A DNA stretch of 57,486 bases from Candidatus Eisenbacteria bacterium (GTDB lineage Bacteria; Eisenbacteria; RBG-16-71-46). Position numbers and translations under genes: made by a program. A model generated the notes under the pieces. That model had not been told where the DNA came from, made no database searches, and saw only the letters and a program-made list of their open reading frames with translations. Within the stretch, counting starts at the first letter, position 1. Each line of letters begins with the position of its first letter. The stretch covers positions 1-57,486 of the forward strand of contig JABFRW010000074.1 of NCBI GenBank assembly GCA_013140805.1, given 5' to 3'. Shown here piece after piece: positions 1-57,486 of the stretch.

Positions 1-555
1 GGTACGCGCGCATGCACGAAGTGCGGATTGTGCGAGACGCGCACCCACGCGGTGCCGGGTGTCGGCAGCGCGCGTACCGGCATCGTGTTCGTGGGTGAGG
101 CGCCGGGTGCCGACGAAGACGCGAAGGGCGAGCCGTTCGTCGGTCGGGCGGGGCAGCTGCTCACGAAGATCATCGCGGCGATGGACGAGGCCGCGCTGAT
201 TCCAGGCGTGCCGCTCAACCGCGAGACGGTCTACATCTGCAACGTGCTCAAGTGTCGGCCGCCCGAGAATCGCAATCCGCTGCCGCACGAGATCGAGAGC
301 TGCTCGCCCTACCTGCACCGACAGCTCGAAGCCCTTCAGCCCCGCATCATCTGTTGCCTCGGAAAGTTCGCCGCCGAATTGTTAGTAGGTTTGAAGGGCA
401 CGATCGGCGGGCTTCGCGGGAAGATTTATCGCTTTCGTGGCGCCAAGCTGCTGGTGACGTACCATCCGGCGGCGTGCCTCCGAAACCCGGCCTACAAGCG
501 GCCGGTGTGGGAAGACATGCAACTCCTCGCACGCGAGTACTTGAAGGACCAGTAG
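1..555 (+). CDS. Type 4 uracil-DNA glycosylase, 5' end cut by window
   Basis: Removes uracil from DNA as the first step of base excision repair; family 4 enzymes carry a [4Fe-4S] cluster. The reading frame is open from base 1, and the first in-frame start inside the window (TTG at 28) lies after the cluster motif, so the true start is upstream. Visible motifs are a Cys-x2-Cys-x2-Cys cluster near nt 13-33 followed by TR, the active-site block GEAPGADED with [22 protein letters not shown], the segment RIICCLG that should supply another cluster Cys, and the C-terminal HPAACLRNP, which replaces the common HPSxxLR box. The C-terminal end looks complete. Family assignment is firm; subfamily is inferred from the Cys pattern. 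Confidence 0.9.
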
Positions 556-557
556 CC

Positions 558-576
558 CGGCGAGTCCTCCTCGCCG
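558..576 (+). promoter_or_regulatory. Small GC-rich hairpin in the udg-dnaB gap
   Basis: CGGCGAG (558-564) pairs with CTCGCCG (570-576) across a 5-nt loop, just after the glycosylase stop. No T-run follows, so it is a poor match to an intrinsic terminator; an mRNA-stabilising or processing role is possible. The dnaB ribosome binding site (GGGAG near 616) lies further downstream. Confidence 0.3.
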
Positions 577-626
577 ATTCATCAGGAACGCTGCGAATCG
601 ACTGATTCCCCCCCGGGAGACCCTTC

Positions 627-3284
627 ATGACCGACATGCTCTCGCGCTCCCTCTCGGGCCTCTCCGAAGGACCGGTTCCACCGCAGTCGCTCGATGCCGA
701 GCGTGCGGTGCTGTCCGCATGTCTGCTCGGCGCCGAGGCGATCGGACGCGCCGTCGAGAAGATCGACTCGAGCGTTTTCTACCGCCCCGCGCATCAGAAG
801 ATCTTCGATGCCTGTATCTCGCTCTACAACCGAAACGAGCGCGCGGATCTCATCACGGTGACCGAAGAACTGCGCATGCGGGGCGAGCTCGAAAGTGCGG
901 GTGGCCCTGCGGCACTCGCGCAGTTGCTCGAATCGGCGACCACCACGGCGAACGTCGAAGAGCACGTGCGCATCGTGGCGTCGAAGGCGGTGCTGCGGCA
1001 GTTGATTCGCGCGTCGCAGGAGATCCAGGGCGAGTGCTTCTCGGGTTCGGACGAGACTCAGAACATTCTCGACCGCTCCGAGCAGAAGATCTTCGCGATC
1101 ACCGACTCGCGCGTGCGCCAGGGATTCGTGACGCTGAAGGATCTTCTCAAGCCGACCTTCAAGCACATCCAGGAGCTCTACGAGCGCAAGGTGTTCGTCA
1201 CCGGCGTACCGTCGGGCTACGACGACCTCGACAAGATGACGGCAGGCTTTCAGGCGGGTGATCTGATCATCATCGCGGGTAGGCCTGCCATGGGAAAGTG
1301 TCTCGCTGCGCATACTCTGATCGACGACCCGGACACAGGAGCGCGCGTGACGCTCGAAGAGTGCGTGCGCCGGCAGATGACGCGCGTCATGGGCATCGAC
1401 GATCGGGGTCGTGTGCGCGCCGCCCCGATCTCGGCGTGGGTCGACAGCGGAGAGCAGCCGACCTATCGCGTGATCACGCGAACCGGTCGCGAGGTCGAAG
1501 TGACCGGTCATCATCCATTCCTGACCGTCCATGGCTGGCAGCCACTTCACGATCTGCCGGTGGGTTCGAAGATCGCGGTGGCGCGAAGCTTGCCGGTCTT
1601 CGGCTCGGATGAATCCTGGAGCCTCGAACGAGTGCGGCTCCTCGCTTACTTCATCGCCGAGGGCGGGCTCACGAGCCGGTGCCCGAACTTCACCAATACC
1701 GACCCTGTCATCGTCTCGGATTTCCACGAGTGCATCGAGCGCGAGTTTCCATCCACGCATACGAGGCTCCAGGATTCGCGTGGCATCACGTGGCGGGTAT
1801 CACGCAAGCGGAACTGGCCTGAGGAGATCGCGGACCGCGTCCATCCTGTCACCGACTGGCTCGACAAACTTGGACTCATGGGCAAGAAGTCTGATTCGAA
1901 GTCCTTCCCGGCAGAAGTGTGGTGCTGGAGTCGCGAGCGCCTCGTCGAGTTCCTCAAGACGCTGTTCTCGTGCGACGGGACGATCTGCTCCATGTGGGGC
2001 GATCCGCGCATCGAGTTCACCGTCGCCTCTCGCAGTCTGGCATTCGACGTCCAACACGCGCTGTGTCGTTTGGGCGTCGTTGCCAAGCTGTGGCGGAAGA
2101 CCGATCGGTCGTGGCGTGTCGAGATCACGGAGCCGGCCTCGGTGGACTGCTATCAGCACGAAGTCGGATGGATCGGTGAGAAAGCGACCCGATTCTCCGA
2201 TGCATCGCCAGCCCGTCTCCCGGTTCGCGCAAGGCACTCGAACGTCGGGCATCCGTCGGCGGATGCGTGGGAACTGGTTTCGGCCGCGGCGAGTCGCAGC
2301 GGCGTTACCATCACGGAGCTCGCCAGTCGCGCGGGCGAAGCCCTCAAACGGGGCCACAATCTGCACCGCAATCGAGGGATCACGCGCACGCGACTCACCG
2401 CATTCGCCGAAGCGAGTGGCGATCCGGACCTCGGTCGCGCCGCGAGTCCCGATCTCTACTGGGACGAGATCCTCTCGATCGAGCCGGCTGGAACTCAGCA
2501 AGTGTATGACCTGAGCGTCCCCGACGGCGCGAATTTCGTGGCCGCCGATGTGTGCGTTCACAACACGTCGCTTGCCGTGAACATGGGCGAGAACGCGGCG
2601 ATCCGGCACAAGGTGCCGGTCGCGATCTTCTCGCTCGAAATGAGCAAGGAGCAGCTCGCGATGCGCTTGTTGTGCTCGCAGAGCGAAGTCGCACTTCACA
2701 AGGTGCGCAGCGGCTTCCTCGGCCACGAGGACTGGCCGCGCCTCACGACCGGCGCCGGGCTGCTGAGTCAGGCGCCGATCATGATCGACGATTCGGCGTC
2801 GCCCACGATCCTCGAGATTCGCGCCAAGTGTCGGAGGCTCAAGGCCGAGAATCGGCTCGGGCTGGTGCTCATCGACTACTTGCAGTTGGTGCGGTCGGCA
2901 GGGGCGGCGGAGAATCGCGTGCAGGAGATCTCGCAGATCACGCGCGGACTCAAGGCGCTCGCGAAGGAACTCGCGGTGCCGATCATCGCGCTGTCGCAGC
3001 TCTCGCGTGCGGTGGACAGCCGTGCCGGCAACGAACGCCGACCCCAGCTCTCGGACCTGCGCGAGAGTGGGAGTATCGAGCAGGACTCGGATCTCGTGAT
3101 GTTCGTGTTCCGCGAGGAGTACTACAAACGCGACGATCCGAGCTTGCGCGGCAAGGCCGAGCTGATCGTGGCCAAGCAGCGCAACGGTCCGACCGGCGAG
3201 ATCGACATGACGTTTCTCCACGAGTTCACCAAGTTCGTGCCGGGATCGAACCTGATGCCGGGCGAGACGGAGCCCGGCTTCTAG
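627..3284 (+). CDS. dnaB: Replicative DNA helicase DnaB precursor with intein
   Basis: Hexameric 5'-3' helicase of the replication fork. The 885-residue precursor contains a 422-residue intein (residues 225-646); the joined exteins would be 463 residues, a normal DnaB size. The N-terminal DnaB domain covers about residues 15-120 (SLDAERAVLSACLL is typical). The RecA-like domain begins with TGVPSGYDDLDKMTAGF, and its Walker A, GRPAMGK, is cut directly after the Lys, with T following the intein. The second extein holds FSLEMSKEQL, Walker B LVLIDYLQL, the SQLSRAV finger and SDLRESGSIEQDSD. ATG start with GGGAG upstream. Function depends on protein splicing, because the nucleotide-binding loop is split. 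Confidence 0.96.
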   Translation: MTDMLSRSLSGLSEGPVPPQSLDAERAVLSACLLGAEAIGRAVEKIDSSVFYRPAHQKIFDACISLYNRNERADLITVTEELRMRGELESAGGPAALAQLLESATTTANVEEHVRIVASKAVLRQLIRASQEIQGECFSGSDETQNILDRSEQKIFAITDSRVRQGFVTLKDLLKPTFKHIQELYERKVFVTGVPSGYDDLDKMTAGFQAGDLIIIAGRPAMGKCLAAHTLIDDPDTGARVTLEECVRRQMTRVMGIDDRGRVRAAPISAWVDSGEQPTYRVITRTGREVEVTGHHPFLTVHGWQPLHDLPVGSKIAVARSLPVFGSDESWSLERVRLLAYFIAEGGLTSRCPNFTNTDPVIVSDFHECIEREFPSTHTRLQDSRGITWRVSRKRNWPEEIADRVHPVTDWLDKLGLMGKKSDSKSFPAEVWCWSRERLVEFLKTLFSCDGTICSMWGDPRIEFTVASRSLAFDVQHALCRLGVVAKLWRKTDRSWRVEITEPASVDCYQHEVGWIGEKATRFSDASPARLPVRARHSNVGHPSADAWELVSAAASRSGVTITELASRAGEALKRGHNLHRNRGITRTRLTAFAEASGDPDLGRAASPDLYWDEILSIEPAGTQQVYDLSVPDGANFVAADVCVHNTSLAVNMGENAAIRHKVPVAIFSLEMSKEQLAMRLLCSQSEVALHKVRSGFLGHEDWPRLTTGAGLLSQAPIMIDDSASPTILEIRAKCRRLKAENRLGLVLIDYLQLVRSAGAAENRVQEISQITRGLKALAKELAVPIIALSQLSRAVDSRAGNERRPQLSDLRESGSIEQDSDLVMFVFREEYYKRDDPSLRGKAELIVAKQRNGPTGEIDMTFLHEFTKFVPGSNLMPGETEPGF
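1299..2564 (+). mobile_element. In-frame DnaB intein with LAGLIDADG homing endonuclease
   Basis: Self-splicing protein element of 422 residues. It begins with the nucleophile Cys1 (TGT at 1299) and ends with His-Asn (2559-2564); the next residue is Thr, a legal +1 nucleophile. Block B is TGHHPFLTVHGW (intein residues 69-80). Two dodecapeptide motifs, LLAYFIAEGG (114-123) and LVEFLKTLFSCDGTI (215-229), keep acidic residues, so the endonuclease may be active. Block F is VYDLSVPDG...FVAADVCVHN (402-422). Between the endonuclease and block F lies an extra helical segment (about 320-385) that reads like a small HTH. Insertion in the P-loop is a known DnaB intein site. Confidence 0.93.
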
Positions 3285-3287
3285 CGC

Positions 3288-4091
3288 ATGACCGACGATC
3301 TCGCGGTTCGCGGCGTGAGCTACCTCTCTCGCCGTGTCGAGGACGTGCTCGCCGAGATCGGGCGCGTCACCATGCTGATCGGCGACATCGGGCGCTCACT
3401 GATTCCCGCCCTGCGCTCGTTCCCGCTCATCGTGCAGCAGATGAGCGTGATCGGCGTCGGATCGCTGTGGCTGGTGGCGGTCGTCAGTCTGTTCACGGGT
3501 GCCGTGTCGGCGGTCCAGGCCGCCTATCAGTTCTCGAGCGTGGTGCCGCTCAAGTACATCGGCGCGGTGATCCTGCGCTCGGTCATCATCGAACTCGGGC
3601 CGGTCCTCACGGCACTCGTGGTCGGAGGACGCGTCGGCGCATCGATTGCGGCCGAGCTCGGCACCATGAAGGTGACGGAGCAGATCGACGCGCTGCAGGC
3701 GATGGCGATCAGTCCGGTGCGCTATCTGGTGGTGCCGCGCGTGATCGCGGCGATCATCATGCTTCCGGTCGTGACGGTGTTCGCCGATGCGATCGCGGTG
3801 TTCGGCGGCTACGTGGTCGCGGTCTCGACGCTCAACGTGAGTTCTCACACCTACATCGTGGGACTCAAACAATTCTTCTACATGAAGGATCTCTCGTCGG
3901 GACTGCTCAAGGCGACGTTCTTCGGCGGCATCATCGGAGTGATGGGCTGCTACTACGGTTTTCGCACCGAGGGAGGAGCCGAGGGCGTCGGCATCGCGAC
4001 CACGCGCGCGGTCGTCGCTTCGTGCGTGCTGGTGCTGATCAGCGACTACGTGCTGGCCAACGTGCTGTTCCGGCTCATCTTCGCGTCGTGA
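3288..4091 (+). CDS. mlaE: MlaE-type ABC transporter permease
   Basis: Inner-membrane permease of the Mla/MCE phospholipid transport system, working with the ATPase and MCE protein encoded next. 267 residues with about five hydrophobic segments (for example SLWLVAVVSLFTGAVSAVQA, the helix before YIVGLKQF, and VVASCVLVLISDYVLANVL) and the family-typical stretch ELGPVLTALVVGGRVGASIAAELGTMKVTEQIDAL. It starts 3 nt after dnaB and its stop overlaps the proposed GTG start of the ATPase, so the genes are probably coupled. The family call is firm; transport direction cannot be read from the sequence. Confidence 0.92.
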   Translation: MTDDLAVRGVSYLSRRVEDVLAEIGRVTMLIGDIGRSLIPALRSFPLIVQQMSVIGVGSLWLVAVVSLFTGAVSAVQAAYQFSSVVPLKYIGAVILRSVIIELGPVLTALVVGGRVGASIAAELGTMKVTEQIDALQAMAISPVRYLVVPRVIAAIIMLPVVTVFADAIAVFGGYVVAVSTLNVSSHTYIVGLKQFFYMKDLSSGLLKATFFGGIIGVMGCYYGFRTEGGAEGVGIATTRAVVASCVLVLISDYVLANVLFRLIFAS

Positions 4092-4861
4092 CGACCGTCA
4101 TCGACTCCGGCCGCCCCATGATCCGCATCCGCGGATTGAGCAAGCGCCTCGGCACCCGACAGGTGCTCGACGGCCTCGATCTCGACGTCGCGCGCGGCGA
4201 GAGTCTGGTGGTGATGGGCCCGAGCGGCACCGGCAAGAGCGTCCTGCTCAAGCACATCATCGGACTCATGAAGCCCGATGCCGGGACCATCGAGGTCGAC
4301 GGCGAAGAAATCACCGCACTCGGCGAGCGCGACCTCGACGAAGTGCGCAAGCGGATGGGCATGCTGTTCCAGGGGGCGGCCCTGTTCGACTCGATGACGG
4401 TCGGCGAGAACGTCGGACTTGCGCTGCGCGAGCATCAGCGGTGGCCCGAGGATCGCATTCGCGAACACGTGCGCGAGCGACTGCAATGGGTCGGCCTCGA
4501 GGGGGTCGAGAGCATGAAGCCGGCGTCGCTTTCGGGTGGCATGCGCAAGCGCGTCGGACTCGCACGCGCGATCGTCATGGATCCGGCGGTGATCCTGTAC
4601 GATGAGCCGACCACCGGGCTCGACCCGATTCGCGCGGACGCGATCGACCAGCTGATTCGCAGTCTGCAGCGACGCATGGGGAGCACCGCCGTGGTGGTGA
4701 CCCACGACATGGCGAGTGCGTTCAAGGTCGCGGACCGCCTGGCGATGCTGTACGGCGGCCGGGTGGTATTCCAGGGCACCGTCGAGGAAGCGCGCGCGAC
4801 GCGTGATCCGATGATGCGCCAGTTCATCGAGGGCTCGAGCGAGGGGCCGATTCAGGAATGA
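4088..4861 (+). CDS. mlaF: MlaF-type ABC transporter ATPase
   Basis: Cytoplasmic ATPase that powers the MlaE/MlaD phospholipid transporter. Motifs in order: Walker A GPSGTGKS, Q-loop MLFQGAALFDSMTV, signature LSGGMRKR, Walker B VILYDEPTTGLDP, and switch His in VVVTHDM. The GAALFDSMTV segment and LSGGM(R/K)KR are typical of the Mla subgroup. The start is ambiguous: GTG at 4088 overlaps the mlaE stop (GTGA), while ATG at 4118 would give MIRIRGLSK, like many ABC ATPases; neither has a strong ribosome binding site. The 3' end overlaps mlaD by 4 nt (ATGA). Confidence 0.93.
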   Translation: MTTVIDSGRPMIRIRGLSKRLGTRQVLDGLDLDVARGESLVVMGPSGTGKSVLLKHIIGLMKPDAGTIEVDGEEITALGERDLDEVRKRMGMLFQGAALFDSMTVGENVGLALREHQRWPEDRIREHVRERLQWVGLEGVESMKPASLSGGMRKRVGLARAIVMDPAVILYDEPTTGLDPIRADAIDQLIRSLQRRMGSTAVVVTHDMASAFKVADRLAMLYGGRVVFQGTVEEARATRDPMMRQFIEGSSEGPIQE

Positions 4862-5751
4862 GCCGGAGAACCGAGATTCAAGTCGGCATCACGGTGCTGG
4901 CGGCGCTGGCGATCGTGGTGGTGAGCGTGATGTGGCTGAAAGACTTCTCGATGGGTCGCGGTGCGCGGGTGTGGACCGTCGCGTTTCCGCAGACCGGGGG
5001 GCTCTCGAAGAGCGACGAAGTGCAGGTCAATGGAATCCGCAAGGGCGCGGTGGACGACGTTGCGCTGGCGGGTGACGGCGTGGTGGTGAAGCTGGCACTC
5101 GCCTCCGACGTGCACCTCACTTCCGACTCGCGCGTCGCGATCCGCAACGTGGGGCTGATGGGGGAGAAGGTCATCTCCGTCGACCTGCGCACCTCGGGGC
5201 AGCGCTACGCCGTGACCGATACGATTCCGGGCGTCTACGAGAAGGGGATTCCCGAGGTGATGGCGGAGCTCGGCGGCACGATCTCGGCGGTGAACGCGAT
5301 CGCCTCGAACATGCAGGCGCTGGCGTCCACGATGAACGAGAACGGCAGCTTCGCGGCCACGCTCGCGAACTTCAAGCAGACCAGCGAGGAATTGCGCGGC
5401 GCGGTGACCGAGAATCGAGCCACGCTTCGAAACACGCTCGGTGACTTCGCGGCGGCGGCGCGCACCGCGCGCGGACTCACGACCGATCGAGAAGCGCAGC
5501 TTCGCAAGTCGCTCGACGACTTCGGGCGCGCGGCCGAGAACATGAATCGCCTCTCTTCGCGCCTCGATTCACTTCGCGCCTCCCTTCAGTCGGTGACGAG
5601 CCGCGTCGATCGCGGCGAGGGCTCGCTCGGCAAGGTGATGAAGGACGATTCGCTCTACAACGAGATCAAGGGCTCGATCCGCTCGCTCAACGATCTGATC
5701 GCGGACGTGAAGAAGAACCCGAAGAAGTATCTGCACGTGAGCGTGTTCTGA
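4858..5751 (+). CDS. mlaD: MCE-domain substrate-binding protein, MlaD type
   Basis: Membrane-anchored lipid-binding subunit of the Mla system facing the periplasm. 297 residues: a single N-terminal membrane anchor (about residues 8-28, GITVLAALAIVVVSVMWL), one MCE domain (about 38-120, with the GLSKSDEVQVNGIRKGAV block), then a long helical tail (about 125-285) rich in Ala, Ser, Arg and Leu that may form a coiled-coil tube. The ending KKNPKKYLHVSVF is common in MCE proteins. No mlaC or mlaB homologue follows. Confidence 0.9.
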   Translation: MSRRTEIQVGITVLAALAIVVVSVMWLKDFSMGRGARVWTVAFPQTGGLSKSDEVQVNGIRKGAVDDVALAGDGVVVKLALASDVHLTSDSRVAIRNVGLMGEKVISVDLRTSGQRYAVTDTIPGVYEKGIPEVMAELGGTISAVNAIASNMQALASTMNENGSFAATLANFKQTSEELRGAVTENRATLRNTLGDFAAAARTARGLTTDREAQLRKSLDDFGRAAENMNRLSSRLDSLRASLQSVTSRVDRGEGSLGKVMKDDSLYNEIKGSIRSLNDLIADVKKNPKKYLHVSVF

Positions 5752-5753
5752 TC

Positions 5754-7280
5754 ATGAAGAAGAAGGCCGTCAAAGCCGCCCGATCGCACTTCTTCTGCAC
5801 GCAGTGCGGCAACGAGGAATCGCGATGGTTCGGCCACTGCGCGAGCTGTGGCGCCTGGAACTCGGCGGCCGAAGCGCCGGCGGCGGGAAGCCCCAGCGCC
5901 GGCACCGTGCATCGTTCTTCGACCGCCGCGGCGCGCGCGCGCTGGCAACCGGGCGAGACCGCGACTGCGGTCCCGCGGCCGCTCGCGGACGTCGAGGTTT
6001 CGGACGTGCCGCGATTCCCGACCGGCATGCGCGAGCTGGATCGCGTGCTTGGCGGTGGCATCGTGCCGGGCTCCCTGCTGCTGGTCGGCGGCGACCCCGG
6101 CATCGGCAAGAGCACGCTGTTGCTCCAGGTCGCGTCGCGCCTCGCGGCGGCCGGGCGTCGCGTGCTGCTGGTGGCGGGTGAAGAGAGTGCCGAGCAGGTG
6201 CGACTGCGCGCCGAGCGACTCGGCGCGCTGCCGCAGAATCTGCTCATCCTGTGCGAGACCGATCTCGAACGCGTGCTCGAAGCGGCGGCGGCGCGCAAGC
6301 CCGACGTCATGGTGGTGGACTCGATCCAGACCATGGCGCGCAGCGATCTCGAGGGCGGACCCGGAAGCGTCACGCAAGTCCGCGAGTGCGGACTCGAACT
6401 CATGCACTTCGCAAAGGCGTCCGGCGCCGCGGTGTTCCTGGTCGGCCACGTGACGAAAGACGGCGGGGTCGCGGGACCACGCGTGCTGGAGCATCTGGTC
6501 GACGCGGTGCTCTATCTGGAAGGCGAGCGCTATCAGCAGTACCGCGTGCTGAGGGCCGCCAAGAATCGGTTCGGCTCGACCCACGAACTCGGCGTGTTCG
6601 AGATGGGCGACCGCGGACTGATCGAAGTCGACAACCCGAGTGCGGCCTTCCTGTCGGGAGGCGACCGCGAGGCACCCGGTGCGGCGGTGGTCGCGAGCCT
6701 CGAGGGTTCGCGCCCGCTGCTCGTCGAAGTGCAGGCGCTGGTCTCGACCTCGTTCTATGGCACCCCGCAACGGGTGACGAGCGGCTTCGATCCGCGCCGG
6801 CTCGCGGTGTTGCTCGCAGTTCTGGAGCGTCGCGTGGGGCTGCGACTCGGCCGCCACGACGTGTTCGTCTCGGTGACCGGCGGACTCAAGCTCGACGAGC
6901 CGGGCACCGATCTGGGCGTCGCACTCGCGGTTGCCTCGTCGTTTCGCAATCGACCGCTGCTCGCACGCACCTGTGCGATCGGCGAGGTCAGTCTGTCCGG
7001 CGAACTGCGCGCCGCGTCGCGACTCGAGCTGCGCGTGAGAGAGGCCGCACAACTCGGCTTTGCGCGCGTCGGGGCGCCGGCGGCGCAGGCCCGAGATCTC
7101 GACGTGCCCGGGATCGAGATCGTGCCGCTCGCGACCTTGCGAGAAGCGTGCGACCAGCTGCTCGGCGAGCGCGTGGAGTCGGCGGTTCCCGCCGCGGGCA
7201 CCGGTGCGGTTCCCGCCGCGGGCGCCCGCGCAACCGTCGCCAGCACGCCGCCACGCGCGTCGCGTCGTGACCGCACATGA
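5754..7280 (+). CDS. radA: DNA repair protein RadA/Sms
   Basis: ATPase/helicase that processes recombination intermediates. Zinc finger Cys15-x2-Cys18 and Cys29-x2-Cys32; RecA-type ATPase with Walker A GDPGIGKST (about 113-121); RadA-specific motif KNRFGST (from residue 270); C-terminal Lon-protease-like domain (VSVTGGLKLDEPGTDLGVALA, then GEVSLSGELR). At 508 residues it is about 50 longer than usual; the excess is an Ala/Pro-rich tail after LLGERVES, built partly from a 24-nt tandem duplication (7182-7223). The ATG comes 2 nt after the mlaD stop. The 3' end overlaps ispD by 4 nt. Confidence 0.95.
   Translation: MKKKAVKAARSHFFCTQCGNEESRWFGHCASCGAWNSAAEAPAAGSPSAGTVHRSSTAAARARWQPGETATAVPRPLADVEVSDVPRFPTGMRELDRVLGGGIVPGSLLLVGGDPGIGKSTLLLQVASRLAAAGRRVLLVAGEESAEQVRLRAERLGALPQNLLILCETDLERVLEAAAARKPDVMVVDSIQTMARSDLEGGPGSVTQVRECGLELMHFAKASGAAVFLVGHVTKDGGVAGPRVLEHLVDAVLYLEGERYQQYRVLRAAKNRFGSTHELGVFEMGDRGLIEVDNPSAAFLSGGDREAPGAAVVASLEGSRPLLVEVQALVSTSFYGTPQRVTSGFDPRRLAVLLAVLERRVGLRLGRHDVFVSVTGGLKLDEPGTDLGVALAVASSFRNRPLLARTCAIGEVSLSGELRAASRLELRVREAAQLGFARVGAPAAQARDLDVPGIEIVPLATLREACDQLLGERVESAVPAAGTGAVPAAGARATVASTPPRASRRDRT
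7182..7223 (+). repeat. Two-copy tandem repeat in the radA tail
   Basis: GCGGTTCCCGCCGCGGGC occurs at 7182-7199 and again at 7206-7223, a 24-nt period that keeps frame and encodes VPAAG twice. It accounts for part of the Ala/Pro-rich extension of RadA and looks like a recent slippage event. Confidence 0.75.
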
Positions 7281-7981
7281 GCACGGTGGCGCTGCTGCTG
7301 TGCGCGGGGCGTGGCGAGCGCCTCGGCGCCGAAGTCGGCAAGGCGCTGGTGCCGCTCGCCTCGCGGCCACTCTTCACCTGGAGCCTCGAAGCGCTCGAGC
7401 ACTGTCGCGCGATCGACGCGATCGTGGTGGTCGGTCCGGTCTCTCCGCTGCAGCACGCGCTTGCGGCGACCGGGCTCGCAATCCGCAAAGTCGTGGCGTG
7501 GACGGAAGGTGGCCGCGAGCGACAGCACTCGGTCGCGCGGGGACTTCACGTCATGCCGGAGGACGCGGAGATCGTCGCGGTGCACGACTCGGCCCGCGCG
7601 CTCGTCACGAGTGAGCTGATCGAGCGGGTGATCGAGGACGCACGAATCCATGGCGGCGCGATCGCGGCGCTGCCGATGTCCGACACGGTGAAGCGGGTTG
7701 GGGACTCGGTGATCCTCGAGACGCTTGCGCGTGAAGCGCTGTGGCGCGCACAGACGCCTCAGGCATTCCGGCGCGCATGGCTCGTCGAGGCCCACGCGAA
7801 GTCGGCATGCGCGACCGCGGTCGCGACCGACGATGCGGCGCTGGTCGAGGCGCTCGGCCACCCGGTGCACGTGACGCCGGGAGATGCGCACAACCTGAAG
7901 ATCACGACGCCCGACGATCTGGCGCTCGCCGAAGTTTGGCTCGCGCGCCGCGGGATCGGCGTCACGGAGACACGCGGATGA
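7277..7981 (+). CDS. ispD: 2-C-methyl-D-erythritol 4-phosphate cytidylyltransferase
   Basis: Third step of the MEP isoprenoid pathway: transfers CMP from CTP to MEP. 234 residues, the usual length. The N-terminal nucleotide-binding signature appears as LLLCAGRGERLGAEVGKALV, followed by ERQHSVARGL and VAVHDSARALVT, then RAQTPQAFR. ATG overlaps the radA stop (ATGA), and the gene in turn overlaps ispF by 4 nt, so the pathway pair is translationally coupled. The N-terminal core is A-G-R-G-x-R, as the family requires. Confidence 0.93.
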   Translation: MSTVALLLCAGRGERLGAEVGKALVPLASRPLFTWSLEALEHCRAIDAIVVVGPVSPLQHALAATGLAIRKVVAWTEGGRERQHSVARGLHVMPEDAEIVAVHDSARALVTSELIERVIEDARIHGGAIAALPMSDTVKRVGDSVILETLAREALWRAQTPQAFRRAWLVEAHAKSACATAVATDDAALVEALGHPVHVTPGDAHNLKITTPDDLALAEVWLARRGIGVTETRG

Positions 7982-8457
7982 GCGCACGAGTGGGCATCGG
8001 CTACGACATTCATCGCATCGCGGTGGGGCGACCGCTGGTGCTGGGCGGCGTGCGATTCGAGAGCCCGTGGGGGCTCGATGGACATAGCGATGCCGACGTC
8101 GTGTCGCACGCGATCGGAGATGCGCTGCTGGGCGCGATGGCGCTCGGTGATCTGGGCACGCACTTTCCACCCGGCGAACCGGCGTGGAAGGATGCTTCGA
8201 GCCTCGACCTGCTGGCGCGCATCCGTGCACTGCTCGATGCCCAGGGCGCGCGCATCGTGAACGTCGATGCGGCAGTCGCCGCCGAGGCGCCCAAACTCAT
8301 GCCGATGCGCGATCGTATGCGCGAGAACGTCGCGTTCGCACTCGGGCTCGAGGTCGCTCAGGTCTCGATCAAGGCGACCACCAACGAGCGTCTGGGCGCG
8401 ATCGGGCGCTCGGAAGGGATCGCAGCGTGGGCCGTCGCGATGGTGGAGGTCGGGTGA
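7978..8457 (+). CDS. ispF: 2-C-methyl-D-erythritol 2,4-cyclodiphosphate synthase
   Basis: Fifth MEP pathway enzyme; forms the cyclic diphosphate in a trimer with metal-binding active sites. The chosen ATG at 7978 gives 159 residues, the normal size. Metal-site motifs GYDIHR near the N-terminus and DGHSDADVVSHAIGDALLGA are intact, as are the KLMPM and IKATTNERLGAIGR blocks that shape the CDP pocket. ispE, the step between ispD and ispF, is not in the window. The 3' end overlaps the GTG start of gltX. Confidence 0.95.
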   Translation: MSARVGIGYDIHRIAVGRPLVLGGVRFESPWGLDGHSDADVVSHAIGDALLGAMALGDLGTHFPPGEPAWKDASSLDLLARIRALLDAQGARIVNVDAAVAAEAPKLMPMRDRMRENVAFALGLEVAQVSIKATTNERLGAIGRSEGIAAWAVAMVEVG

Positions 8458-9896
8458 GCGTGCGGGTCCGCTTCGCCCCGAGTCCGACCGGCTGGCTGCA
8501 CGTCGGCGGCGCACGTACCGCGCTGTTCAACTGGCTGTTCGCGCGCCGCCACGGCGGCGTGCTGGTGCTGCGAATCGAGGACACCGATCTCGAGCGCTCG
8601 AGTGCTGCGAGCGAACAGGCGGTGCTCGAGGACCTCGCGTGGCTCGAGCTCGACTGGGACGAGGGACCCGACCGCGGAGGCCCGCACGGACCCTATCGCC
8701 AGAGCGAGCGCATCGCGCTCTACAAAGAGCGCGCGGAGCTGCTGGTCGCTCAGGGGGCTGCGTATCCGTGTTTCTGCACCGATCACGAACTCGAGCTGCG
8801 ACGCCAGGCCGCCCTGGCCGGCGGCCGGCCCCCGCACTACGACGGGCATTGCCGGACCCTGTCGCAGACGGAACGCGACGGCCTGAGAGCCGAGGGTCGT
8901 CCCGAGAGTGTGCGCTTCCGGGTCCACGACCACGACGTGGTGCTGACCGATCGCGTGCGCGGCGAGGTGCGTTTTCCGGCCGGCATGGTGGGCGACTTCG
9001 TGGTGCTGCGCGCGAATGGTCTGCCGACCTACAACTTCGCGTGTGTGGTCGACGATGCGGGCATGCAGATCACGCACGTGATCCGCGCCGACGAGCATCT
9101 CGCCAACACGCCGCGTCAGCTCATGCTTTACGCCGCGTTCGGGTGGGATCCGCCCGCATTCGCGCACGTCCCGCTGATCCTCAACCCCGATCGAACCAAG
9201 ATGAGCAAGCGTGAAGGCGAGGCGGCGGTGGCGGTCGGCGACTGGCGCCGCGCGGGCTATGTGCCAGAAGCGTTGACGAGCTATCTGGCACTGCTGGGCT
9301 TTCATCCCGGCGATGATCGCGAAGTGCTCACGCGCGCGGAACTCGTCGAGGCCTTCGAGCTCGAACGAGTAGGACGAAGCGGCTCGGTGTTCGATGCCGC
9401 CAAGCTGCGATGGATGAATGCGCACTACCTGCACCATGCCGATGGCGCGACGCTCGAGCGCTGGTCGCGAGCGTTCCTGCCCGCGAGCGCGAACCAGCTG
9501 GAACCGCCGGCCCTCGAGCGCATGCTCGAGGTGGTGCGGGGCAATTTGCACACGCTGACGGATCTGCCAGTGGCGTTGGCGCCGTTTCTCGATGACGCAC
9601 CGCCGATCGCGGAGGATGCCGCGGAAGCGCTGCGCTCCGAGCGTGCGGCGCCGGTGCTCGCAGCCGTCGCGAATGAGGTGAGACTGCTTGCGGAGTGGAA
9701 CGCCGAAGGGTTTAGATCCGCGGTCACTGCGGCCGGCAAGGCGGTCGGCGCAAAGGGCCGCGAGCTGTTTCAGCCGGTGCGCGCCGCTCTCACCGGGCAG
9801 ACTCATGGGCCGGAGCTGCCGCAGCTCGCGGAGTTGCTGGGGCGTGATCGCGTGATGTCGAGACTCGAGGCTCATTCGAAGGGCAGGGACGCTTGA
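8454..9896 (+). CDS. gltX: Glutamyl-tRNA synthetase
   Basis: Class I aminoacyl-tRNA synthetase that charges tRNA-Glu (and possibly tRNA-Gln in organisms lacking GlnRS; not decidable here). The GTG start at 8454 gives 480 residues beginning SVRVRFAPSPTGWLHVGG, where WLHVGG is the HIGH signature; the second signature is KMSKREG. ARTALFNWLFARR and DEHLANTPRQLMLYAAFGW are typical. The start overlaps ispF (GTGA), and the stop overlaps the TTG start of ddl. Confidence 0.95.
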   Translation: MSVRVRFAPSPTGWLHVGGARTALFNWLFARRHGGVLVLRIEDTDLERSSAASEQAVLEDLAWLELDWDEGPDRGGPHGPYRQSERIALYKERAELLVAQGAAYPCFCTDHELELRRQAALAGGRPPHYDGHCRTLSQTERDGLRAEGRPESVRFRVHDHDVVLTDRVRGEVRFPAGMVGDFVVLRANGLPTYNFACVVDDAGMQITHVIRADEHLANTPRQLMLYAAFGWDPPAFAHVPLILNPDRTKMSKREGEAAVAVGDWRRAGYVPEALTSYLALLGFHPGDDREVLTRAELVEAFELERVGRSGSVFDAAKLRWMNAHYLHHADGATLERWSRAFLPASANQLEPPALERMLEVVRGNLHTLTDLPVALAPFLDDAPPIAEDAAEALRSERAAPVLAAVANEVRLLAEWNAEGFRSAVTAAGKAVGAKGRELFQPVRAALTGQTHGPELPQLAELLGRDRVMSRLEAHSKGRDA

Positions 9897-10900
9897 AGGT
9901 TGCGATTCTCATGGGCGGGCGTTCGTCGGAACGCGAGATCTCGCTGCGGTCGGGGCGCGGCATCGCACAGGCGCTGCGTAATCTCGGGCACGAGGCACTC
10001 TCGATCGACGCGGCGGACGGGCGACTGCTGCCGGCGGGCAATGAAGAGCTCGGCGCTCCGGCGCTCGAATCGCTCGCGCCCGCCGACGAGACGGTGCTCG
10101 CACGGCCCGAAACTCTCGCGACCGCCGAGGTGGTGTTCCTGGCGCTGCATGGAGCCGCGGGCGAGAACGGCACCATTCAAGCGCTGCTCGATCTGGCCGG
10201 ACGGCCCTACACGGGCTCCGGCATGCTCGCGAGTGCTCTCGCCATGAACAAGGCGATGAGCAAGCGCCTGTTCGAACGCGAAGGCGTGCCGACACCGGCG
10301 TGGCAACTGCTCGCGCCGAGCGCCGGCCCTGCGGACGTGGACGTCGAAGTGCTCGGCGGCTTCCCGATCATCGTCAAGCCGAACGAGGAAGGGTCTTCGT
10401 TCGGGCTGACCGTGGTGCGCAGTGTCACGACACTTCCAGGTGCGCTGCGCGAAGCCGGTGCGTTGGGGGAGATCCTGATCGAGAAGTTCATCGAAGGGCG
10501 AGAACTCACGGTCGCGGTGCTCGGAGACGAGTCGTTGCCGATCGTCGAGATCCGCCCCAAATCGGGGCTCTACGACTACCAGTCCAAGTACGCCGCGGGT
10601 GCGAGCGAGTACTTCTGCCCTGCCGTGCTGCCCGACGATGTCGCGCGCCGCGTCGCCGAGCTGGGCGTGCGAGCGGCACGCATTCTGGGTTGTCGCGGAG
10701 TGTCTCGCGCCGACTTTCGACTGTCGGACGATCAGGTGCCCTACTGTCTCGAAGTGAATACCATCCCCGGCATGACGCCGACGAGTCTGGTGCCGATGGC
10801 CGCGAAGGCCGCCGGCATGAGTTACGAACAGCTCGTTGCGCGCATGCTCGATCTGGCGGTTGCGCAACGACGCCCTCCCGGCGTGCCGACGCGCGCCTGA
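9893..10900 (+). CDS. ddl: D-alanine--D-alanine ligase
   Basis: ATP-grasp ligase that makes D-Ala-D-Ala for peptidoglycan. 335 residues. Motifs: KVAILMGGRSSEREISLRSG at the N-terminus, the HGAAGENGTIQALL block, SALAMNKAMSKRLF, FPIIVKPNEEGSSFGL, and VSRADFRL followed by CLEVNTIPGMTPTSLVPMAA. The start is TTG at 9893, overlapping the gltX stop by 4 nt, which supports it despite the rare codon. The presence of ddl fits a cell with a peptidoglycan wall. Confidence 0.94.
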   Translation: MKVAILMGGRSSEREISLRSGRGIAQALRNLGHEALSIDAADGRLLPAGNEELGAPALESLAPADETVLARPETLATAEVVFLALHGAAGENGTIQALLDLAGRPYTGSGMLASALAMNKAMSKRLFEREGVPTPAWQLLAPSAGPADVDVEVLGGFPIIVKPNEEGSSFGLTVVRSVTTLPGALREAGALGEILIEKFIEGRELTVAVLGDESLPIVEIRPKSGLYDYQSKYAAGASEYFCPAVLPDDVARRVAELGVRAARILGCRGVSRADFRLSDDQVPYCLEVNTIPGMTPTSLVPMAAKAAGMSYEQLVARMLDLAVAQRRPPGVPTRA

Positions 10901-10916
10901 ACCTCCCGGAGTTCTC

Positions 10917-11978
10917 ATGGATCGCAGCCTGAAGTTCCTGAAGGATCTGGTCGAAGCGCACGGCGCCCCCGGCTTCGAGGGTGACGTCTCGAAAATCATG
11001 GCGGGCTATCTCAAGGGCGTCGGTCCCATCACGAAGGACCGCCTCGGAAGCTTCATCTGCGAGAAGAAGGGCACGACCGCCGGACCGCGCGTCATGCTGG
11101 CGGGTCACCTCGACGAGGTCGGCTTCCTGGTCAAGTCGGTGACCAAGGAAGGATTCGTCAAGTTCCTGCCGCTCGGCGGCTGGTGGGGCCACGTGGTGCT
11201 CGGCCAGCGACTCATCATCAAGACGCGCAAGGGCGACGTGATCGGCGTGGTCGGTTCCAAGCCGCCGCACGAGCTGATGGATGAGGACCGCAAGAAGGTG
11301 CTCGAGATTCGCCACATGTACATCGACGTGGGCGCGACCTCGGACTGGGACGTCAAGAAGAAGCTCGACATCCGACCCGGCGATCCGATCCTTCCCGACT
11401 CGTCGTTCGCTGTGATGGCGAATCCGAACCTGCTGCTCGCCAAGGCGTGGGACAACCGAATCGGCTGCGCGATCGCGGCCGACGTGGCGCTGCGGCTCAA
11501 GGGTCAGAGCCATCCGAACACGGTGTACGCGGTCGCGACCGTTCAGGAAGAGGTCGGACTGCGCGGCGCGCAGACTTCGGCGTTCTCGGTCAACCCCGAC
11601 GTGGCGTTCGCGCTCGACGTGGGCATCGCCCACGACACGCCCGGCACCGAAGGCGACGAAAAGCTCGGTGGCGGTCCCCTGATCGTGATCTACGACGCGA
11701 GCGCGATCCCGAACCGGGCGTTGCGCGATCTGGTGATCGACACGGCGGAGCGGCTCAAGATGCCGTTGCAGTTCGAGTCGGTCGAGCGCGGAGGCACCGA
11801 TGCAGGTCGCATCCACGTGCATGGGCGCGGCGTGCCGACGCTGTCGCTGGGCGTCGCCGCGCGCTACATCCACAGTCACGTGAGCATCATCGATCGGCGC
11901 GACTACGAGGCGACGGTCAAGCTCATGGTGGCGGTGGTGAAGCGCCTCGACGCGAAGACGGTCGACAAGCTGATCTGA
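10917..11978 (+). CDS. M42 family metallo-aminopeptidase
   Basis: Co-catalytic di-metal aminopeptidase of the M42 family (FrvX/YsdC/glutamyl-aminopeptidase group), forming large oligomeric cages in known members. The ATG at 10917, with CCCGGAG upstream, gives 353 residues. Metal and catalytic blocks are present: AGHLDEVGFLV, AWDNRIGCAIA, VQEEVGLRGAQTSAF (general-base Glu pair), LDVGIAHDTPG and the final His in ARYIHSHVSIIDRRDYEA. Specificity is not predictable. An earlier in-frame start inside ddl is less likely because ddl ends only 16 nt upstream. Confidence 0.9.
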   Translation: MDRSLKFLKDLVEAHGAPGFEGDVSKIMAGYLKGVGPITKDRLGSFICEKKGTTAGPRVMLAGHLDEVGFLVKSVTKEGFVKFLPLGGWWGHVVLGQRLIIKTRKGDVIGVVGSKPPHELMDEDRKKVLEIRHMYIDVGATSDWDVKKKLDIRPGDPILPDSSFAVMANPNLLLAKAWDNRIGCAIAADVALRLKGQSHPNTVYAVATVQEEVGLRGAQTSAFSVNPDVAFALDVGIAHDTPGTEGDEKLGGGPLIVIYDASAIPNRALRDLVIDTAERLKMPLQFESVERGGTDAGRIHVHGRGVPTLSLGVAARYIHSHVSIIDRRDYEATVKLMVAVVKRLDAKTVDKLI

Positions 11979-11991
11979 GCGCTAGGCGAGC

Positions 11992-12020
11992 GTGACAAAC
12001 CCGGCCGGATGTTCTCTATT
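11992..12020 (+). promoter_or_regulatory. Sigma-70-type promoter with no room for a leader
   Basis: GTGACA (11992-11997), 17-bp spacer, TCTATT (12015-12020). The ATG at 12027 lies six bases after the -10 box, where transcription should begin, so the channel mRNA is predicted to be leaderless. The box sequence is weak; the case rests on spacing and on a second similar promoter at 17941. Confidence 0.5.
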
Positions 12021-12026
12021 CCGGCC

Positions 12027-12680
12027 ATGGCCACATCCACGAACTCCGTCGCGCGGCCGTTCGAACACATGCTGCCTGCCTCCGAACGTCTGATCGAACT
12101 CGGAGTGCGGTTCGGCGTGACGCTGCTCGTCGGACTGCTGGTGCGCCAGTTGCTATTTCTGCTGGTGGCACGCGTCGAGCACTGGATTCGCAGCCTCGGT
12201 CATCAGAGCGATCACTCTCGTCAGCGCGCCGAGACGATCGGGCAGACGCTGCGCAATCTCGCGACCGTGATGGTCGGCGCCGCGGTGATCCTGCACTCGC
12301 TCGCGATCTTCGGCTGGGACGTGCGCCCGCTGCTCGCGGGTGCCGGCATCCTCGGTGTGGCGCTCGGATTCGGTGCTCAGACGCTGGTGCGCGACGTGAT
12401 CGCCGGCATGTTCATCATCTTTGAAGATCAGTTTGGCATCGGCGACCTGGTCGAGGTAAACGGTCGCATCGCATCGGTCGAGGAACTGACCGTACGCTCG
12501 GCGACACTGCGCGACTTCAACGGCTATCTGCTGTTCGTTCCGAACGGCGAGATGAAGGTCGTGGTCAACCGCAGTCGCGGCTGGAACCGCATTGCGGTCG
12601 ACCTGCCGGCGGCGGTCGATGCCGGCGTGCGCAGTGGCCAGTCCGATCTCGATCGACCCCAGGCGGTATCACCCGACTAG
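12027..12680 (+). CDS. MscS-type mechanosensitive channel, short at C-terminus
   Basis: Small-conductance channel that releases solutes under osmotic down-shock. About three hydrophobic segments, then the pore helix LLAGAGILGVALGFGAQTLVRDVIAGMF and the beta domain with DLVEVNGRIASVEELTVRSATLRDFNG and VPNGEMKVVVNRS. It stops about 25 residues after the beta domain (SDLDRPQAVSPD), whereas full MscS proteins carry another alpha/beta domain of roughly 70-90 residues that forms the cytoplasmic vestibule. This could be a natural short form or a gene that lost its 3' end. The ATG at 12027 was chosen because of the promoter; ATG at 12009 overlaps it. Confidence 0.82.
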   Translation: MATSTNSVARPFEHMLPASERLIELGVRFGVTLLVGLLVRQLLFLLVARVEHWIRSLGHQSDHSRQRAETIGQTLRNLATVMVGAAVILHSLAIFGWDVRPLLAGAGILGVALGFGAQTLVRDVIAGMFIIFEDQFGIGDLVEVNGRIASVEELTVRSATLRDFNGYLLFVPNGEMKVVVNRSRGWNRIAVDLPAAVDAGVRSGQSDLDRPQAVSPD

Positions 12681-12710
12681 TCGCGGTTTCAATCCGGAGG
12701 AGGCACTTCC

Positions 12711-14108
12711 TTGGCGCTTCGAATCTACGACACGCTCACGCGCGAGAAGCGGGAGTTCGTGCCCATTACGCCGGGACGCGTGACGATGTACGTGTGCGGC
12801 ATGACGGTCCAGAACAAGCCGCACGTCGGTCACATTCGCTCGTCACTGTCGGGCGAGGTGATGCGCCGCTACCTCGAGCACCTCGGATACGAAGTGATCT
12901 ATGCCTACAACTTCACCGACGTCGACGACAAGATCATCGAGCGCGCGAACAGCGAAGGCGTCGAATGGCAGTCGGTCAGTCAGCGCAACATCGACGCCTA
13001 CCTGAGGTTCGGTGACCTCCACAACATCAAGCGCGCCACGGTCTACCCGCGCGCGACCGAGCACATCGGCGAGATGCACGCGCTCATCGCGTCACTCATC
13101 GAGAAGGGCCACGCCTACGCGGCGGGCGGCGACGTCTACTTCGATGTCCGCAGCAAGAGTGACTACGGCAAGCTCTCGGGGCGCAAGGTCGACGACATGC
13201 GCGAGGGCTATCGCATCGAGCCGGGAGAGGCGAAGCGCGATCCGCTCGACTTCGCACTCTGGAAGGGCACCAAGCCGGGCGAGCCATCCTGGGAGAGCCC
13301 GTGGGGGCCCGGTCGCCCCGGCTGGCACATCGAGTGCTCGGCGATGGCGATGAAGCATCTCGGCGAGACGCTCGACATCCACGCCGGCGGTCAGGACCTG
13401 ATCTTTCCGCATCACGAGAACGAGATCGCGCAGTCCGAGTGCGCGACCGGGCGACCGCTGGCGAATTTCTGGGCTCAGAACGGCATGGTGAATCTGGGCG
13501 GCGAGAAGATGTCGAAGAGCACCGGCAACCTGTTCTTCATCGAGGACATCGCGGCCCAGACGGATCCCGAGGTGGTGCGCTTCTACCTGCTCAGTACCCA
13601 CTACAGCAGCCCGATCGACTTTACGGTCGAACGCCTCGCCGAAGCGGGGGTGGCCATCGAGCGTTTGCGGTCACCGCTCGTCCGGGCTCAGGCGTGGAAG
13701 GTCGAACCGGGTGCGCCGTCGAGCGGATGGCTCGCCGAGGCGACTGCGGAAGCCGACCGCCTGTTTCACGAGGCCATGGACGACGACTTCAACAGCGCCA
13801 AGGCGCTCGGGCATCTGTTCGACCTCGCCCGCGCGGTCAACCGGGCGCTCGACGATGGACTGGGACCCGAAGCGCGTGCAGCAGCCAGGGCCCTGCTGGA
13901 CTTGGGGGGCGTGCTCGGCCTGTTCTGGCGCGAGCCTCAGGTCGAGGCGTGGCCGAGCGAGGTGCTCGAGCTGGTCCGGCTGCGGACCGAAGCCCGCAAG
14001 TCCAAGGACTGGCCCGCCGCCGACCGGATTCGTGACCAGCTGGCCGAGCGCGGCCTGGTGGTCGAGGACGGGGCCGAAGGCCCCAGGATCGTGCGCAAGA
14101 AGAGTTGA
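12711..14108 (+). CDS. cysS: Cysteinyl-tRNA synthetase
   Basis: Class I synthetase that charges tRNA-Cys with the help of a zinc ion. 465 residues from a TTG start preceded by a very strong GGAGGAGG ribosome binding site. Motifs: YVCGMTVQNKPHVGHIRS (zinc Cys and HIGH box), YNFTDVDDKII, GWHIECSAMA (zinc Cys), DIHAGGQDLIFPHHENEIAQSE and KMSKSTGN (KMSKS box). The C-terminal anticodon-binding helices are present to the end. No in-frame ATG fits better than the TTG. Confidence 0.96.
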   Translation: MALRIYDTLTREKREFVPITPGRVTMYVCGMTVQNKPHVGHIRSSLSGEVMRRYLEHLGYEVIYAYNFTDVDDKIIERANSEGVEWQSVSQRNIDAYLRFGDLHNIKRATVYPRATEHIGEMHALIASLIEKGHAYAAGGDVYFDVRSKSDYGKLSGRKVDDMREGYRIEPGEAKRDPLDFALWKGTKPGEPSWESPWGPGRPGWHIECSAMAMKHLGETLDIHAGGQDLIFPHHENEIAQSECATGRPLANFWAQNGMVNLGGEKMSKSTGNLFFIEDIAAQTDPEVVRFYLLSTHYSSPIDFTVERLAEAGVAIERLRSPLVRAQAWKVEPGAPSSGWLAEATAEADRLFHEAMDDDFNSAKALGHLFDLARAVNRALDDGLGPEARAAARALLDLGGVLGLFWREPQVEAWPSEVLELVRLRTEARKSKDWPAADRIRDQLAERGLVVEDGAEGPRIVRKKS

Positions 14109-14139
14109 GGCTCCCCAGGGCTCGCGCTGCAATTAGCCG

Positions 14140-14168
14140 TTGACCCCTCCAGGACACGGGCGTAGCCT
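14140..14168 (+). promoter_or_regulatory. Sigma-70-type promoter for the small secreted protein
   Basis: TTGACC (14140-14145), a 17-bp spacer and TAGCCT (14163-14168) match the promoter style at 17941, which has the identical -10 box. Transcription from here would give a leader of about 140 nt before the ATG at 14313, containing the stem-loop at 14187-14248. Confidence 0.55.
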
Positions 14169-14186
14169 CGATAGCGGACCCGGGTA

Positions 14187-14248
14187 CCAGAGTTTCGATT
14201 CAGGCCGAAAGACTCCGTATCCCATTTGGCCTCAATCGAGAATTCTGG
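14187..14248 (+). promoter_or_regulatory. Long stem-loop in the 5' leader of the secreted protein gene
   Basis: The arm at 14187-14206 (CCAGA...TCGATTCAGGCC) is almost the reverse complement of 14228-14248 (GGCCTCAATCGA...TCTGG), giving about 17 base pairs with two small defects around a 21-nt loop. A T6 tract follows 14 nt later, at 14263-14268, then the palindrome GGGCCTAGGCCC (14273-14284). It could be an attenuator, a protein-binding leader or an mRNA-stability element; the tract is too far from the stem for a classical terminator. Confidence 0.5.
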
Positions 14249-14312
14249 TGGCAGCGAGTCCATTTTTTGTTTGGGCCTAGGCCCATGGGCACTCACTTCT
14301 GGGAAGGGACTC

Positions 14313-14633
14313 ATGCGTCGATTCGCGAAGAGTCGGTGTTGGGCCCACATCCTCGTTCTAAGCCTCTCTCTCGTGGCGCTTGTCGGCTTGTCCGGCTCGG
14401 CCTCGGCGCGCGGTTCTGTGACCGTGCGAGACGAATCCCGCCGCACCTCGAGTGGTGATCCGGACGTTTCGGGCAACCCGAGCCGTGATGGCGGCTATGG
14501 CCCGTCGGGTGGTTGGCGGCCGGTCAAAGGCACTCGTGTGTCGAGTCAGGACAGCACGAGTGAGCTGACGTCGGAGTCGGTGGTTCTGAGAGCGATCGTG
14601 TGGGGGATGTTCCGAATTCAGTTCCTTCGTTAG
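14313..14633 (+). CDS. Small secreted protein of unknown function
   Basis: I do not recognise a family. The ATG at 14313 has GGGAAGGGA upstream and gives 106 residues. The N-terminus is a clear signal peptide: MRRFAKSR, a hydrophobic core HILVLSLSLVALVGLSG, and an A-x-A-like cleavage site SASA-RG. The mature part (about 70 residues) is rich in Gly, Ser, Arg and Asp and ends in a more hydrophobic stretch, SVVLRAIVWGMFRIQFLR. An in-frame start at 14226 would bury the signal peptide and is less likely. The gene lies between its own promoter and leader and a TPR-sigma-54 regulator starting 63 nt downstream, which suggests a functional link. Confidence 0.6.
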   Translation: MRRFAKSRCWAHILVLSLSLVALVGLSGSASARGSVTVRDESRRTSSGDPDVSGNPSRDGGYGPSGGWRPVKGTRVSSQDSTSELTSESVVLRAIVWGMFRIQFLR

Positions 14634-14696
14634 GAGCTGAAGGTAGTTCTTCGGGTCCCCCAGGGCCTCAAGACGCAGTGTGACCGGAGATTCGGC

Positions 14697-17114
14697 GTGG
14701 CACGCGACGACCGAGATCGCATCACGCATATCGAAGAACGGCTCAGCGTTCCACCGGTGGTGGGCGAACCCACCACGGTGGAACAGCTGGAAATGCTTGC
14801 CGACCTGTATGTACAGGCCGACAGCTATCTGCCGGCCCTCGAGCTGATCGATCGCATTCTGGCGCTTCCCGAAGCGCGGGGCCTGAGCCCCGCGCGACGA
14901 GCCGCGCTCGGAAGCAAGGCGATCGCGTGTCGACTGGCGGGTGGTGACGCCAACGCCGCACTCGCGCAGGCTCGCGAGCTGCTGGTCACCGTGAACGACG
15001 ACCTCGACGGCGCCGCGCTGTCGGTGCGCGTTCAACTTCAGTGTTTCGAAGCATTGTTCTGCCTGTCGCGATATGACGACGCGAAGGTCAGTGCGGATCG
15101 CGCGCTGGCAGTGGCGGAACGGGTCGGCGAGGTGCGACTGATCGCACCCTCGCTCACGGCGCTCGGCCGCGTGGCCCAGCGCCTCGGCGATACGCTTCGT
15201 GCCCGCGACCTGTTCGAGGAAGCCTTCGCGCTCTATCGCCGCCTCGGTGACGAGCCCGCCTGCGCGGTGCTCCGCAACAACCTCGGACTCCTGCACAAGA
15301 ACCTGTGCGAGTGGGACACCGCGATCGCCCACTTGCGTGGTGCACTCGAGATCCAGCGCCGCCTCGGCCGACTCGCCGAGAGCAGCATGCCGCTCATGAA
15401 TCTGGGCATCGTCTACCAGAAACTGGGCGACTGGGACCGGGCGCTCGAGTACTACCGCGAGGCGGAACAGGTCGCGCTGCAGATTTCGCAGCCGCTGATG
15501 CTGGCACGCGTCGCGATCGGGATGGGAAACATCGCCCGCTTTCGACACCGCTACTCCGAGGCGGAAACCCTGCTGCTCGGAGCGCTGAGCCGTGCGCGCT
15601 CCTGCGAAGCGGTGCGTGAAGAGGTGCTGGCGCTCGAGTTCCTGGGCGAGCTCGAGTACGACCGCGACGGCGCGGAACGCGCGCTGGCGCGCTACCACGA
15701 GGCGCTGCCGCTCGCCGAGCGCATCGCACCCGAAGGCGATCTGGTGGTCGAGCTGGAGCGTCGCCGCGCGGAGGCGCTGCTTCTGCTCGGGCGGTTCGAC
15801 GAGGCCGAAGCGGCTTCCGAGCGCGCCGGACGGCTCGCGCGCCGCATCGACGATCGTCTCGAGCACGCCGTGACGCACCGCACCGCCGGCGCGATCGCCG
15901 AGGCACGCGGCGACCGTGAAGGCGCGCTGCACTCGTGGCGGATCGCAGCCAAGTTGCTCACCGACTGTCGTGAACGGCTCGAGCTGGCGAAAACGTTGCG
16001 GATGCTGGGTCGTGGAGTTCACGACTCGCAGGAAGCGCGGCGCCTTCTCTATCGTGCGAGTGCGCTCTACGCAGAACTCGGCGCCGACGCCGAGCTCGAG
16101 GAATGCGAGCAGGATCTCGTGCACGTCATGGCACCCGCCGCCGCGGCGCCGAATTCCGCGCACGCGACCGGACTGGGCCGCCGCCATCGCGCGCCGAGCC
16201 TGTTCGCCTCTTCGCCCGGCATGAAGCGCGCGGAGTCACTCGCGCGCCGTGCCGCCGCCACCGAACTCTCGGTGCTGGTGACGGGGGAGACCGGAACCGG
16301 CAAGGAGCTGGTCGCACGGACGATTCACGCGTTGTCGACGCGCGCTCAACGTCCGTTCCTCGCGGTCAACTGTGGCGCGTTGCGCGCCGACCTCGCGCTC
16401 TCGCAGCTGTTCGGGCATCGCAAAGGAGCCTTCACGGGAGCCCACGCCGAGGGCGTCGGGCTGGTCGAGGCGGCGCACGGCGGCACGCTGTTCCTCGATG
16501 AGGTGGGTGAGCTTCCGCATGACGTCCAGGTCACGCTCCTGCGCTTCCTCGAGACCGGCGAGTATCTGCGGCTCGGCGACACTCAGGTGCGGCGCGCGGA
16601 CGTTCGCATCATCGCAGCGACCAACCGCGAGTTGCGCGGGGTCGAGGGCGAGAAGCTGTTCCGCCGTGATCTGATCTACCGGCTCAACGAGATCGAGATT
16701 CGGTTGCCGACCTTGCGCGAACGCTGCGAAGACATCGTTCCGCTGGCTCGTCACTTCCTCGTGTTCTACGGCGGTCTCGAGGGTGCGCGGTTGAGCGCCG
16801 AATCGGAGGCGGTCCTGCGTTCGTACGCATGGCCGGGCAATGTTCGCGAGCTGGAAAACGTCATGAAGCGGATCGCCGCCATGTACGGACGCGAGGGCGA
16901 GATTTCGAGCGAGGACATGCTGCCGTTCCTCGAACCGGGCGCGTGCGGAAACGTCGCGCCGCCGGCAGCCGATCGCGCGGCGACCGAGCGTGCGGATATC
17001 CTGCGCGCCTTCGAGAGTTGCGGCGGCAATCGCAGCCGTGCTGCCGAGCTTCTGGGAGTGAGTCGCAAGACGCTCTACGCGCGCCTCAAACGGCTTCACA
17101 TCGATCTCGAGTAG
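14697..17114 (+). CDS. TPR-containing sigma-54-dependent transcriptional activator
   Basis: Predicted enhancer-binding activator of RNA polymerase-sigma-54. Residues about 20-470 form tetratricopeptide-like helical repeats (for example ALGRVAQRLGDTLRARDLFEEAFALYRRLGD and NLGIVYQKLGDWDRALEYYREAEQVA), in place of a receiver, PAS or GAF sensor. The AAA+ domain has Walker A GETGTGKE (530-537), GAFTGA (577-582), Walker B GGTLFLDEVGE (about 595-605) and WPGNVRELENV. The C-terminus is a Fis-type HTH (GNRSRAAELLGVSRKTLYARLKRL). GTG start with GGAG upstream. The TPR domain probably senses a peptide or protein partner. Intact GAFTGA means sigma-54 contact is possible. Confidence 0.92.
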   Translation: MARDDRDRITHIEERLSVPPVVGEPTTVEQLEMLADLYVQADSYLPALELIDRILALPEARGLSPARRAALGSKAIACRLAGGDANAALAQARELLVTVNDDLDGAALSVRVQLQCFEALFCLSRYDDAKVSADRALAVAERVGEVRLIAPSLTALGRVAQRLGDTLRARDLFEEAFALYRRLGDEPACAVLRNNLGLLHKNLCEWDTAIAHLRGALEIQRRLGRLAESSMPLMNLGIVYQKLGDWDRALEYYREAEQVALQISQPLMLARVAIGMGNIARFRHRYSEAETLLLGALSRARSCEAVREEVLALEFLGELEYDRDGAERALARYHEALPLAERIAPEGDLVVELERRRAEALLLLGRFDEAEAASERAGRLARRIDDRLEHAVTHRTAGAIAEARGDREGALHSWRIAAKLLTDCRERLELAKTLRMLGRGVHDSQEARRLLYRASALYAELGADAELEECEQDLVHVMAPAAAAPNSAHATGLGRRHRAPSLFASSPGMKRAESLARRAAATELSVLVTGETGTGKELVARTIHALSTRAQRPFLAVNCGALRADLALSQLFGHRKGAFTGAHAEGVGLVEAAHGGTLFLDEVGELPHDVQVTLLRFLETGEYLRLGDTQVRRADVRIIAATNRELRGVEGEKLFRRDLIYRLNEIEIRLPTLRERCEDIVPLARHFLVFYGGLEGARLSAESEAVLRSYAWPGNVRELENVMKRIAAMYGREGEISSEDMLPFLEPGACGNVAPPAADRAATERADILRAFESCGGNRSRAAELLGVSRKTLYARLKRLHIDLE

Positions 17115-17171
17115 CGGACTCGGCTTTTCCAGGATTCGAGCGTGATTCGTGAGTGGCTCGTTCCCCCTCGT

Positions 17172-17188
17172 GGGCGCGGGCCCTTTTT
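17172..17188 (+). terminator. Weak terminator-like hairpin after the sigma-54 regulator
   Basis: GGGC (17172-17175) and GCCC (17180-17183) enclose a 4-nt loop and are followed directly by TTTTT (17184-17188), 58 nt after the regulator stop codon. The stem is very short, so termination would be inefficient. Confidence 0.35.
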
Positions 17189-17209
17189 CATGCGCGACGG
17201 CGGGGTTGC

Positions 17210-17241
17210 CTGTCACGGGCGAGTGTCACCCCCCGTGACAG
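17210..17241. promoter_or_regulatory. Perfect 10-bp palindrome, possible enhancer site
   Basis: CTGTCACGGG (17210-17219) and CCCGTGACAG (17232-17241) are exact inverted repeats separated by 12 bp, with an extra half-site GTGTCAC at 17223-17229. It sits 95 bp after the sigma-54 regulator gene and about 190 bp before a -24/-12-like promoter, the usual distance of a bacterial enhancer. The TGTCAC/GTGACA form suits a dimeric Fis-type HTH. Binding by the adjacent regulator is inferred. Confidence 0.5.
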
Positions 17242-17430
17242 CCGCGTAAGTGATTGGCTCGCAATCGTTGAGCCTCGTTCGGTGCCTCCGAGCCACGTGT
17301 CACCCGAGCGCGTGCCGCGAGGCGGTGCGACTGCGCTCCGCCGCCCGCTCCGCCCGCGCCGCATGGATGAGCCGTTGATTCCATTGGACTTAGGAGCGCG
17401 AACCACGCATCGGGCAACTCGCAACGCGAC

Positions 17431-17446
17431 TGGCACGCTGGCTGCT
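17431..17446 (+). promoter_or_regulatory. Sigma-54 (-24/-12) promoter-like site
   Basis: TGGCACGCTGGCTGCT matches the consensus TGGCACG-N4-TTGCW at every defined position except one (C for the first T of TTGC), keeping the essential GG and GC at the correct spacing. No ORF follows convincingly, so the transcript may be non-coding or extend about 500 nt to the cytochrome gene. Confidence 0.5.
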
Positions 17447-17940
17447 CTAGTACTTCCGCGGGATACGGTTCAGAGCAGCAAGGTTTGGCTACATCGGGGG
17501 TCGAATTCCTGGGGGACGTTCGATCCGGCTTTGGGCGGGGGAAGTCACTGGCTCGCACCTCCAGCCACCTCCTGCATCACCGCCCGAAGCCAACCGATGC
17601 ACCCCGTTTCGAACCAGTCGTGCGGTTTCGTCGGCGCAGGATCGATCTTGGGTCTCGTACCCGGGTCCGGCGCCTACTCGTTCACTCCAACGCGAAAGGG
17701 GTGGGAGTCGGAAAAACGTCGGCTTGAAAATCGGTGAGTCGAAGTCAGTCGTTCACTAGTCGTTCACGAAACAAAAAAACTAAATACGCCCGGTCAACGA
17801 AGCTGGGAGGGCAGTGGACCTTTACCCGGTCATCCATTGTCTTCTCGGGAAGAGGCAGCCAGGGCGGTCGAACGAGACCCACACCTCATTTGACCCCACC
17901 CTTGGTTGCCTTTTCATATGAGCCGACTCCGCACTAGACC

Positions 17941-17969
17941 TTGGACGGCCTCGGACGCGGTGGTAGCCT
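17941..17969 (+). promoter_or_regulatory. Sigma-70-type promoter of the cytochrome c gene
   Basis: TTGGAC (17941-17946), a 17-bp spacer and TAGCCT (17964-17969). The ATG at 17977 begins eight bases after the end of the -10 box, at about the expected transcription start, and no ribosome binding site is possible in the gap, so a leaderless mRNA is predicted. Confidence 0.6.
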
Positions 17970-17976
17970 GCCGCCC

Positions 17977-18468
17977 ATGCTCGATCCCATTCGAAGTGCC
18001 CGCCGTTTCTCACGCCCGCTCGCCCGTGCTCCGTGGATTCTCGTCGGCTGCATGATTGCCGGAGTACTTGCGTTCGGTTGTGGTGGCTCAAAGGCAGGCG
18101 ACGGCGACGCAACGACTGGCGCGACCACGTCAGGTGTGCCGGCGACCGATCCGGCGGTTACGACTCCCTCGGACACCGTCGCCGCGACGCCGGTGGGCGC
18201 GGATCCGCTCGTGGCCGGTGCGAAGGTATACGCCAGCAAATGCGCGCTGTGCCACGGTCCCGGTGGCAAGGGTGATGGGCCGGCTTCCAAGGGACTCAAT
18301 CCCAAGCCGCGTGATCACACCGACAAGTCCTACATGTCGACGCTCTCGGACGAGGCGCTGCTCCACTCGATCCGCGAGGGCAAGGGCACGATGCCGGCAT
18401 GGGGCAAAGTGCTTAAACCCGAGGAGCTGAGCGCGGTCGCCATGTTCGTGCGCTCGCTCTCCAAGTAG
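17977..18468 (+). CDS. Lipoprotein c-type cytochrome
   Basis: Small periplasmic electron carrier tethered by a lipid. 163 residues: N-terminal basic region, hydrophobic core WILVGCMIAGVLAF, and the lipobox LAFGC with the acylated Cys followed by GG. A Thr/Ala/Pro-rich linker (about 45-80) precedes the cytochrome domain with haem motif CALCH and the distal Met in GTMPAWG. It resembles the cytochrome cbb3/CccA-like single-haem class. The ATG at 17977 was chosen because an upstream TTG in frame forms the promoter -35 box. Partner enzymes are not in the window. Confidence 0.87.
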   Translation: MLDPIRSARRFSRPLARAPWILVGCMIAGVLAFGCGGSKAGDGDATTGATTSGVPATDPAVTTPSDTVAATPVGADPLVAGAKVYASKCALCHGPGGKGDGPASKGLNPKPRDHTDKSYMSTLSDEALLHSIREGKGTMPAWGKVLKPEELSAVAMFVRSLSK

Positions 18469-18487
18469 CAGGCGAATCAGAGCCTGC
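18468..18487 (+). terminator. Possible terminator after the cytochrome c gene
   Basis: GCAGGC (18468-18473) pairs with GCCTGC (18482-18487) over an 8-nt loop and is followed by GCTTCTT. The T content is low, so this is weak. It separates the cytochrome from the tRNA promoter at 18493. Confidence 0.3.
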
Positions 18488-18492
18488 GCTTC

Positions 18493-18522
18493 TTGACAGT
18501 GCTCTCGCTGGCCGCATAGATT
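18493..18522 (+). promoter_or_regulatory. Strong sigma-70 promoter of the tRNA-tuf cluster
   Basis: TTGACA (18493-18498), an 18-bp spacer, TAGATT (18517-18522), with the first tRNA starting 25 bp later. Both boxes and the spacing are identical to those at 18933 and 32607. Confidence 0.8.
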
Positions 18523-18546
18523 GCGGCCGCTCTCGCCCGGCGTCAC

Positions 18547-18619
18547 GCTGGCGTAGCTCAATTGGTAGAGCATCTCATTTGTAATGAGAGGGTTGGGGGT
18601 TCGAGTCCCTTCGCCAGCT
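18547..18619 (+). tRNA. tRNA-Thr (TGT)
   Basis: A 73-nt cloverleaf with acceptor arms GCTGGCG and CGCCAGC and discriminator T. The anticodon stem CTCAT/ATGAG carries loop TTTGTAA, giving anticodon TGT. The T-arm contains GTTCGAGTC. The 3' CCA is not encoded. First of four tRNAs in the same order as the E. coli thrU-tyrU-glyT-thrT-tufB cluster. Confidence 0.93.
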
Positions 18620-18674
18620 TTGCCTGCTCCCGTTCGATGATTCGGTGCCCGGGAGCGCATGACGTCGTGTTTCT

Positions 18675-18760
18675 GGAGGGATGCCCGAGCGGCCAAAGGG
18701 AGCAGACTGTAAATCTGCCGGCTTATGCCTTCGAAGGTTCGAATCCTTCTCCCTCCACCA
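18675..18760 (+). tRNA. tRNA-Tyr (GTA)
   Basis: An 86-nt type II tRNA including encoded CCA. Acceptor arms GGAGGGA and TCCCTCC, discriminator A, anticodon loop with GTA (CTGTAAA) on the stem CAGA/TCTG, and the long variable arm expected for bacterial tRNA-Tyr. Confidence 0.95.
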
Positions 18761-18784
18761 TTTTGTTTTTTGACAAAGACTTGA

Positions 18785-18859
18785 GCGGGAATAGCTCAGT
18801 GGTAGAGCGTCAGCCTTCCAAGCTGAGGGTCGCGGGTTCGAATCCCGTTTCCCGCTCCA
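18785..18859 (+). tRNA. tRNA-Gly (TCC)
   Basis: A 75-nt tRNA including encoded CCA. Acceptor arms GCGGGAA and TTCCCGC, anticodon loop CTTCCAA giving TCC, T-arm with GGTTCGAAT. It reads the GGA/GGG glycine codons that are unusually common in the nearby tuf gene. Confidence 0.95.
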
Positions 18860-18932
18860 TTTTCCCGCCTCGAAAGAGCACCCGGACCCGCCTGCCCGGG
18901 GAGAGGATTTTCCCGTGCCGAACGATTTCGGA

Positions 18933-18962
18933 TTGACACAGTTGCCGTCGCTTCACTAGATT
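18933..18962 (+). promoter_or_regulatory. Second strong sigma-70 promoter, before tRNA-Thr(GGT)
   Basis: TTGACA (18933-18938), 18-bp spacer, TAGATT (18957-18962), identical in both boxes and spacing to the promoter at 18493. It starts a transcript about 160 nt upstream of tRNA-Thr(GGT) and tuf. The 18860-19126 gap holds nothing else recognisable. Confidence 0.78.
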
Positions 18963-19126
18963 ACGGCGCTCACACCGATCCCCGCCGGCTCTCTTCACGG
19001 GCGCCGCACGGGAGATCGCGTCTTTGTGCGCCCAACGCCTCCTCGCGATCTCAGCCATTGCACAGCACTGCACCGCCGCGAAGCCACTCCGCGCGTGCTG
19101 TCCGATGATGAGCCGAAGGCGAATGC

Positions 19127-19202
19127 GCCCACGTAGCTCAGTCGGTAGAGCATCTCCATGGTAAGGAGAAGGTCATCGGTTCGATTCCGATCGTGGGCTC
19201 CA
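19127..19202 (+). tRNA. tRNA-Thr (GGT)
   Basis: A 76-nt tRNA including encoded CCA. Acceptor arms GCCCACG and CGTGGGC, anticodon stem TCTCC/GGAGA with loop ATGGTAA giving GGT. It is the second threonine tRNA of the cluster and the last before tuf. Confidence 0.94.
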
Positions 19203-19381
19203 TCACCGCACCATTGACTCGAGAACACGGCGTGTCGGACTCACCGACCGCTCGAACAACGAACGTTTCGATCGCAGGCCGCTGAACCGCACAGTGCCCG
19301 CTTCGGCGGGAAAACGTGGTTCGTGGTCGCATGGCAGATACCGGTCGCAGACGCGCGCCGCGCGTCGATCGAGGAGCGCTT

Positions 19382-20582
<1,201 letters not shown>

Positions 20583-20607
20583 ACGTGGTTCAGAGAGGAC
20601 GAGTGCC

Positions 20608-20757
20608 ATGCGCGACCAAGTGACGCTCGCGTGCAACGACTGCAAGCGGCGCAACTACATCACGAAGAAGAACAAGCGGCTGCATCCGGACCGCGTCGAA
20701 TTCAAGAAGTTCTGCCCGAGCTGTCGCAAGCACACGCCGCACAAGGAAACGCGCTGA
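20608..20757 (+). CDS. rpmG: 50S ribosomal protein L33
   Basis: 49 residues from the ATG at 20608 (GAGAGGACGAG upstream). Zinc-binding form with CNDC and CPSC pairs and the NYITKKNK core. It lies between tuf and tRNA-Trp, 25 nt after tuf, as in many bacteria where rpmG-secE-nusG follow tuf. Longer in-frame extensions overlap tuf and are rejected. Confidence 0.95.
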
Positions 20758-20790
20758 CGCGTCCGAAGTGGACGGTGGGACGGCAGAGGT

Positions 20791-20868
20791 AGGCCTGTAG
20801 CTCAGCCTGGCTAGAGCACCGGTCTCCAAAACCGGGTGTCGGGGGTTCGAATCCCTCCAGGCCTGCCA
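20791..20868 (+). tRNA. tRNA-Trp (CCA)
   Basis: A 78-nt tRNA with encoded CCA. Acceptor arms AGGCCTG and CAGGCCT, anticodon loop CTCCAAA giving anticodon CCA, T-arm GGTTCGAAT, discriminator G as usual for tRNA-Trp. It is placed between rpmG and secE, a common arrangement. Confidence 0.95.
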
Positions 20869-20954
20869 TCTTTCGGGCGGGGCGAGGCGGTGGCGCGGAT
20901 CAGCGGGGACGACGCCGGCCGATCGGGAGCCGGTGAAGACCGAGGAACGACGAA

Positions 20955-21146
20955 ATGTCTTGGACCGAGAAAATTCAGGAGTTCGTGAAGGACGTGCGAG
21001 TCGAGGTCGGCCGCGTGAGCTGGCCGACTCGTGAGGAGCTGCGCGATTCGACGGTCGTCGTGATCGTGACGGTGCTGATCGTGTCGGCATTCATTGGAGT
21101 CGTCGACCGCATTCTGAACTTCGGACTGTCCAGGCTGTTCGGCTGA
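20955..21146 (+). CDS. secE: Preprotein translocase subunit SecE
   Basis: 63-residue single-spanning subunit of the SecYEG channel. An amphipathic N-terminal helix with the conserved EVGRVSWPTREEL block is followed by one membrane segment (about 32-50, VVVIVTVLIVSAFIGVV). Short form without the extra two helices of E. coli SecE. Upstream of nusG in the usual pair. Confidence 0.95.
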   Translation: MSWTEKIQEFVKDVRVEVGRVSWPTREELRDSTVVVIVTVLIVSAFIGVVDRILNFGLSRLFG

Positions 21147-21159
21147 TCGCGTAGGCGGG

Positions 21160-21206
21160 CGCGGCCGAGGGCCGCGACCGCACCAACCGCCGGGAGGGCT
21201 CCCGGC
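21160..21206 (+). promoter_or_regulatory. Two consecutive hairpins in the secE-nusG gap
   Basis: CGCGGCC/GGCCGCG (21160-21166 with 21170-21176, 3-nt loop) and GCCGGGA/TCCCGGC (21189-21195 with 21200-21206, 4-nt loop) are both perfect. They stand between secE and the nusG start at 21221, without T-runs, so processing, pausing or translational control is more likely than termination. Confidence 0.4.
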
Positions 21207-21220
21207 GAACGAGAGTTCTC

Positions 21221-21751
21221 ATGGACAAGAAGTGGTACGTGATCCACACGTATTCGGGTCACGAGAACAAGGTCAAGACGAACCTCGAGAAGGCGATCGG
21301 GGCCGCCGGGCTCGCGGAGCGCTTCGGTCAGATTCTGGTCGCGACCGAGGACTTCGCTGAGATGAAAGATGGAAAGCGAAAGATCACGAAGCGGAAGACG
21401 TTTCCGTCCTACGTGATGGTCGAAATGGAGCTCGACGACGAAACGCGACACCTGGTGCAGAACGTGCCGGGCGTGACGCGTTTCATCGGTTCGGGCCAGA
21501 GCGCCGTCGCCCTCAAGGAGAACGAGGTGCGGCGGATTCTCGGACAGATGGAACAGACGAAGAACAAGCCGGTGCCGACCGTGACGTTCCGAGTGGGCGA
21601 TCACGTGCGGGTGGTGGACGGGCCGTTCAGCGCGTTCTCCGGCGTGGTGGATGAAGTGAACAACGAGCGCGGCAAGGTGAAGGTGATGGTCAGCATCTTC
21701 GGTCGCGCGACCCCGGTGGAGCTCGATTTCCTTCAAGTTCAACCGGTGTGA
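21221..21751 (+). CDS. nusG: Transcription termination/antitermination factor NusG
   Basis: Binds RNA polymerase through its NGN domain and couples to Rho or ribosomal protein S10 through its KOW domain. 176 residues, the standard size: KKWYVIHTYSGHENKVKTNLE at the N-terminus, FPSYVMVEMELDDETRHLVQNVPGVTRFIG in the NGN core, and the C-terminal KOW with GDHVRVVDGPFSAFSGVVDEVN. ATG start 74 nt after secE. Confidence 0.97.
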   Translation: MDKKWYVIHTYSGHENKVKTNLEKAIGAAGLAERFGQILVATEDFAEMKDGKRKITKRKTFPSYVMVEMELDDETRHLVQNVPGVTRFIGSGQSAVALKENEVRRILGQMEQTKNKPVPTVTFRVGDHVRVVDGPFSAFSGVVDEVNNERGKVKVMVSIFGRATPVELDFLQVQPV

Positions 21752-21786
21752 GTCGGGCGTTCCGCGCCCGCTGAGGAGCAAGTCCG

Positions 21787-22212
21787 ATGGCGAAGCCGAT
21801 CCAGGCCATGGTGAAGCTGCAGTGCAATGCGGGCAACGCGACACCGGCTCCGCCGGTGGGACCGGCGCTCGGTCAGCACGGCATCAACATCATGGAGTTC
21901 TGCAAGCAGTTCAACGCCCGCACGCAGCATCAGACGGGTCTGGTCATCCCGGTCGTCATCACCGTCTACAACGACCGTTCGTTCACGTTCATCACGAAGA
22001 CCCCGCCGGCTGCGATTCTGCTCAAGCGTTCGGCGGGCCTGGCGAAGGGCTCCGGAGTTCCCAATCGCACCAAGGTTGGGACGGTGACCCGCGCACAGGT
22101 CCGTGAGATCGCCGAGCTCAAAGCCCCCGATCTGAATTCGGCCTCCGTCGAGGCGGCCGAACGCATGGTCATGGGAACCGCCCGCAGCATGGGCATCGAT
22201 ATCGCGGACTAG
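21787..22212 (+). CDS. rplK: 50S ribosomal protein L11
   Basis: 141 residues. Binds 23S rRNA at the GTPase centre and is needed for stringent response sensing. The Pro-rich N-terminus ([28 protein letters not shown]) and C-terminal [26 protein letters not shown] are intact. ATG with TGAGGAG upstream. A small hairpin, CGGGCG/CGCCCG, sits in the 35-nt gap after nusG. Confidence 0.97.
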
Positions 22213-22230
22213 GGAAGGGAAGGAACCGAA

Positions 22231-22434
22231 ATGGTGCGCCTGGAAAAGGCAGACGCTGATCTGCTCCTCAGAGGAAAGACCCCGCGCGAGATCTACGACA
22301 TCGTTCGTGATCGCGTGGCTCGTACTCCGGGAGCCAGCATCAACGATTTCTTCGACACGCTCGACTGGGTGGTCAGGGAAGGCTATGCCACGGAGGCCGA
22401 ACTCGAGGCGGTCGAAGAAGAAGGCGGCAACTGA
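22231..22434 (+). CDS. Unknown 67-residue protein between L11 and L1 genes
   Basis: I do not recognise a family. The ATG has an excellent purine-rich ribosome binding site (GGGAAGGGAAGGA) and starts 18 nt after rplK. 67 residues, acidic at the C-terminus (EAELEAVEEEGGN), no membrane segment and no Cys; predicted mostly helical, with LLLRGKTPREIYDIVRDRVA and SINDFFDTLDWVVREGYA as amphipathic stretches. Codon use is GC-ending like its neighbours. rplK and rplA are normally adjacent, so a coding insertion with good translation signals suggests a ribosome- or expression-linked role. Confidence 0.75.
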   Translation: MVRLEKADADLLLRGKTPREIYDIVRDRVARTPGASINDFFDTLDWVVREGYATEAELEAVEEEGGN

Positions 22435-22492
22435 TCCGAACGCCGTCGCGAGCCTCGCGGTTCGTGCCGGCGTGCGGTTGAACTCAAATCAC

Positions 22493-22523
22493 GTGGGAGT
22501 GACGGCATCCCCGTCACGCTCGC
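22493..22523 (+). promoter_or_regulatory. Hairpin in the leader before rplA
   Basis: GTGACGG (22499-22505) pairs with CCGTCAC (22511-22517) over a 5-nt loop and can extend outward with mismatches to 22493/22523. It lies in the 104-nt gap before rplA, just ahead of its GGAGGGA ribosome binding site. L1 represses its own operon by mRNA binding in E. coli, so an L1 site is possible, but the rRNA-mimic sequence cannot be confirmed by eye. Confidence 0.4.
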
Positions 22524-22538
22524 ACCACGGGAGGGACG

Positions 22539-23246
22539 ATGCAGCACGGCAAGAAGTATCGCGCCTCCGCTGATCTCGTCGTGAAGGCCGGACAGGTCAA
22601 AGACCTGGCCGAGGCCGTTCGACTGGTGAAGCAGACCTCGCGCGCGAAGTTCGACGAGACCATCGTGGTTTCGTCGCACCTCGGAGTGGACCCTCGCCAT
22701 TCCGATCAGCTGGTTCGCGGCACCGTCGTACTGCCGCACGGAACCGGCAAGAAGCTGCGAGTGCTGGTGCTCGCGAAGGCCGACAAGCAGAAAGAGGCGC
22801 AGGCGGCGGGCGCCGAACACGTCGGAGCCGAGGACTACGTCCAGAAGATCCAGGGCGGCTGGCTCGAAATCGACGCGATCATCGCCACGCCCGACATGAT
22901 GGGTGAGGTCGGCAAGCTCGGAAAGGTGCTCGGCCCGCGCGGGCTGATGCCGAATCCGAAGAGCGGCACGGTCACGTTCGACGTGGCGAAGGCCGTGAAG
23001 GAACTCAAGGCCGGCAAGATCGAATTCCGTGTCGACAAGGGCGCCAACGTGCACGCTCCGGTCGGCAAGGCTTCGTTTGCCGAGGCTCATCTGCTCGAGA
23101 ACATGACCACCTTCCTTCGCGAGCTGTTGCGCGCGAAGCCGCAGGCAACCAAGGGCACGTACATCAAGAGCCTCACTCTGAGCTCCACCATGGGACCCGG
23201 CATCATGCTGGACCCCGTGGCGGTCGCCTCCGGGTTGGGGGTCTAG
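22539..23246 (+). CDS. rplA: 50S ribosomal protein L1
   Basis: 235 residues, normal length. Forms the L1 stalk that guides deacylated tRNA out of the ribosome. Conserved segments: [63 protein letters not shown] and [21 protein letters not shown] with GGGAGGGACG upstream. Ends 9 nt before rplJ. Confidence 0.97.
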
Positions 23247-23255
23247 GAGCCCACG

Positions 23256-23780
23256 ATGCCGACCCAGGAAAAGGTGGACACCGTTGCGAAGGCCGTCTCG
23301 GATCTGAGCGGTGTGAATGGTCTGTTCCTCGCCGACTTCAGCGGCATGAGCGTCGAGAAGCTTTCGTTGCTCCGCAAGAAGTGCCGCGAGGAGGACATTC
23401 GCTTCAAGGTTCTCAAGAACACGCTGCTGCGCCGCGCGTTCCATGCGAACGGTATTCAGCAGCTCGACGAGTATCTGGTCGGGAACACCGGCCTGGTGTA
23501 CAGCAAGCGCGACGACGTTTCGCCGGCGCGCGTGCTGGTGACGTTCGCGAAGGAACACGAACGTCCCAAGGTGAAGGCCGCGGTCGTGAACGGCCGCCTG
23601 TACGACGACAAGGCGATCGCGGTGCTGGCGTCACTGCCGAGCCGCGAGGTGTTGCTGCAGCAGGTCCTCGGAACATTCATCGCTCCGATGACGCAGTTCC
23701 TCGCCGCGGTCGAAGCCGCGCTGCGTGTGCCGGCCCTCATGGCCGACGCGCTCGAGCGCGAACGATCCAAGGCGTCCTGA
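23256..23780 (+). CDS. rplJ: 50S ribosomal protein L10
   Basis: 174 residues. Anchors the L7/L12 dimers at the stalk base. [22 protein letters not shown] and [13 protein letters not shown] are typical, and the C-terminal helix (about 140-174) provides L12 docking sites. The gap to rplA is only 9 nt with an AGGAG site, leaving no space for the long L10 leader seen in many bacteria. Confidence 0.95.
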
Positions 23781-23862
23781 TCCCGAGCAATCACCGGGGC
23801 CTTCGCGCCCCGTTCCAAGTGTTCAATCCACGCCACACCCGTATCGGAAGGAGATCCAACCC

Positions 23863-24243
23863 ATGTCCGCCTCGATCGATCAGGTTCTCGACCTCATCGG
23901 AAACATGACCGTGCTCGAGCTCTCCGAGCTCAAGACCAAGTTCGAAGACAAGTTCGGCGTCACCGCCGCGGCCCCGATGATGGCGATGCCGATGGGTGGC
24001 ATGGCCGGCGCCGGCGCGGCCGTCGAAGAGAAGACCGAGTTCGCGGTGGTGCTGACCGGCGCGGGCGACAAGAAGATTCAGGTCATCAAGGTGGTGCGCG
24101 AGCTGACCGGTCTCGGCCTCAAGGAGGCGAAGGACCTGGTGGACGGCGCCCCGAAGAACGTGAAGGACGGCGTCAGCAAGGAAGAAGCCGCGAAGATGAA
24201 GGCGGCGCTGGAGGAGCAGGGCGCGTCCGTCGAGATCAAGTAA
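23863..24243 (+). CDS. rplL: 50S ribosomal protein L7/L12
   Basis: 126 residues. Acidic stalk protein that recruits translational GTPases. N-terminal dimerisation helices, Ala/Met/Gly-rich hinge ([15 protein letters not shown]), then the C-terminal domain [28 protein letters not shown]. The ATG at 23863 has a strong GGAAGGAGA site. The hairpin CGGGGC/GCCCCG (23796-23813) sits in the gap after rplJ. Confidence 0.96.
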
Positions 24244-24278
24244 TCCGACCTTCGGCACCGTGTGGGTGGCCGACGCGG

Positions 24279-24313
24279 CCCGGATCGATTCCGCCGACGT
24301 GGAACGATCCGGG
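24279..24313 (+). promoter_or_regulatory. Strong stem-loop in the rplL-rpoB gap
   Basis: The arm 24279-24292 pairs with 24301-24313: 13 base pairs with a single bulged A and an 8-nt loop. No T-run follows. A second, weaker stem using CCGACGA and TCGTCGG lies between about 24335 and 24376. In E. coli the same gap carries an attenuator and an RNase III site that set the ratio of L12 to polymerase; the same role is inferred here from position. Confidence 0.5.
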
Positions 24314-24414
24314 GCCTGTTCCGCATCTCGCGCTCCGACGATTCGATCGGACGGCGGGATCGGATTCGTCGTCGGCGGCAGCGTGCGCATCCCATCGAGA
24401 AAGGCGGGAAGCCC

Positions 24415-28284
<3,870 letters not shown>

Positions 28285-28362
28285 TGCGCGCGGCGGCGTG
28301 ACGTCGCCCGGCCCGGTGCCACACCGGAAGCCGGCCGTCACCAACGGACCGAGGGAGAATCG

Positions 28363-32606
<4,244 letters not shown>

Positions 32607-32610
<4 letters not shown>

Positions 32611-32636
32611 CAGTCCTAAGCTAACTCTCGTAGATT
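32607..32636 (+). promoter_or_regulatory. Strong sigma-70 promoter of the str operon
   Basis: TTGACA (32607-32612, overlapping the rpoC stop), an 18-bp spacer and TAGATT (32631-32636). It is the third copy of the exact promoter pattern seen at 18493 and 18933 and gives an rpsL leader of about 90 nt. Confidence 0.8.
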
Positions 32637-32735
32637 CCCCGGCCTGCGCGGCAACGGCGCATGCTGTTCCTTCACGGATGCCGTGGCCTGCCTGACCGCG
32701 CAATCCCTTATTCGACAGAAGGCTGGAGGATTTTT

Positions 32736-33104
<369 letters not shown>

Positions 33105-33120
33105 GGGCACAATCGATACG

Positions 33121-33151
33121 GCGGACGGTGGCCCACCGGGCCATGGTCCGC
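33121..33151 (+). promoter_or_regulatory. Long hairpin between rpsL and rpsG
   Basis: GCGGACGGTGGCCC (33121-33134) pairs with GGGCCATGGTCCGC (33138-33151), 13 of 14 positions with a tight ACC loop. The 123-nt gap is otherwise without features. In E. coli S7 binds mRNA between rpsL and rpsG to repress its own synthesis; the place matches exactly, but S7 binding is inferred. Confidence 0.55.
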
Positions 33152-33227
33152 GCGTCGTGTTGGCCGTTGACGGATGGGTGCGCAACGCACTCGACGTCCG
33201 GCCCGAAGGTGGAGAGGAAGTCGACAC

Positions 33228-33698
33228 ATGCCTCGTAAAGGCTCAGTTCCGCGGCACGATCTGCCGGGGGACCCCAGATTCGACAACGTGCTCGTCACGC
33301 GCATCATCAACGCGATCATGAGTGCGGGGAAGCGTTCCGTTGCCGAGCGCACGTTCTATGGCGCCATGGACATCGTCGAGCAGAAGGGCGGTCAGGATGC
33401 CATGACCGTTCTGAAGCAGGCGATGACCAACGTCAAGCCGGTGCTCGAAGTGAAGTCTCGTCGTGTCGGCGGCGCCAATTATCAGGTGCCCGTCGAAGTG
33501 CGACCGGACCGTCGCAACGCGCTCGCGATCCGCTGGCTCATTCTGTATTCGCGTCAGCGCACGGATCACTCGTTCACGGAGAAGTTCGCGAACGAGGTCC
33601 TGGCCGCGTCCCGGAACGAAGGTGGCGCAGTCAAGAAGCGCGAAGACACGCACAAGATGGCCGAGGCCAACAAGGCCTTCGCACACTACCGCTGGTAA
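33228..33698 (+). CDS. rpsG: 30S ribosomal protein S7
   Basis: 156 residues, the standard length. Primary 16S rRNA 3'-domain binder. [60 protein letters not shown] and [18 protein letters not shown] are conserved. The ATG at 33228 has GGAGAGGAAG upstream. Strong hairpin 77 nt before the start. Confidence 0.97.
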
Positions 33699-33712
33699 TT
33701 CGCTCGCGTTGA

Positions 33713-33835
33713 AGGTCGGATCCACTCCGACCTGGGCTCGGGACTCGGCTCTGCCGACCTCCCGGACTTTCGCATCGCCGGCGCAAACATCATCGACGCA
33801 CCACCGCGTGTTCCTCATCGGAAACGCGTGTGGTG
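33713..33835 (+). promoter_or_regulatory. Two hairpins in the rpsG-fusA gap
   Basis: AGGTCGGA/TCCGACCT (33713-33720 with 33726-33733, 5-nt loop) is perfect. A longer stem joins 33799-33814 with 33820-33835 (CACCAC and CGCGT paired, two single-base bulges). The 182-nt gap separates S7 from EF-G and may adjust their expression ratio or mRNA processing. Confidence 0.45.
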
Positions 33836-33880
33836 TCGCGACGCATTCAGGCAGGCCGCTCAATCGAGGTTTTCAAGCAG

Positions 33881-35959
33881 ATGGCTCGGCAGACTCCGCT
33901 CAATCGATACCGGAACATCGGGATCATGGCCCATATCGACGCCGGCAAGACCACCTTGACCGAGCGCGTGTTGTTCTATACGGGCCGCATCCACCGCACG
34001 GGCGAAGTCCACGAGGGCGGCGCCACGATGGACTGGATGGAGCAGGAGCGTGAGCGCGGGATCACCATCACCTCGGCCGCGACGACCTGCATGTGGCGCG
34101 ATCACCGCATCAACATCATCGACACGCCCGGACACGTCGACTTCACGGTCGAGGTCGAGCGCAGCCTGCGCGTTCTCGACGGAGCGGTCGCGGTGTTCTG
34201 TGCGGTCGGCGGCGTGGAGCCTCAGTCCGAGACCGTGTGGCGGCAGGCCGACAAGTACAAAGTCCCGCGCATCGCGTTCGTCAACAAAATGGACCGCGTC
34301 GGCGCGGACTTCGAAAACGTCATCAAGATGATGCGCGAGCGGCTCGGGGCCAAGCCGGTGCCGATCCACGTGCCGATGTTCGCCGGCGACATCTTCCAGG
34401 GCACCATCGATCTGGTCGAGATGAAGGCGATCACCTACGACGAAGGCTCGCAGGGCACCAAGATCGACATCCACGACATTCCGCGCGACCTGGTCGAATC
34501 TGCGAACAAGGCGCGTTTCCAACTGCTCGAAGCGGTGGCGGAGTTCGACGAGCAGCTGCTCGACGACTACCTGCACGAGAAGCCCTACACCTCCGACGAT
34601 CTCCGACGTGCGCTGCGCAACGGCACGATCAAGGGTGAGATCACGCCGGTGCTGTGCGGCTCCGCGTTCAAGAACAAGGGCGTTCAGCGGCTGCTCGATG
34701 CGGTCGTCGATTTGCTGCCTGCTCCGGTCGACATGCCGCCGGTGATGGGTCAGTCGCTGCCCGATTTCCTGCACGTCGAACGCAAGCCCGACGACACGGA
34801 AGCGTTCTCGGCGCTGGCATTCAAGATCATGACCGACCCCTACGTCGGCCGTCTGACCTTCTTCCGCGTCTATTCGGGCGCCGTCAAGAGCGGCGACACC
34901 GTGCTCAACGCCGCGACCGGTCGCAACGAGCGCATCGGTCGTCTGGTGCAGATGCACGCGAACAAGCGTGAGGAGATCAGCGAGGTGTTCGCCGGCGACA
35001 TCGCGGCCGGCATCGGCTTCAAGAAGGTCACGACCGGCAATACGCTGTGCGACACCGACCGACCGCTCGCGCTCGAATCCATGCACTTCCCCGAGCCGGT
35101 CGTCGACGTTGCAATCGAACCCAAGTCGAAGGTGGACGAGGAGAAGATGTCCAATGCGCTGCAGCGTCTGTCCGAAGAGGACCCGACGTTCCGTGTGCGC
35201 ACCGACGAGGAGACGTCGCAGACCGTCATCTCCGGCATGGGCGAGCTTCACCTCGAGATCATCGTGGACCGGATGATGCGCGAGTTCGGCGTGCAGGCGA
35301 ACGTCGGCAAGCCTCAGGTCGCGTATCGCGAAACCATTTCGACTTCGGCCGAGCAGCGGCACCGCTTCATCCGGCAGACCGGTGGTAAGGGCATGTTCGC
35401 CGACGTGAGGATCCGAGTGGAACCGCAGGAGCCCGGCAAGGGCTTCGAGTTCGTGAACGACATCGTGGGCGGCTCGATCCCGAAGGAGTACATCCCGGCG
35501 GTCGAGAAGGGCATCGAGGAAGCGCTCAAGGGCGGCGTCGTCGCGGGCTTCCCGCTCGTCGACATCAAGGTCACACTGTTCGACGGCTCGTACCACGAGG
35601 TCGACTCGTCCGAAATGGCATTCAAGATCGCGGGTTCGATCGCGTTCAAGGAGGCGTGCAACAAAGCCAAACCGCGCCTGCTCGAACCGATCATGGACGT
35701 CGAGGTGGTGGTGCCCGAGGAGTACATGGGCGACATCATCGGCGACCTCTCGTCGCGCCGTGGCCGCATCGGCGGCATGTTCACGCGCTCGGAAGCGCGC
35801 GTGATCGCCGCATCGGTGCCGCTCGCGGAAATGTTCGGCTATGCGACGCGCATGCGCTCGATTTCTCAGGGTCGTGCCGTCTATTCCATGCAGTTCTCGC
35901 GCTACGAGACGCTCCCGGCGGCGGTCGCCGAGGAAATCGTGGCGAAGGTCAAAGGCTAG
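33881..35959 (+). CDS. fusA: Elongation factor G
   Basis: 692-residue GTPase that drives ribosomal translocation. G1 [20 protein letters not shown]2 [11 protein letters not shown]3 [10 protein letters not shown]4 [11 protein letters not shown]5 [10 protein letters not shown]; domain II follows, then domain IV with the conserved [15 protein letters not shown] and domain [22 protein letters not shown]. The ATG at 33881 was chosen by family alignment; the upstream start at 33830 adds 17 unlikely residues. Followed by tuf in the normal str operon order. Confidence 0.97.
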
Positions 35960-35980
35960 AAGTTCCGGACCGCGGTCCCG

Positions 35981-35996
35981 GCCGGCTGAGGCCGGC
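35981..35996 (+). promoter_or_regulatory. Short hairpin between fusA and tuf copy 2
   Basis: GCCGGC (35981-35986) and GCCGGC (35991-35996) pair around a TGAG loop. It lies between EF-G and the second tuf gene, which has its own strong AGGGAGG ribosome binding site (36038-36044). Confidence 0.35.
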
Positions 35997-36047
35997 GACG
36001 GGGTGCCGCGAATCCGAACCCGCGCGACGCGCGCTCAGGGAGGTTCC

Positions 36048-37248
<1,201 letters not shown>

Positions 37249-37258
37249 GGGTCTGAAG

Positions 37259-37567
<309 letters not shown>

Positions 37568-37649
37568 GCATTCAGGAGGCGCGGCGCGGGGACCACCCGG
37601 GTCTGGCGAATGCCGGACCGACGTGCGGAGACCCGACGCGGGCGATGAC

Positions 37650-38276
37650 ATGATTGGATTGATCGGTAAGAAAGTGGGCATGACCCAGATCTACAACGAG
37701 AGGGGCGATGTCCTTCCCGTGACCGTGATCGAGGCCGGCCCGTGCACGGTGACCGAAGTGCGCACTCCCGAGCGCAACGGCTACTCGGCGGTGCAGCTCG
37801 GCTTCGGCACCAACAAAGAGAGTCGCTTTCTGCGCCCGGTGCTCGGGCAGTTCAAGACGCGCAATCTGCCGCCGTCGCGGTACGTGAAGGAATTCCGAGT
37901 CGAGGATGCCTCCGAATTCCAGCCCGGCCAGAGCCTCACGGTCTCGCTGTTCGAGCCCGGACAGAGCGTCGACGTCCAGGGCGTCACGAAAGGCCGCGGC
38001 TTCCAGGGCGTCGTCAAGCGCTACGGCTTCGTCAGCGGTCACGCTTCGCACGGACCCACGTTCGGCAAGCAGCCGGGCTCGATCGGCGCATCGGCGTTCC
38101 CGTCGCGCGTCATCAAGGGCAAGCGTCTGCCGGGCCGCATGGGTGGCGTCAACCTGACCATCAACAACCTCAAGGTCGTGGCGATCGACACCGAGCAGAA
38201 CCTGCTGCTGGTTCGCGGCGCGGTGCCGGGCCCCGTCAATGGCCTGGTGTTCGTGAAGAAGCGGGTGGTGCGATGA
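37650..38276 (+). CDS. rplC: 50S ribosomal protein L3
   Basis: 208 residues. MIGLIGKKVGMTQIYNERGDVLPVTVIEAGPC at the N-terminus and the long loop GFQGVVKRYGFVSGHASHGPTFGKQPGSIGASAFPSRVIKGKRLPGRMG, which reaches toward the peptidyl-transferase centre. The 82-nt gap after rpsJ is larger than usual inside this operon. The stop region overlaps rplD by 4 nt (ATGCGATGA arrangement). Confidence 0.96.
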   Translation: MIGLIGKKVGMTQIYNERGDVLPVTVIEAGPCTVTEVRTPERNGYSAVQLGFGTNKESRFLRPVLGQFKTRNLPPSRYVKEFRVEDASEFQPGQSLTVSLFEPGQSVDVQGVTKGRGFQGVVKRYGFVSGHASHGPTFGKQPGSIGASAFPSRVIKGKRLPGRMGGVNLTINNLKVVAIDTEQNLLLVRGAVPGPVNGLVFVKKRVVR

Positions 38277-38899
38277 ACGCGAAGCGTTACGCGATGGACG
38301 GCAGCGAGAACGGCACCGCCGCGCTCCCCGAGGAGTTGTTCGGGCAGCAGGTGCACGAGCACCTGTTGTGGGCGTCGGTGAAGCGCTACCTCGGAAACCA
38401 GCGCCAGGGCACCGCCAAGGTGAAGAACCGCGGCGAGGTGTCGGGCGGCGGCAGAAAGCCGTTCAAGCAGAAGGGCACCGGACGTGCGCGCCAGGGCTCG
38501 AACACGTCCCCGCTGATGCCGGGCGGCGGTCGTGCGTTCGGTCCGGATCCGCGCAGCTATCGCACCGAGATGCCGCGCGGACAGCGTCGCAAGGCGCTCG
38601 CCTCGGCGCTGTCGCTCAAGGCGAGCGAAAACGCGGTGCTGGTCCTCGCGCCGCTGCACTTCGACGTTCCGAAGACCTCGCTCATGGCGGCGACGCTTCG
38701 CAAGCTGGGCGCCGAAGGCAAGAAGACGTTGCTGGTGCTCGACTCGCCCGATGTGAACGTCGTCAAGTCGTGCCGCAACCTCCGCAATCTGCGCACCACG
38801 CTCGCGCACCAGGTGAATCCGTACGAGCTGCTGGCGTGCGACCTGCTGCTGGTGACCGAGACCGGCCTGGCGCGTATGAAGGAGGTCTTCGTCAAATGA
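38273..38899 (+). CDS. rplD: 50S ribosomal protein L4
   Basis: 208 residues. HEHLLWASVKRYLGNQRQGTAKVKNRGEVSGGGRKPFKQKGTGRARQGS is the extended loop lining the exit tunnel. L4 autoregulates the S10 operon in some proteobacteria; no such leader is evident here. ATG overlaps rplC, and the stop overlaps rplW, indicating tight coupling. Confidence 0.96.
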   Translation: MNAKRYAMDGSENGTAALPEELFGQQVHEHLLWASVKRYLGNQRQGTAKVKNRGEVSGGGRKPFKQKGTGRARQGSNTSPLMPGGGRAFGPDPRSYRTEMPRGQRRKALASALSLKASENAVLVLAPLHFDVPKTSLMAATLRKLGAEGKKTLLVLDSPDVNVVKSCRNLRNLRTTLAHQVNPYELLACDLLLVTETGLARMKEVFVK

Positions 38900-39186
38900 A
38901 AGACCCGCGTTCCGTCGTCCGCAAAGTGCTGATCACCGAGAAGGGCACCGAGTTGCGTGAGATGCGCAACGCGTACACCTTCGAGGTGGCGCGCGAGGCG
39001 AACAAGATCGAGATCAAGCGTGCGGTCGAGTCCATCTTCCATGTGAAGGTGGCGCAGGTCCGCACCATGCAGATTCGTGGAAAGATCAAGCGGATGGGCC
39101 GCTTTGCCGGCCGACGCAATGACTGGAAAAAGGCCGTGATCACGCTCCAGCCCGATCAGAAGATCGAGCTGTTCGAGCAGATCTAG
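38896..39186 (+). CDS. rplW: 50S ribosomal protein L23
   Basis: 96 residues. Tunnel-exit protein and docking site for trigger factor and SRP. VLITEKGTELREMRNAYTFEVAREANKIEIKRAVESIFHVKV is typical, followed by the GKIKRMGRFAGRRNDWKKAVITL block. ATG overlaps the last codons of rplD (ATGA). Confidence 0.96.
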   Translation: MKDPRSVVRKVLITEKGTELREMRNAYTFEVAREANKIEIKRAVESIFHVKVAQVRTMQIRGKIKRMGRFAGRRNDWKKAVITLQPDQKIELFEQI

Positions 39187-39201
39187 CCCGGGGAATCGAC
39201 C

Positions 39202-40026
39202 ATGGGTCTCAAAAAATTCCGACCGTTGACGCCGTCGCTGCGGCACACCGTGGTGCCGGACTACAAAGAGATCACGCGCCGGAGTCCGCTCAAGTCGCTG
39301 ACCGAGCCGATCCGCAAGACCGGCGGCCGCGACAACTACGGCCACGTCTCGATGCGCTGGATCGGCGGGGGCCACAAGCAGCGCTACCGCATCATCGACT
39401 TCCGTCGCACCAAGGACGGGATCCCGGCGCGGGTGGCGAGCATCGAGTACGACCCGAGTCGCTCGGCGCGCATCGCGCTTCTGAACTACTTCGACGGCGA
39501 GCGCCGCTACATCATCGCGCCCGACGGGTTGAAGGTGGGCGAGATCGTGCAGTCGGGTCTCGACGCCGAGATCAAGCCCGGCAATTGTCTGCCGCTGCGC
39601 GCGATTCCAGTCGGTACCAACGTACACAATCTGGAATTGATGCCGGGTCGCAACTCGCGCGTCGCACGCGCTGCCGGCTCGTTCTGTCAGTTGATGGCGA
39701 AGGAAGGCGACTACGCGCAGCTGCGGCTGCCGTCCGGCGAGGTGCGCAGCTTCCACGTGAACTGCCGCGCCGTGGTCGGCCAGGTCGGCAACCTGGATCA
39801 CGAGAACGTTTCGATCGGCAAGGCTGGTCGCTCGCGCTGGCTCGGCCGCAATCCGAGCGTGCGCGGTGTCGCAATGAACCCCGTGGATCATCCGATGGGC
39901 GGCGGCGAGGGTAAGACCTCGGGCGGCCGTCATCCGTGTTCGCCGTGGGGCAAGATCACGAAGGGTCTCAAGACTCGGAAGCGCAAGTTGAGCGACTCGC
40001 TCATCGTGCGCCGACGGAAGAAGTAG
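39202..40026 (+). CDS. rplB: 50S ribosomal protein L2
   Basis: 274 residues. Core protein needed for subunit association and peptidyl transfer. [27 protein letters not shown]-like [25 protein letters not shown], and the C-terminal [31 protein letters not shown] containing the essential His. GGGG site 9 nt before the ATG. Confidence 0.97.
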
Positions 40027-40042
40027 TAAGGAGCCGAGGACC

Positions 40043-40333
40043 ATGCCGCGTTCCGTAAAGAAGGGACCGTACGTCGTCGACTCCCTCGTTCGAAAGATCG
40101 AGGGCATGAATCGCAGCGGCGAGAAGCGTGTGCTGAAGACGTGGGCACGCCGCTGCACGATTCTGCCGGAGTTCGTCGGCCACACGCTCGCCGTGCACAA
40201 CGGCAACAAGTTCATTCCGATCTACGTGACCGAAAACATGGTGGGCCACAAGCTCGGTGAGTTCGTGCCCACCCGAGTCTTCCGCGGACATGGCCATTCG
40301 GCCGAGAAGTCTGCGGCACCGGCAAAGGCGTGA
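40043..40333 (+). CDS. rpsS: 30S ribosomal protein S19
   Basis: 96 residues. [73 protein letters not shown]. The C-terminal tail reaches tRNA in the A site. AAGGAG site upstream. Overlaps the possible GTG start of rplV. Confidence 0.97.
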
Positions 40334-40335
40334 CC

Positions 40336-40671
40336 ATGGAAGCCAAAGCGATCCAGCGTTACGTGCGGATCACTCCGCGCAAGTGCAATCAGGTGCTCGG
40401 TCTCATCCGGGGCATGAACGTCGAGTCGGCTCAGACCACCCTGCAGTTCACGCCCAAGTACGGGGCGCGCATCGTGCAGAAGGTGCTGAAGTCGGCGGTG
40501 GCGAACGCGCTGCAGGGTGGGCACGTGCGCCTCGAACAGCTGTACGTCAAAGGCGCCATCGTCGGCGCGGGGCCCACGCTCAAGCGTTGGCTGCCGCGCG
40601 CACAGGGCCGCGCCACGCCGTTGCTCAAGCGCACGAGTCACGTGACGGTGACCGTGGCGACCAAGGAGTAG
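40336..40671 (+). CDS. rplV: 50S ribosomal protein L22
   Basis: 111 residues from the ATG at 40336; a GTG at 40330 overlapping the rpsS stop would add two residues. [36 protein letters not shown] and the C-terminal [24 protein letters not shown] beta-hairpin that lines the exit tunnel are conserved. Confidence 0.95.
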
Positions 40672-40673
40672 CC

Positions 40674-41330
40674 ATGGGTCAGAAAACGCATCCCATCGGC
40701 CTTCGACTCGGGATCGTGAAGACGTGGGAGTCGCGCTGGTTCGCCAAGCGCAACTACGCGGAGCTTCTCAAGGAGGACCTGCTGATCAAGCGCTATCTGA
40801 AGAAGCGCCTGTATCAGGCCGGCATCTCCAAGATCACGATCGAGCGCAAGGGCGAGAAGGTCACGATCGGCATCTTCACCGCCCGTCCGGGCCTCGTGAT
40901 CGGTCGCAAGGGCGAGCAGGTCGACAAGCTGTCGGAAGAGATGAAGGCGCTGACCAAGAAGCAGGTGCAGCTCAACATCGAAGAGATCAAGCGCGCCGAT
41001 CTGGATGCCCAGCTCGTCGCCGAACACATCTCGAAGCAGCTCGAGCAGCGCGTGTCGTTCCGTCGCGCCATGAAGAAGGCGATTGCGTCCTCGATGCGCG
41101 CTGGCGCGCTCGGGATCCGCATCGCGTGCTCGGGCCGCCTCGGCGGTTCCGAAATGGCGCGTTACGAGGTGTATCGCGAAGGCCGGGTTCCCCTCCACAC
41201 GCTGCGCGCCGACATTGACTTCGCGCGGGCGACCGCGATGACGGCCTACGGCACGTGCGGCGTCAAGGTGTGGATGTTCCACGGCGAGGTGCTGGACAAG
41301 CCGCAAACCACCGCGGCCCCGGCGCGATAG
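40674..41330 (+). CDS. rpsC: 30S ribosomal protein S3
   Basis: 218 residues. [29 protein letters not shown]-type RNA-binding domain with [10 protein letters not shown], and the C-terminal [31 protein letters not shown] region at the mRNA entry. ATG 2 nt after rplV. Confidence 0.97.
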
Positions 41331-41340
41331 GAGTCCCACC

Positions 41341-41763
41341 ATGTTGATGCCGAAGCGAGTCAAATACCGAAAGAGTCATCGCGGCCGCATGAACGGCAAG
41401 GCCTACCGTGGCGGCTCGGTGACGTTCGGCGAGTTCGGGCTGCAGGCGCTCGAGCCGGCGTGGGTGACGAACCGCCAGATCGAGGCGGCCCGCGTCGCCA
41501 TCACGCGCTCCATCAAGCGCGGCGGAAAGATGTGGATTCGCGTGTTCCCGGACAAGCCGTACACGAAGAAGCCGCTCGAAACCCGAATGGGCAAGGGCAA
41601 GGGTCCGCCCGAGGGCTGGGTGGCCGTCGTGAAGCCGGGCCGAGTGCTGTTCGAGCTCGAAGGGATCACGAAGACGGCGGCCCAGGAGGCGATGCGCCTC
41701 GGGGCTTCGAAGCTCCCGATCCGGACGCGCTTCGTGGAGCGTCACGAACTGGGAGGGGAGTGA
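41341..41763 (+). CDS. rplP: 50S ribosomal protein L16
   Basis: 140 residues. [55 protein letters not shown] and [29 protein letters not shown] are classic; the Arg loop (MGKGKG) approaches tRNA. Follows rpsC after 10 nt with an AGGAG site. Confidence 0.97.
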
Positions 41764-41764
41764 G

Positions 41765-41971
41765 ATGCCGCATACCAAGGCGAGCGCGATGCGCGACCTG
41801 TCGGCTGCGGAGATCACGCAGCGGTTGACGGAGCTGCGCGAGGAAATGTTCAACCTGCGGTTTCGAAACACGATGCGGCAGCTCGACAATCCGCTGAAGA
41901 TCCGTGAGACGCGGCGCGAGATGGCGCGGTTGATCACGGTGCTGCGCGAGAAGGAGCAGGTGAAAGCATGA
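41765..41971 (+). CDS. rpmC: 50S ribosomal protein L29
   Basis: 68 residues of helical hairpin: MRDLSAAEITQRLTELREEMFNLRFRNTMRQLDNPLKIRETRREMARLITVLREKE. Starts directly after the rplP stop with GGGAGGGGAG upstream and overlaps rpsQ by 4 nt. Confidence 0.95.
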   Translation: MPHTKASAMRDLSAAEITQRLTELREEMFNLRFRNTMRQLDNPLKIRETRREMARLITVLREKEQVKA

Positions 41972-42246
41972 CGACCGACACGACCGAAGCGACTCCCCGC
42001 CATCGCCGCAAGGCGCGCGTCGGCAAGGTCCTGAGCGACCGCATGGACAAGACCGTCGTGGTCTCGATCGAGCGTCTCGTCAAGCATCCGACGGTCGGCC
42101 GCTATGTGCGCCGCCGCGAGAAGTTCAAGGTTCACGACGAAAAGAACGAATGCCGCGTGGGTGACGTGATCCGCTTCATGGAGACCCGGCCGCTGTCCAA
42201 GGACAAGCGCTGGCGCTTCGTGGACTTCGTGGAGAGGGCCAAGTAG
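41968..42246 (+). CDS. rpsQ: 30S ribosomal protein S17
   Basis: 92 residues. [78 protein letters not shown] overlaps the rpmC stop (ATGA). A short Thr/Glu-rich N-terminal extension precedes the conserved core. Confidence 0.96.
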
Positions 42247-42248
42247 CC

Positions 42249-42617
42249 ATGATCCAGCTCCGAAGCATGGTGATCGTCGCCGACAACTCGGGCGCCAAGC
42301 GCGCCCAGTGCATCAAGGTGCTCGGTGGACACCATCGCCGTTACGGATATCCAGGCGACATCGTGGTGGTCGCGGTGAAGGATGCGATCCCCGGCGCCGC
42401 CGTGAAGAAGGGCGACGTCGCCAAGGCGGTCGTCGTCCGCAGCCGCAAGGAGACGCGTCGCGAGGACGGCTCCTACATCCGCTTCGACGAGAACGCGGTG
42501 GTGCTCATCAACGACGACAAAGAGCCGCGCGGGACCCGCATCTTCGGACCGGTGGCTCGCGAACTGCGCGAGAAGTCGTTCATGAAGATCGTTTCGCTCG
42601 CGCCGGAGGTCATCTGA
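42249..42617 (+). CDS. rplN: 50S ribosomal protein L14
   Basis: 122 residues, standard. [84 protein letters not shown]. Its last base is the first base of the rplX ATG (TGATG overlap). Confidence 0.97.
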
Positions 42618-42964
42618 TGGCGACGCGTATCCGCAAGGGCGACACCGTGGTGGTGATCGCGGGGGACGACAAGGGCACGGCCGCGAAGCCGAAGACGGGC
42701 CGCGTGCTCTCGGTCGACGAAGTGAAGCAGCGCGTGGTGGTCGAGGGCGTGAATCTGGTGCGCCGCCATCAGAAGGCGCGCAGCAGCAAGGTGCAGAGCG
42801 GCATCATCGAGAAGGAAGCACCGGTTCACATTTCGAATGTGATGTTGTGGGATGCGAAGGCGGGCCGCGGCTCGCGGATCGGCATGCGCGTGAACCGCAG
42901 CGGGGAACGTGAGCGAGTGTCGAGAGCGAGCGGCGAGGTGATTCCGAAGCCCGAAAAGGCCTAG
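42617..42964 (+). CDS. rplX: 50S ribosomal protein L24
   Basis: 115 residues. KOW-containing assembly initiator: IRKGDTVVVIAGDDKGTAAKPKTGRVLSVDEVKQRVVVEGVNLVRRHQK, then APVHISNVMLWDAKAGRGSRIGMRV. ATG shares one base with the rplN stop. Followed by an unusually long structured gap before rplE. Confidence 0.96.
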   Translation: MATRIRKGDTVVVIAGDDKGTAAKPKTGRVLSVDEVKQRVVVEGVNLVRRHQKARSSKVQSGIIEKEAPVHISNVMLWDAKAGRGSRIGMRVNRSGERERVSRASGEVIPKPEKA

Positions 42965-42992
42965 GGCGGCGCGGCCGGTCGGCTGCGACGCG

Positions 42993-43046
42993 CGCGATCT
43001 CCGAAGCACCAGGGTCGGGGGAGATCGCGATGACTCGAGACCCTGG
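42993..43046 (+). promoter_or_regulatory. Possible H-type pseudoknot at the rplX-rplE junction
   Basis: Stem 1: 42993-43002 pairs with 43020-43029, 10 perfect base pairs (CGCGATCTCC with GGAGATCGCG). Its 17-nt loop contains CCAGGGTC (43009-43016), the exact complement of GACCCTGG (43039-43046) downstream, giving a crossing 8-bp stem 2. Stem 2 covers the first Gs of the rplE ribosome binding site (TGGAGAG, ATG at 43057), so folding should restrict L5 translation. In E. coli S8 represses the spc operon at this same junction. Confidence 0.6.
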
Positions 43047-43056
43047 AGAGTGACCG

Positions 43057-43776
43057 ATGGCGGACGACAAGAAAGACAAGAAGGACAAGGACGCGGCCAA
43101 GGCCGCGAAGCCGGCGAAGACTCCGAAGGCCGCAGCCAAGCCGGAAGGCGCCGCGAAGAGCAGCAAGTCGCGCGGCGACGGCTCGAAGGTCGCGATCGCG
43201 CTCTCCGAGGGTCGTCCGGGCGTGCTCGGCAAGAAGCCGCGCCTGCGCGAGCACTACGAGCAGAAGGTCGTAAAGGCGCTGATGGAGAAGTTCACGTACC
43301 GCAGCGCCATGCAGGTGCCGCGTTTCCAGAAAATCGTCGTCAACATGGGCGTCGGTGACGCGATCACGGACGCCAAGCACATGGACGCCGCGGTCAACGA
43401 GCTGGCGCAGATCACCGGACAGAAGCCGTCGGTGCGGCGCGCGCGCAAGTCGATCGCGAACTTCAAGCTGCGCGAGAAGCTCCCGATCGGCTGCATGGTG
43501 ACGCTGCGGGGCGAGCGCATGTACGAGTTCTTCGATCGCCTCATCAGTGTGGCGATTCCCTCGATGCGTGACTTTCGTGGTTTGAGCCCGCGGTCGTTCG
43601 ACGGTCGCGGCAACTACACGTTCGGCATCACCGAGCACAATATCTTCAGAGAAATCGACATCGATAAGGTCATGAAGCTGCGCGGCATGGATGTGACGAT
43701 CGTGACGTCCGCGCGGACGGACGAGGAAGGGCGCGAGCTGCTGAAGCTCATGAACATGCCCTTCCGTCAGCGCTAG
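43057..43776 (+). CDS. rplE: 50S ribosomal protein L5 with Lys/Ala-rich N-terminal extension
   Basis: 239 residues; L5 is usually near 180. Residues 1 to about 58 form a low-complexity Lys/Ala/Pro tail ([20 protein letters not shown] and so on), like a histone H1 tail. The core starts at [20 protein letters not shown] and runs through [48 protein letters not shown] and [24 protein letters not shown]. The ATG at 43057 has GGAGAG upstream; no good start exists nearer to the core. Confidence 0.93.
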
Positions 43777-43814
43777 CGAACGCGGGACGCGAACCGCGCC
43801 CCTCGGGAGGCTCT

Positions 43815-44000
43815 GTGGCGAAGAAGTCGCTCATCGAAAAGTGGAAGCGCAAGCCCAAGTTCAAGGTTCGTGCGTACACCCGCTGTCACCGTTGCGGGCG
43901 GCCGCGTGCGTTCCTGCGGGATTTCGGCATGTGTCGTATCTGCTTCCGTGAACTCGCCCTCTCCGGGCAGATCCCCGGAGTGGTGAAGGCAAGCTGGTAA
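43815..44000 (+). CDS. rpsZ: 30S ribosomal protein S14, zinc (type Z) form
   Basis: 61 residues from a GTG start with GGGAGG upstream. [60 protein letters not shown], with the four zinc Cys (C-x2-C and C-x2-C). Short type Z S14, as found in Gram-positives and several other phyla. Located between rplE and rpsH as usual. Confidence 0.96.
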
Positions 44001-44021
44001 CTCCGCCTCGCGGCGGTTCGG

Positions 44022-44055
44022 GCCAGGCTGCACGCCTCGCGGCGTGGACGCTGGC
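44022..44055 (+). promoter_or_regulatory. Stem with symmetric internal loop upstream of rpsH
   Basis: GCCAG (44022-44026) pairs with CTGGC (44051-44055), and CACGCC (44031-44036) with GGCGTG (44041-44046) over a TCGC loop, leaving a 4x4 internal loop. It ends 3 nt before the GGAGG-type site of rpsH. S8 is the product of rpsH, so control by S8 itself is conceivable but not shown. Confidence 0.45.
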
Positions 44056-44070
44056 TCTGGAGGAACATTC

Positions 44071-44469
44071 ATGTCAGTGAGCGATCCGGTCGCGGACTTC
44101 CTCACGTGCGTGCGCAACGCCATTCAGGCGAAGCACCGCAAGGTGGACGTCCCATCGTCGCGTCTCAAGCATCAGATCGCCGAAGTGCTGTTGCGCGAAC
44201 GCTTCGTGAACAACGTCAAGCTCATCGAGGACGAACGTCAGCGCACGCTTCGCGTGTATCTCCGCTACGGCGCCGACAACGTCAACGTGATCTCGGGCAT
44301 CCGGCGCATCAGTTCGCCGGGGCGCCGTGTCTACGTGCGCAAGACCGAGTTGCCGCGGGTGTTGGGCGGGCTCGGGACCTCGATCGTTTCCACTTCGAAG
44401 GGCGTGATGACCGACCGTGAGGCCCGCGAAGCGGGACTCGGCGGCGAAGTCATCTGCCAGGTCTGGTAG
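44071..44469 (+). CDS. rpsH: 30S ribosomal protein S8
   Basis: 132 residues from the ATG at 44071 (GGAGG 10 nt upstream); the in-frame GTG at 44044 lies within the stem-loop. SVSDPVADFLTCVRNAIQAKHRKVDVPSSRLKHQIAEVLLRERFV and the C-terminal STSKGVMTDREAREAGLGGEVICQVW are conserved. Central 16S rRNA binder and operon repressor in E. coli. Confidence 0.96.
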   Translation: MSVSDPVADFLTCVRNAIQAKHRKVDVPSSRLKHQIAEVLLRERFVNNVKLIEDERQRTLRVYLRYGADNVNVISGIRRISSPGRRVYVRKTELPRVLGGLGTSIVSTSKGVMTDREAREAGLGGEVICQVW

Positions 44470-44478
44470 GGGGCGATC

Positions 44479-45015
44479 ATGTCGAGAATCGGTAAGCTTC
44501 CGGTCGCCATTCCGAGCGGCGTCAGCGTCTCTCAAGAGGGTGGCCACATCAACGTGAAGGGCCCGAAGGGTGAGTTGCGCACCCACGTGCTGATCGGCAC
44601 GACGGTCGCGATCACCGACGGGCAGGTACAGGTCAGTGCCGAGCAGATCACGCGCAACCCGGCGTTTGGGACGATGCGCGCGAACATCAACAACATGGTG
44701 CTCGGCGTGACGACGGGATTCAGCAAGGTGCTCGAGATCGTGGGCACCGGATACCGCGCTCAGATGGATGGCAAGAACCTGGTGCTTCAGCTCGGCTTTT
44801 CGCACCCGGTCAACTTTGCGACTCCGGCCGGTATCACGATCAAGCTCGACAACCCGACGCGAGTGGTGATCAGCGGCGCCGACAAGGCGCTGGTGGGCCA
44901 GGTCGCGGCGGACATTCGCGCCTTTCGTCCGCCGGAGCCCTACAAGGGCAAGGGCGTCAAGTACGAAGGCGAGATCATCCGGCGCAAGGCCGGCAAGGCG
45001 GCGGGGTCGGCATGA
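44479..45015 (+). CDS. rplF: 50S ribosomal protein L6
   Basis: 178 residues, usual size. [72 protein letters not shown] and the C-terminal [31 protein letters not shown]. Overlaps rplR by 4 nt. Confidence 0.97.
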
Positions 45016-45380
45016 GCAGCGGACATCACGACAAATACGAGCGGCGGCAGATCCGTCGCTATCGCATTCGCAATCGGGTCACCGGCTCGGGCGATCGCCC
45101 GCGTCTCTCGGTGTACCGCAGCTCGAAGCACATCTACGCGCAGATCATCGACGATGCGCGCGGCGTCACGCTGGCGGCGGCCTCGAGCCGTGATTCGCTG
45201 GACGGACGCGTGGATGGCAAGGGCAAGACCGCGGTGTGCGCGGCCGTCGGCAAGCTGCTCGCCGAGCGCGCAAAGGAAAAGGGATTCGCGAAGGTGTGCT
45301 TCGATCGCGGCGGCTATCTGTACCACGGGCGCGTGAAGGCGCTCGCCGACGGCGCGCGCGCCGGCGGTCTCGAGTTCTAG
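45012..45380 (+). CDS. rplR: 50S ribosomal protein L18
   Basis: 122 residues. [82 protein letters not shown]. Binds 5S rRNA. ATG overlaps the rplF stop (ATGA). Confidence 0.97.
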
Positions 45381-45390
45381 GAGGGTTCTC

Positions 45391-45921
45391 ATGGCGCGTG
45401 GCGCCGACATGCCGAAGTCCGAGTTTCTCGAGCGCGTGATCCAGATCAATCGCTGCGCGAAGGTCGTGAAGGGCGGGCGCCGGTTCTCGTTCAACGCGAT
45501 CGTCGCCGTGGGCGACCAGGCGGGTCGCGTGGGAGTGGGGCTCGGCAAGGCGAACGAAGTCGCGGACGCCATCCGCAAGGCGAATGACTCCGCGAAGAAG
45601 AGCATGTTCCAGGTGCCGATCACGCGGCACGGCAGCATTCCTCACCTGATCGTCGGTCACTTCGGTGCCGGCGAGGTGATGCTCAAGCCCGCGAGCGCCG
45701 GTACCGGCATCATCGCCGGCGGCGGCATCCGCGCGGTGCTCGAGGCGGCCGGCATTCAGAACGTGCTCACCAAGTGTCTCGGTACCCGCAATCCGCACAA
45801 CATGGTCAAGGCGACGGTCGACGGCCTGCGCCGTCTGCGCCGCCCGGCCGAGGTTGCGGCCCGTCGCGGCATGACGGTTGCCGAGCTGCTCGGGCCGCGG
45901 GAGGCACATCGTGGCGCTTAA
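45391..45921 (+). CDS. rpsE: 30S ribosomal protein S5
   Basis: 176 residues. [51 protein letters not shown] and the C-terminal [46 protein letters not shown] with AGGAGG upstream. The 3' end overlaps rpmD by 11 nt. The translation-fidelity and spectinomycin loop ([10 protein letters not shown]) is the normal form. Confidence 0.97.
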
Positions 45922-46096
45922 GCTCCGCATCACCCAGACCAAGAGCGCGAGCGGTCATCAGGAGAACCAGCGCCTCACGATTCGTGCGCTGGGGATTCGT
46001 CGTATGCAGCAGACCGTCGAGCACAACGATACGCCCCAGATTCGGGGCATGATCTTCAAGGTCCGCCACCTGGTCACGGTGGCCGAGACCGCCTGA
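45911..46096 (+). CDS. rpmD: 50S ribosomal protein L30
   Basis: 61 residues from the GTG at 45911 inside the end of rps[56 protein letters not shown] is a typical L30. The in-frame extension upstream overlaps rpsE further and is rejected. The GGGAGG just upstream inside rpsE serves as ribosome binding site. Confidence 0.94.
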
Positions 46097-46109
46097 GAGG
46101 CACTTACTC

Positions 46110-46565
46110 ATGAAGCTCGGCAATCTCCGTCCGGCAGCGGGAGCCACCAAGACCCGCAAGCGTCGCGGCAAGGGCGCGGGCACCGGCCTCGGCGGCACCG
46201 CAGGCAAGGGACACAAAGGACACAAGGCTCGCTCCGGCGGCAAGATCCCGGCGCGATTCGAAGGCGGCCAGATGCCGATTCAGCGCCGCCTGCCGAAGCG
46301 CGGGTTCACCAATCCGACCCGGGTCTCCTATCAGGTGGTGCAGCTGGGTCGACTCGCTTCGGCGGCCGCCGGCACCGTGGTGGATCGCGCCTGGCTCAAG
46401 CAGCACGGCATCGCCCGAGAGCGCGGACCGATCAAACTGCTCGCGGGGGGCGACCTCAAGGTGGCGTTGACGATTCAGGTCGACGCGATCAGCGCGACGG
46501 CGAAGGAAGCGATCGAGAAGGCGGGTGGACGTGTGGAGTTGACGCGAGCGGCCGCGAAGGCCTGA
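46110..46565 (+). CDS. rplO: 50S ribosomal protein L15
   Basis: 151 residues. KLGNLRPAAGATKTRKRRGKGAGTGLGGTAGKGHKGHKARSGGKIPARFEGGQMPIQRRLPKRGF at the N-terminus and the C-terminal ISATAKEAIEKAGGRVEL are conserved. Precedes secY by 7 nt, as in most spc operons. Confidence 0.96.
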   Translation: MKLGNLRPAAGATKTRKRRGKGAGTGLGGTAGKGHKGHKARSGGKIPARFEGGQMPIQRRLPKRGFTNPTRVSYQVVQLGRLASAAAGTVVDRAWLKQHGIARERGPIKLLAGGDLKVALTIQVDAISATAKEAIEKAGGRVELTRAAAKA

Positions 46566-46572
46566 GGAATCC

Positions 46573-47889
46573 ATGCTTGAGAAGTTGAGAAACATGTTCC
46601 AGATCCCCGAGCTGCGGCGGCGGCTGATCTTCACGCTGCTGATGTTCGTGGCGTACCGACTCGGCGAGCACGTGCCGACGCCGGGCGTCAACGCGCGCGC
46701 GCTCGCAGGGGTGTTCCAGAGCAGCGGCTCGCTATTCGGGCTCTACGACTTCTTCGTCGGCGGTGCGTTCTCGCGTGCGACCGTGTTCGCGCTCGGAATC
46801 ATGCCGTACATCTCGGCCTCGATCATCCTGCAGCTGCTCGGAGCGGTGGTTCCGGCGCTCGAGAAGCTGCGTAAGGAAGGCGAGGAAGGGCAGAAGAAGA
46901 TCACGCAGTACACCCGCTACGGCACCGTGATCATCGCGGTCATCCAGTCGTTCGCCTACAGCGTGTTCCTGGCCAATCTCGGCGCTTCGCAGGGCGTTGC
47001 GATCGTTCCGAACCCCGGCATCGCCTTCACGCTCTCGACCATCATCACGCAGACCGCGGGCACCATCCTGGTCATGTGGATGGGCGAGAAGATCACCGAG
47101 CACGGGATCGGCAACGGCATCTCGCTGATCATCTTCCTCAACATCGTCGGACGTCTTCCGAACTCGCTGTTCGCGGCGGTCGACAGCTTCCGTGCGGGCA
47201 CCTTGACCGTGATCCACATCGGCGTGGTCGGGATCCTGGCGATTGCGGTGATCGCGGCGGTCATCTTCATGACGCAGGGCACGCGAAAGATCCCGGTGCA
47301 GTATGCCAAGCGCATCGTGGGCCGGCGCATGTACGGTGGCTCCAATACGTTCATCCCGCTGCGCGTCAACACCGCGGGCGTGATTCCGATCATCTTCGCG
47401 CTCAGCCTCATGAGCCTGCCGACCGCGGTCGCGGGCTTCGTGCCGCCGGGTCATCCGCTCGCGCAGCTCCACAACTGGTTCAACCCGACCGGCTGGCTCT
47501 ACAACATCCTCTACGGGCTGATCATCGTCTTCTTCACCTACTTCTACACCGCCGTGGTGCTCAATCCGAACGACCTGGCGGAGAACATGCGCAAGTACGG
47601 CGGCTTCATTCCGGGCGTACGCCCGGGCAAGAAGACCGCCGAATACATCGATCGGGTGCTGTCGCGAGTGACGCTGCCGGGCGCGGTCTTCCTGGCACTC
47701 ATCGCGGTGATCCCGGACCTCGCGTTCAGCGCGCTCGGACTGCCGTTCCTGGCGTTCGGTGGCACCAGCGTGCTGATCGTCGTGGGAGTGGCGCTCGACA
47801 CACTTCAGCAGATCGAGTCGCATCTGCTGATGCGCCACTACGAGGGATTCGTGAAGCGCGGCCGCATCCGCGGCCGGCAGAGGATGTGA
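46573..47889 (+). CDS. secY: Preprotein translocase subunit SecY
   Basis: 438 residues, ten predicted membrane helices. Channel of the SecYEG translocon. Conserved features: LRRRLIFTLLMFVAYRLGEHVPTPGVN, SIILQLLGAVVP, EHGIGNGISLIIF, the cytosolic loop GTRKIPVQYAKRIVGRRMYGGSNTFIPLRVNTAGVIPIIFA, and NPNDLAENMRKYGGFIPGVRPGKKTAEYI. The gene closes the spc block and precedes adk. Confidence 0.97.
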   Translation: MLEKLRNMFQIPELRRRLIFTLLMFVAYRLGEHVPTPGVNARALAGVFQSSGSLFGLYDFFVGGAFSRATVFALGIMPYISASIILQLLGAVVPALEKLRKEGEEGQKKITQYTRYGTVIIAVIQSFAYSVFLANLGASQGVAIVPNPGIAFTLSTIITQTAGTILVMWMGEKITEHGIGNGISLIIFLNIVGRLPNSLFAAVDSFRAGTLTVIHIGVVGILAIAVIAAVIFMTQGTRKIPVQYAKRIVGRRMYGGSNTFIPLRVNTAGVIPIIFALSLMSLPTAVAGFVPPGHPLAQLHNWFNPTGWLYNILYGLIIVFFTYFYTAVVLNPNDLAENMRKYGGFIPGVRPGKKTAEYIDRVLSRVTLPGAVFLALIAVIPDLAFSALGLPFLAFGGTSVLIVVGVALDTLQQIESHLLMRHYEGFVKRGRIRGRQRM

Positions 47890-47890
47890 C

Positions 47891-48538
47891 GTGCGTCTGG
47901 TCCTGCTCGGCCCTCCCGGTGTGGGCAAGGGCACGCAGGGGCGGAGGCTGGCGGCGGAACACGGCTGGGCGCTGATCTCGACAGGCGAGATGCTGCGAGA
48001 CGCCGTGACTCGTCGCACGTCGATGGGACTCGAGGCACAGAAACGAATGGATGCGGGACTGCTGGTTCCGGACGACGTGATGATCGGACTGGTGCGCGAG
48101 CGAATCGTGCTGCCGGATGCGGAGTCGGGCTTCGTGCTCGACGGCTTTCCGCGCACGGTGGCACAGGCGGACGCACTCGACTCGATGTTGCAGGCGCGCG
48201 GTCAGCGTCTCGACGCGGTGATCGGAATGGCGGCACCCGAAGACGAGCTGGTGACGCGGCTGAGTGCGCGTCGGGAGTGCCCGGTCTGCAAGCGGGCGTA
48301 CAACCTGGTGAGTGCGGCACCGAAGGACGGACGTCACTGCGACGATCACCCGAGTGTCGAGGTGGTGCAGCGCGCGGATGACGCCGAGACGACGGTGCGG
48401 AAGCGACTCGAAGTGTTTCGGCGCGAAACCGCGCCGCTGATGGAGTACTACCGTGGGCAGGGCCGGCTCCGCGAGGTGCCGGGACTCGGTCCCATGGACG
48501 GCGTGTTTCAGGCCCTTGCGGCCGCGGTCGGGGCGTAG
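47891..48538 (+). CDS. adk: Adenylate kinase
   Basis: 215 residues; interconverts AMP, ADP and ATP. GTG start 1 nt after secY. P-loop GPPGVGKGTQGRRLA, AMP-binding block ISTGEMLRDAV and VLDGFPRTVAQADAL, then the LID domain with CPVCKRAYN followed by CDDH-type residues, implying a zinc-binding LID (C-x2-C ... H-C-x-D-H pattern, partly diverged). The R-rich end of the P-loop is normal. secY-adk-map is the usual order. Confidence 0.95.
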   Translation: MRLVLLGPPGVGKGTQGRRLAAEHGWALISTGEMLRDAVTRRTSMGLEAQKRMDAGLLVPDDVMIGLVRERIVLPDAESGFVLDGFPRTVAQADALDSMLQARGQRLDAVIGMAAPEDELVTRLSARRECPVCKRAYNLVSAAPKDGRHCDDHPSVEVVQRADDAETTVRKRLEVFRRETAPLMEYYRGQGRLREVPGLGPMDGVFQALAAAVGA

Positions 48539-48543
48539 TCCCG

Positions 48544-49302
48544 ATGGCGCGCAGGGCGTTTACGAGAGATCCGAGCGAGATCGACGCGATTCGTGCCTCG
48601 GCACGGCTCGTGGCTCGCACGCTCGCGATGCTGGGTCGCGAAGTGCGGCCCGGGATCACGACGATCGAGCTGGATCGACTCGCGGAAAGCTTCATCCGGG
48701 ATCACGGCGGTCGCCCCGCGTTCAAGGGCTATCGCGGCTTCCCGGCGAGCATCTGCCCCTCGGTGAACGAGGAAGTCGTTCACGGCATTCCGGGATCGCG
48801 CCGCCTCGAAGAAGGCGACATCGTCGGAATCGACGTCGGGGTTGAAATCGATGGTTTTTTTGGCGACGCGGCGAAGACGTTCCCGGTCGGGAACATCGAC
48901 TCCGAGTCGGCTCGGCTTCTCGCAGTCGCGAGCGCTGCCCTCGAACGGGGCATCGCGAAGGCCTGTGCGGGACTCCGAGTGGGTGACATCTCGCATGCGA
49001 TCCAGAGTCATGCGGAAGGCGAGGGCTTCGCCGTGGTGCGGGCCCTGGTCGGACATGGGATCGGACGCCAGATGCACGAGGAACCGCAAGTCCCCAACTA
49101 CGGACTGCCGGATCGCGGACCTCGGTTGATGGCCGGGCAGGTGCTGGCGATCGAACCGATGGTCAACATCGGCGGACCCGACGTGGTGACGCAAGACGAC
49201 GGCTGGACGGTCGTGACGAAGGACGGCTCGCGCAGTGCGCACTTCGAACACACGGTCGCAGTCGGCGTGGACGGACCCGATATCCTGTCGCTCGAGTCTT
49301 GA
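48544..49302 (+). CDS. map: Methionine aminopeptidase
   Basis: 252 residues, type I. Removes N-terminal Met from new proteins. The di-metal ligands are visible in IVGIDVGVEIDGFFGDAAKTF (two Asp), VGHGIGRQMHEEPQVPNYG (His), MVLAIEP-like QVLAIEPMVNIGG (Glu), and HTVAV near the end. SICPSVNEEVVHGIPGSR is typical of the active site edge. ATG 5 nt after adk. Confidence 0.96.
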   Translation: MARRAFTRDPSEIDAIRASARLVARTLAMLGREVRPGITTIELDRLAESFIRDHGGRPAFKGYRGFPASICPSVNEEVVHGIPGSRRLEEGDIVGIDVGVEIDGFFGDAAKTFPVGNIDSESARLLAVASAALERGIAKACAGLRVGDISHAIQSHAEGEGFAVVRALVGHGIGRQMHEEPQVPNYGLPDRGPRLMAGQVLAIEPMVNIGGPDVVTQDDGWTVVTKDGSRSAHFEHTVAVGVDGPDILSLES

Positions 49303-49342
49303 GGCACGATCGAGATGACCGGACCGGCAACCATGAGGTGAG

Positions 49343-49561
49343 ATGAGTAAGGAAGAGGGCATCCAGGTCGAAGGCACCGTGATCGAGCCGCTCCCGAACG
49401 CGATGTTCCGCGTGGAACTCGAGAATGGCCACAAGGTGCTCGCCCACATCTCGGGCAAGATGCGGATGCACTTCATCCGGATTCTTCCGGGCGACAAGGT
49501 CACGGTCGAGCTGTCGCCGTACGACCTGACGCGCGGCCGGATCGTCTATCGCTACAAGTAA
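49343..49561 (+). CDS. infA: Translation initiation factor IF-1
   Basis: 72 residues, the fixed size. [71 protein letters not shown] is a full S1-like OB fold. ATG with TGAGGTGAG upstream. Perfect 8-bp hairpin (49568-49586) follows, in the gap to rpmJ. Confidence 0.97.
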
Positions 49562-49567
49562 CCGCCG

Positions 49568-49586
49568 CCGCGGCGTTCCGCCGCGG
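49568..49586 (+). promoter_or_regulatory. Perfect hairpin between infA and rpmJ
   Basis: CCGCGGCG (49568-49575) and CGCCGCGG (49579-49586) pair across a TTC loop. There is no T-run; it lies 17 nt before the rpmJ ATG and next to its GGGGG-rich ribosome binding site. Confidence 0.4.
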
Positions 49587-49603
49587 GGGAATCAGGGGGC
49601 GTC

Positions 49604-49720
49604 ATGAAGGTTCGTGCGTCCGTTAAGAAGATCTGCGAGCACTGCAAAGTGGTGCGTCGCAAGGGCGTGATCCGCGTGATCTGCAAGCGCAATCCGCGGC
49701 ACAAGCAGCGCCAGGGGTAA
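49604..49720 (+). CDS. rpmJ: 50S ribosomal protein L36
   Basis: 38 residues, very short but complete: [14 protein letters not shown], then [24 protein letters not shown]. Zinc-binding form (C-x2-C ... C ... H). It ends at TAA 49718-49720, 15 nt before rpsM, in the usual infA-rpmJ-rpsM order. Confidence 0.97.
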
Positions 49721-49735
49721 CGAAGGAGGCAAGCG

Positions 49736-50131
49736 GTGGCACGTATTGCAGGGGTCGACCTTCCCGCCGAGAAGCGCATCGAGGTCGCACTCACTTACAT
49801 TTTTGGCATCGGCCCGACGACCGCGAAGCGCATTCTGGCGGCGACGGGACTGGAGCCCAGCACTCGCGTGAAGAACCTCTCGGACGAGGACGCGGGCAAG
49901 CTGCGCGCGCTCATCGAGCGCGAATACAAGGTCGAAGGCGCGCTGCGCGGCGAGGTCGCGATGAACATCAAGCGATTGATGGACATCGGTTCCTACCGCG
50001 GTTTGCGTCACCGCCGCGGCCTGCCCGTACACGGACAGCGCACCAAGACGAACGCGCGGACCCGCAAGGGACCGAAGAAGACGGCCGGAGTCACCAGGGC
50101 GAAGGTCGCCAAGCCGGCTCCTAAGAAGTAG
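49736..50131 (+). CDS. rpsM: 30S ribosomal protein S13
   Basis: 131 residues from a GTG start with AAGGAGG upstream. [37 protein letters not shown] and [31 protein letters not shown] are canonical. The Lys-rich C-terminal tail ([11 protein letters not shown]) is slightly extended. Confidence 0.97.
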
Positions 50132-50136
50132 TCGTG

Positions 50137-50157
50137 CCGGCCTGACGCCGGAATTTT
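50137..50157 (+). terminator. Attenuator-like hairpin with T4 between rpsM and rpsK
   Basis: CCGGC (50137-50141) pairs with GCCGG (50147-50151) over a 5-nt loop, followed by AATTTT (50152-50157). It resembles a weak intrinsic terminator inside the alpha operon and could lower downstream transcription. The stem is only 5 bp, so the call is tentative. Confidence 0.35.
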
Positions 50158-50173
50158 GACGGAGGAACGTCGC

Positions 50174-50563
50174 GTGGCAGATGCGAAGAAGCCGACCAAG
50201 AAGCGCGATCGGCGCGTGAGTGTGAATGGTGTCGCTCACGTGCAGGCGAGCTTCAACAATACGATCGTCACCATCACCGACACCGACGGCAACGTCATCA
50301 CCTGGGCGAGCGCCGGAAAGGTCGGCTTCAAGGGATCGCGCAAGAGCACTCCGTTCGCGGCGCAGGTCGCAGCGGAATCGAGCGCGCGCGAAGCCATCAA
50401 CCAGGGCATGAAGCGCGTCGAGGTGTGGGTCAAGGGACCGGGTTCCGGCCGTGAAGCCGCGATCCGCTCGCTGCAGGCGGCGGGCCTCGAGATCTCCGCG
50501 ATCAAAGACGTGACACCCATTCCGCATAACGGCTGCCGCGCTCCCAAGCGGCGCCGCGTCTAG
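50174..50563 (+). CDS. rpsK: 30S ribosomal protein S11
   Basis: 129 residues from the GTG at 50174 with GGAGG 8 nt upstream. [52 protein letters not shown] and [44 protein letters not shown] are canonical. The frame extends to 50156 but that start would cover the ribosome binding site. Confidence 0.97.
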
Positions 50564-50573
50564 AGGAGTATCC

Positions 50574-51203
50574 ATGGCGGTCTATCACGATGCTCGATGC
50601 CGGCTGTGCCGGCGAGAAGGCGCGAAGCTGTTCCTCAAGGGAACGCGCTGCTTCACCGACAAGTGTGCGTTCGAGAAGCGCGGCTACGCTCCCGGCGAGC
50701 ATGGCAAGAGCCGGCGCATCAAAGAGACGAACTACGGCCTGCAGCTGCGCGAGAAGCAGAAGGCGCGCCGGCTGTACGGCGTGCTCGAGCGGCAGTTCCG
50801 CAACTACTTCTCGAAGGCGTCCGAAGCGAAGGGCGTCACCGGCGAAGTGCTGCTCCAGATGCTCGAACGCCGCCTCGACAATGTCATCTATCGGTTCGGC
50901 TTCGCGCTCTCGCACCACCAGGCCCGTCAGCTGGTCGGCCACGGTCACTTCACGGTCAACGGCCGCAAGGTCGACATTCCGTCGTACCTCGTGAAGGTCG
51001 GCGATACGGTTCAGGTGCGCGAACGCAGCCGCAAGATGCCGGTCATTCTCACGTCGCTGGAGCAGCGCAAGGGTCAGTGGGTGCCCGAATGGCTGGAGAT
51101 CAGCGCCGAAGCCCTGACGGGACGCGTGCTCAACATTCCCACGCGTCAGTCCATCACGGTTCCGATCAACGAACAGCTGATCGTCGAGCTCTACTCGAAG
51201 TAA
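50574..51203 (+). CDS. rpsD: 30S ribosomal protein S4, zinc form
   Basis: 209 residues. N-terminal zinc knuckle with CRLC and later two Cys (C-x8...C-x4-C pattern: [12 protein letters not shown]), then [13 protein letters not shown], the [19 protein letters not shown] block and the S4 domain [48 protein letters not shown]. Nucleates 16S rRNA assembly; repressor of the alpha operon in E. coli. ATG with GAGGAG upstream. Confidence 0.97.
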
Positions 51204-51237
51204 CGACGCTCCGCCTTCCATCAGGAGGCTTGATCAC

Positions 51238-52233
51238 ATGAAGTGGAAGAACCTGACCATGCCCCGGCAGCTTGCCGCCGACCCGGGCAACACGGATCGC
51301 TACGGAAAGTTCACGATCGAGCCGCTCGAGCGCGGCTTCGGCCTCACGGTCGGTAATTCGCTGCGCCGCGTGCTGCTGTCGTCGCTGCAGGGCGCCGCGA
51401 TCACCGCGGTGCGCATCGACGGCGTGCTGCACGAGTTTTCGACGCTGCCGGGTGTCATCGAAGACGTGACCGAGATCATCCTCAATCTCAAGCAGGTGCG
51501 GCTCAAGCTGCACGGCGACGGTCCCAAGAAGGCGATGTTCGAAGCCACCGGCAAGGGCGAGGTGCGTGCCGGCGACCTGAAGATCGAGGGCGACGCGCAG
51601 GTGCTCAATCCCGACCTGCACATCGCGACGCTCAACAAGGACGGCGACCTGCGCATGGAAGTCGAGCTCGACGGCGGCCGCGGCTATGTTTCGGCCGACC
51701 AGCACTCGATGACCGACCGTCCGATCGGCGTGATTCCGATCGACGCGATGTTTTCGCCCGTGACCAAGGTCAACTACACGGTCGAGGCCACGCGGCTCGG
51801 CCAGCGCATCGACTACGACAAGCTCACGATCGAGTTGTGGACCGACGGAAGCATCCTGCCGCAGGACGCGGTGGCGGTGGCGGCGATGGTGCTGCGCGAT
51901 CACTTCAGCCTGTTCATTCACTTCGAGGAGCCGCTCGAGACCGAAGTCGAGGAAGAAGTCGACGAGGACAAGGAAAAGGTGCGTCAGCTGCTCGGGCGAA
52001 GCGTCGACGAACTCGAGCTCTCGGTGCGTTCGAGCAACTGTCTCAAGGCTGCCGAGATCAAGTCCATCTCCGAGCTGGTCGTGAAGAGCGAGGCGGAGAT
52101 GCTCAAGTTCCGGAACTTCGGGCGCAAGTCGCTCAAGGAGATCCAGGACATTCTCGGCGAGATGGGCCTGCACTTCGGCATGGACATCGCGCCCTACACG
52201 GAGAATCGCAACACGGTCGGACTCGACGCCTGA
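51238..52233 (+). CDS. rpoA: RNA polymerase alpha subunit
   Basis: 331 residues. N-terminal dimerisation domain ([63 protein letters not shown]), linker about 235-255 rich in Glu, C-terminal domain [23 protein letters not shown] and [22 protein letters not shown] that contacts UP elements. ATG with AGGAGG upstream. Confidence 0.97.
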
Positions 52234-52298
52234 TACCGGGCGTGTCCGGCCTCCAGCCGGCGCGGGATCGGCCCTCACTTCTAGAGGACGGGACGCAC

Positions 52299-52886
52299 AT
52301 GCGACACCGCAAAAGTTTTCGCAAACTCAGCCGCACCTGGTCGCACCGGCGTGCGCTGCTTCGCAACCTGGTGACTGCGCTGTTCCAGTACGAGCGCATC
52401 GAGACCACGGTGGCGAAGGCGAAGGAGGCCCGGCAGATCGCGGAGCGCCTCATCACGTTCGCGAAGCGCGGCGACATGGCGGCACGCCGTCACGTCGATC
52501 GCTTCGTCATGAAGCCCGAGATCACGGCCAAGCTGTTCGCGACGATCGCACCCTGGTACGCCGAGCGACCGGGCGGCTACACGCGCATCATCCGCATCGG
52601 ACGGCGCCTCGGTGATGCGGGCGAAACCGCCTACCTCGAGCTGGTGAAGAGCGTCGAGCAGAAGGAGCAGGAGCGCCAGGCGCGTCTCGCGGCCGCCGAG
52701 GCCAAGGAAACGGCGCTCAAGGGCGAGAAGCCGGGCAAGAAGCCGAAGGCGGAAGCTGCGTCGGAAGGAGCCGCCGAAGAAGGCGCGCGCACCAAGCGCG
52801 GTCGCTCGCGTACTTCGGTCAAGCCGACCGGCCCCGCTCCGCCGTCGAAGAAGAAGTCGACGACCCGGAAGGTCGGCGCGAGCTGA
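52299..52886 (+). CDS. rplQ: 50S ribosomal protein L17 with long C-terminal tail
   Basis: 195 residues; L17 is normally near 120. The core MRHRKSFRKLSRTWSHRRALLRNLVTALFQYERIETTVAKAKEARQIAERLI to GGYTRIIRIGRRLGDAGETAYLELV is complete by about residue 120. The remaining ~75 residues are Ala/Glu/Lys-rich (QERQARLAAAEAKETALKGEKPGKKPKAEAA ... PPSKKKSTTRKV), probably disordered and basic at the end. Last gene of the super-operon. Confidence 0.94.
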   Translation: MRHRKSFRKLSRTWSHRRALLRNLVTALFQYERIETTVAKAKEARQIAERLITFAKRGDMAARRHVDRFVMKPEITAKLFATIAPWYAERPGGYTRIIRIGRRLGDAGETAYLELVKSVEQKEQERQARLAAAEAKETALKGEKPGKKPKAEAASEGAAEEGARTKRGRSRTSVKPTGPAPPSKKKSTTRKVGAS

Positions 52887-52913
52887 TCGAACGCCGCCTC
52901 CGAAGCTGGCGAG

Positions 52914-52945
52914 ACGGGCGGGAATCCCCCGCCCGTTTTCGTTTT
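52914..52945 (+). terminator. Intrinsic terminator of the ribosomal super-operon
   Basis: ACGGGCGGG (52914-52922) pairs perfectly with CCCGCCCGT (52928-52936) over a 5-nt loop, followed by TTTTCGTTTT (52936-52945). It is 28 nt after rplQ and is the strongest terminator in the window. Confidence 0.9.
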
Positions 52946-53010
52946 GCGCTCCCGGGCGGCGGCCGGCGGGCCGATCACTTCCGCGAGCCCTCGACGCGCA
53001 CCCACACCCC

Positions 53011-54192
53011 ATGAACCCGGCCCTTCTCGCACTCCTGCTCGCGGTGACTCCCATGGCCGACTCGGTCGCCGTGGGTGACTCGGTCGCGCGAGCACTCGGG
53101 GCCGACCCTGCGACGCGCGTGGACTATCTGTGGGTGACGCGTTCGACCCTGCAGTCGCGCGAGTCGATCGATCGGATGGTCGAGCGTGCGGCGCTCATGC
53201 ACGTGAGGGGAATGCTGGTCCAGGTGGTCGGCCGAGGGGATGCCTGGTACCGCTCCGAGCGCCTGCCGCGCGCCGAAGGGCTCGCAGGCACGCCGGCCGA
53301 CTTCGATCCGCTCGCGCGGGTCGTCGAAGCGGCGCACCCACGGGGACTCGAAGTGCATGCGTGGATCAACTGCGCGCTGGTGTGGTCGGGCGACCACCCG
53401 CCGCGCGATCCGCGCCACGTCGCTCGCAGTCATCCCGAGTGGTTCGGCTGGACCTCCGACGGCCAGGCGGTGCTCCACATGGGGCCGCGACGCTGGAAGC
53501 GGCTCGGCATCGAGGGCGCCTACCTGTCGCCTGCGCATCCGGGGGTGCGGGCGTGGGTCGCCGGAACCGCGGCCGAGATCGCGCGGCGGTACGCGGTCGA
53601 CGGAATCCATCTCGACTACATCCGCACTTCGGGCGCCGATCTGGGCTTCGACAATGCCACGCGGGCCGCCTTCGCCCTCGAATCCGGCATCGATCGCTCG
53701 CGACTTCCGCGTCTCACGGCGGTGGAGCGCACCCGCCTCGACACCGCATTCGCGGCGTTTCAGGGTCGCCAGGTGACCGCCATCGTACGGGCGGTGCGAG
53801 ACTCTCTCGAGGCGTTACGCCCCGGCCTCGTGCTGAGCGCCGCGGTGCGCCCCGACCCCCGCGAGGCGTCGCGGTATTTCGGCCAGCCATGGGAGGGTTG
53901 GCTCTCGGAACGACTCCTCGACCGCGTGTTCCCGATGTGTTATTCCCCGAGTACTCAGGTCGTTCTCGACCAGCTCCAGCGGATCGCGACCCCCGCGCTC
54001 AAAGGACGGGTGATACCCGGAATCGCGGTCTACAACGCCGGCCCCACCCGGGCGGCGTCCAACCTGCAGGGCGCGCGCGCGCTCGGCTTCGCGCAGCTGG
54101 CGCTCTACTCCTACGATTCCCTGTTCGCGAGCCAGCGCTACTGGGAGCGGCTCAACGAGCTGCTCCAATCGGCGACCGCGACTCAACCTTGA
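53011..54192 (+). CDS. Secreted glycoside-hydrolase-like protein (GHL10/DUF187 type)
   Basis: 393 residues with an N-terminal signal peptide ([21 protein letters not shown]). TIM-barrel-like: [61 protein letters not shown], the motif DGIHLDYIR (197-205) holding a candidate catalytic Asp, and [11 protein letters not shown] near residue 310. Such proteins act on polysaccharides or cell-wall glycans, but substrate and even activity are uncertain. It has no obvious strong ribosome binding site. It is followed by typA after 10 nt. Confidence 0.8.
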
Positions 54193-54202
54193 GAAGGACG
54201 GC

Positions 54203-56062
54203 ATGACCACCACTCGCCTCGACTCCGCGACCGGTTCCGCGACCGGAGTCCGCAACGACCTGCGCAACATCGCGATCATCGCCCACGTCGATCACGGCAA
54301 GACCACGCTGGTCGACGCGATGCTGTGGCAGAGCGGCGTGTTCCGCGAGAACCAGGAAGTCGCGGAACGTGTCATGGACTCGAACGATCTGGAGCGCGAG
54401 AAGGGCATCACGATCCTCGCGAAGAACACCGCGGTCCGCTACGGCGAGTACAAGATCAACATCGTCGACACTCCCGGTCACGCCGATTTCGGCGGCGAGG
54501 TGGAGCGCACGCTCAAGATGGTCGACGGCGTGCTGCTGTTGGTGGACGCGAGCGAAGGGCCGCTGCCGCAGACACGCTTCGTCCTGCGCAAGGCGCTCGA
54601 ACTCGGGCTGCCGCCGATCGTGGTGATCAACAAGATCGACCGCAAGGACGCGCGCCCCCAGGAAGTGTTGAACGAGATCTACGACCTGTTCATCGATCTC
54701 GATGCCACCGAGCAGCAGCTCGAGTTCCCGGTGCTCTACGCGATCGCGCGCGACGGCATCTGCCGCACCACGGCGGATGGTCCCGATCAGCTGCTCAAGC
54801 CGCTGTTCGAGGAGATTCTGCGCACCATTCCAGCGCCGCGCTTCGACCCGAACATGCCGCTGCAGATGCTGGTGTTGAACCTCGACTACTCCGAGTACGT
54901 CGGGCGGCTCGCGATCGGCCGGCTGGTCAACGGGAGCGTCCACACCCGCCAGGACGTCATGCTGTGCCGGATGGACGGCGAGAACGTCAAGGCGCGGGTC
55001 ACGAACCTCTACGCGTTCGAGGGGCTGGAGCGCACCGAGGTCGAGCAGGTGGGCCCCGGCGATATCGTGGCGCTGGCCGGATTCTCCGTCGTGCACATCG
55101 GCGACACCGTCACCGATGCCGAGGATCCGCGTCCGCTGCCGCGCGTGCAGATCGACGAGCCCACGGTGAGCATGGTGTTCTCGGTCAACAACTCGCCGTT
55201 CTCGGGTCAGGAAGGCAAGTACGTCACGTCGCGCAACATCCGCGACCGCCTCGACCGCGAGCTGCTCACCAACGTGAGCATCCGGATCGAGCAGGGCGAG
55301 ACGCCCGACAGCTTCGTGGTTTCGGGGCGCGGCGAACTGCAGATGGCGATCCTGATCGAGATGATGCGCCGCGAGGGCTTCGAGCTGGCGGTGAGCAAGC
55401 CCGAGGTCATCACGCGTACGGTGAACGGTCAGCGCCAGGAGCCGATGGAGAAGCTCGTGATCGACTGCCCCGAAGAGTTCGTCGGCGTGGTCACTCAGAA
55501 GATCGGCACCCGCAAGGGCCGCATGACGAACATGGTGAATCACGGCACCGGCCGCGTCCGTCTCGAGTTCCGGATTCCGTCGCGCGGGCTGATCGGATTC
55601 CGCAGCCAGTTCCTGACCGACACCCGCGGTACCGGATTGCTCAATCACCTGTTCGACGGTTACGAGGCGTGGCAGGGAGAGATCCCGCACCGCCTCACCG
55701 GCGCACTCGTTTCCGACCGTCCCGGCAAAGTGACGCCGTATGCGATCGAGCACGCCCAGGATCGTGGCGAGATGTTCGTCGAACCGACCGACCGGGTCTA
55801 CGAAGGCATGATCGTCGGCGAGAACTCGCGCGAGGAAGACATTGACGTCAACATCGTGCGGGAGAAGAAGCTCACCAACATGCGTTCCTCGAACTCCGAG
55901 GAGGGCGTGCATCTGATGCCGGTGCACAAGAAGTCGCTCGAGCAGGCGCTCGAGTGGATCCGCGAGGACGAGCTGCTCGAGGTCACCCCCGCGTCGCTGC
56001 GACTCCGTAAGCGTGGTCTGGCAGCCAACTTGCGGCCGCGCTACTGGCAGCGGAAGGGCTGA
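54203..56062 (+). CDS. typA: Ribosome-binding GTPase TypA/BipA
   Basis: 619 residues. Translational GTPase important in cold and stress conditions and 50S assembly. G1 [16 protein letters not shown]2 EKGITI, G3 [17 protein letters not shown]4 [10 protein letters not shown]; domain III/V blocks and the TypA-specific C-terminal domain with [29 protein letters not shown] and [29 protein letters not shown] are complete. AAGGACGG site upstream. Confidence 0.96.
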
Positions 56063-56104
56063 GCCGCCACGCGCGAGCGGCTCAAGAACTCGCTCGCGAT
56101 GTCC

Positions 56105-56142
56105 GATGATGGGGAGGGACCGAATGTCCCCACCCCATGATC
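56105..56142 (+). promoter_or_regulatory. Hairpin between typA and the histidine kinase gene
   Basis: The arm 56105-56120 (GATGATGGGG then GGGAC) pairs with 56126-56142 (GTCCC then CCCCATGATC) over a CGAAT loop, with one mismatch and a bulge. There is no T-run, so it may be a factor-independent end of typA only weakly, or an operator. The rest of the 205-nt gap shows nothing else. Confidence 0.35.
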
Positions 56143-56267
56143 CATCCGGCGCCCTTCTCACGGACGAGGCCTGAGTTCCCGGCTTGCACGCTCGCGGCCA
56201 CCACGCCGAGGGTGTCCGGCCGCTGCGCCTGCCACACGACTCTTCGCCTGCGTTCGAAAGGCACGGT

Positions 56268-57486
56268 GTGAGCCCGACGCCTGGCGACTCGCGAGCGCTG
56301 CGTCCGGTCGCGGCCGCCGGGGAATCGGCTGCCCGCTCGGTGCTCGAGCGGCGCGTGCGAGAGCTGGAGGAGATCAACGCCCAGCTCGAGGAAGCGTCGC
56401 GGCTCAAGAGCGAGTTCCTCGCCAGCACGTCGCACGAACTGCGCACGCCACTGAACGGCATCCTCGGCTTCCTGCAGCTGGTGCTCGACGGCTACTGCAC
56501 CTCGGCCGGTGAGCAGCGCGAGTTCCTGCGACAGACGCTCGAGTGTTCGCGTCAGCTTCTGGCGCTCATCAACGACGTGCTCGACATCGCGCGCATCGAA
56601 GCCGGACGGATGACGCTCGAGCTCGAGTCGCTGGAGATCGCCCGGGTGTTCGACGACGTTCAGATCGTGACGCATGTGCAGGCGAGCCAGAAGGGCGTGG
56701 CGCTGCGGTTCGTGACCCCCGAAGATCCGCTGCGCGTGCGCGCGGACTCGGCGAAGCTCCGGCAGGTGCTCATCAATCTGGTGGCGAACAGCCTCAAGTT
56801 CACCCCGCGCGGCACCATCGAGGTGAGGGCACGGCTGCACGCCGACTCCGGCTATGCGTGGATCGAAGTGCGGGACACCGGGATCGGAATCGCCCATGAC
56901 CGCCTCGAGGCGATCTTCGATCCCTACGTCCAGGCGGCGCCCGGCACCCAGCGAACCTATGGCGGAACCGGCCTCGGCCTCGCCATCTGCCGCTGCCTCG
57001 TCGAGCTGCAGGGTGGCGTGATCGGGGCGAGCAGCGACGGCAACGACAAGGGCAGTCGATTCGGCTTCGCGCTGCCGGTGTGGCGCGATGATGTGGCGGA
57101 GCTCCCCGGCGTCGAGCCGGACGAACTCCGCGGGCCGGCGGACGGGCCGATCGTGCTGGTGGTCGAGGACGATGCGCGCGTGCGCGAGGGACTGGTCGCG
57201 ACGCTCAACGAACACGGCTACCGCACACTGGCGGCGGCCGGCGCCGATCGCGGCTGGACGCTGGCCACCACGCACACGCTCGCTGCGGTCGTGTGCGACT
57301 ACGCGCTTCACGCCGGCGATGCCCCCTCGCTGCGCAGCGGCTGGGATCTCGCGGTCCGCCTGACGCAGGAGCCGGCGCTGCGCTCGATCCCATTCGTGTT
57401 CGTGACGCCATTCGAATCCGAGCTGCGCGCCCGGCTCTCCGCCTGCGCCGCGTCGCGCGTCGCAGCGGCGCAGGCGGAGAGCCGGG
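56268..57486 (+). CDS. Hybrid sensor histidine kinase, 3' end cut by window
   Basis: Cytoplasmic-looking signalling kinase. A coiled-coil (ERRVRELEEINAQLEEASRLKSEF) leads into the phospho-acceptor box STSHELRTPLNGILGF with His56. The ATPase domain follows: N-box NLVANSLKFTP, G1 DTGIGI (from 203), G2 GGTGLGLAI. A receiver domain starts at IVLVVEDDARVREGL, with the probable phospho-acceptor Asp344 in VVCDYALHAGD. No membrane segment is seen in the visible part. The GTG at 56268 is the preferred start; TTG at 56184 in the same frame is an alternative. The frame runs open off the window, so further domains may follow. Confidence 0.88.
   Translation, partial: MSPTPGDSRALRPVAAAGESAARSVLERRVRELEEINAQLEEASRLKSEFLASTSHELRTPLNGILGFLQLVLDGYCTSAGEQREFLRQTLECSRQLLALINDVLDIARIEAGRMTLELESLEIARVFDDVQIVTHVQASQKGVALRFVTPEDPLRVRADSAKLRQVLINLVANSLKFTPRGTIEVRARLHADSGYAWIEVRDTGIGIAHDRLEAIFDPYVQAAPGTQRTYGGTGLGLAICRCLVELQGGVIGASSDGNDKGSRFGFALPVWRDDVAELPGVEPDELRGPADGPIVLVVEDDARVREGLVATLNEHGYRTLAAAGADRGWTLATTHTLAAVVCDYALHAGDAPSLRSGWDLAVRLTQEPALRSIPFVFVTPFESELRARLSACAASRVAAAQAESR

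Follow-up and report, generated by a model that had tools for sequence, protein, structure and literature searches.

In the spc ribosomal-protein operon of a Candidatus Eisenbacteria bacterium, the 92-nt gap between rplX and rplE holds an H-type pseudoknot whose two helices, as shown by compensatory changes across 12 related genomes, exist and are maintained. The window that we analysed is the whole 57,486-nt stretch of contig JABFRW010000074.1. The best reading of these comparisons is that the knot represents a new structural class among ribosomal-protein leaders, a pseudoknot type belonging to the spc operon, which would repress the translation of rplE with S8 or L5 as the most likely effector. 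The knot very probably serves as a control element of this big operon, and we think it likely that it acts in cis on the initiation of rplE translation and, by coupling, on the genes downstream.

A pseudoknot in the rplX–rplE gap

The gap (42965–43056) lies exactly between the rplX stop codon (42962–42964) and the rplE ATG. The earlier note on this DNA had described a perfect 10-bp stem whose loop pairs into the rplE Shine-Dalgarno, and both parts of this description proved exact. The two crossing helices, S1 of 10 bp (10/10 Watson-Crick) and S2 of 8 bp (8/8 paired), together span 54 nt, with loops of 6 (L1), 3 (L2) and 9 nt (L3); the 3' arm of S2 includes the GG of the Shine-Dalgarno GGAG, which is placed 8 nt 5' of the start codon. 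The coordinates of all parts are collected in Table 1.

Table 1. Parts of the rplX–rplE leader and flanking genes, in window positions
Feature	Positions	Strand	Basis
rplX (uL24), upstream gene, stop 5' of the leader	42617–42964	+	translation and relatives
P0, spacer hairpin 5' of the knot, optional	42966–42991	+	spacer folding versus dinucleotide shuffles
S1 5' arm, CGCGATCTCC	42993–43002	+	10/10 pairing with 43020–43029; covariation
L1, GAAGCA, last two bases CA kept in 11/12 genomes	43003–43008	+	alignments
S2 5' arm, CCAGGGTC, anti-Shine-Dalgarno arm	43009–43016	+	8/8 pairing with 43039–43046; compensated variants
L2, GGG, variable, 2–4 nt among relatives	43017–43019	+	relatives
S1 3' arm, GGAGATCGCG	43020–43029	+	pairing, covariation
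L3, ATGACTCGA, variable, 6–9 nt	43030–43038	+	relatives
S2 3' arm, GACCCTGG, overlaps the GG that opens the Shine-Dalgarno	43039–43046	+	pairing, covariation
Shine-Dalgarno GGAG, invariant in 12 genomes	43045–43048	+	alignments
rplE (uL5), presumed regulated gene; heads the run rpsN(Zn)-rpsH-rplF-rplR-rpsE-...	43057–43776	+	–

The judgement that two such helices are unlikely by chance was also borne out. In 20,000 Markov copies of the 92-nt gap, exact crossing helices of at least 8 + 8 bp appeared 32 times; the observed 10 + 8 bp pair is rarer by chance than that, yet is no proof alone. Plain minimum-free-energy folding of the gap gave no signal (z = -0.5), a value that is uninformative because nested predictors cannot represent a knot and the region is G+C-rich. 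Taken as separate stems, S1 has an energy of -9 to -22 kcal/mol and the S2 hairpin of -14 to -15 kcal/mol, and the stacking energy of S2 is about -17 to -20. With a pseudoknot penalty near +9, a literature-type value, the knot is roughly estimated to lie near or below its nested alternatives in energy, and close to them in several genomes; such a near-balance would suit a switch tipped by a protein.

A small GGC/GTC helix within the S1 loop of the nested folds was dropped, as it is not conserved across genomes. A mini-ORF of seven codons (ATG ACT CGA GAC CCT GGA GAG TGA; 43030–43053) lies inside L3, S2 and the Shine-Dalgarno and stops 3 nt before the rplE start; several relatives are without a matching start and some have another ATG or GTG, and it was discarded as a functional part. 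No promoter was found by consensus in the gap.

In the neighbouring genes, the L5 of this family is extended at its N terminus by about 60 residues rich in Lys, Ala and Pro (43057–43236 in the window), an extension that is absent from E. coli L5 and is also present in relatives with and without the pseudoknot and in other families of the class. The rpsN gene of the window (43815–44000) encodes an S14 of the zinc-binding type (CxxC...CxxC) and starts with GTG.

Covariation among relatives

The window genome (G000) is the sole representative of its genus in our set, which comprises 19 other genomes of its family and 47 of the phylum, and the rplE leader was inspected in all 16 family genomes whose assembly includes rplE. 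An rplE match is absent from the assemblies of G001, G008, G015 and G016, two of which are reported to be 99–100% complete; these absences are probably assembly gaps.

The same knot was found in 12 of the 16 leaders, that of the window and those of 11 other genomes. S1 is 8–10 bp long and has a different sequence in nearly every genome; its pairing is intact in 95 of 96 inner cells (8 inner pairs in 12 genomes), and the helix is uninterrupted in 11 genomes, the twelfth having one mismatch. S2 is 8 bp long and mostly CCAGGGTC/GACCCTGG, with compensated variants in G003 (CCAGGCTC/GAGCCTGG) and G017 (CCAGGGGT/ACCCCTGG) and 7/8 pairs in G011. The distance from the end of S2 to the rplE ATG is 10–13 nt in all 12 genomes (measured by hand in G017).

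For covariation analysis the alignment was trimmed to 16 pairs, eight inner ones from S1 and all eight from S2, plus short anchors, so that the test covers these stem columns. Such a test of both helices in relatives had been proposed in the earlier note, with uncompensated drift in one arm named as the refuting outcome. The opposite was found: standard pairs occupy 99.0% of the 192 cells (190/192; 12 genomes), and 10 of the 16 pairs have changed on both sides. The covariation score was 0.565 against 0.143 ± 0.029 in 500 shuffles, none of which scored as high, and it was 0.04–0.14 in a control where the 3' partners were slid by 1–3 columns. S1 arms combined across genomes pair at 4.9 of 8 positions on average versus 7.9 of 8 with their own partner, and among 20,000 permutations of these arms none reached the observed 95/96. 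G-U pairs are present in S1 of several genomes and point to selection on the RNA, not the DNA.

Five of the eight S2 pairs, located over and beside the Shine-Dalgarno, are invariant and give no covariation signal by themselves. Because these pairs never vary, the support for S2 consists of three varying pairs together with strict co-conservation; the invariant part could alternatively be conserved because it is a Shine-Dalgarno whose partner is conserved too, or because a protein contacts it. Across the 12 genomes only GCA-CCAGG...CCTGG-AG is strictly kept, and L2 and L3 vary freely. The two L1 bases before CCAGG are CA in 11 genomes and UA in one, and AG follows CCUGG in all; an A·A mismatch and a C-G pair (once U-G) could thereby extend S2 over the whole GGAG, or these bases may serve instead as a protein contact.

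These data bear directly on the explanation that the helices are chance inverted repeats in G+C-rich DNA. Such repeats would agree with the ordinary plain folding energy (z of -0.5), but they are refuted by the covariation, with the knot present in 12 genomes with compensatory change (0/500 shuffles). The lack of a comparable perfect knot in 80 unrelated rplE leaders also speaks against them, and we regard this explanation as practically negligible.

Spacer, distribution and known leaders

Between the rplX stop and S1 there are 13–117 nt, usually folding into one to three extra hairpins. In ten genomes these folds are on average more stable than those of dinucleotide-shuffled spacers, with a mean z of -2.5. 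A P0-like hairpin occurs in 11 of the 12 genomes, with a different sequence in each, and is absent from G003, where the spacer is 13 nt long. Since the sequences differ everywhere and G003 has no such hairpin, we consider the spacer hairpins accessory. The spacer of G002 (L007) is 117 nt long and folds mostly as a single extended hairpin, with a total of -81 kcal/mol; it is far larger than in other genomes.

The variable spacer hairpin probably shields rplE from ribosomes that terminate on rplX. If translational coupling were the function, those ribosomes would open the knot, so that rplE expression tracks that of rplX. The knot does sit between two co-transcribed genes, and the gap in genomes without it is 2–52 nt, a short distance typical of coupling, versus 72–179 nt in genomes with it. 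A terminating ribosome, however, covers only about 12–15 nt beyond the stop and would miss S1 in most genomes, given the 13–117 nt in between, usually with a further stable hairpin. The spacer hairpins make direct opening of the knot by a ribosome ending at rplX unlikely, and we hold this coupling of rplE to rplX to be quite improbable.

A covariance model (R1) built from the 12 knot sequences matched each of the 12 genomes strongly once and only once (53–78 bits), and every one of these matches precedes rplE. Elsewhere in the phylum no match exceeded 30 bits, and in 373 other genomes there was none at E <= 1e-5. Weak matches of 20–30 bits (e.g. in G044, G001 and G043) were judged to be chance, as they comprise GGAG-ATG-like ends or one stem only and no knot. 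A search for perfect H-type knots (at least 7 + 6 bp) before rplE recovered 11 of the 12 family leaders, the twelfth being the one with an S1 mismatch, and found none in 80 rplE leaders of other phyla, where 1 was expected by chance. On present evidence, the knot is confined to one uncultured bacterial family.

Within this family, a tree of neighbouring ribosomal proteins places the window genome on the deepest branch; the knot occurs in this genome and also across that split from it, and is retained across about nine genera. It is absent from four members (G005, G006, G007 and G012) and, because these live without it, is not essential. The simplest history is that the knot arose once, ahead of the family's diversification, and was later lost about three times, a tentative number (G006 together with G012; G005; G007). 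In terms of the criteria for ribosomal-protein leaders (r-leaders) defined by Eckert & Weinberg 2020, the structure is conserved and backed by covariation (10/16 pairs, 0/500 shuffles), and its position is consistently upstream of a ribosomal-protein gene, with 12/12 copies directly before rplE and none elsewhere above background.

In E. coli, S8 represses translation at the rplX–rplE junction of the spc operon (PMC10931766, PMC4176348), and its operator mimics 16S helix 21, being a helix interrupted by an asymmetric internal loop of seven conserved nucleotides (PMC4176348). The window knot resembles this operator in its location at the same junction, in the rplE initiation region, and in the presumed block of rplE initiation with downstream genes following by coupling. 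As the earlier note had held, the fold is different: the E. coli operator is a hairpin that contains this loop and extends into rplE, whereas the knot lies wholly upstream of the start codon and has an S1 that is uninterrupted in 11/12 genomes. A helix-21 core was sought with a pattern, TGAAAT...CTGCAT, from the organism's own 16S helix 21 (GGAATGTGAAATGCC...GGCACTGCATCC, locus L129), and there was no match in the window.

Pseudoknots at or just upstream of the ribosome-binding site of a ribosomal-protein gene are also known from the S15 (rpsO) leaders of E. coli and mycobacteria, the mycobacterial one likewise lying upstream of the start codon (PMC10931766). Unlike these, the present knot belongs to another gene and operon, is followed by rplE and not rpsO, and has no sign of an S15 site.

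A compact H-type pseudoknot of similar size that hides the Shine-Dalgarno is also a trait of SAM-II and preQ1 class riboswitches, and a small-molecule riboswitch of this kind could happen to precede rplE. The genes are different, however, and the conserved ligand loops are absent: the loops, which form the ligand sites in those classes, are unconserved except for CA. No Rfam match was found in the window at E <= 1, and a search of the 12 family loci returned two sub-threshold chance matches, neither at the leader. Together with the occurrence of the knot solely before a ribosomal-protein gene, this makes a riboswitch very improbable. Translational repression via a pseudoknot in ribosomal-protein mRNA, as proposed here, is also known for S4 (alpha operon) and L20 (infC-rpmI-rplT); those knots are larger or long-range and involve different genes and sequences, and the window matches no Rfam family of this kind.

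The earlier suggestion of a new class of ribosomal-protein leader appears likely, given the lack of an Rfam match, the strong covariation that 12 genomes show for S1 and S2 alike and the invariable position before rplE. The spc operon is the longest ribosomal-protein operon of E. coli. Only in E. coli-like bacteria is the RNA behind its feedback known, and a 2024 review describes regulation beyond these as unknown and its phylogenetic study as not advanced (PMC10931766). None of the 20 novel leaders listed in PMC7247131 is for L5, S8 or spc genes, and no published report of such an rplE-leader element was found in the open-access literature that was searched.

Proposed mechanism and candidate ligands

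In the mechanism that we propose, the 30S subunit could not use the rplE Shine-Dalgarno while the knot is closed, and opening of S2 would make it usable; genes downstream of rplE would follow through translational coupling. An operon-encoded ribosomal protein in excess over rRNA would stabilise the closed knot, giving feedback through a fold unlike that of E. coli.

By analogy, S8 may be this protein and is our first candidate, because E. coli S8 represses at the same rplX–rplE junction. L5, which is encoded by the first gene under the presumed control, comes second and is the more doubtful of the two; another ligand, or none, accounts for the remainder. S8 can bind an aptamer RNA without the natural sequence motif (PMC4176348) and for this reason stays a possible ligand of the window knot. 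We tentatively picture the knot as bound by L5 (alone or with 5S rRNA partners), or by S8 using a surface or a fold that differs from helix 21.

No sequence signature pointing to a ligand was found, either as a helix-21-like S8 core in the window or as a match of at least 8 nt to the organism's own rRNA; the latter search compared the conserved knot motif with its partial 16S, 23S and 5S rRNA. Sequence mimicry of rRNA was rejected, since the only match, of 7 nt in the 23S locus, is attributable to chance.

This lack of a signature would fit a fixed brake without a ligand, which holds rplE initiation constantly low or responds to temperature or magnesium only. Such a brake would also agree with stems that are stable on their own, with the freedom of L2 and L3 to vary and with strict conservation limited to GCA-CCAGG...CCTGG-AG. 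A weaker Shine-Dalgarno, however, could fix the rate with no need for a paired RNA of 54 nt; the CA conserved in L1 and the retention of one fold across about nine genera suggest recognition, and the E. coli precedent at this junction is feedback. We therefore consider a ligand-free brake unlikely.

Should the knot indeed be bound by L5, or by S8 in a manner unlike helix 21, then L5 would gain its first known autoregulatory RNA, or S8 its first natural operator that is not a mimic, independently evolved at the junction used in E. coli. A compact 54-nt candidate with a different fold, at E. coli's own control junction, would make a clear case for convergent evolution of ribosomal feedback.
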